Below are positions 1-64,000 of a DNA stretch of 64,000 nt, piece by piece. The notes under the pieces are model-generated. The model was not told the origin of the DNA and searched no databases. It was given only the letters and a program-made list of their open reading frames with translations. Source of the stretch: Crambe crambe (lineage: Eukaryota > Porifera > Demospongiae > Poecilosclerida > Crambeidae). A program made the position numbers and the translations under genes. The first letter of the stretch is position 1. The number at the start of each line of letters is the position of its first letter. The stretch is from the NCBI GenBank assembly GCA_963924555.1, contig OZ004598.1, positions 5,368,858 to 5,432,857 on the forward strand. Reading direction: 5' to 3'.

Positions 1-68
1 GTTCTATTGTGTTTGAAGGTTGTAACAAGTGTTCTAGATCTTGGGAAATGATACTTAAACAATCGTCC

Positions 69-311
69 TCACTGCTCCACACTCCCTGTACACAAGTAAC
101 GAAGGAGGGGCATTAAGTCACGTGATTTTAAGAAGAGGAGCTGAAATACCCATTCTTCTTCATGGCCCTGAGGTACAGTGATATAGAAGGAGCAATGTGG
201 AGTCTTGAAGTTGATATTTCTTTCTTCCTCTTTTATGCCACTAAATAAAAGTCCTCTGGAATTGTCTGAGAGCCACTGCTTGGCACGGCTGGTCACCTCA
301 CAGAAATCCAT
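69..311 (-). CDS. First exon of an unrecognised gene (partial)
   Basis: A Met-initiated reading frame starts at 311 and runs leftward. About 45 codons in, at the Tyr-Ile-Thr position near 176, there is a possible splice donor (GTACCT), so the coding exon probably covers about 311-174 and the rest of the open frame to 69 is likely intronic. The peptide (MDFCEVTSRAKQWLSDNS...) is mixed polar and does not match a family I know. Support comes from its position: it lies head to head with GOT2, 200 bp between start codons, like the other divergent pairs in this window. The gene would continue past the left edge. Confidence 0.35.
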   Translation of the reverse strand: MDFCEVTSRAKQWLSDNSRGLLFSGIKEEERNINFKTPHCSFYITVPQGHEEEWVFQLLFLKSRDLMPLLRYLCTGSVEQ

Positions 312-511
312 ATCCTAATAGGAACAAGATCGTCACATGTACATGCACAGTCTACGTACATACATATATATACAGTACAGACGTCGACGTCATCGATCAG
401 ATCACGATTACGCGTACGTGCATATCGCAGGTAGTTATGAGCCCCACCCCCAATTTTAGTTCACGTGTTATCATGTGGTAAGAAGCTTAAGATTCAGGAT
501 TGATTAGAAGA
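312..511. promoter_or_regulatory. Probable bidirectional promoter, unknown gene / GOT2
   Basis: These 200 bp separate two divergent start codons. They contain alternating purine-pyrimidine ACGT-rich sequence around 340-425 and a CACGTG E-box near 462. I see no clear TATA box. The assignment rests on position. Confidence 0.4.
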
Positions 512-2677
512 ATGGCTTTGACTAGGCTATTTTCAGTGAGGCATCTCGTCCCTGTTTCAGCTAGAGCTGTGTAAGTTTAGATGAGTTGTGTGTCACAGAA
601 CTATTAAAGATTCATGAGAAGTGTAAGCTGACCTTTTAGGCCAGGGAAAGTTGGGTTCCTTGTAGGTTTCAGTGAGGGGAGGGGAGGGGAGGGAGGGAGG
701 GAGGGAGGGAGGGAGAAGGTCATTGTTTACTATCCTGAATTTTGTGGGTGTGGCTCCCCAAGTTTACTGTTGAGGGGGGAAGTGATGAGTAATAATTGTT
801 TATCCTGATGTATCTGTCAGGTCATGGTGGTCAAGAGTGGAACAAGGCCCTCCCGATGCCATATTTGGTCTGGTGGAGGCACACAAGAAAGACCCCCGTC
901 CTGAGAAACTTAACTTGTGCGTAGGAGCATATCGAGACTCTAACGGCAAGCCTCTGGTACTCCCCACGGTGAGAAAGGTGAGTGACTGGAGGGATACTTG
1001 AGAAGTTATCAGACTGACTTTCAATGATTGTGAAGGTGGAGAAGATCCTTTATGAGCGTGGTCTTGACAAGGAATACGCTGGAATGATGGGTATTGAGAG
1101 CTTCTGCCATGAAGCATACAAGCTGGCATTTGGGGAGGATCAGACTTTCAAGGAGAACTTGGTAGCTAAATAAAGGCCTTTCAATTCCAATTAAAACTGA
1201 TCTTCCTTCACAGTTTGTGACGGCACAGACTATTTCTGGAACTGGTTCGTTGAGACTGGGGGGCATGTATTTGGTGAGTGGTTATTAATAGTCAACACTC
1301 CCTTAGAGGGATTTGGCTGAAGGATACAGGTGGCCCTAGCCCTAGTGGCTAGCCGGCCTGGTGGAACTCCTTTGTATCACTTGTGTGTGGAAGTTGACAA
1401 ATTTTCCCCTTATTTTTCATAGGGAAAGTTTTTCCCAGAGCAGAAGACAATCTACCTACCCAATCCTTCATGGCCTAACCACGCTCCTGTCTTTAGGTTA
1501 AAACTTTTTTTTTTCTGTGGACGAATTAAATGATTTTTCTCTCCCCTTTCAGGGAAAGTGGATTGGAAGTGAAGTCTTACCGACACTACAATCCTGCCAC
1601 TTGTGCCTTTGATGCAGCCGGTTGCTATGAGGACCTGAGGGTGTGTTTTTGATCACATGAATATCATATGACCCATGACTATTTATTTGCAATGGGATAT
1701 CACTCAGAATCTGCCGGAGAAGTCCATGATCCTCTTCCATGCTTGTGCCCACAACCCAACAGGTGTCGACCTAAAGGTAAAAGACACACCCACTGATTCC
1801 GCCCAATTATATACGGTGCGATTACCCTCTCCTCTCTCCAGTTGGAGCAGTGGGCAGAGGTGTCTCGCATCTGCAAGGAGAAGAATCACTTTGTGGTGGT
1901 AGATATGGCTTACCAGGGCTTTGCCACAGGTGATCTTGACAGTGATGCAGCTGGACTCCGTCTTTTGGCCAAGGACGGGCACAAGCTCATGCTATGTCAA
2001 TCCTTTGCTAAGAACATGGGTCTTTATGGTAAGTTAAGTTAAGCAGGAGAGGGAGGAGTGGTGATTTGATTGGTGGATGTGTTGCTTGTTAGGTGAGCGA
2101 TGTGGAGCATTGACATTCTTGTGCGAGAATGAAGCAGAGAAGAAAGCCTTGGAGTCCCAGATCAAGATTCTGGTCAGACCTCTGTACTCCAACCCTCCCA
2201 TTTATGGTGCTCGTATTGCCACGGAGATCCTCACCAACAAAGAAATCTACCAGGAGTGGTGAGGCACATCCCTCCCTCTTCTTTGGCCTTTATCTTACCT
2301 CCTCTCTCTTCCCTCTCAGGTTAGGAGAACTTCTCATGATGGCAGGAAGAATACTTGACATGAGGAAAGCATTGAAAGAGGGACTTATCAAAGAAGGTTT
2401 GTGTTATGCTTGTTTGGGAGTTATGCATGACATGATCATGTGACTGGGTCGTGTGACTGCATGAGTCTACAATTCTTCAGGTTCCACCCGTGACTGGAGC
2501 CATGTGACAGATCAGATTGGGATGTTTTGTTACACGGGACTGAAGCAGGATGAGGTTGAAAAGCTGAAGACAGATTATGCCATCTACATGACCAAGGATG
2601 GGCGTGTCTCCATGGTCTCCCTGACTCCAAAAAATGTGGACTATGTGGCCAAGTCCATTCACCAAGTCACCAAATGA
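512..2677 (+). CDS. GOT2: Mitochondrial aspartate aminotransferase
   Basis: PLP enzyme that interconverts aspartate and 2-oxoglutarate with oxaloacetate and glutamate; the mitochondrial half of the malate-aspartate shuttle. Eleven exons read by eye (512-570, 821-977, 1036-1161, 1214-1273, 1423-1496, 1553-1640, 1708-1776, 1842-2028, 2093-2258, 2320-2396, 2481-2677) sum to exactly 420 codons, the family length. The first exon encodes a basic, hydroxylated leader ([20 protein letters not shown]), which indicates mitochondrial import. Diagnostic stretches are [26 protein letters not shown] and [12 protein letters not shown], the last holding the Schiff-base lysine. The next gene starts on the same strand 292 bp downstream. 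Confidence 0.96.
660..716. repeat. G-rich GGGA simple repeat in GOT2 intron 1
   Basis: A run of GGGGA/GGGA units on the sense strand inside the first intron of GOT2. It could form a G-quadruplex in RNA or DNA. No coding function. Confidence 0.7.
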
Positions 2678-2969
2678 CTTACTTCATTGTTCTTGTACAT
2701 TTAGCTATAATTCTCTGCCCAGAGTGTGATTGCGCATGCGCAAGATTGCCACACCCCTAAGCTGCATGCAGGGCGTGCTCAGCTGAGGAATTCCCCTTTT
2801 TTGTAGGCTATGACGTTGCACACAGTTAGCCAACAATGGCAGACTTCTCTGACCTTTAAGGTAGCTTAGATCTATTCGACAGTTAATCCGAACTATCAGC
2901 TGCAGAGAGCTTACCCCTCTCGGAGTGCAATCTAACCAGGTTGCTAAATGTGATTCATCTGAGTGAGAA
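2678..2969. promoter_or_regulatory. Intergenic promoter with NRF1-like palindrome
   Basis: The 292 bp between the GOT2 stop and the start of the RNF213-like gene contain TGCGCATGCGCA at 2731-2742, a perfect match to the palindromic NRF1-type core promoter element. No TATA box is visible. A second such palindrome lies before the CENP-N gene (34318-34328). Confidence 0.45.
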
Positions 2970-4425
2970 ATGGAAACAGTGGATCATTTACAGCCTATCT
3001 CGGTGGAAGTGACCGAAGATTCTCCGATCAGACATCCACAGTCAGAGCCTCCAGCCTCCAACCAGCCGGGCCACCCTGCTCATCCTGGGGGGGATATCGC
3101 CGCCGGCTCAACGAAGCCCGAGGCTGAGGACGTGGATGGAGCCTCGGGGAGTGCTCCAGGACAGGAAGAGGTATCCTTGAGCGATGTGACGTACATGGTG
3201 GATCCAAGAATCATAGACATGGGTAAGGAAGGTTGTAGCTATTCAACTTATAGGACATCCTAAAATCATGCATCTATACATCACTAGCATATTGATACCA
3301 TAGAACTTCACAATACTGGTCTTACACCCACTAGGTTTGAAGCTGAAACGTCCCGACTCTGACCTCCCATTCCAGTCCTTCACGTACTCCCTCTTCCCCA
3401 CGATGGAGAAGTCCCTACCCGTGAGCTGGCAGTACCTGGCCACAGAAGACATTGAGTCAGAGAACATCAGATGCCATCAGCTCCAACCTGAAGACCCAGT
3501 GGCTGAACTGCTGAGCAAATTCAGAAAGAGTTACGCTAAAGCAGTTGTTCTCATCAACACTGAAGACAATTACCAGCTTGCACAAGAGTTTTTGGTGGGT
3601 GTGCCTCAGCCGACCTTTCCCGTGGTTGTTGTGAAGCAGACAGATGGTGATGAGATCTTCCGGTGCTTGGAGCGTTACAGTGGGGAGGACATTCATGCTC
3701 GTGTGGATGCTGAAAACCTCGTGGATGATGTGGATGTCACAGGGAGGACCTCTTCTGAACCTACGGTTTCTCCACTTCTCAAGAAATCCAATGCTGCCGA
3801 GTCCAGCTTAAGTAATATTCAGAAGTTGAAGGCCAAATTTGGTTTCCACTCCAAGCAAGTTGGAGATCTGAAGACTGAGATCAAGCGACTAATGTTTGCC
3901 CAGGACAAGACTCCATTGGTGGTGAGTCAGGATGGTGCCAAATATGGACTTCTCATGTCTGCCTTTCACAACTACGAGAAGCTGGTAGGTGCTTGTGTGT
4001 AGTGAACTTTGAACTCCAAACTTTGCACTTAATACTTGCAAGCTGTCCTGTTTTCTGTTGGTTTTCTGTTAAATGTTGTTGTTGTTTTCTGTTGATTGTT
4101 TAGGTTAAGAAGGAGTCTAATCGTGGCGACTTTAATGACATCATCAAGAAACTCAACAATCACATGGCCGTCTTTCAAAGTGATTTTCCACTCTACCTCC
4201 TCCTCATCTTTCGCTTCCACAAGTAAATCAACACAATTTTGGAACCAAAATTCTGATAATTTCCATTAATTCTGTTTCCATGGTAGGAAATATCCGAAGT
4301 ATCAGTGTGATGAGATGAGTCAGTTCATTACCAGCTGTATCGACATCTTAGAACTCAAGCTGAACATCAAGTCTCTTGCACAAGTTCTGGACTCGTTCAT
4401 CCAGCAGTAAGTCCTGTAGTTCAGT

Positions 4426-4457
<32 letters not shown>

Positions 4458-7400
4458 AAACACTGCACATACACATTATGTTTGATAACATTACATGCAA
4501 GTTGCATGTGATATGCATGCCTGAGTGATTTGCTTATATGGATGGTTTGAGTGATAATTATTGTGTTTATGAAAAACAAAACAAATGCATTTTAGTAGCA
4601 ATCTTGTGTGTTTTGTCCAAATGACTCCTTAAACCCCACCCCCATAATGATTCTGCCACACCCCTTTCCCCCTCTATGATCAGGGGGGACTTCAGTGTGA
4701 TGTACAACCCCGATGGAGACGAGGACCGCTTGAGTAGTGTCTTCCACCTCCTGGAGCAAGCCTGTCTGGAACTGGCCGATGTCTCCTACAAGGTGCGAAA
4801 CGCTAATATTGCCAATGCCCCCTTACTGGACAACAAATCCAGACCTCTCTACAAAGACTTCATCTATTCCAGAATGCTTTGGGGTAAAGTCTTGATTGTC
4901 CTTTTCAACCTGAGCTCTTTTTTTAACCTGATTTCTATGTATTCTAGTTTCTATGGCAATGAAATTCCACGATGCTCGCAAGGCACACATCACTCGTGCA
5001 ACAAAATCACTTTGGACAGAAAGACTCATCAATTTTCATCACAGAATAGTGTTTCAAGCTGACGCCATATCCTCTCTCAAGCGGGGACTGGAGGTTGGTA
5101 GACTTCTGAAGTTGCCCTACGACCTTTCCTGCCACTACCAACACTTGGGGGATTTGCTTGCCAGAGATACAGACAAGACCTTGAGACCTTTCTCCCATCT
5201 TGCGTGAGTCTGGGGGTCATTGTCTTCCAGGGAGGGTGAAAGGTTCCTGTGGTAACATCGTGGTGCAGTTAATATCTTTATGAAGGGACATAGCCCCTAA
5301 CTCAATTCACCAATAACCCCATTGGCTTCCGTGTGATTATGATACACCATCACAGGAACTGCATTAAGATGTTGGAGAAGTTTTTGCCCAATCCTAACCA
5401 CCTGATCACCATGTTGACTGATGTACGGGCAGTCTATGATCAGTACCTCACACAACCTGGTCAATACAAGCTAAAGAGCGTCAGTGTCAAGGGAACCCTC
5501 GTTGGATGTCTCAATGAGGTATGTATGTATGTAGGGACGTAGGTGGGGTTAGAGAAGGTGTTGGATCACATATCCCCCCCCCCCCCCCCCCCAGGGCATT
5601 GATTTTCTGGATGTTCTGTTAGACATCTTCACTAAGCGTAAGATTGATCGTGAAATGATTGAAGCCAAGATAGAGAAATGGCTGAAGCTTCTCCTTCAGT
5701 TGGTGGACATCACTGGACCTGAGCCAGAGGTTCACTTTGCTTTCTTCATTAACGGCACTCAGAAGGTCATGAAGAAGTACAAACATCTCGCCTCAAAATA
5801 TGTGAGTGATAGACTACCTTTATGTGATAGTGCTTCTCTCCTAATTATTGCGGTCACATGATAGGTCACATGATATTTTTTTGTGGTCACATGATACTTA
5901 TCCACTGTCATGTGATCTATATTCTCTCTCTCAGGTGATTCATGTCACAAAAGAAAATTTTCCTGTCCTCAGCATCCATCAGTTCTATCACCTCTACAAG
6001 TCCTTCCGGATCTGGTCCAATCCGGTAAGCTTCCATGGCTGGTCATGTGATGTGATCGTGTGACATGGTCGTGTGACTATCACATTGTAGTTTCTGAGAG
6101 AGTTCCTGAATAACTACACCATCCCGCCAGAGGTAAATTTGAGTGACATGACGTGGAGGCAGTTCTTTGGAGAAGTGGTCAGTCGTTTCAGCACAGCTCG
6201 ACTCCATTTCTACCTGTCGGACTTCCTAAGGGTAGTGGGACAGAAATACAAGGAGAACAAGAGACCAGTGTCTTTCATCACTGACCTCCTCAAACTAAAA
6301 GTCAGCAAACTACTCTCAGGTGAGTACATATAATATAGTTGGTTTGTGTATTTCCAGCTGCCTAAACAGAATACTATTCATTGCACCATATGCATAGGCA
6401 GCTGCTAATCTCATTCATGTTAGCATAGTAAGGCTCATTCATTCAGAGTAAAGGGAATGGTCTGAAGGTCCCACTATTAAGTCCTCTGTCTTTCTCTTGT
6501 ATTCATGGCAACAGTTGAAAATGATGATGACAAGGAGTCTCTTGAAATTCGATCCAAGTTTGCCACTTTCCTACATGACTACATTAACAGGAACGCCCTG
6601 AAGCACAGTCTCCCTGCAAAGATGAAGGACATGTTGGTAAGCAAGACAGACATTTGTGTACCAGCCCATTAAACGGACATATTATGCATCCTACAAATTT
6701 AAACAGCTTCCCAATGTATGTACATTCCTCTGCACGTTCTCTAGGTATCCATTTCTGACAAGCGTGACGAGTTCCAGCTGCTGGTGTTAGACGTGTTACG
6801 TCGTGAAGTAGTGCCAGAGCTGAGGGCACTGCAAGGGAAGACTTTAGACATCAACTTTAAGACCTTGCTCAGAGACATTGTCAGTTTGTTGAAGAACGAC
6901 TTGAGTTGGTTGACCTCCCTCTCTCTCCGACAGAGATTCTGTTGGGGCATCCTCACCACCTGTTCCTCTAAGATTGTCCCTTCCATCGACAACTTTGATT
7001 GGGCACAGAACTACTTCTCTGTTATATCAGAGCTTAATCTGGGCCTGGTTTTCATCTCTTACTGCTCGGGGAAGAAGCTGCCCCATGACAGGCGAATAAT
7101 TGCCAATCAGATTCCTCACGAAATTGCAAGTCACCCATCGGAGGACTTGAGGAAGTACGTACAGGGGATGTAAGGGGGGATGGGTGAAGGGGGAGTGGGT
7201 AGGTACACTATACTTCAAATCTTTTCCTCTCCAGGTACTTTGAGTGGGTGGCAGAGATCCAGCGAGTATTGGACCATTGGAGCAAGAAGTTCCTTCGCCA
7301 GGACATCAGCTACGACGAAGTCCTCCTCTACGCCAACAACCACACCAAACTCAACCCCCTGGGAGAAATGGTGTGTGCTTCAAGTCTTGTCATCGACTTC

Positions 7401-10400
7401 AACCAGCTTCAGAACATTAAGACCAACATCCTCAGTGAATTTGAAATGCTGAATGTACATCTTCTAAAGTATATTCCAGGACAACCGGATGTCAAGTGGT
7501 GTATTCTTCCTGTCCTCCTGGAGGACTATGGTGTTTATCTCCCTCAAAATGTCAGGGACATCATTTTAAAGAAGGTGTGGTTTCCAGGACAGCCAGGACA
7601 GATCCCCGAGGACCAACTAGGCACACCTCTTGTGCCCAGCACCAGCGGCCTGTTCCAACCAGGACACGATGTCTCTCTGAAGCTCCACAGGAATACAAGT
7701 CTGTGTGACATCGCTCATTTAGTGAGGCAAATCGACCTCTTCCAGCGACCTCTGATGGATCACTTACAGATGCTAATCTTCTTCAAACTACATAGAAGTG
7801 TTCTCTTCGATAAATACCTTCGTCTTTACCTCAAGAAGATAGTAGAGACTCAACAGCAGTCGCAAGAAACGCTCTCACGCATGCAGTTCTCCGAGTTTGG
7901 CTTCTCCTTGAATTTCCCCTCTGCCACTTTTTCTTCCTCACCTGTCAGCAAACATGACCCCATGGAGGAGGGTCTCTCCACCAACAATCTCGTCCAGGCT
8001 CTGACAAGCACGCACGACCTGATCAAGAAGATTATGTCCGGCATGGCCACTTATTCGGAAATCATTGCAGAAGACGAGCTGATGTTGCAGAAATTGGACG
8101 TAGAGAGAGAGTTTGCTGTTTTATCCGACTATATTCTCCTGTCTAAGTTATCCACTGGTCAGTGTGAAGGGTTGGACGGTGTTCGTAGCATGTTGGAACT
8201 ATTTCAGTACACCTCTCACATTAAGAATGTCCGTTCTGTCTGTGAACAGTACAAACTCAGGAGGTGTCTCCAGGATACTCTACTTAATGAATTATCTGGA
8301 CTCGTCCAAGACCACATCACCGAGGAGGATCGTTCCAAAATGACCCCCCTCATTGCCAACAAGAAAATGAAACGAGTGAAAGAAATTCTTTGTTTGGAAG
8401 AGAATACCAGCTCTAAATGCTTGGACATCTTTGCAGCCATGACAGATAGCGCTGCCTTTTATCAGTTTGTCAGGGACAAGCAGTTTTACGGACAACAAGG
8501 TCAGGCCATCTTCTTGCAGCAGTACGAACTGATCACTGCTCAGCTTCAACACGAGGAGTATGATGAGTCTGTTCTCAATCACCTCTTGGCGGCTTTCAAG
8601 GTCATCAGCCCCTTCATGGATCCCCAGAAGAGCTTCACGGACCTCATGAAGGAGGTGACCTCCCTCAATGCCGTCAATGGCCTCAAGCAACTGGAAACTG
8701 TTAATGCTAATATCACGCTCATACGACTGTGGTTCTCCAGGGCTGAGGTCAGAGTTCAATTGAGCACATGGAAACCTATTTCCCTTAGGCAAAAAAAACT
8801 GATGCACATCTCCCCCCTTGCCCCTGTGTTAATTAGTTATTATTGGATATATGCTAATTGCAGGGACTTCCCCTTGCCCTGTTGTTAATTATATTGAATG
8901 TGGTAATTGCAGGGAGATACTCTTCAGAATGTGGCGAAGGAGCTAGAATGTATCATCAATACTGGTCACTATACCTTCCAACTTGAGGCGGAGAGTAGCA
9001 GGGGACAGATCCTCTTGAAATACGAACCTTTCTCTGCACAACTCCTCACACCATCACCATCCACCAGTCAACCAGAGGGACAACGTCCTCCTCCTCCTCT
9101 GATCCCCCTGCAATCCCAGCTGTCGGAGCTCGGGGGGAAGCCTCAGGAGGAGATGTGGAATGCAGAGCAGATCGGAGACTTTGTGAGGAAGCTCGGCTTC
9201 ATGGACAAGGAGAAGGAAGGAGGAAAGCAAATCAAACAATTCATCCATCTCAATCAGGTATTAATCCAACCAAGCCACACCCACTTTATATGCAATTGGT
9301 ATAGCCAAGCCACACCCACTGTAGTATAACAAGCCACACTCACTGTATATGCACTCTGACCCTTTGGCTTTTTTGGTCCCCCTCTAGACTGCAAACAAAC
9401 TGTTTGAGTTGTACCAGAAGCTGAGGGAATTGGGCCATCCTCTCTATTTGTCCTCTGGAGGCATTCCTCCTATCTCCTGCTCCATCAGTCAAGACGAGAT
9501 GGATAGACACGTCCACACCACTCAACACCTGGTCACCGAGTGGACTCACGAAGTCTCAGAGCTTCGGAGTCGATACAGCTGGCTGCTCTATCTGAGTGTG
9601 CCCAAACTGCTGCAGCTCTTCCATTTGATCGACTCCACCTCTCTTGATGCTGAGGAGAAGACCAATAGGATTCTCCATGAGGTCACCTTTCTAGCACCCA
9701 ATACTGCCAGACAGAGAGAGAGACTGAGGGAAGGAATCAAGGTATCTATTCACTTCAATTAGAATAGATAGCGCTTAAGAAGAACACCTTTCTATTTCAA
9801 TTTTCTTTTTTCTTTTAAATAGATAGCTCTCAAGGAGAACTCCAAAAATGCTGACACGGCAAAATCTCCTATGCTGGTGGTGGGTCAGTTTCTGGATGTT
9901 CTGCTCAAAGGCCACACCCTCCCTCGGAGGTGCTCGTCCAGAGACATGAAAAGCCTCCCTCGTCATCGGAGCATCACAACCACGGTGTACTTTGCCCAAC
10001 CCCTCTATTACTGCCCCGCCTACTCCCAGGGTGATTTCCTTACCTTCATTCTCAACATCTTCTCCGGCATACCCGAGGCCTACCAGATCCTTCGTTGCCA
10101 GGCAACCACCACAGAGGAGGAGCTGAGCTTGTTTTTGAAGCGAGCGATTCAGCATCCCTCCCACTACCTCATGCTGGATGTCAATAAACTACCATATAAA
10201 CTCCAGGAGGTGAGAGAGCGAGTGGTTAGAAATGACCAGGGGCCCTGCCCTCAATAAGTAGGGAAATGACCAGGGGCTGGCCCTCTGCATTAGAAATGGT
10301 TGAAAATGACCATAAAGTTGGTCATACTGCATTTTATTGTTGTAGCATATGGTGCAGCTGCACTTGGCGATGCAAAGAGACCACCAGTCCCAGCCCGAGC

Positions 10401-13400
10401 TGTCTCTCCAGGCCCCTCCCTCTACCCTCCACTTTGTGGAGACTGCTCCCTCGGTGCTAAGGGAGATGCCTTGGATACAATTAAAAGACTCCAAGGTGGG
10501 TGTGGCAGTGGGTGTGACTACAATTCATATTATAAGTTTTAACAGACACAGGATCCTGGTTCATCTCTCAAGGATGCAAAGCGAATGTGTGCAGAGAACG
10601 TGATACACCCATCACATTTTGTCTGTTTCCAACTTGTATATGGAGCAGCTGGTATGTATCATGTGATTATCATGTGACTAGTGAGATCAATCATGTGATT
10701 ATTTTGACTCAGGGGATGGGAAGACTCACTATATTAAGAAGCAGCTTGAAAACTGTTCGATACATAAGACGATTGCCATCAATGAAGCTTTCTCACCAGT
10801 TAGTGCCATCTCTAAACTTCGCTCCCTCCCACTCGACCAGTACAATGTCGGTCTCTTCTTCAACTTTACAATCCTTCCTCCAGGGGTGAGCTACATTTCA
10901 TCTCAAAATCATGTAACTTAAACTGCACCCCTCTTCTCCGTAGGACTCAGTGGCAGATACTGAGAGGCTTCGTTATCGGGAACTGATGGAGGTGATTGGC
11001 TGGTTCTTCTTTGATCTTTTTGTGCTGGGGTACGTGAAGGACCGGGACTCGGGTCTCTCTTTCCGCTTCCCAGGGGAAATGGCCTGGGCCATCTATGTGG
11101 AGGTACACAAACACACACAAAATTTTATCATAAGTTCCTTGATGACCTTTACCTCCTATGACCTTTGAACTCTGTAGGTGCCTTCACGTGACAAGGGCAT
11201 GGCTGCCGGAGAGTCACTCAAACTCTTTCATCGTGAAGTGCCTGCCCTGAGCCTGTTGGGCTCCCCTCACTACATCCACCCAGAGATTCCCTTCATGGTG
11301 GACTCCGACGTCCAGCTGGTATGCAAGTACCTCCGTGCATACAAGAGCAGGGTCATTGACAAGGAGTACAGGGAGGGCCTCTCCCTCGTCAAGTTCAGTC
11401 GAGAACAGGATCTTGCCGACGAAGACTGTCATAAGCTTCTTAACGAGTACATGCCAAAACACATACTCTCTTCAAAAATCACTCAGAAGCTCTTCATCAA
11501 GTAATTAATTAAAGGATTTTCCTCATAATATTATTAGATAATCAACATTATTTCCTTCAGGTACATGAAGCGTAGGTGTGATTTCCTGGATTGTCTTCCT
11601 GCCTTCAATTTCAATACTGGCTCTGCTGAATATCTGACCAATGAGGTGGGGGTGAAGGTTGCTACGGATACCAGACGTCTTGGCTCCACCCTCATGCACA
11701 CCATGCTAAGTGAAGTCAGTGATTTTTGTGATCCTAGCATCAAGGAAAACTGGTCAGTCAAGGCTCACCAACAGGTTTGTGACTAAAATACGTCGACTCT
11801 AGGCATTGTGCTGAATGCTTAGAATCACATTAATTTTGGTCTTGTAAAAAAATTGACCATTCTCCAAAGTCTATAGCCTTTAAATTTCTGGAAAACAGCT
11901 ACAAATTTTTCGTGACCAATTTAATGCTCAAAAGTGAACCTAGGCATCATGCTGAATGCTTAGATTCACTTCCAAGTGTTATTAGTCTCACAAAAAAATC
12001 CAGAAAACTTCACAAATAATTATTGCAATATACAATCTCACTTCATCCCTCGTTCTCCTCCTCCTCCTCCTCTTCCTCCTCCTTCTCCTCCTTCGTTAGC
12101 TAATATATGACTTCAAAGATGGCGGTGCAAGTTTAGGCCTTATCTCTCTCCACCCTGACCAACTCAGAGAAGCCGAAAAAATGAAATTCAAGAAGATAGG
12201 TGTTAAAATCCCATCCATGATGTAAGTCTATTAAAGTAATGTATGTGACTGTCATGTGATGTGTCTGTGTCACATGACATGTCGTGATTGCTAGTGTCAC
12301 ATGACATCATTAGCTGTGTGTGTGTGACATGTCATGTGATTGCATTCTTTTCTCACATGACAGTGACTTGTACTCACGTGAGTTGCTGGACAGTTACTTG
12401 TCCCGTGCACTCAACGTTGAGCTGGAAAAGGGTCGTCTTAGTGTGATTGATGAATCAGCATACGTGTTGACGTTGGATTACACCATCAAGATGCTGAATA
12501 TTCATGAGAGGTACGAGTGTGGAATCCCTGTGATCATCGAGGGGGAGACGGGAGTGGGGAAGACAGCTCTGGTTGAGATGCTGTCCAAGCTCTGGAATCA
12601 GTCGCTTCTCTTGGAGTGGAAGAAACAGAGAGGAAACCTTCTCGACTTCTTCCAGAAGGAATTAGGTGATATGGATATCATTTCCGATAACTATCAGGTG
12701 ATTGATAGTGTAGCATCGGAGGGTTGCACACTTTTCTTGCAAAGTCACAGCTTGCCCAAGAAATTCCAGAAAGCATGTGGTGTGTGTGTGTGTGTGTACA
12801 TCGAAGGAAAAACCTCCTTATTTTAGAAAAGAAGTTGTAATTTGTAGGAGAGGGCTTGATATGATGCTACATATTTTTTAAATTTCTTTTGCCACTTCAT
12901 GCAACTCTGTTTCTCTTTAGATGTGTGTCCAGGCTGTGGAGTCATTGAGTTCTGGAGACATCAGTGAAGACACTCTCTTGGTTCTCTGCAACCATGGCAA
13001 GTTCCATGACCAGCTCAAGAAACTCCTCCGTCCAATGAGAAACGATCCCATGATCCCTCTCTTGACCTTCAAGGCCACTCACACTGATTCTCTTGACGAA
13101 CTTTTCGATTGTGTCGAGATTTCAGAATCACCAGAGAAAACTGCTCGTCTTCTTCAAGCCATTTTCACTGCTCAAGTGACTCCCACTTTCCATAAGATCA
13201 ACGTCCATGCTGCCATGACACCAGCCAAAATCAAGAGCTTATTCCAGCCAGTGTTTGCTCAGGCTAGACTCTTACATGCTGCTTACCAAGAGAAGCTCAC
13301 TCGAGTCAAGAGTGAAGATAAACTGAGGAAGAGTGTATCCACTCCCACCAGACGATCGGTCCTTAGCTCTTTCTCCTCCATTGAGTCAGATGACACCACC

Positions 13401-16400
13401 TTCTCCCCACCTCCTCCAAGTCCATTTGTAACGGTGAGGTCAAAGTTCAACTGGCTGTTGCTATGGTATTAACACATGATTTGCACATGTAGGTGTTTCT
13501 GGATGAGGTGAACACTTCATCATGCCTTGGTCTTTTCAAGGAGATCATTGTGGACAAGAATTTTGATGGAGAAGTAATAATCCTTACTAGACTTTATTTG
13601 GGTCAAAGTTTAATGTGTGACTATATTTTGACCAGCCCATTCCGGATAACATCTTCATCGTTGCTGCATGTAACCCTCACCGAGGGAACAGCCTGGCCTC
13701 CCATGAGACGTGGATGAGAGGTACTTACTACGTCCGCTCCTTGCACCCAACACTGAGGTTCCTCATGTGGGACTATGGCTCACTCGATGAGCACCAAGAG
13801 AGGGACTACATCAATGCCAAGATGAAGATGGTCAACAAAACCATGGAAAAAACAGAGGTAAGGTACAAGACCTTCAAGCTTCTAAAGTAAGAAAATTTTT
13901 CATCTGTGAAACTAAAATCAACAAAATTTTATCCACTGACCATTTATTGTTTGTTTATTTGTTTGTTTGTTTGTTTGTTTGTTTATTTATTTATTTTTAA
14001 GGTGGCAAGCCTGACGGACCTGATAGTGACCAGTCAGAACATGATGCGGGAATTTGCCTTCAGGCAGTTGAGTGGCAGCCAAAAGCAGAAGAGTGTACAG
14101 TCAGAGAATCTGTGCCGTATCGCCTCACGAAGCTGTGTGAGTCAGAGGGACATCCAGCGAGTCTTCACCTTCTATCAGTGGTTCAAGACCATGTACGATA
14201 AACACCGTCCCCATAAGGAACGAAACGACTACCACAGGAGAGCGGTCCTAGTCGCTCTGGGCATTGTCTATTACATGCGTCTCAATGCAGAGTGTCGCAA
14301 AGAGTATAAGCAATATCTGGACGAGGTCAACCGAATGCCAAATGAAGTCTCCTTCTCTGCAGCCTTTGATGAAGAACTGGAATACTACATTGGACAAGTC
14401 GAACTGCCTAAGGGCATTGCTCGTACCTTGGCTCTGAAGGAGAATCTCTTTGCCACCATCATCTGCACCATCACACACACTCCTCTCATCATCGTGGGAG
14501 CTCCTGGTTCTTCCAAGACTCTCTCCTTCAACCAGACCATAGCTAACCTCAAGGGACAGGAATCTAAGAAACAACTCTTCAGAAATACGGAGATTTTTCG
14601 CTCACTTGATCCTCACTATTACCAGTGTTCCCGACGCACCACGTCCAATGAGATTCAGACCGTCTTCTCCCGAGCAGTGAATCGTCAACGAAGTCACCAG
14701 CGCTTCAACCTCCCAATTTACTGCGTGGTGTTCATGGACGAGGCAGGCCTGCCCGAAGAGAGTCATGAGTCTCTCAAGGTCCTCCATTACCACCTGGACA
14801 AACAAGAGGTGTCCTTTGTGGCCATCACAAACCACGTCCTCGATGCAGCCAAGACCAACCGTGCCATATCTCTCTTCCGCCCTGAGGCCTCAGACGAGGA
14901 CCTGGAGACCCTTGCAAAGGGTTGTCTGTGTTCAAATCCGGAGAGCCCTCCCCCAGAACTGCAGCGAGATTTGGTCATGGTGGCAAAGTTCTGCCAGCCT
15001 TACTCTGACTGCATGAAGAGTTCAAAGTTCGCTCGTTTCTTTGGTCTGCGAGATTTCATCCAGTTTGTCAACTACTTGAGGAGGAAGAGAGACGAGGGAC
15101 AGGTTCTCTCCTCCCACCTGGTCATGCAAGCTCTGGAGAGAAACTTCAATGGGTCTGTCGAGTTTGAAAACATTTGCAAGAAGTTCTTGCAAGTGATTGG
15201 CACGAAACCTGCAGACGTGCCGAAACGCAAGATACTGGATATCCTCCAGGACAGCATGAGAGATCGCCCTCAGGCGATGCAGGATCTCACCGAGAACGAG
15301 GTCCGGTACAAGTTGATCATTGATCCCTCAGAGGACGATTCTCTGGTGCGCCTGCTGTTCTCCATGGGGGTGCTGACGAGGGACAACACCAGGATGTTTG
15401 TTTGCAGTGACTTCCCTGGCGACGGACAGTTACAAAAGGTCAACACCATAGCAGCTATCAGACACTCTGCCATTGAAGGACACACTGTCGTCATGAGTCA
15501 AACCGACGACATCCATGAGAGCTTTTATGATCTCTTCAATCAGAGGTTTCGACGCATCGATGACCCCGAGCATGGACCTCGCTACTACACCAATATTGCC
15601 ATCGGGGCCCACCTCAAACCTTCACGCGTGCACCCCAACTTCCAATGTGTCGTAGTGGTCAAGAATTCCGAAGTGGAGGACACGCCCTCTCCCTTCCTCA
15701 ACAGATTCGAGAAATATTTCATCTCCCATGGAAATCTGTTGGAGACAGCATTACAGAACCTTCCACCGTGCATGGCCATCATGATACAAGCTGCCAAGGA
15801 GAAGGTGAGATGGAACTTCCCACCTCCAATCCACCTCTAATTAAGAAGCCACCTCTAATTAAACAACCACCTCTCTAATTAAACAGCGACCTTTCTAATT
15901 TAAATTTGAAAATTAAGAGAACAAAACAAATTTTCCGTTTCTCTAACAGTACTTACTCGTGTTCTCTTCATGCAGGTGAATGACTTCATCTGCCAGGTGC
16001 TTGGTTACCAGAGTCTGTATGGGCTGCAGCCAGAGACGCTGGACTCATTGATATTGGACCTGTTCCCACCTCTGAACCACACCTACCAGGAACTGGGGGA
16101 GGACAGTGTGGTGGACACCGAACAAGAGGTCCCCATTTACCTGCTCAAGGAAATCTTCAATGCCCTCAGGAACAATGTGGGCTTCAACATCCCACGAGTG
16201 AGTTGGTAGTCCCCCCGGCACATGTACAGTTTATATTAACACAAGAAAAAAGCTCATTTTTGTATAAACAACAACAACAACAATGACAACAACAACAACA
16301 ATGACAACAATGACAAGATTTTAACACAAGAAAAATTAAGCTCATTTTTGTATAAACGACAACAACAATAACAACAACGACAAGATCCACAGTATTTATT

Positions 16401-16942
16401 ATCTATTGTTCGTCCAGTATCCCCTGGATGAGTTGCATGACGATGCTGCCCACGTATTCAGCCTGATCCTCTGTGACCCTGAGTATGAAGGTCTGCTTCA
16501 GACTCTAACTCACCAAGAAGCCATGAGAGCTGTCGTCGAGGCCTTCAACCTACTCTACTCTGCACCGGCTCCTCAAGACGAGGGGGGACAGAAGGACATT
16601 ACCCCTGAGGGATGCATGGTGCTGTCCCTTCTCCAGCAGCTGCTGGTAAGGCTTTTCACTAAACGTCTGATGCAGTTGATGACCACCGAAGCCATCATCC
16701 TCAACAGAAAGAAAATCCCTTTCTCTTACCTTGCCAATTACCTCAGTAACCAAGCCCACTTCAGTCTCAAGGACCTCATCACTCAATATCATAAGGCTGT
16801 AGCAGTAACACTCTCGTAAGTCCCTTTCCCTCTCTCATTTTCCTGTGCTCTAATTAGAGTTATGTGTGCTTTAATTAGAATTTGGTGTGCTTTAATTAGA
16901 GCTGTATGATGTGTGTTGGTGTACTCCCAACTAGAGTGTGAC

Positions 16943-17031
<89 letters not shown>

Positions 17032-20000
17032 GGGATCCCTTCAGAACTCCTAATAAACTGGTATGCTTCACACGTTCCTCTCCACTGGTCCACACCCTCC
17101 CTGCCCAGTTCCCCTCCTCCATGATGGAGACGCCCCAGGACCTGGACATCGTGGCTAACCTCGTCTTCGAAGACACAGACAAACTAGTCATCCATAAACT
17201 GTCCAGCCTTCTCTCCCAGAGCTCCGTCCAAGAGCTACTGAGGGACTTTGTAGTCTCAGAAACTGCTGAAGTGTGCCTTCTGCTGGCTAATATGCAAGAG
17301 ACTTCTCTGAAGACCATCAACCACATCCGCCTCATGATGGAAGAGGCAGAGTTGCTAAGAGCTCACAAACAGTCCACGAAAGTGTTTGTGCTTCTGCTGC
17401 ACTTCCCTCCGGCATTGTTTTTCCGACATTGCTACCCATCCCTCTTCCTGAAGGGCTGGGACCACTGTTACCTGGACACCATTGCCCACAGCACTGTAGA
17501 AGGCGTGGTCGACATCAAGGACTGGTTTTACAAGTGTTGCTTCCCTTCTCAAGAGGCCAATCCTGACAAACCTGATGGTCTCTTCAAAGCTCTCATGCAC
17601 CTTCTTCCCCAAGCAATTCCTGTCATTTCTGCTCGTGTCTATTTTGGCAACAAGAAAGACGCTTCCTTCAACTCTTTCATGAATGCAACTCAGAGAAGTG
17701 AGGCTTTGAAGAAGTTATTATTTGATTGCGAAATCGGACAAGTCCTTTGTGAGAAATTCTGTGCCTATTGGAAGCCGAGGGTGATGGCTGAGTACTTGGA
17801 AAGAGCTGCTACTTTTTCAAAGCAGAGAGAATCCACTTTGAACATCACAGACTCCATCCAGACCCAGTTCAAGGCTCTCTATTTGGACTTCTGTGTCTAC
17901 ATGCTCACACGAGCGAACGAGAACTTCAATCTAGACATCATCTTTGCGGAGAATTCCTCTCCATCACTCCGTAAACTCTTCATCGATATCTTCAGGGTCT
18001 TCCCCACACCGAAACTCAATCAGCTCAATCTCCTTAGCAACAACCTGCCCCTCCCCCAGCCCTCCCTGCACTGTCCCCGGTTCCCCTTCTTTGGGTGCGT
18101 GTGCGGTCTGATGGAGAAACAGATGGAGGTAAGTGGAGAAGCAGCCAACCTCCAAGTGGACATGTTGGCCGAGAAGGTTCAGGAACCGGTGATGGATTCC
18201 CTCTCTGTTGGCTACGCCCCTAGCAACCCTGCCGATAAGCTACAGGCTTTGGTCAATGCTATAATGGTCAACATGGAGCCAATAATGAACGTAAGTATCA
18301 TGTGACTGTCATGTGATCATTGTCTGAGGGCCTTGTACTATGCACCCTCCCTAATACCAAACCTATTTTTATTCATGTGACTGTCATGTAACTGTCACGT
18401 GATCATTGTCTGTAGGCCTTATGCTATGCACCCTCACTGATACCAAAACTTGTTTTCATGTCATGTGATTGTCATGTGATTATCTGCAGGCCTATCCCAA
18501 ACAAGTGCTTGGGTTGGCGATAGAGGCCATGGCCTCAGATCCAGACCTCTGGCATCACTACTTCAACGACTTTATCATCTACAAGCTGAAACTGGGCGGG
18601 GATGACCGTACCCCTGAGGGGGACATTGCTCAGTTAATCCTGCACACCTACTTCCAGCAGATCCATAGTTACGATGCTCTGAAGAAAGTGGTGGAGCTGC
18701 ACAGCTACGTCAGTGTCTATCAGCTCAGCCTGGCACAAATGGCCTCCATCCTTAGGCCTCTCAACAAACTTCAGGGTCTGGGGGTAAGTAAGTAATGACT
18801 ACATTCCACAGGAAAAAGATCCATATGTAGCAGAGCTAGAAATTGAGACACTCAATTTGATTGGTCATTATAAGGATTTGGTCAGACATTAATACTGGCC
18901 ATTTCCAAGAAAGTAATGGTTGGGAAGTGACCGGTGACCAGCAGATAATTCTAGCTCTGCTTAGAATATAATTATGGAGAGGTATACGAGAGGTTGAGCA
19001 CTACAAAAAGATAAATATCTGCTCTTGTTCCTTTTAGCTGCAACAAGAGCCACATCTTTTGTCTCCCATGACTCCCACGCCCACATCTCCTGCCAACCAG
19101 CTGCTTCTGGCAGTGGAGCAGACACAACATCCATTGGGCTCTCCCATACACCTATCCAGCTTCATCATTGGCACTCTATTTGATGCCCTCCTGGGTGCCA
19201 CCTACAACACCACCCCTAAGTTCCTGGCCTCCAGGGACCACAAGCTGGTCATCTGGTTCAAGTCCTATCGGTGAGGGGAATTCATGAATACATTCGTAAG
19301 ATCTTACTGTAGATTTCAGGATGACGGAATGAGAAATAGGTAGTGGTTCATACAAGGACTGATCCTTTCATGTCCTATACAATTGTATCCACCTATTCCC
19401 CTGACCTTCTTGACAACCAGGACAGTATAGCCAGGAAAGAACTTTTATATTATGTCTCTTTCTCCTTTAGAGATATCATGACACTGCCTATGCTGAAGCA
19501 CTATGTCTACATCTCTCTGTCCATGCCCGAGGCAGTGAACACGAGCTTCAACTTGCTGGAGGCAAAGTTGAACGTGATGCAGGCCACCTTCCTCATCCTG
19601 CAGTCCAGCCCTTCCCTCGACCAGGACGCCCTCACCAAGGGACACCAAACCTTCCAAGCCCTCCTGAACCGCTACTTCAAAGAAGATATGCAGGTATGTA
19701 CAGAGCGAGAGTTCATGGTACAGAGCAAGAGTTTGTGGTACAGAGTTCATAGTACAGAGTTCATGGTACAGAGTTCGTGGTACAGAATGTATTGTAGCTA
19801 GTAGTCTTGTACCAGTGACCTCTACGTTACCTTGGAGATATTTGATGTACATTATTGTCTACTGACAGCTGAAGGATTCTCGACCAAGTCTTGCTGGAGT
19901 GACTGAAGTGGCTGTTGAGTTAGTGTCTTCCTTGGACTTCAATGCCAGCCTCCATCGTTGCAATCCTGCTGTCAGACTAGTCATGGAGGGTCTTCTGGCT

Positions 20001-23000
20001 CACTTCTTTCCCCCTGATCGACCACAGTACCACACCGAGGACATCCTCTGGTTCTTGAAGCTGGCTAATGAGCAGGAGCAGTGGAGTGCCAACCCCTTCG
20101 AAGGGGAAGAGGAGAGCAGGTTTGAGGCTGCGACAGAGGAAAGTGTGGGTGTGGTGGCCGGGGGGCTGGAGGATGACCTACTCAGCAAATTGGAGGAATC
20201 TACTCTATCCAAAACCACACCCTCCAATACTGAGGTCTTGAACAATTGCAAAATTATCATTTTCGTTTGTTTATTTATTTGTTTGTTTGTTGTCCAGCTT
20301 CTTCCAGGTGCCATAGAGATCAGCATGTTCAAGTTCTACTTGGCTCGTGTCTTGGGCAACTACGTAGAGCCCTCAGGGGGCGGAGCAGACCAACAGGAGT
20401 TAGGACCACTCCTCCTGTACCGGCAAGAGAGCCGCAGTCTGGTAGGGAAGGTCCTCATGTCCAAGAAAAATCTAGGTCCTCCCGGCCCTTATATCCCTGT
20501 CTTCTATCAGAACTCGCCTCCAATTATTGCCGGGGTGAATGCCAAGGTCAGTATGACTGCAGTGTGTAATATTACTGCTGGTCACTGGCCACTTTCCGAC
20601 TCTTTGGCCAGACAATTCCAATTTTAGCTGGACATTCTGTCAGAACAAATTCAAGATGTCACATCGTTTGATCAAAGTCAGACGAAATCTAACTGAAACT
20701 CTTATTTTGCTGTTAATGATTGAAGATCAGTCATGTGACTATCATGTGACCTTCTTTTTTTATTTTTTTATTTTTTAATTTTTTTTACCTTGCCTCAGAA
20801 TGGCCGCATGCAGCAATCTCTCTGCCACCTGTACTTCCTGACGCTCATGGAACACCTCAGGAGTGAGTCCAGATTCAAGAATCCTAGCAGGCTCTCTCTC
20901 CTGGTCCGCACAGCTGTCACCCTCCAGAAGCAGCTGGACACTGCAGAGGGTCCCGAAGCTGTTCTCTTGTGGGTGGAGTTACAGGCTGTCACCCAAGTGA
21001 TGATTCAGCAACTAGCTCTGAACCTTGACCCTTCACAACCTCATATGCTGGGGGACATACAACTTGTTATTGATGACATCAACCTGTAAGTTCTCTTTAT
21101 CCCCATCCTCCCTCCCCCCTCCCCCTCCCTCCCCCTTCCCTCCCCCCCCTTCTTCCCCCTCCCCCTTCCCTCCCCCCTTCCCCCCCTCCCTTCCCCCCTT
21201 CTTCCCCCTTCCTCCCCCCTTCCTCCCCCCTCCCTCCCCCTTCCCTCCCCCCTTCCTCTCCTCCTTATACATTCTAAACTGCTTCATGGTTTTTTATATG
21301 TACATACATGCAGTTTCCTTGATAGCTCCTTCATGGGGGGTGGGGACTCCCAGGGCCATGCCATGGTGCTGTCTCTTCACCTGCTGAAATTGCTGAAGAG
21401 TTCTAGAAGGTTCACTGACCTCATGACGGGAAAGTACGACTTTCTCTCCAACATTAAATGCCTCCAGCCCATCCACTTACGACTCAAGGTTTGGTGGAAT
21501 GGGGTGGGCAGTCATATGACTATCACATGATTTGATTGTTCTGTAGTCTCCATCAGAGATGAAGCCACACCTCCTTCCCTTCCTTCAGCCAGGGGCAGAG
21601 GGGGAACTGAGCGTGCTCTACAAACAGGTGTCTTTGGTGATGTTGGGTATTCACAATGGATCCAAGGAACTTGATGATCTCCTTCATGTGGCCCAAAACT
21701 GGTAAGGTGTGGTCAGCATATCGGAAGCAGTATCTTAATGTATTATATGTGGCAGTGTTCAAAGTGCTGGGGGAGGGGCTTCAGGTGATCAACGTCTCTC
21801 CTTCAGAATGGTGGTGTGGCTTGCTACCTATTACGAGTTCTATGATAAAAAGGTTCAAAGTTCACTGTAGATAATGAATTCTGTGGTAGTGTCCATAGAT
21901 AGGTAGTGGCTCACAAGGACCTAAGAAACCTGATCCTATACCATAGAGCTATTCTCTGACCACCTACCTGCAATGGACAGTAACTTCTATTCTACTCTTT
22001 GTCATCTGCAGGTTGTTTCCCCGTTGCTCTGCAATGTGATGGGAGGACAGGAGATGTCCAACTATTTGCAGGAGGAGGGGTACATTCGTCTTATCCAGTG
22101 CTTCCTGCAACCTGATCTCATGCTTCAGCGCAAGGAGAGTCCCAACTCCCTCACGGAGAGACAGGTCCTTGAACTGGGACCTGACGGGAGACCTCAGGTT
22201 ATCCCACGACAAGGAGATCAGCAAGATCCCCTTTACCAGCTTTTCATACCAGCACAACCTGATGATATAGGTAACTATGGGGTGGAGTTTGGGTGTGGTT
22301 TAGTGATGGAGTTTCTCCTTCTCTCTCAGATCAATCTGATGTTGATCTTCGTCACTCGATGGCTAATCTGCTAGCAGTTGTGCTTGGCAGTCCATCTCGC
22401 TCCAACCACTTATGGTACCATCTCTTCGCTGCCAACAAACTCCAAAGGACGTACATGACAGGGTTTATGGTAAGTATGCAGGCAACCCTTTACCATCATT
22501 ATCCTCAGTCATGTGACTGACCTTCGCATGTATATGTGACTCCATCATAATCATTATATGACCCCTTTATAGTCATGTGACTCCCTTCATAATCATGTGA
22601 CCTCTCTCCTTTCCTTGCAGTATGACTCCACCATCCACCATGATGGACTTCTGTATGACTGTGGAGTTGAACTCTCTCCCGAGGGTCAGTTCGGGAGGCA
22701 GGACTACAAGAAGCATGCTTGTCGAGGAACTTACACGCTTCATTCCCTCTACTTACTTCTCTGGGCCAACTTCAGTGCCTTCTGCTTGGCCTTGCTGACT
22801 CAGCCTGATGCAGACCAGCGCATCCATGGACCAATCATCTCGGAGTGGTTATCTGTACGCCACTACTGTGTCTCCCAACTCCGCACCCTCTGGATGCACA
22901 TGCGCAACAACTTGGGCCTCTCCGAGGAACAGAGATCCTTCTTCATCATGAGGGCTATGAACAGACTCCATGAAGTGAGCCCAAATCATTGTATTCAGTA

Positions 23001-26000
23001 TGGAACTTGCCACTCCTACTCCCCTCCCCTCCCTTCCCCCCTCTCTCCTCCCCTCCCTTCCCCCCTCTCTCCTCCCCTCCCCTCCCCTCCCCTCCCCTCC
23101 CTTCCCCCCTCTCTCCTCCCCTTCCCTCCCCTCACCATTCTCTCTCTCTTTTTAGCTTCTAACGAAGTCCAGTTCTTCTTTGACTTCCGTCCGTTTGACT
23201 GTCCCACTTGTCCCAGAAATCAAAAAGGGCATCTTTGAAACTCGTGAGGATTTGGACAGATATGAAAAGATGTGGCACATGGCCATCTACCAGCCAACTT
23301 GGGACGAGTTACCAGAAAAGGTGAGCATCCCCATAGGAACAGACTGGGCATGCCCATAGGAATAGTGGTACACTGAGCATGCCCGTAAGGAAAGTAGTAC
23401 ACTGAGCATGCCTATAAAGAAAGTGGCAGTTGTACACTAAGCATGCTTTCTACACCTTTTTGCAGTTTGTGGAACTTTCAAACCAACAGCAGAACAAGCT
23501 ATTCAGTGAAATAAGGTATGTATGTACATATAAAGGACTTGATGACCCTTTACCAGATACAATGCACATTTCAGACGGTTGGAGATGCATTATCCTCACT
23601 TGCCCTCTGAGCAAGAATTCTCTCACGCCATCCTGAGTGCAGGGGACTTGGAACAACAGTCAGAGGGGGGCAAGCTCAGACTCCTGACTAGGTTCGCTAT
23701 GGAGTGGCCACTCCTCAAAATGGGAGGGGATCTGTTGCCAGACCTGGTGGAACTCTATCGCTGGCTCCACATGAACATTGCTCACCTGATCACCTATGAA
23801 CGCGCCTCTTCCCTTACCATCGGTCATGTGATCCAGCTGGTGGAGATGAACTCCAGCAAGGAAATGGGGGAACACCTCCGAAACCTTTACGAGCGAGTCA
23901 AGCTCAACTACAATCATTACGTGGAGCTGATCGGAGGAGCCATTGGAGCAGGAGCATGTGCTGCTGTCCGACATGGGAACAAAATCTTCACCATTGCTGA
24001 TGAAATCCCTCTACTTCACTTCCTCTCAGGTACATACGTATAGGACACACCCCTGAAGACACACCCACTCTCATTCTGTTGTTTATTGTTGTTGTTTTTA
24101 TTTAGATGTTGAGGAGGAGGATCAAGGAAACGATTGGTTGCATGTAGTAATTACCAACATCATCGCCAACCACAACAACACCATCGAGAACCTTTACTCC
24201 CTCATCCAGACCACCAAACACGCCCCCTTGGCACGCCTCCTTCCAGAGGAACCCTCCACCATCCACCCCACTGAAGTCACACCAAGTCACTCCATTGTTA
24301 GCCACTTCACTGAGTGAGTCACATGACCTGTCACATGACCTGTCAGTGATGAATGAGGTGTGTTATGATTGCTAGGTTACATGGGGTGAGCAGTTTTCTT
24401 CAACTGGTGAGGAGTCGTTACCAACCCACCATTCCGGGGGAGAGACCAGCTGTGCTACCACCTTCTTCTTCCTTTGTGTGGGCCTCCATTCGCCCAAGGC
24501 CTGAGGTGTCAGTGTTCCAACTAGGACAACTGGAAGAGGACATGGTGACTGCTTTCATCACGGGCAAGCCACTCATCAAGTCACCCCTACTCCTCAGAAC
24601 ACTCTTCAGATTCAAGAAGGACAAACAGCTGGATCTCTGTGCTAATTCAGAGTAAGTGGCTGCATTATTTTCTATGTGTTAATCTTATCCCCACCCTCCC
24701 CCTCCCTCCCTCCCTCCCTCCCTCTCCTCCCCTCCCTCCCTTCTTTCCTCCCTCCCCATCCCTCCTTCTGTCTCTCCACCTCTCTTTCACTAGCATGATG
24801 TACACGGCTTTGGACCTTCAAGACATGACAGACTCACTCCCTGAAAACTTCAAGGCTTCTCTCTCTGGAGCGCTCCTCAAACGTTTCGAATACGAGTTCC
24901 ACTCGGCCAGCTTCCACCTGATGCTGGAGGTGGTGACAGCCCTACGGACTGTTGTGGGCCACACCATCAAGTCTTTACAAGAGACCAGACAAGAAGACAC
25001 CGTCAGTTTGGAGATGCAGAAAGTTCCAGAATTCATGTTGAACCTTTACGAGCACCTCACAAAGGAAAGAGAAGTGCTTTATGAGATTGGAATCCAAAGT
25101 GCTTCCCCTTCCCACATCTCTTGTCTTGCTGAACTCCCTCTCTCCTCAGTCTACTGCTGTCTCAAGTTATTCTTTGGCTGGATCGAAGAGGGTTACTATG
25201 ACTTCAGTGCCCTCCCATTTGCGTTCAAGGTGCACATGAGTTACCAGGACAAGTCTGTGGTTGATCAGCAGTTGCGTCTGAAGTGGCAGGGGAGCGTGCC
25301 CGATCTCTTGGAGGAGCTACAGAACCTGATTGACGTCCTCAAGCACTCGGAGCAGGACATCACCAGCCGAGTCAATGAAGCAGCCAATGTAAGGGCCCTC
25401 ATTATACTGATAAGTAGTGAGGTTGTCCCTAGACATCATGCTGAATGCTTAGATTCACATTTTGAGTATTATTGGTCTAGCCTTGGAAAAAGACCAATAA
25501 CATTCGAATATCAATTTTCAGTATGATGCCTAAGTTCACTTTTGACTGTTAAAACTTAAATTGGTTGCAAAAAAATTTTAGCCAAATTTACCAAGGCTAT
25601 TATAGACTTAAGAAATTTCTGGAAAATGGCCAAATTTTTTTATAGCCAGTTTAAGTTTTAACCGTCAAAAGTGAACCTAGGCATCATGCTGAATGCTAAG
25701 ATTCACATTTGAGTGTTATTGGTCTCATAAAAAATTGCAAGTCTAGCCTTGGTAAAAACAGCTTAAAATTTTTTGTGACCAATTTAGTTTTTAATGGTAA
25801 AAAGTGAATCTAGATTCACATTAGAGTGTGATTAATAATTATTATTAATACAAATAATTGTGGTATTTATTGATGTAGAAGCCGATCGTGGAGTACCTGA
25901 TTGAGTACCACATGCTTGAGGAGGAAGGAGACCATCTTGCCCGCCACATTCCACGAACCATTATGCTCCACCATTACGTGGCCTTCAGACTCTCTCTGCG

Positions 26001-27529
26001 CAGGTACGTACTTAGACCATCCAATGGCAGGGCTCACAATAACAATTTCTTCATTGTCTGGCCTTTATCTGACCATTTTATAGCTATCAAAACTGCTATT
26101 AGAATAATCATGTCTGGACATAAAGAGTCATCTCCCACTGTATATAAATTGAATTGTGCTTGGTACTTTATCACTGCAGGCTACACCTGAGGGTGCAGCA
26201 GGAACTTGAGGGGAGCAGCGAGGGTGAAGGAGACTTGAACATCTGGTCAGAGTTCATATCAGATCTGTGGGAGAAACATCTTCCTCACTTGAGGGAGGAA
26301 CTCTATGGGGAAGGACTCTTTGTCTTCAATCCAAACACTGGTTGCTATGGTTTCCAAGAGGAGGAGGAAGAAGAAGGGGAAGAATTTGAGGATTGTGTGC
26401 TGACATCGTCCCTCCTTGGAGATGATGCTGATAAAGATGGTAGATACGAGAGAGAAGGGATGGAGTCTGTCTCTTACAGAATCCGAGACTCCCCAGGAAT
26501 GGAGGAGGGATCTTTTACCATCTTGTCTGAAGAAACACACACATTGGATTTGAATAGGAGTTCAAGTGATGAGGAAGAGGAGGGTATAGGGGGAGGAGCC
26601 TCCAGTACTGAGACCACACCTCTCCCTGGAGACTGTGAGTATTGTCTCATCTGTGTTGTTAGTTTTTAAAAAAATGATTTCTCTCTCTGCAGTGGAGGAT
26701 CGCTTGAAGAATGACCCTGAACTCAAGAAACGGGTTCTTTCTATAGTACAAAGTGGTACGTAACATGTGCAGTAAACTATGTCTAGTCAGTATATTATTG
26801 TAGTCTAGTCAGTATATTATTGTAGTAGTAATAATATGCTTTTTTTCCTCCTAAAAGATACAAGTCTAGAAGAACTGGCTCGAAAATTTTCAGCTCAGGA
26901 CGTATCTGACTTCCTGACAAAGATCCAGCTCCCTGAATATGCAGACAGTTTCTTGAGCTCGGACATCAGTGGAGAAATCCTCTTGGAGGCAGATGCAGAT
27001 ATTCTGAATGAACTGGGTGTGACCAGTCCTCTCCACCAGATGAAAATCATGGAGCTGTTCCGTAGGGAGCTCCAGGGGGAAATCCCAAGGTCAGTGACAT
27101 CAGGAGTTTACTGATTTCAAGGGAGTATACTGATATCAAGAGAGTGTACTGATTTCAAGAGAATATACTGATTTCAAGAGAGTATACTGATTTCAAGAGA
27201 ATACACTGAGAGTATACTGATTTCAAGTGTAGCTCCTGAAAAGTGAAAATAAAGTGCTTATATTGACACGATATTGAGGGCCAGTCTTTCATTTTCTCTC
27301 CTTCTCTTACAGGTATTCACGGGAGCACATGTCCAATTTCCTGCAGCAGTACAAGCTGGACAAGTATGGTCCCATGCTGGAAACCCACGGCATTGATGGA
27401 GACATGATCCTGGGGGTGGAGGAAAAACTGATGAAAAGCGTCCTCAGGGAAGTGGGCGTGACTTCACTTGTGGACAATTTGAAGATAAGGTCAAAGTACA
27501 AGACTTTTGTAAGTGATGACAATCCTTGA
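2970..27529 (+). CDS. Giant RNF213/mysterin-like AAA+ protein with C-terminal tandem SAM domains
   Basis: My splicing gives about 54 exons and 5,720 codons; human RNF213 has 5,207. The AAA core is clear. A P-loop spans the 10651/10713 splice (GAAGDGKTHYI, residue about 1890, AAA2). AAA3 has Walker A GETGVGKT (near 12541, residue about 2280) and Walker B VFLDEVNTSSCLG (13493). AAA4 has Walker A GAPGSSKT (near 14495, residue about 2770) and Walker B VVFMDEAG. Adjacent blocks such as AACNPHR and DYGSLDEHQERDYINAK agree with RNF213 as I remember it. Downstream shell-like exons retain the family's C-terminal layout (FQLGQLEEDMVTAFITGKP). I find no Cys/His cluster for the RING or the RZ finger of vertebrate RNF213. 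Two SAM domains close the protein (exons 26858-27089 and 27313-27529). My exon sum leaves one base over, so at least one junction is misplaced. Likely cytosolic; the ligase role is doubtful. Confidence 0.85.
4427..4457. repeat. (TG)n microsatellite
   Basis: An alternating TG run of about 30 bp in the intron after the exon ending at 4406. Confidence 0.9.
5573..5594 (+). repeat. Poly-C tract serving as 3' splice-site pyrimidine tract
   Basis: About 20 uninterrupted C residues sit directly before the AG of the exon beginning at 5595 in the RNF213-like gene. A pure C tract is an unusual polypyrimidine tract and a likely length-variable site. Confidence 0.85.
9262..9355. repeat. Intronic minisatellite, about 38-bp unit
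   Basis: Three imperfect copies of a unit built on AAGCCACACCCACT...TATA lie in the intron between exons ending at 9257 and starting at 9388. Confidence 0.7.
11793..12010. repeat. Dispersed repeat family, copy A (two units)
   Basis: Two units of a roughly 141-bp repeat fill the intron between exons ending at 11774 and starting at 12100. Each opens with CTAGGCAT..TGCTGAATGCTTAGA and contains a later ...GTGACCAATTT block. The same sequence recurs at 25420-25830 and 63105-63490. I do not recognise an element name; a non-autonomous transposon or intronic satellite would fit. Confidence 0.75.
13950..14001 (+). repeat. (GTTT)n / (TTTA)n microsatellite at a splice acceptor
   Basis: A tetranucleotide run that ends in the AG of the large exon starting at 14002, which encodes AAA4. 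Confidence 0.85.
15826..15905. repeat. Intronic minisatellite with CCACCTCTAATTAA unit
   Basis: Four imperfect copies of a unit of about 19 bp (CCACCTCTAATTAAAC) follow the donor of the exon ending at 15804 in the RNF213-like gene. Confidence 0.8.
16265..16385. repeat. (AAC)n-rich intronic repeat, duplicated
   Basis: Two blocks of interrupted AAC/AAT trinucleotides, each preceded by the same AACACAAGAAAAA...GCTCATTTTTGTATAAAC leader, show that a larger segment of about 90 bp was duplicated in tandem. Confidence 0.8.
16945..17032 (+). repeat. (CT)n tract of about 86 bp forming a splice acceptor
   Basis: An almost perfect CT dinucleotide run ends in CCAG at the start of the exon at 17033. It therefore acts as a greatly expanded polypyrimidine tract for an exon of the RNF213-like gene. 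Reading it as protein gives Ser-Leu or Arg-Glu repeats with no meaning. Confidence 0.95.
19694..19790. repeat. Intronic minisatellite with GTACAGAGTTCATG unit
   Basis: Five or so imperfect copies of a 15-21 bp unit containing GTACAGAG begin exactly at the donor of the exon ending at 19693. Confidence 0.75.
21095..21262 (+). repeat. C/T-only intronic tract (CCCTCCCTTCC type)
   Basis: Nearly 170 bp of pure pyrimidine on the sense strand, in the intron between exons ending at 21085 and starting at 21314. Similar tracts occur at 23020-23150 and 24685-24790 in the same gene. The template strand is correspondingly purine-only. Confidence 0.9.
23020..23152 (+). repeat. C/T-only intronic tract
   Basis: CCCCTCCC/CTTCCC repeats upstream of the exon starting at 23156 in the RNF213-like gene, on the sense strand, leading into its acceptor. 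Confidence 0.9.
23315..23455. repeat. Intronic minisatellite with GAGCATGCCCATAGGAA unit
   Basis: Four or five imperfect copies of a roughly 30-bp unit (TACACTGAGCATGCCCATAGGAA) fill the intron between exons ending at 23321 and starting at 23466. Confidence 0.8.
24685..24790 (+). repeat. C/T-rich intronic tract
   Basis: CCCTCCCTCC-type pyrimidine run before the exon starting at 24794 of the RNF213-like gene. Confidence 0.85.
25420..25830. repeat. Dispersed repeat family, copy B with inverted arrangement
   Basis: Units related to those at 11793-12010 and 63105-63490 fill an intron of the RNF213-like gene. Here one unit is inverted: the segment near 25519-25575 is close to the reverse complement of the segment near 25640-25700, which ends GTGAACCTAGGCATCATGCT. 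The locus could therefore fold as a long imperfect hairpin, as MITEs do. Confidence 0.7.
27108..27228. repeat. Minisatellite, about 21-bp unit, between the SAM exons
   Basis: At least five copies of AGAGAGTATACTGATTTCAAG with small changes occupy the intron separating the two SAM-domain exons. No coding function. Confidence 0.9.
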
Positions 27530-27907
27530 GACTTTTTTAAAATAGATAGATTCATTATTTTTCTGTTGTTATGTATAGACTTGTATACTTCCAGTCATTA
27601 TTATACATTGTGTTTGTGTTATGTATTAATGTGTAATACTTATCATGCCATGGTCTAGAATATAATTATATTTATTAATGTTGTGCCTCTGATATCACTG
27701 TGTGACACGTAATGCCATAGCTGAGCATATAATATGACATTGTAGGGTTATAATAGCTTCTCAGCTTTGCTTTGTAATTCTTCCCAGTCAATGCAAAACG
27801 TGAGAGAGACAAAATACTTGATAACAGGTCAAAGTTCATAAAAACCTTTTAAACTACTCTAGCTAGTGCCTACTGTACATGTGCATGGTGACTGTTCCAT
27901 AGATGGC
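27530..27907. other. Tail-to-tail intergenic gap
   Basis: 378 AT-rich bases between the stop of the RNF213-like gene and the stop of the SH2-WH1 gene on the other strand. They must hold both 3' ends. I see no gene in them. Confidence 0.6.
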
Positions 27908-28533
27908 TCAAGGTGATGCATCCATGGAGATCCAGAGTGAGTGGACTATGTAAGTTCTTTCCTTGGCACGCCACTCTAGTTTTGTGTGTAGAGATGAAGA
28001 GTCGTCCATCTGGTCCTCTGCCACGTGTACACTGTATGTCCCAGGTTGGATGCACACTTGGAACACTGTGCAAACATTGTAGTGATGCCCTGATATACTG
28101 TCATGGTAACTGCATACACAAAAGAAAGATTCTAGATCAATGCTGGGGCATGGAGGTGGGAATATGGTTGCAGAGTGTTCTAGCTAAAATTCTTAACACT
28201 ATACAAAATGACTTCCAAAAGAGGACAACCTCTCTACAAAGGATGTTCCAGTATAATAACTAAGGGGAATTCCCTATGTAATGAAGGGAATTAGTCTATA
28301 CTGACCCTTCTGTATAGTTGGAGAGGGAGCAGGCGCACTCTATGTCTGGACTCAGTACTACTTCTCCACTGGAATGGGAATGGATTAGTTGTCCAGTCCG
28401 CATGACACTGGCCACCCGCGAGGCAGGGACGCAGGAGTAAGCCACATGCCAACGCTTGTAAAAGTGCTGAGCAAGAGTGTGGTTCTGGGAGCTGAAGAGG
28501 AGAAATCCGCAAGGGAGGGGGAAAGAGTAGAGG

Positions 28534-28568
<35 letters not shown>

Positions 28569-31320
28569 GAGTATAAATAGAGAGAATCATAGACCTGAAG
28601 ACTTAGGAGTGTGGTGGGCTATAACTAGCTGGTTAAAGTTCCTGGGCCTGTTCTGACCTATGCATGAACTGTGACCACCCCACTGGAAGAGTGAACTGTT
28701 GAGGAGGACTACCAGCCACTTGGATGGTGGGTTTCCCGGCAGCACACTTCTGGCAGTAACAGCTGGCATTCTCAGGCCCCAGGGCAATCATGGAGTACTT
28801 GACCACAAGGTGGTCCTTGAAACGCTCGCATGCTGCCAGGAAAGAACACACATGTTCCCGCTGAAGAGGAGTGGTACTTTTCAGAGACTTCTTCTGCAAA
28901 AGCTCAGAGAGTCTAGAAGCACGCAGACTCTCTTTCTTCAGGTTTTCGTCAAGGATTATTGCTTGCTCTCTCTCCCTTTCTATAGCGTCCTTCTCATCCC
29001 CTGAAGCAGAACTAGACTCAGGAGCACCTAAATATAAAATAGACAGTCATTTCACAAATAGAGCTTTATAGCTGTCTGGGGTTTTTCATTAATAAGTACA
29101 GCATGTGGATATCATTGGGTGACATGGCTACTTACTGGTGAGGGTGGGGAGTTTCAGAGGGGCACCGCCTATCTCATATACTGTGTCCAGTATGAACTGG
29201 AGGGAAGCTTTGTCCTTCAACATGGCTTCGGTCACACCTGCTTGTTCAAATAAGTACTGCCACTCTTCGCTCAAATTCTCCACCTATTAGGATCATGGTC
29301 AAGACAACACTGTAGACTGAAACCTTTCGCTCTTATTTAATGATCTTTTACCACCTCATAGTTAGTCTAAATCACCTTGATCATTCACATAACTGCTATG
29401 ACTTTCTCAATTCTTGCCTAATTTCAGATTTCAAACACCAGCAGAGAGAGTGGATGATCAGCTCTCTCATTAAACTGGAAATTTGGTTTAAGAATTGAGC
29501 AATTTTATAGCGAATGATCAAGATGTCAGGTGAGTACAAATAGACTGTCATAGTGATATGATACATGATAGCAATGGACTCACATTGAATTCAGATGCTT
29601 TGATTCTGTGAGTGATTCTACAAGTCATGGAAGGGTGGGGTGATGGAGTATGGATGAATGAAAAAAAAAACAAAAAAAAAACCATTGGAATGATCAATTT
29701 TAGTGGACTGTCAAGTTTGAAGCAGGCAGGACTAACTCTGTGGGCCTCTGCTTGACAGTGGCTTCGGACTCGGTCCTGTTTCTGAGTTTGATGCTCCTGT
29801 CCTGCTGGAGTTTCACCACTCTGTCTACTTGGTGGAGGAAACGGTCTTTTTCCTGCGTATCTCCGAACCCGATACAAGTGATTCCATGCTGCAATGTTAC
29901 GTAGTAAGTAAGTAGCTTACATAGTAAAAACACTTTGTTATATGAGATGCATTTCTGGTCATATTGTTTATTAATTTGACATAAAATGATACATCATACA
30001 TTTTTGACTTAGTGTACATGCAGTGGAACTTCCGAATTATGGGACTCAGCTTTTCGTAGAGGGCTAGGGGTTGTCCTCTTTTAGAGGTCATTATACAAAA
30101 GTTTGTGAAGAGGTTTATTTTGGAGTGTTCATTGGAGGCTCCACTGTATCACCATTCCTTAAAAGCCAACTAATTTGGTGACAAATCCTCTGGCCACAAT
30201 AATTGCCACTCCTTACATCAATGTCTCAGAAGCACTTAACTTCATAGCAAGTGCCACATATAAGGAAACAAGCAGAGTCAAAATACAGCAGGCATTTTAA
30301 ATGCAAACATATTTTCCAGTGTTGAACCAACATGGCAGAGTACACTTATTTCCAGACTTTTGTACTCTGCTTTACACCTTTAAACTCAGACATAACTCCG
30401 TCATATTCAAGGCTGAATAGCTAGCTAACAACATGTGTACCTCAGAGAGAAACGTCATTAGCAGATCACTTGGTAGATCATACTGGAACTGTTTCCCAAT
30501 CTTTTTTTCTCTTACTACTATCTTCTCCTGCAAAAAGAGAAAAGATAAACTGCATTTCTTTATTAAAATTGCATATTACTTCTTTGTCTACTATTTTGAT
30601 GAAGTATCCCTTTTGCTCCAAGTCTTTGACTATCACAATCCAGTAAGACTTGTCTTCTTGAGTTAGTTCCCCACCGAGATTCACTGAGCTGTGTGCGACA
30701 CAGATTGTCTGCAACCATTGTGGATAAGATTAATGATAATTGGTGTTGCCATAGCTAGCAATCTCGGCTCACCACACTACGTGTGCCAAAGAGAGAAGCA
30801 AAAATATCAGTCATTAAATCGGTATCATCACCGTCTTTAACTCGACTAACAACTGCAAATAGTGGAAAGAGTGAATAGCTATTATTATTAGCCTTATGGC
30901 TATTCACCGTTGCTGGATTTTCTGGTGGAATCCTCAACACATGGACATGCTTCTGTCAGCTGCACTTCATCATCTCCCACTTTCAAGTTATGTCCAGTGA
31001 GAAAGAGTACCAGTTCATCTAGGGAGCTGAATTCAACACTTTCCTCCTCTGGCAGACCTGTACTGTCCATAACATACTTTCCACCTTGCTGGAATACCAG
31101 AACATGGTACATCCGACCCTTGTATCTAAGAATATATTAGAAGATTTACAACACTATTCTATTATTAAAAGGGGGTGTGCCACGAATTAGCTTACTTTGC
31201 AGAAAGGACAAAATTTCCAGGTTGACTCTGACTGTCTCTGATGAGGAAAGATCCGTCACGCCTTTGATTGAGCAAAGAATTAGCCCTCCTGCTTGAAATA
31301 AGTCCGTGGTAGTAACTCAT
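27908..31320 (-). CDS. SH2 - WH1 - GBD - Neuralized4-type C-terminal domain chimeric protein
   Basis: Ten exons (31320-31196, 31125-30908, 30852-30773, 30708-30580, 30527-30441, 29888-29709, 29283-29136, 29027-28658, 28491-28306, 28109-27908) sum to exactly 575 codons. Residues 1-95 are an SH2 domain: YYHGLIS, phosphotyrosine-binding Arg in FLIRDS, then FSSLDELVLFL. Residues about 120-240 look like a WASP-type WH1/EVH1 domain (IFASLFG, KGYFIKIVD, ITCIGFGDTQEKDRFLHQV). Residues about 274-315 match the helical half of a WASP GBD (LFEQAGVTEAMLKD). A charged coiled coil follows (331-370). Residues 376-574 resemble the end of Neuralized-like 4: a Cys pair CYCQKC, LPVGWSQF, WHVAY, GEVVLSPDIE and FQVCIQPGTYSV. 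No proline-rich region, WH2 or VCA segment is present, so direct Arp2/3 activation is unlikely. Likely a phosphotyrosine-dependent adaptor (inference). Confidence 0.78.
28291..28305 (-). promoter_or_regulatory. Splice donor deciding the phase of the ninth exon
   Basis: Two GT sites lie close together after the ninth exon of the SH2-WH1 gene. Only GTCAGT after position 28306 leaves two bases and so keeps the reading frame into the final exon that encodes FQVCIQPG. I used it for the gene model. Confidence 0.5.
28528..28571. repeat. (AG)n / poly-G tract in intron
   Basis: AG dinucleotides followed by a G run on the plus strand. On the coding minus strand this is a CT-rich polypyrimidine tract ahead of the exon starting at 28491. 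Confidence 0.85.
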
Positions 31321-31641
31321 GCTGCAATTCCTTTATCATAAATTAATAATTAATGCTATTGCAAAAAAATTCGTTTACATTTAATATTGCGGTAAACCTA
31401 TTCCAAACATGGGGGTGGAGCTAGCTTATAGATATGACGTCATTGACGCTTATTCTAAATGACGCCCATCAGTAAATAATGAATGGTTTTTCTCAGCCTT
31501 TCAAATATTCTTAATAGACTACTAATGTGTGAGTAGCCCCTTATTAAGCCCAAACGCTTGGCGTGGATAGGTCACAAGCTAACAGAGCGCTTATGGTGCA
31601 CAGTACAGGGGGGAAATAGCTGTGGGAAATAAACAGCAGTA
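31321..31641. promoter_or_regulatory. Bidirectional promoter region, SH2-WH1 gene / metallophosphatase
   Basis: 320 bp between two divergent start codons. A TGACGTCATTGACG palindrome near 31434-31447 is a perfect CRE-type (TGACGTCA) site. No TATA box stands out. Confidence 0.5.
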
Positions 31642-34227
31642 ATGGCAGCCATTATAGAGGACAGTTCAGCCCTATCCCCTCCCCCTCTTCACTCTCTGCT
31701 GCTCCAAGATGCTCAGATGAACACCAACTCTGCTGCTCCAGCTGACTCCATCACCATTCTTCACTTCAACGATGTCTACAACATCGAAGGAAGGGAGAAA
31801 GAACCAGTGGGTGGAGCTGCACGATTTAAGACTCTCCTGGATGCATTTCAAGACCTAACTCCCCTCATCTTATTCAGTGGTGACGCCCTTAGTCCTTCAA
31901 ACAGTGAGTGAAATTCCATGTCCTCAAAAATAGTAATTTTTAAATTAATTTAAATTTTTGTTATGTCAGATAATGAATATTGATTTACTGTATGACAATA
32001 TTATTATTACATATGCTCTTAAAAGTTCTTTGTACCATAGACTAGTTGCCATGCAAAAATTTCCCTCAATATTCTTCAAGACTTGACACCTAGATTAATA
32101 ATATTCATAGTGTGTGTGTTATAAGTATCTGACATTTTTTATCACAGTCAGTGTAGTGATGAAGGGAGAACAGATGGTGCCTGTTCTCAATTCTATGGGT
32201 ATCCAGTGTGCAGTGTATGGAAATCATGAATTTGGTGAGTCTTGAGCAACATTCCCATCACTGATAGCTTTGGCTATGAGGGGAAAAGGTGTTATGACAT
32301 TATGTACCCCCCACACATCTCTCAGATTTTGGAGTTGAGCATTTAGTGCGATTGGCTGGAGAGATGAATTTTCCTTGGCTGATGAGTAATGTAAAGAGTG
32401 CAGCAACTGGACGACTGCTTGCTGAGGGAGAGGAGAAGTGTATCATAAACTGGCAAGGAAGAAAAGTAAGCGATGAAGTCCCTGATATCCCATACCTCTT
32501 AATCTCTTCCTTCCCTTATAAAGATTGGAATGATTGGATTGGTAGAGATGGAGTGGATCGCGACTCTTGGAACATTAGACTCCAGTGATGTCCTATATAC
32601 AGATTACGTTGAGACAGCTAGGACGTTGATTCCTGAACTTCAACAAGAGGTAGTACTACCTACCATAGGTAGTATCACATCACATGGACAGTAAATGGGA
32701 GCAAATGTACTATACTAGGTGGGATATATTCCTGTGTTACTAGTAATGGTTGCCATTCCAACCAAAAGTCAGTCATCATGGTGTGAAAAATGAAACCTTT
32801 CCAATGCTCTACTTTTGTATCATACCTGGGCCCTGGTTATTTTAGACCTTGTAGAATAGAGAGAAGCAACTTACTTGCTTGATAATTTTAAAAGGTGGTT
32901 GGGACTGCATTGGATGAGGAAGGATTATGGTATTGAAAATAAGTGTTCCATTTGTGTAGGGATGTGATCTAATAGTGGCCTTGACTCACATGCGCATGCC
33001 CAATGATAAACGTCTGGCCGAAGAAGTACCGGAGCTACACATGATCCTGGGGGGCCACGACCATCACTATGAGAAAAAAATGGTGAGTTAAGCCTTCATC
33101 TTTGATATGGTGCAAGTCTAGAACTCGTTATTCAGGGATCCCCCCCTTTGTGTTGCTCTGTAGGTGAATGGAGTGTTGATACTCAAGAGTGGTTCAGAGT
33201 TCAGAGAATTGTCTCAATTGACTGTGACATTCCAGGACTCTCATTCCAGACCAGAAATAGTCGTGGAGCGTCATGGAGTAACCAAGGCACTCCTCCCTAA
33301 TCCAGGCATGGAAGCCATTGTCAACAAGTACCTAAATAAGGTATGTTGTTGTTGTTGTTGTTGTTGTTGTTATAAACCAGGGAACACTTGTTGTTGTTTT
33401 CTTGACAGGTGAAAGAAGGGATGGAAGAAGTGATTGGATCGGTGGAGTGCATATTGGAAGGGAGATTCAGATACGTGCGTACGAGGGAGACTAACCTTGG
33501 GAATTTGGTGACTGACATTATGCGGAGAGCCATGAAAGCAGACGTTGCACTTCTCAACTCAGGTACTCTACGTTCAGACTCTGTTCATGATCCTGGAGTC
33601 TTTAAAATGAAGGTGAGAATGATGATGTTAGTGCTCTAATAATTATGATCTTATTCATTTTTCAGGATTTGCTGTCCATCCTTCCCATTATTGACTCAAT
33701 AGTGTTGCTGGAGTTAACTGGATCTCAACTAATAGAAGCTCTGGAAAATGGTTTATCACAATACCCAAAATATGAAGGACGCTTTCCTCAGGTGTCTGGT
33801 TTATCATTCACCTTTGACCCTTCGCAGCCCAGTGGGAGCAGGGTGATAGTAGACAGTGTAATTGTGAATGGGGTACCTCTGGAGGAGAACTCCACATACA
33901 AACTGTGTACCAAGGGATACATTGGACAGCATGGCAAAGATGGTTACGATGTGTTTAGGAACTGTAAAAAGCTAGTCTCTGAGGATGAAGGGCCCATCCT
34001 ATTTAACATGGTCCGTGAACATTTTCAAAAGTGTTGCTCTGATGATGTGAACCAAATGGATGGAATCAGTTCAGCAATGTTAGTTAGCACTTTGATCCCT
34101 CCCTTTCTTGTAGTGTTTTTCATATTCTCCTCTTTCGTTGTATTTTAGGGAACAAATGAAAATCAACCCTCAAGTGGAGGGGCGGATTATATCCAGCTCT
34201 CATCCTGAGTCTTCAGGATCTGAGTGA
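31642..34227 (+). CDS. 5'-nucleotidase / UshA-type metallophosphatase
   Basis: Nine exons (31642-31903, 32148-32234, 32326-32465, 32524-32649, 32960-33082, 33164-33340, 33409-33612, 33666-34078, 34149-34227) sum to exactly 537 codons. All metal-site motifs of the calcineurin-like fold are present: HFNDVYNIE, FSGDALSPS, GNHEFDFG, THMRMPND and GGHDHHY. The second half (LGNLVTDIMR, LLNSGTLRSD, ELTGSQLIEALENG) is the 5'-nucleotidase C-terminal substrate domain. Unlike animal CD73, there is no N-terminal signal peptide, and the spliced C-terminus is polar (HPESSGSE), which suggests a cytosolic enzyme. The likely reaction is phosphomonoester or nucleotide hydrolysis; the exact substrate cannot be read from sequence. 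If the last intron is retained, a hydrophobic tail replaces the polar end. Confidence 0.88.
33342..33371. repeat. (GTT)n microsatellite
   Basis: GTT trinucleotides immediately after the donor of the sixth exon of the metallophosphatase gene. Confidence 0.85.
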
Positions 34228-34435
34228 TTCACTTCTCTCTCAGTCTCTCTCCTTTTTTATCCCTCTGGAATCAGATTATTTTTATCCCCTGAAATTATAC
34301 CACTAGATTCATACATGTGCGCATGCGCGGTATGTATATGGGCGGGGCTAGCTTCGTATATATAATATATATATATATAGCGCTCATGCGCGCGTTAAAA
34401 GGGGATAACTAATAGGGGTAGGGCTAGGGGAAGAG
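34228..34435. promoter_or_regulatory. Intergenic promoter with NRF1-like palindrome
   Basis: 208 bp between same-strand genes. TGCGCATGCGC at 34318-34328 matches the NRF1-type element, followed by a TATATAATATATATATATA run (34355-34378), which may include a TATA box for the CENP-N gene. Confidence 0.5.
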
Positions 34436-35890
34436 ATGGAATTGAGCAAAAGCCGTTGTGAGAAGGTTCTTGGACGTTTTAACAAGAAGGAATTACCTGT
34501 GGTTGCAGCCCAGTTAGGTCTGAGAGTCGACATCAAGACTAGCTCAACCAAGAAAGCGATTATCTCCACCCTGGTGGAGAGATGTATCCATGGAAAAGTA
34601 ACCCCTAAAGATCTTCTGAACGTTGAACTTCAGTGTAAGCTACTTCGAATGAGAGTAGAAAACATGATATTCCAATTAATGCGCACTTAACTATGACCTT
34701 TAGACCTTTCCAACTGCCCCACTTCGGTTAGCTGGAAGGTATACAGGGTGGAGTTTGCAAATCTGTTATCTCTACCCTCATCTAATGTGGACCCCAAGGT
34801 CTTCTTCAAGAGATTCCAGCAACTACTTGGAGATTCACAGAGTTATGTGAGCAAAGAAGCTTTCTTCCATACCAATCTTTTAATAATAATCTGTATTGTC
34901 ATATTCCTCAGACAATGGCACAGGCCTTTTACCTCTGCAAGTATTGGCTCTGTATACACATTGATGATAGTTGCCATGCCCCTTACACCTGTTGCATTCT
35001 TCGCTTACCTCCATGTCCATTCCTCTTTCTCTCCGGACTTCGCAAACCACACTTAAAAACTATACTTAGTGCCTTAACCCTGGCTTTGGACAGTATCGGC
35101 TGTGAGGACATGGGTCTCTCAGGAAAGAACCTGGATTCTTTGATAGATATGGCTCTCAATCAGAGTAGTCAGGTGAGACTTTGGTCCATTACCTTAGCCT
35201 CGTACCGCCCTGCGAAAAAAGTGGACCTGGGTATGAGGCTAAATGGTTTCTAAGACTACCCCTTGGGATGGCAGAAAATGGTTGTATTATTGATAAAGGA
35301 CCAAAACCTGGGTCTTATAATCGTTCTGATTTTGGGCTTGAGTACACTTAATGTCACTACAGGGACTGTTGAGTTCATATCGTCTCAACCAAGTGGATCC
35401 CAATCCGCTGCTGGCAGTGGCTTCCAAACGCAGCCACCACCCCTCACGAGCAGGCAAGCACTTGCAAGAGGAAGCAGAGACTAAAAGTGAAGCTAAAAGA
35501 TGCAAAACTGCTGCAGTGGACACCTTTGGCACCAATTCTCTTCCAGTACTGGAAAAGTTCACCTTCAATGTAAGTTCCCTGACATGGCATAGCACTGAAA
35601 TTTGCACCAATTTCAAACATCTGCTACACTAATATCATCAGATAAACTGGCTGGCCAAACTGCACATTAATTGCCAATCACTTGTTTCCTTTCGTTGTTA
35701 GCTCAATGCAGACTTACCAGATGGATCCGATGTCATTTCCTGCCGGATCAAGTTAGCGGGTTCCAATGTGATTGAGGGGACTAAGGCAGCCATAGCTGCC
35801 AACTGCTTCTCCCTCCCTATTCCAAAGGTCATCAAAATGATGCCCAGTTATGCCAGCACTTCAGTCACAGTTGAACCTGGAACTACTTGA
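34436..35890 (+). CDS. CENPN: Centromere protein N homologue
   Basis: Subunit of the constitutive centromere-associated network that, with CENP-L, reads CENP-A nucleosomes (known for vertebrate CENP-N and yeast Chl4). Five exons (34436-34632, 34732-34846, 34912-35172, 35363-35569, 35702-35890) sum to exactly 323 codons; the human protein has 339 residues. The order of conserved blocks fits: an N-terminal helical PYRIN-like region (FNKKELPVVAAQLG), HWKVYRVEFANLL, FFKRFQQLLGD, a middle domain ending LKTILSALTLALDSIGCEDMGLSGKNLDSLI, then a C-terminal block (ISCRIKLAGSNVIEG). The first junction needs the donor GTGTAA at 34633 to keep frame. Identity is by remembered pattern similarity, so moderately sure. 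Confidence 0.68.
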
Positions 35891-35984
35891 CTTGTATAGT
35901 AAAAAGCACTATTATTTTTGATCCCATCCGTTATTCATTATTCTTGTGACTAAGTTTCTAGGTTTGTAGACTGACTGACTGCTG

Positions 35985-37162
35985 TCAGCTTGCTTTAGTA
36001 AGTTCTGCACGCTTGGCACTCAGAAGGTCGTCAATGGTGGCAATGTTCTTGTCTGTCATTTGTTGCAACTGCAAAATAGTTAAGCAATACTCACTCCATA
36101 TACCCATTGCATATCGAACATGAGAAAAAACCGACCAGTTTCTTCAGCCTGTGTACTGTGTCTTCTGATATCAACTCTTCTTTCTTCAATTCTGCCATCC
36201 CTCTATCCCGAGCCTTCCTCACACCCACTTTAGCTCTCTCTGCATGCGTCTTGGCAAGTTTTGCCAAACTTTCTCTCAATTCTCCTGTTATCCTGCAAGA
36301 ATACAACATTTTGTGGTTTGGAATGGGAACCCGAATCTAGTAAAGACATTCCAATACTTTGGAATGGGGATCTTTATGATGTTCTTATCTATGAATGGAT
36401 TGAGATTGAGTTTAGTTTCTCTGATGGCTCCCACGACTGCATTCATTGACTGCATGTACGTAATATGGCATCAAGAGTAGTTATTGTTCTGATGTACTCA
36501 CCTTAGGGTAGGCTGCCATATTGACTATAATGGTCTGGGGGTTAGGCATGCCCAGTTGTGCAATACTTCGTAGAGGATAAGGCTCTCCCTCAATCACCAC
36601 ATTAACTGTATCCAGGGAAGCTGTATAAGGATGGACAGATTCATCAAGTCACTTGAGTAAGTGCTCTTCTTATTAAGGAGAGGTTTCAAGTAGCTTTGAT
36701 CAGGTTAGAATACAAAATACTCTGTATATCGACAAGATGAAAATGCATACAAGAAGCTTTTCCAATACCTGGAGTGATTCTGGTGACAACAGCTGTATTG
36801 TATTCGTGTTTGAGAGCATTGATAGCTGCTGTCATTCCCTTGTTCACTCGTTCTAAGTCGATCACATCACTCTCTCCTTCGACTAGTTCCACAGTTGGTT
36901 GTGACTTCTTAGCTGCACAATGGAGAGGTATTGGGACGAGTGTGCATAGATATCCAATTGCTTAATCACACATACTCTTTTTGGAATATGTTCTCATCTG
37001 ATGGTTGCATAGTGGTACAAGCCTAGACCTGGAGAGTGAGGTTTGCCTCGACCTCTCATGATTAGGTAATCTACAATAGCATTGCAAGCTGAGCAGGAAC
37101 CGTTGCCTAGTGAAAAAACGAGATGAAAGAAGCCCATACAAGGTAATGGAGGAAAAATTCAT
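35985..37162 (-). CDS. MRRF: Mitochondrial ribosome recycling factor
   Basis: Splits the terminated mitochondrial ribosome together with EF-G2. Six exons (37162-36976, 36912-36769, 36620-36502, 36449-36358, 36292-36136, 36068-35985) sum to exactly 261 codons; human MRRF has 262 residues. The fourth exon, too short to stand out alone, carries AIRETKLNLNP..IIKIPIPK, the family's conserved hinge region, and restores the phase. Other family signatures are LGMPNPQTIIVNMAAYPK, ITGELRESLAKLAKTHAERAKVG and VRKARDRGM. The N-terminus is basic and rich in Ser, Phe and Arg, as expected for a mitochondrial targeting signal. The gene is tail to tail with CENPN (94 bp) and head to head with PEDS1 (46 bp). 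Confidence 0.93.
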
Positions 37163-37208
37163 GACTGCATATCCCTAGCCCTCAGCCTAGCTTTGCAGCT
37201 TACAACAC
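37163..37208. promoter_or_regulatory. Very short bidirectional promoter MRRF / PEDS1
   Basis: Only 46 bp separate the two divergent start codons, so both 5' UTRs must be tiny or overlap, or one start lies further in (PEDS1 has a second in-frame ATG at 37284). It contains a CACGTG E-box at about 37206-37211. Confidence 0.45.
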
Positions 37209-39268
37209 GTGACTCCCGAATCACCTTATAATCCAGTTCCAATACAGGACTGCGCCCAGACGACCTTTCGAGAGAGCAGCCATATGGAAGGGAGTCTTAG
37301 CAAGGCCCAGGAATATGACAGGCTTCACAAGAATGGCCCCAAGTTCGGGAGACACAGTGCCGGAGCGCAGGAGCTGGCTAGTGGCTACACCACCAGTGAG
37401 TTTGTTTTGATGTTGCGGGCAGAATTATGGGAGGGGCGATGGTAGTATGTCACCTGTGCAGCTTTGTCTAGAGTAACTCACCCTTCTTTTACAAGACCCC
37501 AGTTAAAAAGTCACCTGGTTAATGGAGGCATGTAGTTACTTACATCATGTTATTTTATGAGCATTGGAGTAAACAACCAGGAATGTAGTAGGAATGTACT
37601 ACAAGGCTGCAGCTTATTGTCTGTGTTAGAAGGTCTGGGCAGACACGCCTGCTTGTGCATAAGTACTTTGTTATTTAGTACCCCTGGCCTTGTTATGCAT
37701 TAAGAGGAATGGATCAAGCACTTGATATAATTAATCACCTGATTTCTAGCTAATCTTCTCCTCTCTTCAGGCAAACGCTGTCTCGAAGTATTCAGTATAT
37801 GTGCCACTGCCGTTGGAAATGGTTACATCCTTTACAACTTGATCTGGTACTTCCAACCTTGGCATTGCATGTGGATTGGTCTCAGCACATGTAAGTATCC
37901 TTAATGAAGTTATTCTTGGTAATAAAAACAATACTGAAGCCTTCATAATTATTTCAAAAGCTCCCCTTCATACTGATTTATGTATTATGCAATTGCCTGG
38001 GGCTATGTGGAAATTGTATTGTGGCTCGGGAATCAGCAAAAACAGCGAAACCCCCCAAATCCCTATATTTCAGAAGTTTAAAAATTATAAAGTGCAATGT
38101 CTGGTTGACTTCTAGTTTTCTGTTGTACTTTGAGAGTGTGTTGTTGGTGGTGACTGGCTAGCTCTTCTCACTGGTAGTTTCACTATCGGACAAACTTCCC
38201 TCTTCTCCCAAATAGCTTCACTTGCTAGCTAAAAATCCTATTCCAACCTCATAGGCATACATACTTGGTTATCTGATGAAATTAGGTAAGGGGTTTCTTT
38301 ACGATATCAAAATAATAAGATTAAGAGATTAAGTCGCATCAATTGAAAGTGACTTATACATTTCTGGCTCCAAGCCATTTAAGTAACAACCTATACATTT
38401 CCAAAGTCTGTGTACACATTTAATGAGTTTTAATGAAGCATATGCTTTTATAATGTAAAGGGTCCAATTCCTTAAAAGGAATAATGAATGGAGCTGCCAA
38501 GGTTTGTTCTGCCTGATTTACCCCTCCTACGCTTTCTTCCCTTCCTCCTGCACAGTTCTGGGTATGTTGCTGGCCGACTTCTTTTCGGGTTTGGTTCACT
38601 GGGGCGCGGACACGTGGGGATCTGTCGATCTCCCACTGGTTGGCAAGGTCAGTGGCTGAGAATTTCCCACTTTCACTCACTTCTAGACTCTAAATTAGTC
38701 TCATATATGTATCATTCTCACTTTCTTATTCTCTCCTTCCCCATACCAGATACTGTATATAGATATACCACCTCTTTCACTTTTCCCTCATTAGGCCTTT
38801 ATTCGCCCTTTCCGAGAACACCACATTGACCCTCTAGCGATCACCAGGCATGACTTTATCGAGGCCAATGGAGACAACTGTCTTGTCACTCTCATCCCCA
38901 CCATTTTCATCTCCTACATCATCCACCATCAGACTGAAGCACAAGTGCGTACCTGGTACCATTTCTATACCTTCTTGTTAGTCCTGGGGCTGTTAATCCA
39001 GTCGACCAATCAGATCCACAAGTGGTCTCACACATACAATGGACTGCCTCGGGTGGTGGTGTGGTTACAAGATCACCACATCATTCTCCCCCGTAAACAT
39101 CATCGTATCCATCACGTTGCCCCCCATGAAACTTACTTCTGCATCACCACTGGCTGGTGCAATTACCCCCTGGAACTCATCGGCTTCTGGACCACTGTGG
39201 AACGTCTAATAGAGAAAGTGACAGGTGTCAAACCACGGACTGACGACCTGATGTGGGCCAATAAATGA
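37209..39268 (+). CDS. PEDS1: Plasmanylethanolamine desaturase (TMEM189/Kua)
   Basis: Introduces the vinyl-ether double bond of plasmalogens in the ER membrane. Four exons (37209-37395, 37771-37890, 38556-38647, 38795-39268) sum to exactly 291 codons. Family-specific His motifs are present in order: [46 protein letters not shown] and [11 protein letters not shown]. They supply the di-metal ligands of this family. Hydrophobic segments fall around the second exon and around the [11 protein letters not shown] stretch. I chose the first ATG; the alternative at 37284 would shorten the N-terminus by 25 residues. The chimeric joining to a ubiquitin-conjugating variant known in human TMEM189-UBE2V1 has no counterpart here. 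Confidence 0.96.
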
Positions 39269-39477
39269 GCCAATTATTGCGATTTCACTACAGACCCATT
39301 ATAAATGATATTATTGCATGCAAGTGGTTATTGAGTTGACAATGATTATAATAGCCATCTATTCCAGCACTAGCTACATTATATCGCCTTGTGCAGAATC
39401 ACCAAAACTGCACCTGTGTGATTTTATCAAAAGAATATTTTTATTGTGGAAGTCATTTTTAAAATATATTTGGTATG

Positions 39478-39508
<31 letters not shown>

Positions 39509-41142
39509 TATTATCATGGGAGGTGGGACATCATAAGCAGGTGCATGCATAATGCAGCTGCTAACAATCAGTGCAGAAGAACTCTGGTTGATTTAGTGGC
39601 CTCTGAACTAGACCTTTCTCTGGATTGAGGTCAAATAGGAGGGAGAGATGATGAAGTGGGAACCAAATGATTGGAGAGCTCTTGATTCATTTAGTGACCT
39701 CAGAGCTTCATGCAGCTGCAGCTTGAGGTCAAAAACAAAGGAGACATAAAGTAGAGACTGAACTACCTGGGGGCACTCTTGCCCTCAAACCAAGCCATAA
39801 TCTTCCAACTCTATAGCACTTATATGGCCAAACAGCATAAAGTGGGGAGCACTTTGCAGCATGACTACCCTCAAACCAAGCAATAACTTTCCAGATATTC
39901 AGACCATTTGTATGGCCACAAACCACTGAGCTTGTTCTGCTAGTGAGCTCTGCAGAAATCTATTGTTTATTTCCAACACCCTCAGAGAAAGTGGTCAATT
40001 TTGCTTACTGTTTGTGCTTGTTACATCTTGTCTTTGGGAATAGGACCAGGTCACCATTCACTGAGCCACAAATTAGTGGACTCCAAGTCTCTCCTGACTG
40101 GCTCTCTGCAGCTGCTGAGTTGACTGGCCAAGTAACAGATAAGGACATGTGTTCCTGTCCAACGTATAATCATTGGTTACATACTGTTCGCTACATGCCT
40201 TCATCCTCAGACCCAGAGCCAGCAAGCTATTCCGGCCGGTGCTTGTGTGAATGTTTGTGATAAAGTTGGTGTCCGGCATGGAAAAACTCAACATATGGCA
40301 TACAATGTATGTGACGACATCTTTGGACTGAGTTTCAATGTGCAGTTTGTACCATTCAAACACATCCCCTGGGAGATTCTTAACCACTTCTCACCTGTAG
40401 AACTGTAATTCCCAATCACCATCCTCATGCAAAAATAAGACATGTAATTCCCAGTGGCTCACACACATACAATACTTCATTACTTATTAATCATAAACAT
40501 TCATTTTCAATCCATTTCACTGGTGGTTAATTTGAATTTTTTTTTTTCCATGGATATGAATTATGTTACATAGTGAAACCAAAGTTATCTCTTAATTATT
40601 ACCTGATAATGCTATTCTGAAGAAGTACTGAAAAGCATTGAGGTATATCGAACTAATGCATAAATTTCAATATTTGGAGCACAAAATGATTCATAAATCT
40701 GTCTGGAAAGTGATTGTTGGAGTGAAAAGAGAAAAAAATAATTTGAAAAATAACATCTATAATATTATTGGATACACTGATTATAATAAATTTAAATTAA
40801 ACGAAAAAGTCTAATAATGTGAAAGCAGTTTAACTGCTGGTATCAGAGAAAGTTATCAATAAAACTACATCAAAAATAGAAACAAAGTGAAGAAGAGAAT
40901 AAAAACAATGGAAAAGAACAGGAAGACCTAACATAGGAAATTAGAATAGGACAAAAATAAAATAAAGTGAGAGTTAATAATAAAATTGAGCTGTGATAGT
41001 CAATCTCTGTATAATAGTATATGCAAATTGAGGTGGTAAAGTTATGACTTCTTGTGGCAAGAGCTTGCTCGAGGATTCTTTAAAAAGTTGTCAGTGGAGG
41101 AGATGGATTTATGTTTGTGAGGGGATCAAGAAGTTTCTTAAA
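39269..41142. other. Gene-poor AT-rich stretch with a degenerate duplicated segment
   Basis: No convincing gene. It contains an (ATT)n run at 39478-39520 and a degenerate tandem duplication at about 39745-39930 (CCCTCAAACCAAGC...TATGGCCA). At 40070-40410 open frames exist on both strands; neither matches a family I know, so this may be a remnant of an insertion. From 40500 to 41040 the sequence is very AT-rich and empty. Confidence 0.55.
39478..39520. repeat. (ATT)n microsatellite
   Basis: ATT/ATC trinucleotides downstream of the PEDS1 stop codon. Confidence 0.9.
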
Positions 41143-42312
41143 TCATACCTGTGTCGGATGCCACAAAGGGGCAGGGCTGGAGGGGAGGGTCTGTGGAGTG
41201 ATGGAGGAGAGGCTATTGGAAGTTCCTGAAGTGAAGGACTTGTTTGCGGTGTCGGGAGCAATGCCTGATCCCATACTGGTGGCTATGGACGGATACGAGA
41301 GGCTGGAAAACATGGCAGTAGAGACAGGTGGAGGGTATGGAGTAATGAGAGGAATGCATCCTGATCCACCCGTGATGCTGGTATTGCTGGAGGTGCGAGG
41401 AGTTAGATCCTGTGTGGTGGCTCTTTGTTGATATGGCATGAAAGATGAATAAGCCTGGCCACCGTAAGTCGTTGCATCACTAGTTCCTCTGCTCACCAGT
41501 GGAGTATGGAGCGTGCTCATCGTATTGTTGTTGCTGTGATTACCGTTGATGGTTGGCAAGGAGGAGTATGCGGCAGCAGCAGAAGGCATTGCTGTAGCTG
41601 AGAACATGCTCCCGTTATTGCTCAAATGATCTCCAACAGCCCATCCATTCATCATTGACGATCGCATGCCGAAGGAGGAGTAGTCTGTCGTCATTCCTAC
41701 ATGTCCCATGGAGTAAGGGTAAGGATTTCTGCCATAGTTAGGGTAGTAGGAGCCATATGGAGGATTGATAGAGACGCGTTTTACAGGCCTCCTTCTGCGT
41801 CTTCGGTAATTGCCTTCCTCGAATAAAACTTCGTGATTGGGGTCGAGAACCCAATAATGACTCTTCCCGTTCTTGCCTCCTTTTGCAGGGAGTTTCATGA
41901 AACACTCGTGCAGAGAGAGATTGTGCCTGATGGAGTTTCTCCATCCTTGGTTCTCTCTGTTTCTGTAGTAAGGAAAGTTCTTAGTGATGAAATCGTAAAT
42001 TCCGTTCAGCGTCAGTCTCTTCTCCTGCGACGTTTGTATGGCCATGGAGATGAGTGCGACGTAGCTGTAAGGGGGCTTCACATGTTGCATTTTCTCTTCT
42101 CCGTCGTCCGAATACGTCTTGTTGAGCGTGATAGCTCTAGCGGGGACGGTTGCAACTGGCTCGGGGGTGCTCTTTGCATTTTTGCTCATTGCTAACGTCT
42201 TCTCCAGCGCAATCCGAATCTCCTTCTCACAGTTGTTGTTGTTGGAATTTTGGAAGCTGTTCTCAGCTGAACTTGCAGACTGGCTGTCCTCTGCAGTGGC
42301 GACTACTGGCAT
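41143..42312 (-). CDS. Forkhead box transcription factor, intronless
   Basis: A single 389-codon frame. A complete forkhead DNA-binding domain lies at about residues 77-175: [15 protein letters not shown], then the recognition helix [15 protein letters not shown], wing 1 [15 protein letters not shown] and a basic run [13 protein letters not shown] that also serves as a nuclear signal. The N-terminus is acidic and polar; the long C-terminus is rich in Ser, Thr, Tyr, Asn and Gly, as in activation regions. Wing-2 sequence ([11 protein letters not shown]) recalls FoxL2, FoxL1 or FoxF, but I cannot assign the class by eye. It has no close neighbour: about 1.9 kb of non-coding DNA lies on each side, in contrast to the packed genes around it. 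Confidence 0.95.
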
Positions 42313-44202
42313 AGCCCTCGTACCTCTGTGTACTATTTACTATCAAATAAAGCCAGTAAAGAAATTCAGCCAATGGAAAAAATGCAACACAACCAAGGTC
42401 TGTTGTACAAAACTTTGGACGTTTTTTTATACACAGCGCAAAATGCCAGTTCCTGATCTGCGCATTGCGAACTGCGCATCGTCATCAATTAAGTGAAAGT
42501 TATACGATAGCAAACAGAAACACTAAGCGGTGAGGTGCTAGATCATGAGCAGATACTATACACTGAAACCCTGAAACAAGAGCATCCCTGCAACTCAGCA
42601 GGATTACGGGGAGCGGGAGATAATGCAGTCGGCTGCAATCAGATCCAACAAAACTTGATGTGTGCCCACAGTACATTCTATTGCTTTCATTTCTGAGGAT
42701 AGAGCTAAAAACAAGTTTTATCTGAAACTGATAAGCCATAAACTACAGTAGTACAGTGCATTTTATAAGTATGGTGAGCAACGAAACACAGGCATTGATG
42801 CACGACAGTAAACATCATTAATCTTTCTACCAAAGTTGCATATCTGTAGTCCACACTCCATATTAGAGCTCAAGTGAGTCACAATTTTATTGTTTCTTTA
42901 CTTATTGTTAATCAATAAACCAAATCAAATATTTTAGTATACTTACCATTTGTTTATACACTTGGAAAGAAGTTAATGTTCACGAAGATAATTTTTTGCA
43001 TAACAATTTGAATGAGAAACTAACTATGAATGAATCATCAGTTATCCAACCAACTCTTAACAACAAATAAATTGAGAATGGATGCACAAATCAATATATA
43101 TACCATAGAAATTTGAATGAGTATGGAATAATCATAGCAAGTAAGGAATGGAATGGAGTCACAGCTATACTCTTGTGTTGTTTTTTTAGTTGTTTTTTTT
43201 TACGAGTGAGTGAGTGAGTTGACTGACAGGATAGTGGGTGGTTCAATCTTGTGGAGATATCATATACGTACAGACCACTGGTTTTGCTGACTCTGCAGAT
43301 GGAGTTTTATGATAGTGAGTAAGAAGGCACAAACAGAACATAACATAACATGACGTGACCTTTTCCTGGAGGGATATTGACTGACGATGATAAACAATAA
43401 TTACTTGACTATAGAATAGCAAGGATATATACTCCAACCACAGTATGGAGTGTAATAAGAGAATGAACCCTGACCTCTATTAAGACTATATACCTAAATT
43501 GCTCTTGTGGGGCAGTGGGAATTGAGGTAAGATATAGTACCACTCTCTTATTAAAATCAGAATGTCAACAAAGAGGCCAGTGTACCAAGAGCACCACTTT
43601 TTGATTTGGGAGAGAAAATGATTAATAATAAGGAAAAAAGATACAGCTTGGGACAACGGAGAGTTTGTAAAAAGAGTCAAGGATGTGGAAAACATTGTTC
43701 TATTGAGTAATAGGCTAGGGGATCCAACCACCCATCAATGCTCGACGCACTTTCAGTAGAGATGAAGAATCAAGATAAAGTTTAGAAAACAATCACCAAA
43801 AATATCATAATAGGAAAGACTTTGGCTGACCCAGTTGTGAATATCAAGGTCCGCTATGCAAACTGAGAACGCTCAATGATAACAGAAATGATGAAGGTTT
43901 ATGGGGTTGTGGTTCCTTCCAAGTGACTGGTGTTTCTAGTATCACACTTTAAGGCCGGATAATTTGAGATTGAAACAGCAAAAAGTGAGAGCAGGTGACC
44001 CGGCAAAGAATAGCACATTCTCTTTTACAAGCATTCCGTCCCATTAGTGAAAAAATAACGTGGCCTCTTCCCTCAGTTTCACTGCTATGCCCAACTGCTG
44101 GAACACTCAAGAAAAAAATGAACATTTTTCTCTCCTTGATAAGTCTTTTATTTTAAGAACAGCCAAAATAAACTCAGATATGATATTTTGTGCCACATAA
44201 AC
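42313..44202. other. Non-coding AT-rich stretch upstream of the forkhead gene
   Basis: No supported gene. The first 170 bp hold the likely forkhead promoter, with two GCGCAT words near 42457-42480. The remainder shows only short spurious frames and T-rich runs. It could hold regulatory elements for the forkhead gene and the 3' UTR of the RRM gene, for which a minus-strand AATAAA lies near 44150. Confidence 0.5.
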
Positions 44203-46385
44203 TCACTCACTTTCAAAAGAGTTGCCATGAAAACAAGAGATTACCCATTCACAGGAGCTTTTCTTTTTCATCCTATTGAAACAAAAGGAGGTAACAGGTG
44301 TAATCTCTTTGTATGTCCAGTTGGAATTTTCTTTCTCACCATTTTTGTATACTTGTAAACCAAACACATAAACACAAACTGCCTAGTTCTCATCACTATT
44401 CCCACAGTTTCATTAGGCAAGGGACTAAAAATACCCCATGGAATGGACACTTAATGGCTTCTTCAACTTACCCCAAAGAGCCAGACTGACCACACACTTG
44501 AGAGAGCCCACAATCAAAACCAGTGAAGTATGCGTTGCACTATGCCCACACCGTTTTCCCTCCACCTCCTTAACAATATTCACACACCCACTTCCGCACT
44601 TAAACCAAGAGCTTCAATAATAACACCTGCACTGTGCTAAGCACCAGACACTGGCTAAAAACAGCCACCCTTATCACAAGAGCCTGGCATTCTGTATACA
44701 CAGTCATGCCCACTATAATTAAAGGGGCATAGTCATTACCTTCACCATGCACATTCACTTGCCATAACCTGATTCCCACACCCCCTACTGTACTCTCCCT
44801 CACTACTGAGTCTGAGATGCTAGTTAAATGCTGACCTAACCTGATATATGCCACACTTGAGAGAGATGGAGAAGATGCTCCCTCAATTTCCTCGGTCTTG
44901 TGTACAACTTTACAGTGAGAGACCACACCAAACGTCTCCACGCACTGCACCAACTCCTAGTGGGATAAAAACTCACCACATAACACACTTGACCAAACGA
45001 CCATAATCTGATCATTAAACAGACTTACTTTAGCAGTGATGGAGTCAGGGAGGTTGGAGAAGCAGAGAGTGTTACCGTCCATTGACCAGTCCTTCAGATG
45101 ATAGGAAATTTAAGATAATTGGGAGGAAAAAGATAATTGGGAGGGAAAGTGAAGTGAAACAAAAGTGGCCTCAAGTCATTACCACCAGTAACACTTTCAC
45201 AATACAATAAATGTCATAATGTCTCGTAATTAATTCAAGGGAGTTCCCCTCCCCCCTCCCCCTCAGGGACTAACAATCTACTTTATTCTTTTTGAAACCT
45301 CCTTAATAATGGACACACATGGGACCCAGCCTTTTGTCCTTTGCGAAAGGTTTTCCTCTTTCGGAAGTTATTTTGTATGGAGTGTATAGTCCTTCATTGA
45401 AACGTTCATCCTCTTTTGGAGTGTTTTACTGTGTTATTAACCATTGAGATACACATAGAGGTACACAAGAGTATGGGAGGTAAAATAAGTGGCAAGTTGG
45501 GACCACACAGGACTAGGGGGGATCGATATGCATGCGTGGATGCTTCCACACACATAGGAACTATGATCCGATGAAAAGACTGAAGCATATGTCCACTACT
45601 AGTAGCCCTACGCACATCATCAATTCACAAGCTCATATATAACAAGGACTAGGTATGCTCTGAAGTCCATTGCACAACCATTATTTCCAGTCAGGGGTGA
45701 AATACGAGACTGCAGTGGACCAGTCAAGCAGGACACACTGCTCAGGTCACCTGCCCTCCTCCCCCCCACGTTACTTGACCACATCACAGGATCTGCTCAA
45801 CCCCTAACTAAATAAACATCAAAGGAATTTCAACTCTCTCCATTAAACCTAGTGACACTATTTCTCTAATGAGCAAGATCTTGTTAATTCCCTGCATACC
45901 AAATCCTCCCCTTCACACTGAGTGGCCGCTGATATCGATTTGAGTTCATTAATAACCCTTTCCTCACTCCAAGAGACGTCATCAGGTCGATCGTCACCTT
46001 CACTTTCAATGTTGCTCTTGGTGTCAAGTTTCACAAAAGTAGGTTCAGTAGGACTTGACTTGATATCGGGTTCCGGTATGGAACTGGGTGAAGAATCAGA
46101 TGTAGGTGCTGGAATGGAACAGATATTGTCGTTTGAAGAAGTGGTATCAGTACCCGATGAAGAGTCTTCATAATCATCATTTAGAACTGAAGGAGACGTA
46201 GAATCATTTGACGCTACAGGGTCCTCCTGGTACACGCCCTCTGACGAAGGGCCCTGGTACATGCCCTGGAGTCGCTCACTTGGAGAAGGAAGGTTTGAAG
46301 GACAGGAGGCCTTCATTTTTGCCCTTCCTCTTCCTCCTACAGTTCCTCCCTGAGGAGTGGGAGGTTGAAGTTGTGGAGTCCTTAG
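44203..46385 (-). CDS. Small RRM-type RNA-binding protein (5' end uncertain)
   Basis: Four exons (46385-45900, 45091-45029, 44956-44841, 44272-44203) join in frame to 245 codons. The first part is Ser/Pro/Asp/Glu-rich and disordered. The last three exons make an RRM: beta-1 NTLCFSNLP, helix AKELVQCVETFG, beta-2 VSHCKVVHK, an acidic insert, then VAYIRMKKKSSCEW and VISCFHGNSF. Aromatic RNP1 residues are weak (VAYIR), so RNA contact may be atypical. The start is undecided: ATG at 46316 gives 221 residues; otherwise an upstream exon feeds the acceptor at 46385, for instance an ATG-AAG mini-exon near 47405. I do not recognise the family. AATAAA on this strand near 44150 follows the stop. Confidence 0.6.
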
Positions 46386-49300
46386 CTACATACAGTGATA
46401 GTAAACATGAATGACATGAAGTGATAGAACAGGATAAGGTCCCCTCAGTTACAAGCCATGGGGAGAGATGATTTGCACAGGTGGTATACTGGAGTTACCA
46501 GCTACAAGCCAGAGGGGATATCAGTAACAAGAAAGAGGGAGTGAGTGAGGGAGGGAGAAATATCTACTTTGGGCTGATCACATCTAGTGTAATTTAGGGA
46601 TGGCAGAGTGTCCTGATTTGCATTGTAAGGGGAACAGAGTTTGGTAAACACATTTAAGTGGTAGTCGGTGCAAGTAACAACTGGACATGCTATGGTCTAC
46701 CACCTTGACAACCGGGACTTGGATGAGTTACTAATGAAGTCAACCAAGGACAGTTTCTTGTTTAACATGTGATACAGTGAATAGAGATTCTGGAAGGAAG
46801 ACACTAGTACACATCATTGTCAACAGTGAGAGAGAATGGTACTCTTTTATTCAGCTGTTTACAATAGCAAAAACTCAGAATCAGTTTGGAAAATTATTAA
46901 TTATGCTCAAAGAAAACAAACTCGATAATCAGAGCGCTTGCATTTTGATTACAAAATGACCAGGAAAAAGAATAAACTTGTTTACCTTTTCTTGGTAAAG
47001 TAGTGATATCAGATAATGGATCACCATAACTACAATACTAAAACAAATCTGTGATATCATGTGAATGGACACAAGCAGAAAGTGAAATTAAAAATAAAAA
47101 AAAGAAAAAAAGAGAAAAAAAAAGGTAGAATAGCATCGATTTTAGAATTATACACATTGTCAAATTGAGGCAAGTGCGTGTGCTATGCAGCATGAGGTTC
47201 AATCTATTATTAGCCAATCGCCATGGCAAGGGGTGGCTCTAACAAGCTGCACGGGCCATTGGCTCGAATAAGTGCTCATTAATAAGGTATGCCAGACTTG
47301 ATAGGCGATCGGCTTGTAACTCTTTCAGTAAGTCACACAGCGTGACCTTCTCAAAGGAAGGCAGAAAGAGAGAACGTATCAGATCTTCCCACCCACATCA
47401 CTTTACCTTCATTGTCCTCGTACCGAAAAATAGAGAGGACAGTTGTTAATTGTGGACTAAATCAAAACATTGCGAAATCTACTAGAATATCATTACTTCT
47501 TAAATTCTTTCCTCTCTCCCCCTACTCTGCAAGTCCGGTTAGAAATGACTCAAATACGTCAAGAATTTGTCCCCTGGCTCACTCATGCCTGCCACTAAAT
47601 TGGGCGTAAAATGGAGTAGTGGTGGATTGGATTACAGATGCCACCAAACACTGCAGCAAAACATATTCACGACAGCATGCAAGCATAGAGCAGTTTATTA
47701 TTTTTATTTACCATTGCTTAATGCCCTGTGCAGCGAGTTTAGATAGCTCCCGGATCAAGCACCGTCTCAAACTCAATTAAAACGAAGCTTTGTTTACAAT
47801 CACAACCTCCAAGGTCAATCAGTCAACAGAAAATAATCATTAATGCAAATGAAATTAAGAACCACAGACAATAGAGTCTGGCATGCTCACAATACTAGGA
47901 CAGCCTTTAGCACTAGGACACCCTCTACACTAGGACATACATGATATTATATAGGACACCCATAATACTCTATATCTTGGAATTCCAATATCAAGCTACC
48001 ATCTACTTTATCCCGAAGTTTTTGTAAACAATAAGATGGAGCTTCAAATGTGGCCCACAAATGCTTTATGTTGAAAGAAAAGATATGAACCAATGGCTAG
48101 CGTACTGCAGTGGGTAGAGAGATACATAGATCCCTCATTACACACATTCACTGACACAGTCATAAGTAAACACCAGATTTCTAAACAGGATGAAGAGAAT
48201 TCCAAACTTTAGATAGGAAATCTATCAGCTCATAGTGAAGTCATCCAATCATAAACAAATCTTGTACGGAGAAAAGGAGAGTACATTTCAGAGGCAAAAA
48301 TGCTGCAATGATGTACATTAAGCTTTGAATGAAGATGGTGAGAAAGATAGAGTTCTTCCCATCAGTAAATAATGCGTTAAATTATCGCTTTCAAGTAGAC
48401 CCTGAAGATGATACCAGTTGCCAAGTAAATGGCTGACCACTGGCTCTCTCTCTAATCACATTAAGAGTGTGCACTGGGTTGGACAATAACCAACCCCGTT
48501 AACTGGTAAGCCCCACCCAATTACTTGCTCGCAAGGCATAACCACAATCAGCTCCTACCTGACCAACTCTAAAATTCAGGTTGTTGCACTAGTCCAGGAT
48601 GTTTACTAAGAAGGCCATGCTCTTATCATCAGATATCAGTCTAGAAAATTTCTTTAAAAGGATGTTCAATATTAGGGGTCTCGCTATAAGCCCATGTTCA
48701 ACTCAACAAATGTGTTTCTTTCTCTATCCACGTAAACTATGTTTGTCTCTGCTCAATATCAGCCCATGCTCAATTATAAGTCAGAATGAATGCTTATTGA
48801 AAGGCCTGAGGCTAGTGCATACAATTGTTTAAAACTGAAAGGACTCAGAATTGAATTTCTCAGTACTGCAACGGCCTCAGAATTCCCAGCGTCCCCCCCA
48901 ACCACTTTTATTTTTGCTTCTGCACAGAGTTAAGGCCAATGAAGAGTATTCCCATATGGAAACCAACTCCATTTCCCTCCTCACAGACAATTGAAAATGT
49001 TTACCAAACATGTCCAATGGTGTCATATGTTCTAACCAAAACCTCAACTGGCAACAAGTTGTGCTGCAAAACCTCACCATATACAGCCCGTGCTTGCGCT
49101 CTCACAGAAGGCATGCAAACCTCAAGTTTTCGATACAGCATAAGCAGTTTGAAACTAGAACGGCGGTTTATAAAAATCTTAAAAAGCATAAGCTTACGGG
49201 TTTCCTTGTATGTTCTCAATATGATTTGTAGGAAAAATGTGCTTAGTATATTATAGAAAATGCGTAAACAGAGTTACTGAAGATATAAAAACATTATAGA

Positions 49301-50501
49301 AGGAGCATGAAGATCTAGCTGTGAGCTTCAGGGAGAAGCAAGTGCTGGTCTATGGAAACAAACAACAAAGGATGCATTGTTTATCTTAATCGGTAGAGTA
49401 AGCAACTAGCTCAAACTGAAATTCATCTGTGGGCAGCTGTACAGTGGAGGGAGCCTTAAGCTAACATTCAAGCAAAAGGTGTGGGGGGAGGGATTTGAAA
49501 GCTGTGATTATTGTGGGGTTGCTGGGAAAATGATTCATGGGGATAGACTCACTTAGAGAGTGTATTTGAGTTTTGAGGTAAGGAGTTTCTGTGTTTATCT
49601 CTTAAACATGTAGGAGTGGAAGAGCATTTCTCAGGCGCCCTACTTTCAGTTTAATGATTAATAAGATATGGGTTGGATAGTGAGGCATCAGATGAGATAA
49701 CTCCACTTCAGGACTCAGTGTGTGAGGAAACTATCACATATAGAAAGTGGGTGGGAGAGTATGGAGAGTAAAGGAAATGATAGGTGATTCATAGTACTTT
49801 CAAGGTGATGAGATAGAGCGGCAGATCCTAACATAAACAAGTAGTTTATCACTCTAAGCAGTAACTATTGAGCTCCTGATTCTGTGGCATTGATACTTAA
49901 TGCACCATTAGTAACAGCTATGCTAGTATTCAGACTCTCATGAGCTGATAATCCACCTGAGGGCTCGCAAATGGAATACATAACCCCTTTGATGTTAACA
50001 TTACTTTTCATTTTAATATTAAGGAAATAATAAATCCCTCTCCCCCCTGTTGGACACACCATTGTACTGAGGAGGGGAGCTACCCTTTAATATCTAGGGG
50101 AATGAGATGTGCTATATCTCTTATTAACAAGCTGCATCCTCTTTCTTGGCACCTTAAGGCAGCACGCAACCCACTCTGCATCTGTTTACCATCCAGTCCC
50201 AACGATACACTCCACAACTCGGTTTAAATTGTCAACCTTAACTCGGGCAGCCATAACCCAGACCCCCCTCACTAAAATGTCACCAAAACTTGGAACAATT
50301 GATCAGCAAACAAAGACAGGACTAGAACACGCTACAATACTAGCATATGTACGAAAAGTTTTGGAGTCAGGCTTTATTATATTAGCAGGTTTAACATAAA
50401 CACTTCTGAATCAGTTTGCACTCAATCACAGATAAATACTAAACACCATGTGAAGCCAATTGTGTATATTCACAGAAAGTTGTGGGAAACTTTTCAGTTC
50501 G
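46386..50501. other. Gene-poor stretch
   Basis: About 4.1 kb of AT-rich DNA with no gene I can support. A minus-strand stretch at 47393-47220 could encode KVTLCDLLKELQADRLSSL.., which looks protein-like, but I could not join it in frame to the RRM exons. A small cluster of CTAGGACA words lies at 47890-47965. The rest shows nothing. Confidence 0.5.
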
Positions 50502-51144
50502 TTAGTCTACTGTCCAATGTGAAACAGGAGAGGGACCCAGTTTTTGTTTTGCATTGATGGCGTAGGTAAAGATATCACACTGGGCCAGAGTTTGTCTATC
50601 CGACAGTGAAGTTTTGGATTTCAACTTGTGGCAAAGTGATAACTCTCGCCACCTGTGGAATCCATAATGCTATGTAATATTATAGTAGAGAAGACAACAA
50701 TGTCACAACACCATATGGTATCCTTCTGGTATTAAATTAGCCCTTCTAGCCACACCCACCAGCATTTCCGGTTCCTCCATATTATTTGCTTACCCGAGAT
50801 TGACCAGGCCTCCTTGTATTGTGGGGCCATTGCGTTCTTATCTGCAGCGCTCTGGCCCTCCCGCTGCTCTTAGGTCTCACCACCACGTTGACATTGACCC
50901 CGCCCATCCTTGCAGAAGCAGCCCCACCCACTTTTTGGCCACGTGGACTCGTTCTCTCGCTCCAACATTTGTTATTTCCTTCCCCCAAGATTATTTTGTC
51001 CAGAACTATCTTCGGGATGATTACTTGCTCGGCAAGGGACTTGAAGCTCCCTCTGCCAAAGGAATGAGGAACGGCATAGGAGTAATCAAAACCAGAGGGC
51101 TCTCCATCTATGTGGTTTTCCAGTATTGTCCACTCCTTGCTCAT
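50502..51144 (-). CDS. Unrecognised small protein
   Basis: The start codon at 51144 opens a 117-codon exon to a good donor (GTAAGC) after 50794. The peptide begins MSKEWTILENHIDGEP and ends in an Arg-rich segment (SSGRARALQIRTQ). A second exon down to the stop at 50502 encodes LSLCHKLKSKTSLSDRQTLAQC.., in frame only if the acceptor at about 50647 is used instead of the first AG. I do not recognise a domain. It lies head to head with COX19, which supports a real gene. Confidence 0.5.
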
Positions 51145-51373
51145 CTTGAGCGAGCACCCGTCATATCATGTGATCAACACGCATGCGTAGTTTATTTACA
51201 ATTATTTTTGCAGGTGCCATTAATATTATTACTACATCCAGTCAGTGTCCACCTTTAAAATGTTCTTCCTCCATGCAGTTCAAGAGATAACTCCTCTAGA
51301 TTAGGCGCATAGGAGCTTTCGCTAGATAAAAGTCATGTGATCTTCATTCTCGCGCGCGCGTGTACATTTAGGA
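51145..51373. promoter_or_regulatory. Bidirectional promoter region upstream of COX19
   Basis: 229 bp between divergent starts, with a GTCATGTGATC word at 51334 and a CTCGCGCGCGCG run at about 51348-51360 just ahead of the COX19 start. Confidence 0.45.
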
Positions 51374-51722
51374 ATGAATCGTCAAAAGACACTTCGTCCG
51401 AAACCTCCGGACAAGGGAAGCTTTCCTCTGGACCATGAAGGTATCCGCTATGCACACATTATGCAATAAATGATCCTGTCCTACGACATATTAGGAGAGT
51501 GTAAAGAGTTCATGATGAAGTACATGAAATGTTTGAAAGAGGTTGATAATGACAATGGGCAGTGTAGGGACGAGTCCAAAGCATACCTCCAATGTCGAAT
51601 GGATAAGTGAGCATTACCTTGATATAAATTAAGGGGCTTTATCAATCTTAATGACTCTTAGGGGACTTATGACAGTAGAAGATTTCAAGAAGTTGGGTTA
51701 TCATGAAGACAAAAATTCATAA
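51374..51722 (+). CDS. COX19: COX19, cytochrome c oxidase assembly factor
   Basis: Small intermembrane-space protein required to assemble cytochrome c oxidase, linked to copper delivery. Three exons (51374-51440, 51495-51606, 51662-51722) sum to exactly 80 codons. The twin CX9C motifs of the CHCH fold are exact: C-KEFMMKYMK-C and C-RDESKAYLQ-C. The flanking blocks FPLDHEGECK and CRMDKGLM..EDFKKLGY fit COX19 better than other CHCH proteins. No cleavable leader, as expected for import by Mia40. The stop lies 118 bp from the convergent RNA-binding protein gene. Confidence 0.93.
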
Positions 51723-51840
51723 AGATTTTCTGTATAATTATTATTATACTTGTGTTATTGGTGTACTGTAAATACTGAAGTACTGTGTTATGTTAATGAG
51801 ACAGGTGGCATATATACACACGACACAGGAGCAAAAGTAA

Positions 51841-53271
51841 CTACCATCTTCTCCCATCCCTCTCCTTGTGATAATCATCACGATAACTGTCCCTGTAAGC
51901 ATCACGGTAGTCACGATCACGGTAAGATTCCCGATCTTTCTCATAACTCCTACAAAATTCCACAAAACAAATCCATAAATTAAAAAAGACCAGAGATGTT
52001 ATATAAACCAAGATAACTATACCTCTCTCTATAATACCTATCTCTCTTGTAAAGATCTCTGCTGGGACTCAAGCTCCGATCTCTGTAGTCATACTTGCTT
52101 CCTCCACTGCGTCCATAGCTATCGTAGTAACTGTCATCATACCGACTACTATATCGATCATAGTCACGTGACTCGTATCTCCGCTCTCTGTGGCTATCTC
52201 TGTACCCATCACGGTAATGGGAGTCACGGTAGCTGTCACGATAACTTCCTCCATCTCGCCGGTAAGAATCCCGGTAAGAGTCCCTATAATTCCTGGGGGG
52301 AAAAAATAAGGAGGGATTATCACCTGGGATTGTTACTATACTGAGGTTGGGGTTACTTGGAGAGTGGAGCATGCTATATGCAAGCAAGGAGATGCAACAG
52401 ACTAACGAATGGAATTGAAATTTCGCTTACGGCCACCCACAAACGAAATTGAGTACGAAACACATAGCTACGTACGAAATAACGAATACGTAACGATTCT
52501 ATTACTCAATTATTATGCTTAAAAATGGGGACAGGTCTCATCTTTGTGCTTGGTGGTGTCGGGTGGGAACAGGACAGGACGATCGTTTGACATACACTAA
52601 CCCTCTGGAGAGGTGTCCTCGTGGACGTGGTGGACCACTTCCTCGTCCATAGCCATGTCCTTTGGTTCGAGAGTACTGATCAAGAAAGAACAAAAAGAAG
52701 TCGAGAGAGAGAGTAAATGAATCGAGTTGGGAACACAAAGTCGAGAGGGAGTGATAAATCGAGTTTGAAGCGATTTAGGACTCGGCTCACAACTGGACAT
52801 ATAGAATATAGACAGACACTATTTGTACGAGCTCACTACTGGTGTTTATATCAAACAGCAGCTAGACAGACGGCAGTTAGACAGGTGGTCGGATGTCTGG
52901 CTGGCTGGTTTGCTGACATTGTATAGTAGTAATAAAAATGTCACGTGACATCTTACCTGGACTTGAATATGAGAGTCCATCATAGTGCTGTTATCCAGGG
53001 CATTAAGAGCTGCTGCAGCATCATCAGCCTTACGAAAGTGCTGCAAATGGAGCCAAAGCTGATTTTCAAGTATTAAAAGGCTTTTTAGCTAGCTAAGATG
53101 ATAAAGGGCTTTTTAGCTAGCTAAGATGATGATGGGGAAAAAACTGACCACGAATCCAAATCCTCGCATAACGACTACTTCTTCCACTTCTCCAAAAGCT
53201 TGAAATACTTCCCTTAAGTCTCTATCCTTCACTGTGTCGGGCAGATTGCCCACATACAGCTTGGTTGTCAT
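51841..53271 (-). CDS. RRM protein with Tyr-Arg-Asp-Ser-rich tail (SR-like splicing factor)
   Basis: Five exons (53271-53149, 53040-52957, 52675-52602, 52292-52023, 51949-51841) sum to exactly 220 codons. Residues 1-70 form a canonical RRM: RNP2 LYVGNLP, helix LREVFQAFGEV, RNP1 RGFGFVHF, then ADDAAAALNALD. A short RG segment (GRGSGPPRPRGHLSRG) follows. The remainder is a low-complexity tail of YRDS, YRD and RDY units (SYRDSYRD, YDRYSSRYDDSYY) with only a few SR pairs. It resembles SR-family or RBM-type nuclear RNA-binding proteins, but the tail is tyrosine-rich rather than RS-rich. Likely nuclear pre-mRNA binding (inference). Confidence 0.85.
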
Positions 53272-53363
53272 GATAAAAATCAAAATTGGGAGGGAGGAAG
53301 AAAGCAGGTGCTGATGCTCTAATTAAACGATTTGCAGGGAAAATTTCGTACACGTGGCCTGAC
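53272..53363. promoter_or_regulatory. Short bidirectional promoter, RRM protein / PSMG3
   Basis: 92 bp between divergent start codons. CACGTG occurs at about 53351-53356. A longer in-frame reading of PSMG3 would begin at 53286 but lacks family support. Confidence 0.45.
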
Positions 53364-53827
53364 ATGACCATGGGGGAGGAGGTGAAGTCTAAGCAAGGAA
53401 GTGTATTGGTTGGAGAACTGAAGCTGGATGTGGTGTGTTCATATTTTAGTGATAGAGTTTTCCTTCTTATCACTGATCTTAACAAAATTGGAACCTTGGT
53501 AAATTGTTCAAAATTAATGATTAAAAAAATTATGTAATAGCTAGTAACTTTCCAGCTGGAAGTTTGCAATTCTAATCACACATTCTCAGTGAGAACTCTA
53601 TTGGGAATAGATGAGGTAAGTCATTTGCACCTGTTTGTATAACCATGAATTCTTTTATTTCTTTGTAGGCTGAAGTCCACGCTTTTGGACGAGCTATAGC
53701 GTCAGCACTATCTCTCCCTACAAACACTCCATTACTATTAGCTCTTGGACTCAAAAACCACTCCCCTTCCATACTCCCCTCCCTCCTTCCTCAACTAGAA
53801 CAGTTCAGAATTTGGCACAAGAGATGA
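53364..53827 (+). CDS. PSMG3: Proteasome assembly chaperone 3
   Basis: Helps assemble the alpha ring of the 20S proteasome with PSMG4. Three exons (53364-53498, 53556-53615, 53669-53827) sum to exactly 118 codons; the human protein has 122 residues. Matching blocks are a beta-rich N-terminus (LDVVCSYFSDRVFLLITDLNKIGTL), VRTLLGIDE, then AEVHAFGRAIASAL and LLLALGLKNHS. I chose the ATG at 53364; the next one at 53370 is equally possible, and the upstream one at 53286 gives a basic extension not seen in the family. Stop is 112 bp from the convergent UBA2 stop. Confidence 0.85.
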
Positions 53828-53939
53828 AAAAGAGCATGAATGTGATACTAGAGAGTTCTAAAATTGAAACAGATATGAACGGCTGGGAAGAGAGTAGAAA
53901 GTATAATATGGTGGTGATAATTCCCTACACTTTTTCTGT

Positions 53940-56855
53940 TCAAACTTCAAGTGCTGTATTTTCTTGTTCAGAATGGAATCTTTTATTCTGCCTTTCCACA
54001 TCAGTCGAAGCCTTTCTCTTCCGACCTGTACCTATTCCTTGATCCCTTGCATCCTCTTCATTTTCTTCTCCACTCACCACTTGAAATTCCTTATCTTCCA
54101 CCAGAACTCTGTCACTGAAATCAAGAACCTTCCATAAAGATGTCTTTTTTTATACAAATGTCAATATACCTGTGGACAAGATTGACAACTAGCTGATAGT
54201 TTTGCAAGAAGTCGTCACACTTCAATCGAGAGCCATCAGTCACTCCAAATTCAGCTAATCTTCTGGGAAGATTATCTGGTAAGGGATATATAATCTTGAT
54301 CAAAGTGTATAGAGTACATTGGTGTCTGCACCTTCAGTCTCTCCCTCCTCGCTGGAGAGGAGGATTGTCCCCTTCCCGTCGTCAATCTCCACATCTGGTG
54401 CCACCATTCCAAAGTGGCTCTTTAGAATCTGCAAGCACACAGCACATCATTCAGTCAGCAACTTGTTGCAGGACTTTACTGTACCTTATCTTGGAGCGTT
54501 GCCACACTAACAGAATTGCAGTTCAACTTCACTGTGACCTTGTGTAGACAGGAAATGACATCATAGTCAAACATTACGGGAAGGGGTGTGGCCTTACCTC
54601 TGGTTTCAGGGAGCAAACATAACAGTTTGGATTAGGGGGAGGGAGGGAAGCTGATACCAAGAGCCTTTTCCGATGGTTGGGGTACTTGGGGAGAAAGGTC
54701 TGCAGAGAGAGAGAGAGAGAGAGAAGAGTGGAAATGATGGGGAGTTGTGTGGATGTTCAGTTGTACCTACCATCCTACACCTGTTGTATTCTCCTGCCAC
54801 CAGCTTCAGAGCTTCCATCACTATCAGCCCAGCTATAACTGCATTGGTGGTTGCAATGGCAGGAATGATGTTGCCAGCCATTGCTGTGGAGAGTGGAAGG
54901 GCGTCAAGCAATAAAATGGGCTTTACCTCCATTATTACTTACATTTTATATCAAATCTGCTTTTCAATGGGATCTGGTAGTTGAACGCCCTCAAATTAGC
55001 AACTGCTACAACAAAATCTAGAGAGACTCTGTCATCCTAATCCAAACAAGTCAAAAAGAAGAGGAAGGAAGGGGATAATATTAGAAATATATAGAATCTG
55101 AAACTGACCTTGTCCCAAACTAACTCTTTGTCAACCTCAAACCTTTTCTTTAGCTTATCAATACTAACCAGAAATATAATACATAAATACATAATTTTTT
55201 ATAATTATTAATTACCTCTGCACAAAGATATCCCCACATTCCTTGGGGGTCCATATTCTCTGATCAGGAAGACCGTCTGCCACTCTGCTGCCAGCTGACT
55301 CCTCACTGGAGGAGGGATCTGTACAGGACAATTTCAATATCAGGAAAAGAACGATACATAGCCACCACACCCCACTTGAATCTGGAAGAGTGCCGAGTTG
55401 GAGGGGAGTGGGTGGAGTCCTACTTTGCCACAGTTTCTCCATGCTAAGTAGATACTCAATATCACTATGAAACAGCTGCACACAGTTCAAAGGTCAACAT
55501 ATCTGTGTGCAAACCCTCAACCACACCCTTAAAGGTTTTCCTGCTTACCTTACAGAAGAGCTTATTTGGACTATAATCATTTTTCTCTGCCCATTCTCTC
55601 GTAGAAATCCTTTCAGTAGTTTTAGCTGTCCCGTTCAAAGAATTCTTTTCATTCTCAAACGATTTCATAATACCTCCATCATCTCCGTCCACTAGGAAAT
55701 ATCAAAATAAGGACTTAATCACCAAATGGATGTCTCCTTTTCTCTCTCCCCCTGTCTCCTTCCCTCTCTTTCTCTCTTTCTTTCCCCTTCACACACACCT
55801 GCCATTTCTTCTTGGCTTCTTTCAGCACCTTCATTCTCAGCACTCTCAGTATCTGGGGACACATCGTTATCAGCATCAGGTTCACCAAAGAGTTGAGAGA
55901 AAAGGTGCTTGGCCCAGACAATGCAGTGGATGGGTTGAGACGGAGTGTTGCGGATGGTGCAGCCAGGAAAGGTCTTGGTGGCAGGAGGGGGAGTGCACTC
56001 GTAACACTCGCTATGACCCTATACAGATGCACAGTCTATTCATATGGAGAAATTAGACTACAGCTCATTGGTTTTCAGGTAATCTATACTTTATTATTAC
56101 GTAATGGAGTACATACACTTTCAACCTACTTGAAAACATTTATTAGCTAGAAAGAATCTTTGCTAGGTAAACACACACACAATACACAATACCGACCCAC
56201 TGCAGACACAGATCTGTCTGACCACTTCACCTTTCTGATGACTGTGACCTGTCCTTGGTAACCTGCACTGCCACTCTCTATAAGAGGAACAGCAGCTGCC
56301 AGGCACAGTCTGTTTACATGGCTCCGAGCAGCTGCATAACGCATTAATACTTCCATATCACATTGTGAGATGAAGAGAGAAAACTTACCTTTATTATCTA
56401 ATGCATTCATAACCAAAGTGAACTGCTTAAAGAAGTTGACATTGTATTTCGGGCTTTTTTTAAGCATCCAACCAATAAGAATGGATTACATGAAGAAATA
56501 AAGACACTCACTTGGTGATAGAGTCATGTATTGCTTCTATAGAGACGGAGGGGTTAAAGGTGAGGGCTGTTTCCCTGGCTACCTCAACCTTTGATCGGCC
56601 TACATGTTGTTTCTGGAATAGGAACTGACGATTCAAGTTGCTTACATCTATTGTATCAAGATCAATCTGAAAACAGAAGAGACTAATGTTTCAGTAGGTG
56701 TGCATTATTTAGATACTCACAGCAACTATGTCCTTGAAGCCAGTTAAGACTAAATTTTTCAACAGTTCACATCCTATCCCTCCTGTTCCCACTACCATCA
56801 CTCTGGATTCCTTCGTACGGTCAGCAAGTTCCTCTCCAAGAGCGCCAGAAGCCAT
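53940..56855 (-). CDS. UBA2: SUMO-activating enzyme subunit 2
   Basis: Catalytic half of the SUMO E1, which adenylates SUMO with SAE1 and passes it as a thioester to UBC9. The start at 56855 reads [14 protein letters not shown], then the nucleotide-binding [16 protein letters not shown]. Next come [16 protein letters not shown] and [12 protein letters not shown], then the thioester cysteine in [19 protein letters not shown]. The zinc cysteines CYEC (near 55997) and CYVC (near 54610) flank the catalytic region. Later exons carry [16 protein letters not shown] and the ubiquitin-fold domain (54600-54120). The C-terminus has a basic nuclear signal (GRKRKAS) as in the human protein. About 15 exons with short introns. 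Confidence 0.93.
54704..54724. repeat. (AG)n run in UBA2 intron
   Basis: GA dinucleotides on the plus strand, read as a CT polypyrimidine tract on the coding strand near the acceptor of the exon that encodes TFLPKYPNH. Confidence 0.8.
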
Positions 56856-56927
56856 CACTCCAGATTTCCAAATAGAGCCCACGAGTTAACCGTTCTAAAT
56901 GAAGCCCACCATGATCTAGCCAGGGAT
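56856..56927. promoter_or_regulatory. 72-bp bidirectional promoter UBA2 / OSGEP
   Basis: Two divergent start codons are only 72 bp apart. No TATA box. Both genes must start transcription within or immediately beside this segment. Confidence 0.5.
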
Positions 56928-57938
56928 ATGGTGACTGCAATAGGATTCGAAGGCAGTGCGAATAAAGTCGGAGTAGGAATAGTGAGGGATGGAGAGGTAT
57001 TATCTAATGTTCGCCACACTTATGTAGCCCCGCCAGGAGAAGGCTTCTTGCCTCGTGACACGGCAAAACACCACCAGAAACACATTCTTGACGTGCTGAA
57101 GCGAGCTATGGAGGAAGCAAATATCACTCCTGAGCAGATCGACTGTGTCTGCTACACTAAGGGACCAGGGATGGGTGCTCCTTTGGTAACAGTTGCTGTG
57201 GTGGCAAGGACAGTGGCTCAGCTGTGGAATAAACCCCTGGTAGCTGTCAATCACTGCATCGGTCACATTGAGATGGGTCGCTTAGTGACAGGAGCTAAAA
57301 ATCCAACTGTTCTCTATGTCAGTGGAGGGAATACACAAGTCATTTCATACTCCCAGAAAAGATACAGGATTTTTGGTGAAACCATAGATATGGCAGTGGG
57401 AAACTGTTTGGATCGATTTGCAAGAGTGTTGAAACTTTCAAATGACCCATCGCCAGGGTACAACATCGAACAGCTAGCCAAAAAGGGAACTCAGTATATT
57501 GAACTTCCATATTCCGTAAAAGGAATGGATGTTGCCTTCTCTGGGATCCTTTCATACATAGAAACGTTTGCTAAGGAGAAACTTGACAAGGGGGAGTGTA
57601 CACCGGCAGATTTATGCTATTCATTGCAAGAGACAGTGTTTGCCATGTTGGTGGAAACCACAGAGAGGGCCATGGCCCACTGTGGTTCCAACGAGGTTCT
57701 CATCGTTGGAGGTGTGGGGTGTAACCTTCGTCTCCAAGAGATGATGGGTGAGATGGTGAGAGAGAGAGGAGGGAAGGTGTATGGAATGGATGACCGTTAC
57801 TGCATTGACAATGGAGCCATGATAGCGCAGGCCGGCTGGGAGATGTTTCGCAGTGGACAAAGCACAGCTATAGAAGACAGTTGGATCACACAACGCTTCA
57901 GAACTGATGAAGTAGAAGTCACATGGAGAAGTGACTAA
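56928..57938 (+). CDS. OSGEP: tRNA N6-adenosine threonylcarbamoyltransferase (Kae1)
   Basis: Catalytic subunit of the KEOPS complex that makes t6A37 in ANN-decoding tRNAs. A single exon of 336 codons, full family length (human 335). It has the ASKHA fold start ([15 protein letters not shown]), [21 protein letters not shown], the metal-binding HxxxH in [37 protein letters not shown] and the late [14 protein letters not shown] and [16 protein letters not shown]. No N-terminal targeting extension, so this is the cytosolic/nuclear OSGEP and not the mitochondrial OSGEPL1. Its intronless state stands out beside intron-rich neighbours. Confidence 0.97.
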
Positions 57939-57994
57939 TTTTTTTTTTCCTGAATTAAATTCATTTTGCAGTATGAGTAATATGATTATCTGAT

Positions 57995-60900
57995 CTATTT
58001 TTTAAGTTCATGTAAGAGGAAGGGTTCTGTGGTGACTTCTTTGCCTCGACAGAGGTACTCTGCAATGTATTCTGGCTTCAGACAAAGGATGCCCTGTTTG
58101 GCAAGATCCTCCAGTGACAGCTACAACGAAGACAATATGTCCATTTAGAGTCTGATCCCTCCCTTCTGGCTCACCGATGCTTTAGGAAAATGATTCATAG
58201 TGATAAAGGCATGAGTAACCCCTTTTAATGCTGAAGGGGTGTGGCTTCCCACCACAGCGGCCCCACCCGACTCCAGGAGACGCTTGAGACCTGGGAGCTT
58301 CCCCTTCTCTGCAAATACAAGCACCTTCCATCCCATGAACGCTCCATTTCTTCTTGACCTCTCTTCTTTTGCCTTGGCCAACTCCAACCTCCATCTCCGA
58401 GGGGCCACTTCCAGGGGCGTTCCTTCTCCCCTCTCCCCCCACTCATGCCCCTCCTCCCACACAAAGCGCTTGGCAGAACGACATTCCTCCAAATAGGACT
58501 TGTGCAACACCCATTTCCCAGACGCACATGCCCCCAAAAACTTTTCAGTTCGACTAGCTTTACCTGGGGATGGGGGTAGGGAACATAAGAATGGATGGAC
58601 TAGTTCATGAACTCCTGATCAAACCTACCAACAACCAAGTGAGTGCATCTGTTGGTGAAGTAATCTTGGTCAATGTACTCTCCACTTAACTCTTGAATCA
58701 GAGCCCCGTAGTCAATCTTCTCCTACACGAGGACAAGTCATCACAAGGTAAAAAGGTTTTAGCAGAAGGAAGGAAACTTACTCGTTGTTCAAGAGAAGAT
58801 AGTAAGAACTTTGGCTTAAGAGTCTAAATGATAGAGAAAGAATAATTCTGTGATTGTACTTGCTATAAAAAGTTGAAGATCGAGGACTGACTCGAGTATA
58901 CTTGGAGCGTTCATCGTAGAGAGGCTGAGCTAGGTAGGGTGGAAAGTGAACAGATTGTTATGAATACATCACTAAAATGAGATGAGATGCACATACCATC
59001 TGCTGGCTTGGTGGTGGAGTGTGTCACTATGGGAACACCGATAGGTGGGACATCAAGGACACTAGGATTGAGATCTTTTTTGTTTGATCGAACAGCAGTA
59101 CTTGACTCTGTGCTTGCCAGAAGTCTTGACCCATTCACGGCTCCAGCTACAAAAAAAGTATTTTGCCTCACTTGTAATCATACATATCGACTGCTCACCA
59201 TTACTGACAGGAAGATTACCGGCAGTGGTGGGTAATTTCTCATCCACTAGAGGAGGAAGCTCCAGCCTGAGTTCCTCTGCTGGTTTCCCCTTTCTTCTTG
59301 ACTCCATCTTGCTGGGGTGGATCCCTTGAGCCAATAGCTCTTCTTCCCTACACACAAAAGATGGATCTAACTGTAGCCTGATCCCAGCTCTACTCCAACT
59401 TACCTCTCAATCTGAGCAAGTAGTTTTGCCTTTTCCCTCCTACTCTCAGGATCATCGTACGTCACTTGCAGGAGCTGTGAATCAGAGATTTGACTGTCTG
59501 TCAACTGCTCCTCCTCCTTCATCCTCCCTCGTCTATTACGACGGCCACGTCCCTTCATATGAGCCACGGGAGAAGTGGGAGGGATCACAGGATCACCTTT
59601 CAAGTCCTTTTCCTGCAGGCGGCGACTCCGCCTCTTCTTTTGCTGTTCCCGTGGGGCCTCACGCAATTCATCCAAGTGCTGCTGCAGCTGCCGAACAGCT
59701 TTCAAGGGGTCAGAGGTCAGATTCTCGTCCACTTGATCCTGACCTTCTCTTGTCTCTTCATACCCTGAGCCACTTGATGTGTCTGATAACTGGTCTTGAT
59801 CCAGTTCCAAATTTTGGATTGGAATTTGAGACTGAGTAGATGATGGCATGGACACGTGCTGAGCACAAGATCATGTTGTACATTCTAAATAAAGCCCACT
59901 AGACCATTTCTAATTAGTGCTCACCAAGGCCAAGCTGGGATTATAAGTGATGGGATAGTCATCTTCATGCTGACGACTCCATTTCTCATGGCTCTGGATC
60001 AGCCAGTGTGGGGAGACTACAAAACAACCTCTTTCCTTGGCCATCTTCACCTGTCGATCCTCTCCAGCTTTACCCTGCAAAGGAGGAGAGATGTTTGACC
60101 TTTTGCACTGTGCAATAAAAGGGAGGAAGAAGAAAAGGGCTAAAGGAATACCTGGTGGATGTAATGAGTGACAGTTTGATCTAATTTCTGACAGTGCCGT
60201 GCCCCTAAGGCCTGTGCCATCTCTTCCAGGGCTAGTCGATAGGGGAAGGAAGAGTGAGCGAGTTATGTGAGAGAGAAAAAGGAGAGAAATCATTGAATTT
60301 TACTTGCTAGGGATGAGAGTTTCTTGTTGAAGCAGATTACCACGTCATTCATAAGTTGTGGTGGAGAAAGATTTTCATCACCACCATCCACCTCCATTTT
60401 ATCTGAGGCCTCCTCACCATGGGAACCAGAAGCCTCTCCTCTGGACTGAATTGGCAAGTCTGACACACCCTTCTCCTTAGAGGTACCACCTTCCGAAGAT
60501 TCAGGGTTCACACTGGTTGAGGGTTCAGGGTTCACATTGGTTATCAGGTGCTGCTGCACAGACACTATCCGTTGGGCAAGGGCACACCCAAATAACCAGC
60601 TGAGTCAGCAAAATTACAATTAAACAAGATAGGTGGTTTTATGTAGCCCCACCCCCACAGGTAATACCTGTCGGCCACTGCAGGGATCCCCCATTTGCAA
60701 GCTGAAGAGAACTTGTTCCCTGTGGGGGACTTCAGGATCAGGTGGGTGGTGCTTAGCAACCCGTGGGCAGGGTAGCGGGCAAAATGATCCTGCACTCTGA
60801 GAAATTAATTACAAAGAAAATTGGAGGGGCATTATCTGGTTTGTTGTCTGACTTACACTGCACCCAGCCCTTTGCTGAAACGAATCAGATGCTCCCTTTC

Positions 60901-63900
60901 AAGATCTGTGAACTGACTGCAAGATCACAACAATCATGTGCTTATCACATGATTAAACTGACCAATGGGCTGACCTGAATGCCAGTACACAGTCAGTTAA
61001 AGTGGAAGCAGAGATGGGTGTGGTCATAGGTTGAAACAAAAAGTAGGAGGCGGGGTCAAGGAGGCTACCAGCTTCAATTGACCTTTGCTGAAATGCAAAA
61101 TTATAGTGTTCTTATAGTGAAGTGCAATGAACTGTGTACCAGCCAAATCATAGTAACTGCACGTTTCAAGAGTCCAGACTCCTCCCCACTCAGCTTGGAC
61201 TCCACCCACTGCAGAGGTGCTAGGATGTGGATTGCTGCTTTGGGGGAGACGATGTGTCCACCATTTCTCCGAAGCACTTCCTTCACTCTCTCTTGGTCTT
61301 CCCCAGAGAAGAGGCAGCTGACACCCACTCGGCATCCTCCCAGAACTCCTGAGGCTAAGGGAGGAGCATCCTCCTCCTCCCTGTCGCCCCCCTCATCAGC
61401 AGGGGGAAGGGCAGCATATTGTCCCATGATATCGTCCTCCTCCTCCTGATCACTCTCCTCTGGGACACGAAGGCGTTTGGAGATGTGATGATCCCCATCT
61501 CCAAGACTTCTACAGGGATCAATAAGGCCTGCTCCACAAAAAAACCAGGCCTGGGTGTGAGGCTAGGTTGAATCTTACCTTTTTCTGGTAGAGTTTGAGG
61601 AGAATGGTTGAGGTTCGGCTTGAAGAGATGGAGGTTGGCCTTTAGCACATGAGTACTTGGCCTCTGGCAACTTCTCCCCTTGGGCACAGCAATCCAATAA
61701 CCACAGAGCACTCACCACATACACACTATATAGGGAGCGGAAATTTTTTTTTAAAACAACAAAAACACTGGCCCACGTACCCAGTATCCAGTTCTCTCGC
61801 TCTCTTCAAGATGTCCGCTTCTTGCTCTCCCATCACTACATGTGTCACTTTCTCCCCCAGCTGACTGAACCTGACTCCACCCCCTCTGTTCACCAAACGA
61901 CTCAGCTTCTCCATCTGCCGCTCAGTGAAGCCACACAAATATAACTGCAAAAGACTGTCCACTTAAAAAACAACAACAACACCCATACCCACTAGTGAAC
62001 CCTGACCTTACAACCATCCAGGAATTCATCTCCTGCTATGTCAGGAATCTTGAAGGACTCCAGAGCTGTCGCCCACTCTGGAAATGATTTCTGATTGGTC
62101 GGTCTTCCCCGGCCCTGTCCTTTAGCCACACCTTGTTCTGTAGTGGCATATTCTTGCTCAGGCATACAGTAACCAACAGTGACGCTGTCATTAAACCAAT
62201 CAGGATCCACACAGTAAATCTTCCACTCCCGTGCGAATTTGTACTTTGTACCTGCAAACCACATGACTATGATACGGAATAATCACATGGAAGAACCTCT
62301 AATCACACGACTATGATACAGAAGAACCTCTAATCACATGACTATGATACAGAAGAACCTCCAATCACATGAAAGAACCTCTAATCACATGACTAAGAAC
62401 CTCTAATCACATGACTATGATAGCTCTGATACAGGACATTTCGAAGAAGACACACCTCAAACAAAGGATAATCTAAACATACCTCTGTTTATACACTCTA
62501 TAGAAAATAAACCTCCAAAAGAGGACAACCTCTCTTTAAAGGACAAGGATGGGTCCCAAGTGGGTCCATTGTTCGGAGGTTTTATTGTATTACTAATTTT
62601 GAGCCAACTGACTTGTTTTGCTGCCCACGAGTAAATGGGTGCACACTCCTTTGGTGAGTTCCCCTGAATAGTTTCCCCCATTCTTCTGACATGCCTCCTT
62701 CACTTTCTGCCGGAGTCCCTCATCGAGCCCTGTCACTGTGATGGTGCATCCGGTAAAGGGTAGACAGCGATGCTGGGAGAGAACAGACTGGCTTTTAGCA
62801 TCGACGGAGTGTGAGAGCCCTTCCTGCCAGCACCACTCCACCCACGATGGACGAAGTATTGGCAGTGAGTATTGACGAGCCACATGGTACTTAGTACTCC
62901 CAACCTCACCAGCTATCAAGTGGGTCACCTGACAATCACACACAATGATGCAGGGTCATTATGAAATGCTGTGTGGTTTGAACTCACTCGTCTGGTGAGG
63001 TTTCCCTCTACTCGTCCTCCCATCAGTTTCACCAGCTGGACCAACCTTTCCTAATGAAGTGAGAAGTCGTGTAACTACATAGCCATTTGGTGGGATATTT
63101 CCCGTGGTTTTAACAGTCAAAAGTGAACCGAGGCATCATGTTGAATGTTTAGATTCACATTTATTGGTCTCATAAAAGAATTGGCCAGAAATTCCCCAAG
63201 TCTATAGCCTTGGTAAAAGTCTGAAAAATGGCTGAAAATTTTTTGCGACCCATTTGAATTTTAACACTCTAAAATGAACCTAGACATCATGCTGAATGCT
63301 TAGATTCACATTTGAGTGTTATTGGTCTCTAAAAATTTAACCATTTTTTTCGCAAGTCTATTATAACCTTTAAAAAAAATTTTTTTTTTAAACGGCTGAA
63401 ATTTTTTTGCGACCAATTTGAATTTTAACAGTCAAAAGTGAATCATGATGTTTAGATTCACATTTGAGTGTCAATGGTCTCACAAAAAATTTCCCACTCC
63501 CCAGCCTAAGGAACATTAACCGAGTGACAATACATATACTCACCCTGGTCTTCTTAGTGCCCGCTTGAGTGAAACAAGCCACCACTCCATGCATGGCCAT
63601 GCTGAAGACAGGTTGCAGACTAGTTGGCAAGGGCTGCATACAATCATAGTGCATTGTACATAATGATAGGATCAACCCTCTTATTCATACATAGTTCAAA
63701 AGACATCTCAGGGAGGTGTGGCCTGTTTGATTAGGGAATGTATCTGCAAATTCTGTTACATTAATTTTCGAGATGAGATGGATGACAGATATCATTAATT
63801 TTTTAATGAAAGGGATTTACTACAATGATTATGTAATGACATACCCATCCATGTTCAATGTGTGCCAAGATTACCAGTGGTCCAACAATCCTACAGTATA

Positions 63901-64000
63901 TCGAATATAAACATGGAGGGGTGCTGTCAGTTCAAGTTTGTATTTAATTATTAGCAACTTACCTGCACTTTCCAACCAGCGATTTGTACTGGATACTATC
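57995..64000 (-). CDS. TOPBP1: DNA topoisomerase II-binding protein 1 (5' end outside window)
   Basis: Multi-BRCT scaffold that starts replication and activates ATR. Exons run leftward from the right edge. BRCT0 end GKCRIVGPLVILAHIEHG (63998-63850). BRCT1 LVQLVKLMGGRVEGNL..VTHLIAGEVGSTKYHVA (63640-62860). BRCT2 ITVTGLDEGLRQKVKEA..CTHLLVGSKT and DPDWFNDSVTVGYCMPE (62760-62090). BRCT3 LCGFTERQMEKLSRLVNRGGGVRF (about 61940). BRCT4-6 fragments follow to 59930, then an acidic linker. The ATR-activating segment TYDDPESRREKAKLLAQIE is at about 59400-59465. BRCT7/8 follow at 58560-57995 (ASGKWVLHKSYLEECRSA, GWKVLVFAEKGKLPGLKRLLESGG, CLKPEYIAEYL). The start codon lies beyond 64000. The stop is 56 bp from the OSGEP stop. 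Confidence 0.94.
62255..62425. repeat. Minisatellite with AATCACATGACTATGATACAGAAGAACCTCT unit
   Basis: About six imperfect copies of a unit of 20-31 bp in a TOPBP1 intron. Each contains TCACATGA, the same palindromic word that recurs in many introns of the RNF213-like gene. Confidence 0.85.
63105..63495. repeat. Dispersed repeat family, copy C (three units)
   Basis: Three tandem units of about 160 bp in a TOPBP1 intron. Each contains TTTTAACAGTCAAAAGTGAA, CATCATG.TGAATG.TTAGATTCACATTT and ATTTTTTGCGACC.ATTTGAA with small changes. This is the third genomic site of the family seen at 11793-12010 and 25420-25830. Confidence 0.85.

Follow-up and report, generated by a model that had tools for sequence, protein, structure and literature searches.

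The demosponge Crambe crambe carries a fusion gene whose product joins an SH2 domain, a WASP-type WH1 domain, a GBD, a helix, a Cys motif and an ADP-ribosyltransferase (ART) domain, in that order. It looks like a so far undescribed SH2-WASP-pseudoPARP adaptor that was built by domain shuffling. An earlier note on this DNA knew of no described protein with the order SH2-WH1-GBD-NEURL4, and the literature covered, mostly outside subscription journals, showed none either. Within the window (the whole stretch of 64,000 nucleotides that was analysed), the gene was read from genomic sequence on the minus strand (31320..27908), from an ATG start at 31320..31318 to a TGA stop ending at 27908. It comprises 11 exons and ten introns, the latter all GT-AG and ~1.7 kb in total, and 577 codons including the stop, giving a protein of 576 aa. 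The gene ends named in the earlier note, 27908 and 31320, are exact and delimit a spliceable minus-strand gene; its figures of ten exons and 575 codons, which came without an exon list, differ from those counted here, and exon 7 measures 34 bp.

Exons 1 (31320..31196) and 2 (31125..30908) encode the SH2 domain with its FLIRDS motif (30908..31320), and exons 3 (30852..30773), 4 (30708..30580), 5 (30527..30441) and 6 (29888..29737) the WASP-type WH1/EVH1 domain (29737..30852). The helical GBD (residues ~270-316, without a CRIB) is encoded by exons 7 (29617..29584) and 8 (29283..29136), spanning 29136..29617. Exon 9 (28658..29027) contains a conserved long helix (residues ~342-374), a Cys motif (C...CYCxxC) and an LPxGW motif, while exons 10 (28491..28306) and 11 (28109..27908, including the TGA) encode a NEURL4-type, PARP-like ART domain (27908..28491) in which the His of HGT has become Ser and the loop segment following it is gone. 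All five motifs quoted beforehand (FLIRDS, KGYFIKIVD, LFEQAGVTEAMLKD, LPVGWSQF and WHVAY) are present in the product. The domain names proposed with them are borne out in their order, with three amendments: only the helical part of the GBD is present, the NEURL4-like part is a PARP-fold ART domain, and this domain has lost its His together with a loop segment. The absence of the polyproline and VCA parts, also pointed out before, stands, as a motif scan found a run of four prolines in none of the 11 sequences, no WH2 (VCA part) is among the Pfam families listed up to E 1, and the product ends in the ART domain. SH3, kinase and phosphatase domains were likewise not found in the fusion protein with Pfam, and up to E 1 the Pfam listing contains no Neuralized (NHR) domain.

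The plus-strand neighbours are a SAM-domain gene reaching ~27520, with two SAM stretches at 26860-27510 of the window (SAM_1, 7.9e-21), and a gene from ~31640 to ~34000 with a 5'-nucleotidase C-terminal domain (3.6e-22), whose first exon piece has no Pfam match. The latter and the fusion gene lie head to head, with ~320 bp between its beginning and the fusion start codon. Searches of the C. crambe genome with the C-terminal part and with the GBD returned only the fusion locus, plus WASP for the GBD. The C-terminal search hints at a single-copy gene, but it also missed the genome's own NEURL4 tail, and a divergent copy could escape it.

A protein search with the product gave 11 matches, of which ten are relatives (82-99% of the query covered, 40-57% identity) and the eleventh (P0011) is a moth phosphatase aligned over 10% of the query. 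The protein of Halichondria panicea (LOC135341052) is 57% identical over 99%, and its alignment spans the exon junctions; near junction 2|3, the linker between SH2 and WH1 is poorly conserved. Besides H. panicea, the named relatives come from Amphimedon queenslandica (LOC100631926), Geodia barretti and, for the gene model Em0018g935a, presumably from Ephydatia muelleri, judging by the prefix. These four represent four demosponge orders, all within Heteroscleromorpha; database entries call named relatives either uncharacterized or a fragment of a corkscrew phosphatase. The earlier note had suggested looking for the same order in other sponges, and eight of the ten relatives do span SH2 through the C-terminal region. 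Among these eight, P0009 (Geodia) has a broken ART stretch and P0002 lacks the ART end; of the remaining two, P0007 lacks the SH2 domain and P0010 most of it. Two further protein searches gave 33 and 20 matches, which by score and identity are apparently relatives or fragments of the fusion gene. The search with 20 matches returned no WASP or NEURL4 either and therefore says nothing about absence outside demosponges.

A gene model of C. crambe drawn from genomic sequence alone could in principle be an annotation artefact in which two or three adjoining genes were read as one. This is extremely improbable and already contradicted by the ten aligning proteins in other records, eight of which extend from SH2 into the C-terminal region. 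Moreover, four of the ten relatives lie on contigs of 1761-2136 bp yet encode 520-604 aa; such contigs are too short for introns like those found here and are best read as spliced RNA. Sequence comparison thus firmly supports a real gene that is conserved among demosponges. Across the eight rows with all domains, mean pairwise identity is highest in the GBD (64.4%), followed by SH2 (57.7%), WH1 (55.5%), the Cys region (53.7%), the helix (52.7%) and ART (49.3%). P0009, whose ART stretch is out of frame, was kept in alignment A1 only and left out of these figures, while A2 and A4 omit P0002. Alignments A3 and A6, used for structure predictions, exclude the C. crambe protein itself; A5 has 9 of the 11 rows (without P0005 and P0009), A8 and A9 have 8 of 11 (without P0005, P0007 and P0009), and A7 combines the NEURL4 tail with 5 of the 11 rows.

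The SH2 domain (residues 3-81; Pfam PF00017, 4.7e-15) has SHP2 as its best PDB sequence match (3.9e-14), and Foldseek also recovered its fold from the structure predicted for the H. panicea protein. All nine sequences that extend over the FLVR stretch have its arginine, and the domain would be expected to bind phosphotyrosine. An SH2 domain with an FLVR-type arginine is shared with adaptors and phosphatases such as SHP2, ABL and GRB2, whereas the SH3, kinase or phosphatase domains of these proteins have no counterpart detected here. The intron within the SH2 part (phase 2, in LSAK) is not specific for origin, since further SH2 exons of this genome share it, some of which we take to be GRB2-like. 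SH2 matches in this genome are densely clustered, as if by tandem duplication (C5:1417826-1656255, C9:1487746-1614367 and C12:1751539-1843203). Separately, three weak SH2-like matches with an exact spacing of 2058 bases lie in one 9513-aa open frame (C14:3697948-3702252, minus strand), a giant repeat protein or repeat array.

Profile searches for WH1 and GBD, which had been set as a test of the earlier domain naming, found both. WH1 (residues 139-236) matches Pfam PF00568 at 2.1e-9. Against PDB chains, a profile of eight WH1 sequences found four N-WASP/WASP chains up to E 0.001 (best 4.8e-10) and no others below 0.3, and the fold matches of the H. panicea model include N-WASP EVH1-WIP and ENAH EVH1. 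In the N-WASP EVH1 domain, a tryptophan before the VKD strand serves WIP binding. It is present in the WASP of C. crambe but missing from the aligned column of the fusion protein, so that WIP-like ligands may not bind and this WH1 may serve another role. Another WH1 place in the genome (C19:1385532), initially taken for WASP, turned out to be presumably Homer-like.

The GBD profile matches the N-WASP GBD (2lnh) at 5.8e-8, followed by WASP 2k42 and 1ej5. These matches are confined to profile positions 12-55 (12-54 for 2lnh), that is, to the part after the CRIB, and two motif patterns found a CRIB in none of the 11 sequences. By comparison, the WASP of the same genome has a canonical CRIB, located 5' of the intron that it shares with fusion junction 7|8. 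Alignment therefore assigns to the fusion protein only the helical, C-helix-binding part of a WASP GBD. This bears on the proposal of the earlier note that the protein couples tyrosine kinase to Rho-GTPase signals, i.e., that it is a Rho-GTPase-regulated effector whose GBD binds Cdc42 or Rac and is linked to a phosphotyrosine input. The helical part is clearly WASP-derived, as such an effector would require, yet the CRIB for Cdc42 is missing throughout, the match is limited to the residues after it, and WASP itself retains it 5' of the same intron; a Rho-GTPase input is thus very unlikely.

In WASP, the GBD core is reported to hold the C-helix and to accommodate mimics in trans (PMC7973643). 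The helix that follows the GBD in the fusion protein was considered as a remnant of the WASP C region, and this idea was rejected (hhalign against the VCA of the C. crambe WASP, probability 0.24%). Nor was the helix clearly amphipathic: over eight sequences, its hydrophobic moment was reached by 24 to 285 of 500 shuffles, and for one of the eight the highest-scoring window fell past the helix. Since this helix is neither like the WASP C region nor clearly amphipathic, there is no support for an internal autoinhibited state.

The C-terminal profile scores 59.0 bits against the NEURL4 tail of the same genome, whereas none of 500 shuffles exceeded 5.0, and the Cys and LPxGW motifs of exon 9 are as in that tail. 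A PARP/ART fold was found by a fold search on the predicted structure of a sponge relative, P0012, rather than of the C. crambe protein. Pfam gave nothing useful on C-terminal slices of nine members (best 0.082), and a PDB sequence search with the C-terminal part found no ART but two smoothelin chains (E 0.57 and 0.79); the ART identity therefore rests on the NEURL4 comparison, the fold search and published work. As modelled, the NEURL4-like part is a PARP-fold ADP-ribosyltransferase domain, and the Cys motif may bind zinc.

The catalytic residues of this domain have not been kept as a set. AYHGT of NEURL4 aligns with AYSCV in the fusion protein, the histidine is replaced by S, C or T in all ten readable sequences (P0009 is out of frame there), and a motif scan found HG(S/T) in none of the 11. 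Compared with NEURL4, the loop that follows the His motif lacks about 25 residues. The loss of the His and of the loop segment predicts an inactive domain, probably a pseudo-enzyme, and makes ADP-ribosylation an unlikely output. The Glu of the ART triad, however, is kept in two of nine readable rows, the C. crambe gene and H. panicea, with other residues in the remaining seven (P0002 is a gap and P0009 was left out), and this would count against a non-catalytic reading. The protein could then be a phosphotyrosine-directed ADP-ribosyltransferase, active with unusual residues. Its PARP fold and its retained Glu fit such an enzyme, as does a report that NEURL4 is required for ADP-ribosylation in mitochondria (PMC9149570). 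Even so, we regard it as highly improbable, given the substituted His, the Glu lost from most rows and the missing loop, and one table gives the ART activity of human NEURL4 itself as "not determined" (PMC7955679).

Pseudo-PARPs likewise have an ART fold that lacks the customary catalytic residues; one of them, PARP13, is catalytically inactive. TASOR and LRRC9 are also described as pseudo-PARPs (PMC10450202, PMC7955679). These proteins have other domain partners, and the ART of the fusion protein is of the NEURL4 type, not the PARP1 type.

Gene structure bears on the origin of both halves. The first five exons of the C. crambe WASP (C19:102027-103866) and the last five of its NEURL4 (tail at C18:6024082-6022493, minus strand) were aligned, blind to introns, with the fusion protein and nine relatives. 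Three of the four WASP introns examined (LFDLS|TKAMV, SFPGD|KFTVG and TGAFD|SSNIA) fall in the same column and phase (0) as fusion introns 4|5, 5|6 and 7|8; the fourth, in a linker, does not. Two of the four NEURL4 introns examined (FKLGL|K and FSEAY|P) share column and phase (2) with fusion introns 9|10 and 10|11, and one of those unmatched lies in the lost loop. Fusion introns 2|3, 3|4, 6|7 and 8|9 have no partner in either gene. With 8 introns compared to 10 across 1731 nt, ~0.05 such coincidences would be expected by chance, and five were observed. This exact agreement in position and phase supports exon shuffling, and on this evidence segments of WASP and NEURL4 genes gave rise to the fusion gene. 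Relative to WASP/N-WASP, with which it has WH1 and the helical GBD in common, the fusion protein has gained an N-terminal SH2 and a NEURL4-type tail and lacks CRIB, polyproline and VCA. With the C-terminal region of NEURL4 (ARTD17) it shares the Cys motif, an LPxGW-type motif and the ART domain, but it has no detected Neuralized domain and has lost the HGT histidine and the loop next to it. The NEURL4 tail of the same genome, with HGT and LEW motifs intact, is a natural control against which to read the degenerate copy. NEURL4 itself has a Neuralized domain (1.5e-21 when exons are joined), which a genome-wide Neuralized search (five exon matches) missed because it is split over exons.

What is firm is the anatomy: how the gene is built and which domains it encodes, its conservation and descent, the missing CRIB and VCA, and the replaced ART His. 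The mechanism is one that we infer. Without CRIB, VCA and ART His, the protein should not read Cdc42 as WASP does, nucleate actin or transfer ADP-ribose. Our preferred reading, held tentatively and with a little less than even confidence, is a conserved demosponge adaptor made by exon shuffling that is targeted to phosphotyrosine, neither nucleating nor catalytic, and competes with or restrains WASP locally. Its SH2 domain would bring it to phosphotyrosine sites, where it would present a WASP-derived WH1 and helical GBD without an Arp2/3- or actin-binding tail. The GBD would most likely bind an amphipathic helix in trans, with the C-helix of true WASP as the obvious candidate, and WASP might thereby be outcompeted or held back where tyrosine kinases are active. 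The Cys/ART domain would act as a non-catalytic pseudo-PARP binding module, and a cytoplasmic location is presumed.

N-WASP without VCA (V418fs) is reported to be dominant negative for nuclear F-actin (PMC11720165), which, together with a GBD core open to mimics in trans, makes a phosphotyrosine-targeted WASP competitor the most economical guess. By analogy, a shorter truncation that also lacks VCA, R128*, would count against restraint of WASP, since it is reported to promote nuclear F-actin (PMC11720165). The EVH1 tryptophan without a counterpart also appears to speak against this reading, and the full-length structure prediction, made for the H. panicea protein, is weak (pLDDT 66.4, pTM 0.38). 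Close behind the competitor stands a docking scaffold unrelated to actin, in which WH1 and GBD keep their folds only and serve new partners, e.g., in sponge innate or allorecognition signalling. Three parental ligand features are altered (CRIB, EVH1 tryptophan and ART histidine), which makes such a scaffold a possible, if somewhat doubtful, alternative; the strong conservation of WH1 and GBD, as if the old interface mattered, argues against it.

At the level of gene structure, the fusion gene is a clean case of domain shuffling whose introns still mark both parent genes. In its product, a phosphotyrosine reader is combined with a WASP half that naturally lacks VCA and with a naturally occurring pseudo-ART of the NEURL4 type. 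If WASP is indeed restrained, sponges can switch actin assembly off at tyrosine-kinase sites, which to our knowledge is not known to occur in such a manner in other animals. In a more far-reaching and unlikely version, this undescribed demosponge family would let phosphotyrosine signalling direct a VCA-less WASP half as a trans-inhibitor of WASP, with the retired PARP acting as a sensor or reader of NAD+ or ADP-ribose; tyrosine kinase, actin and ADP-ribose signals would then meet in one protein.
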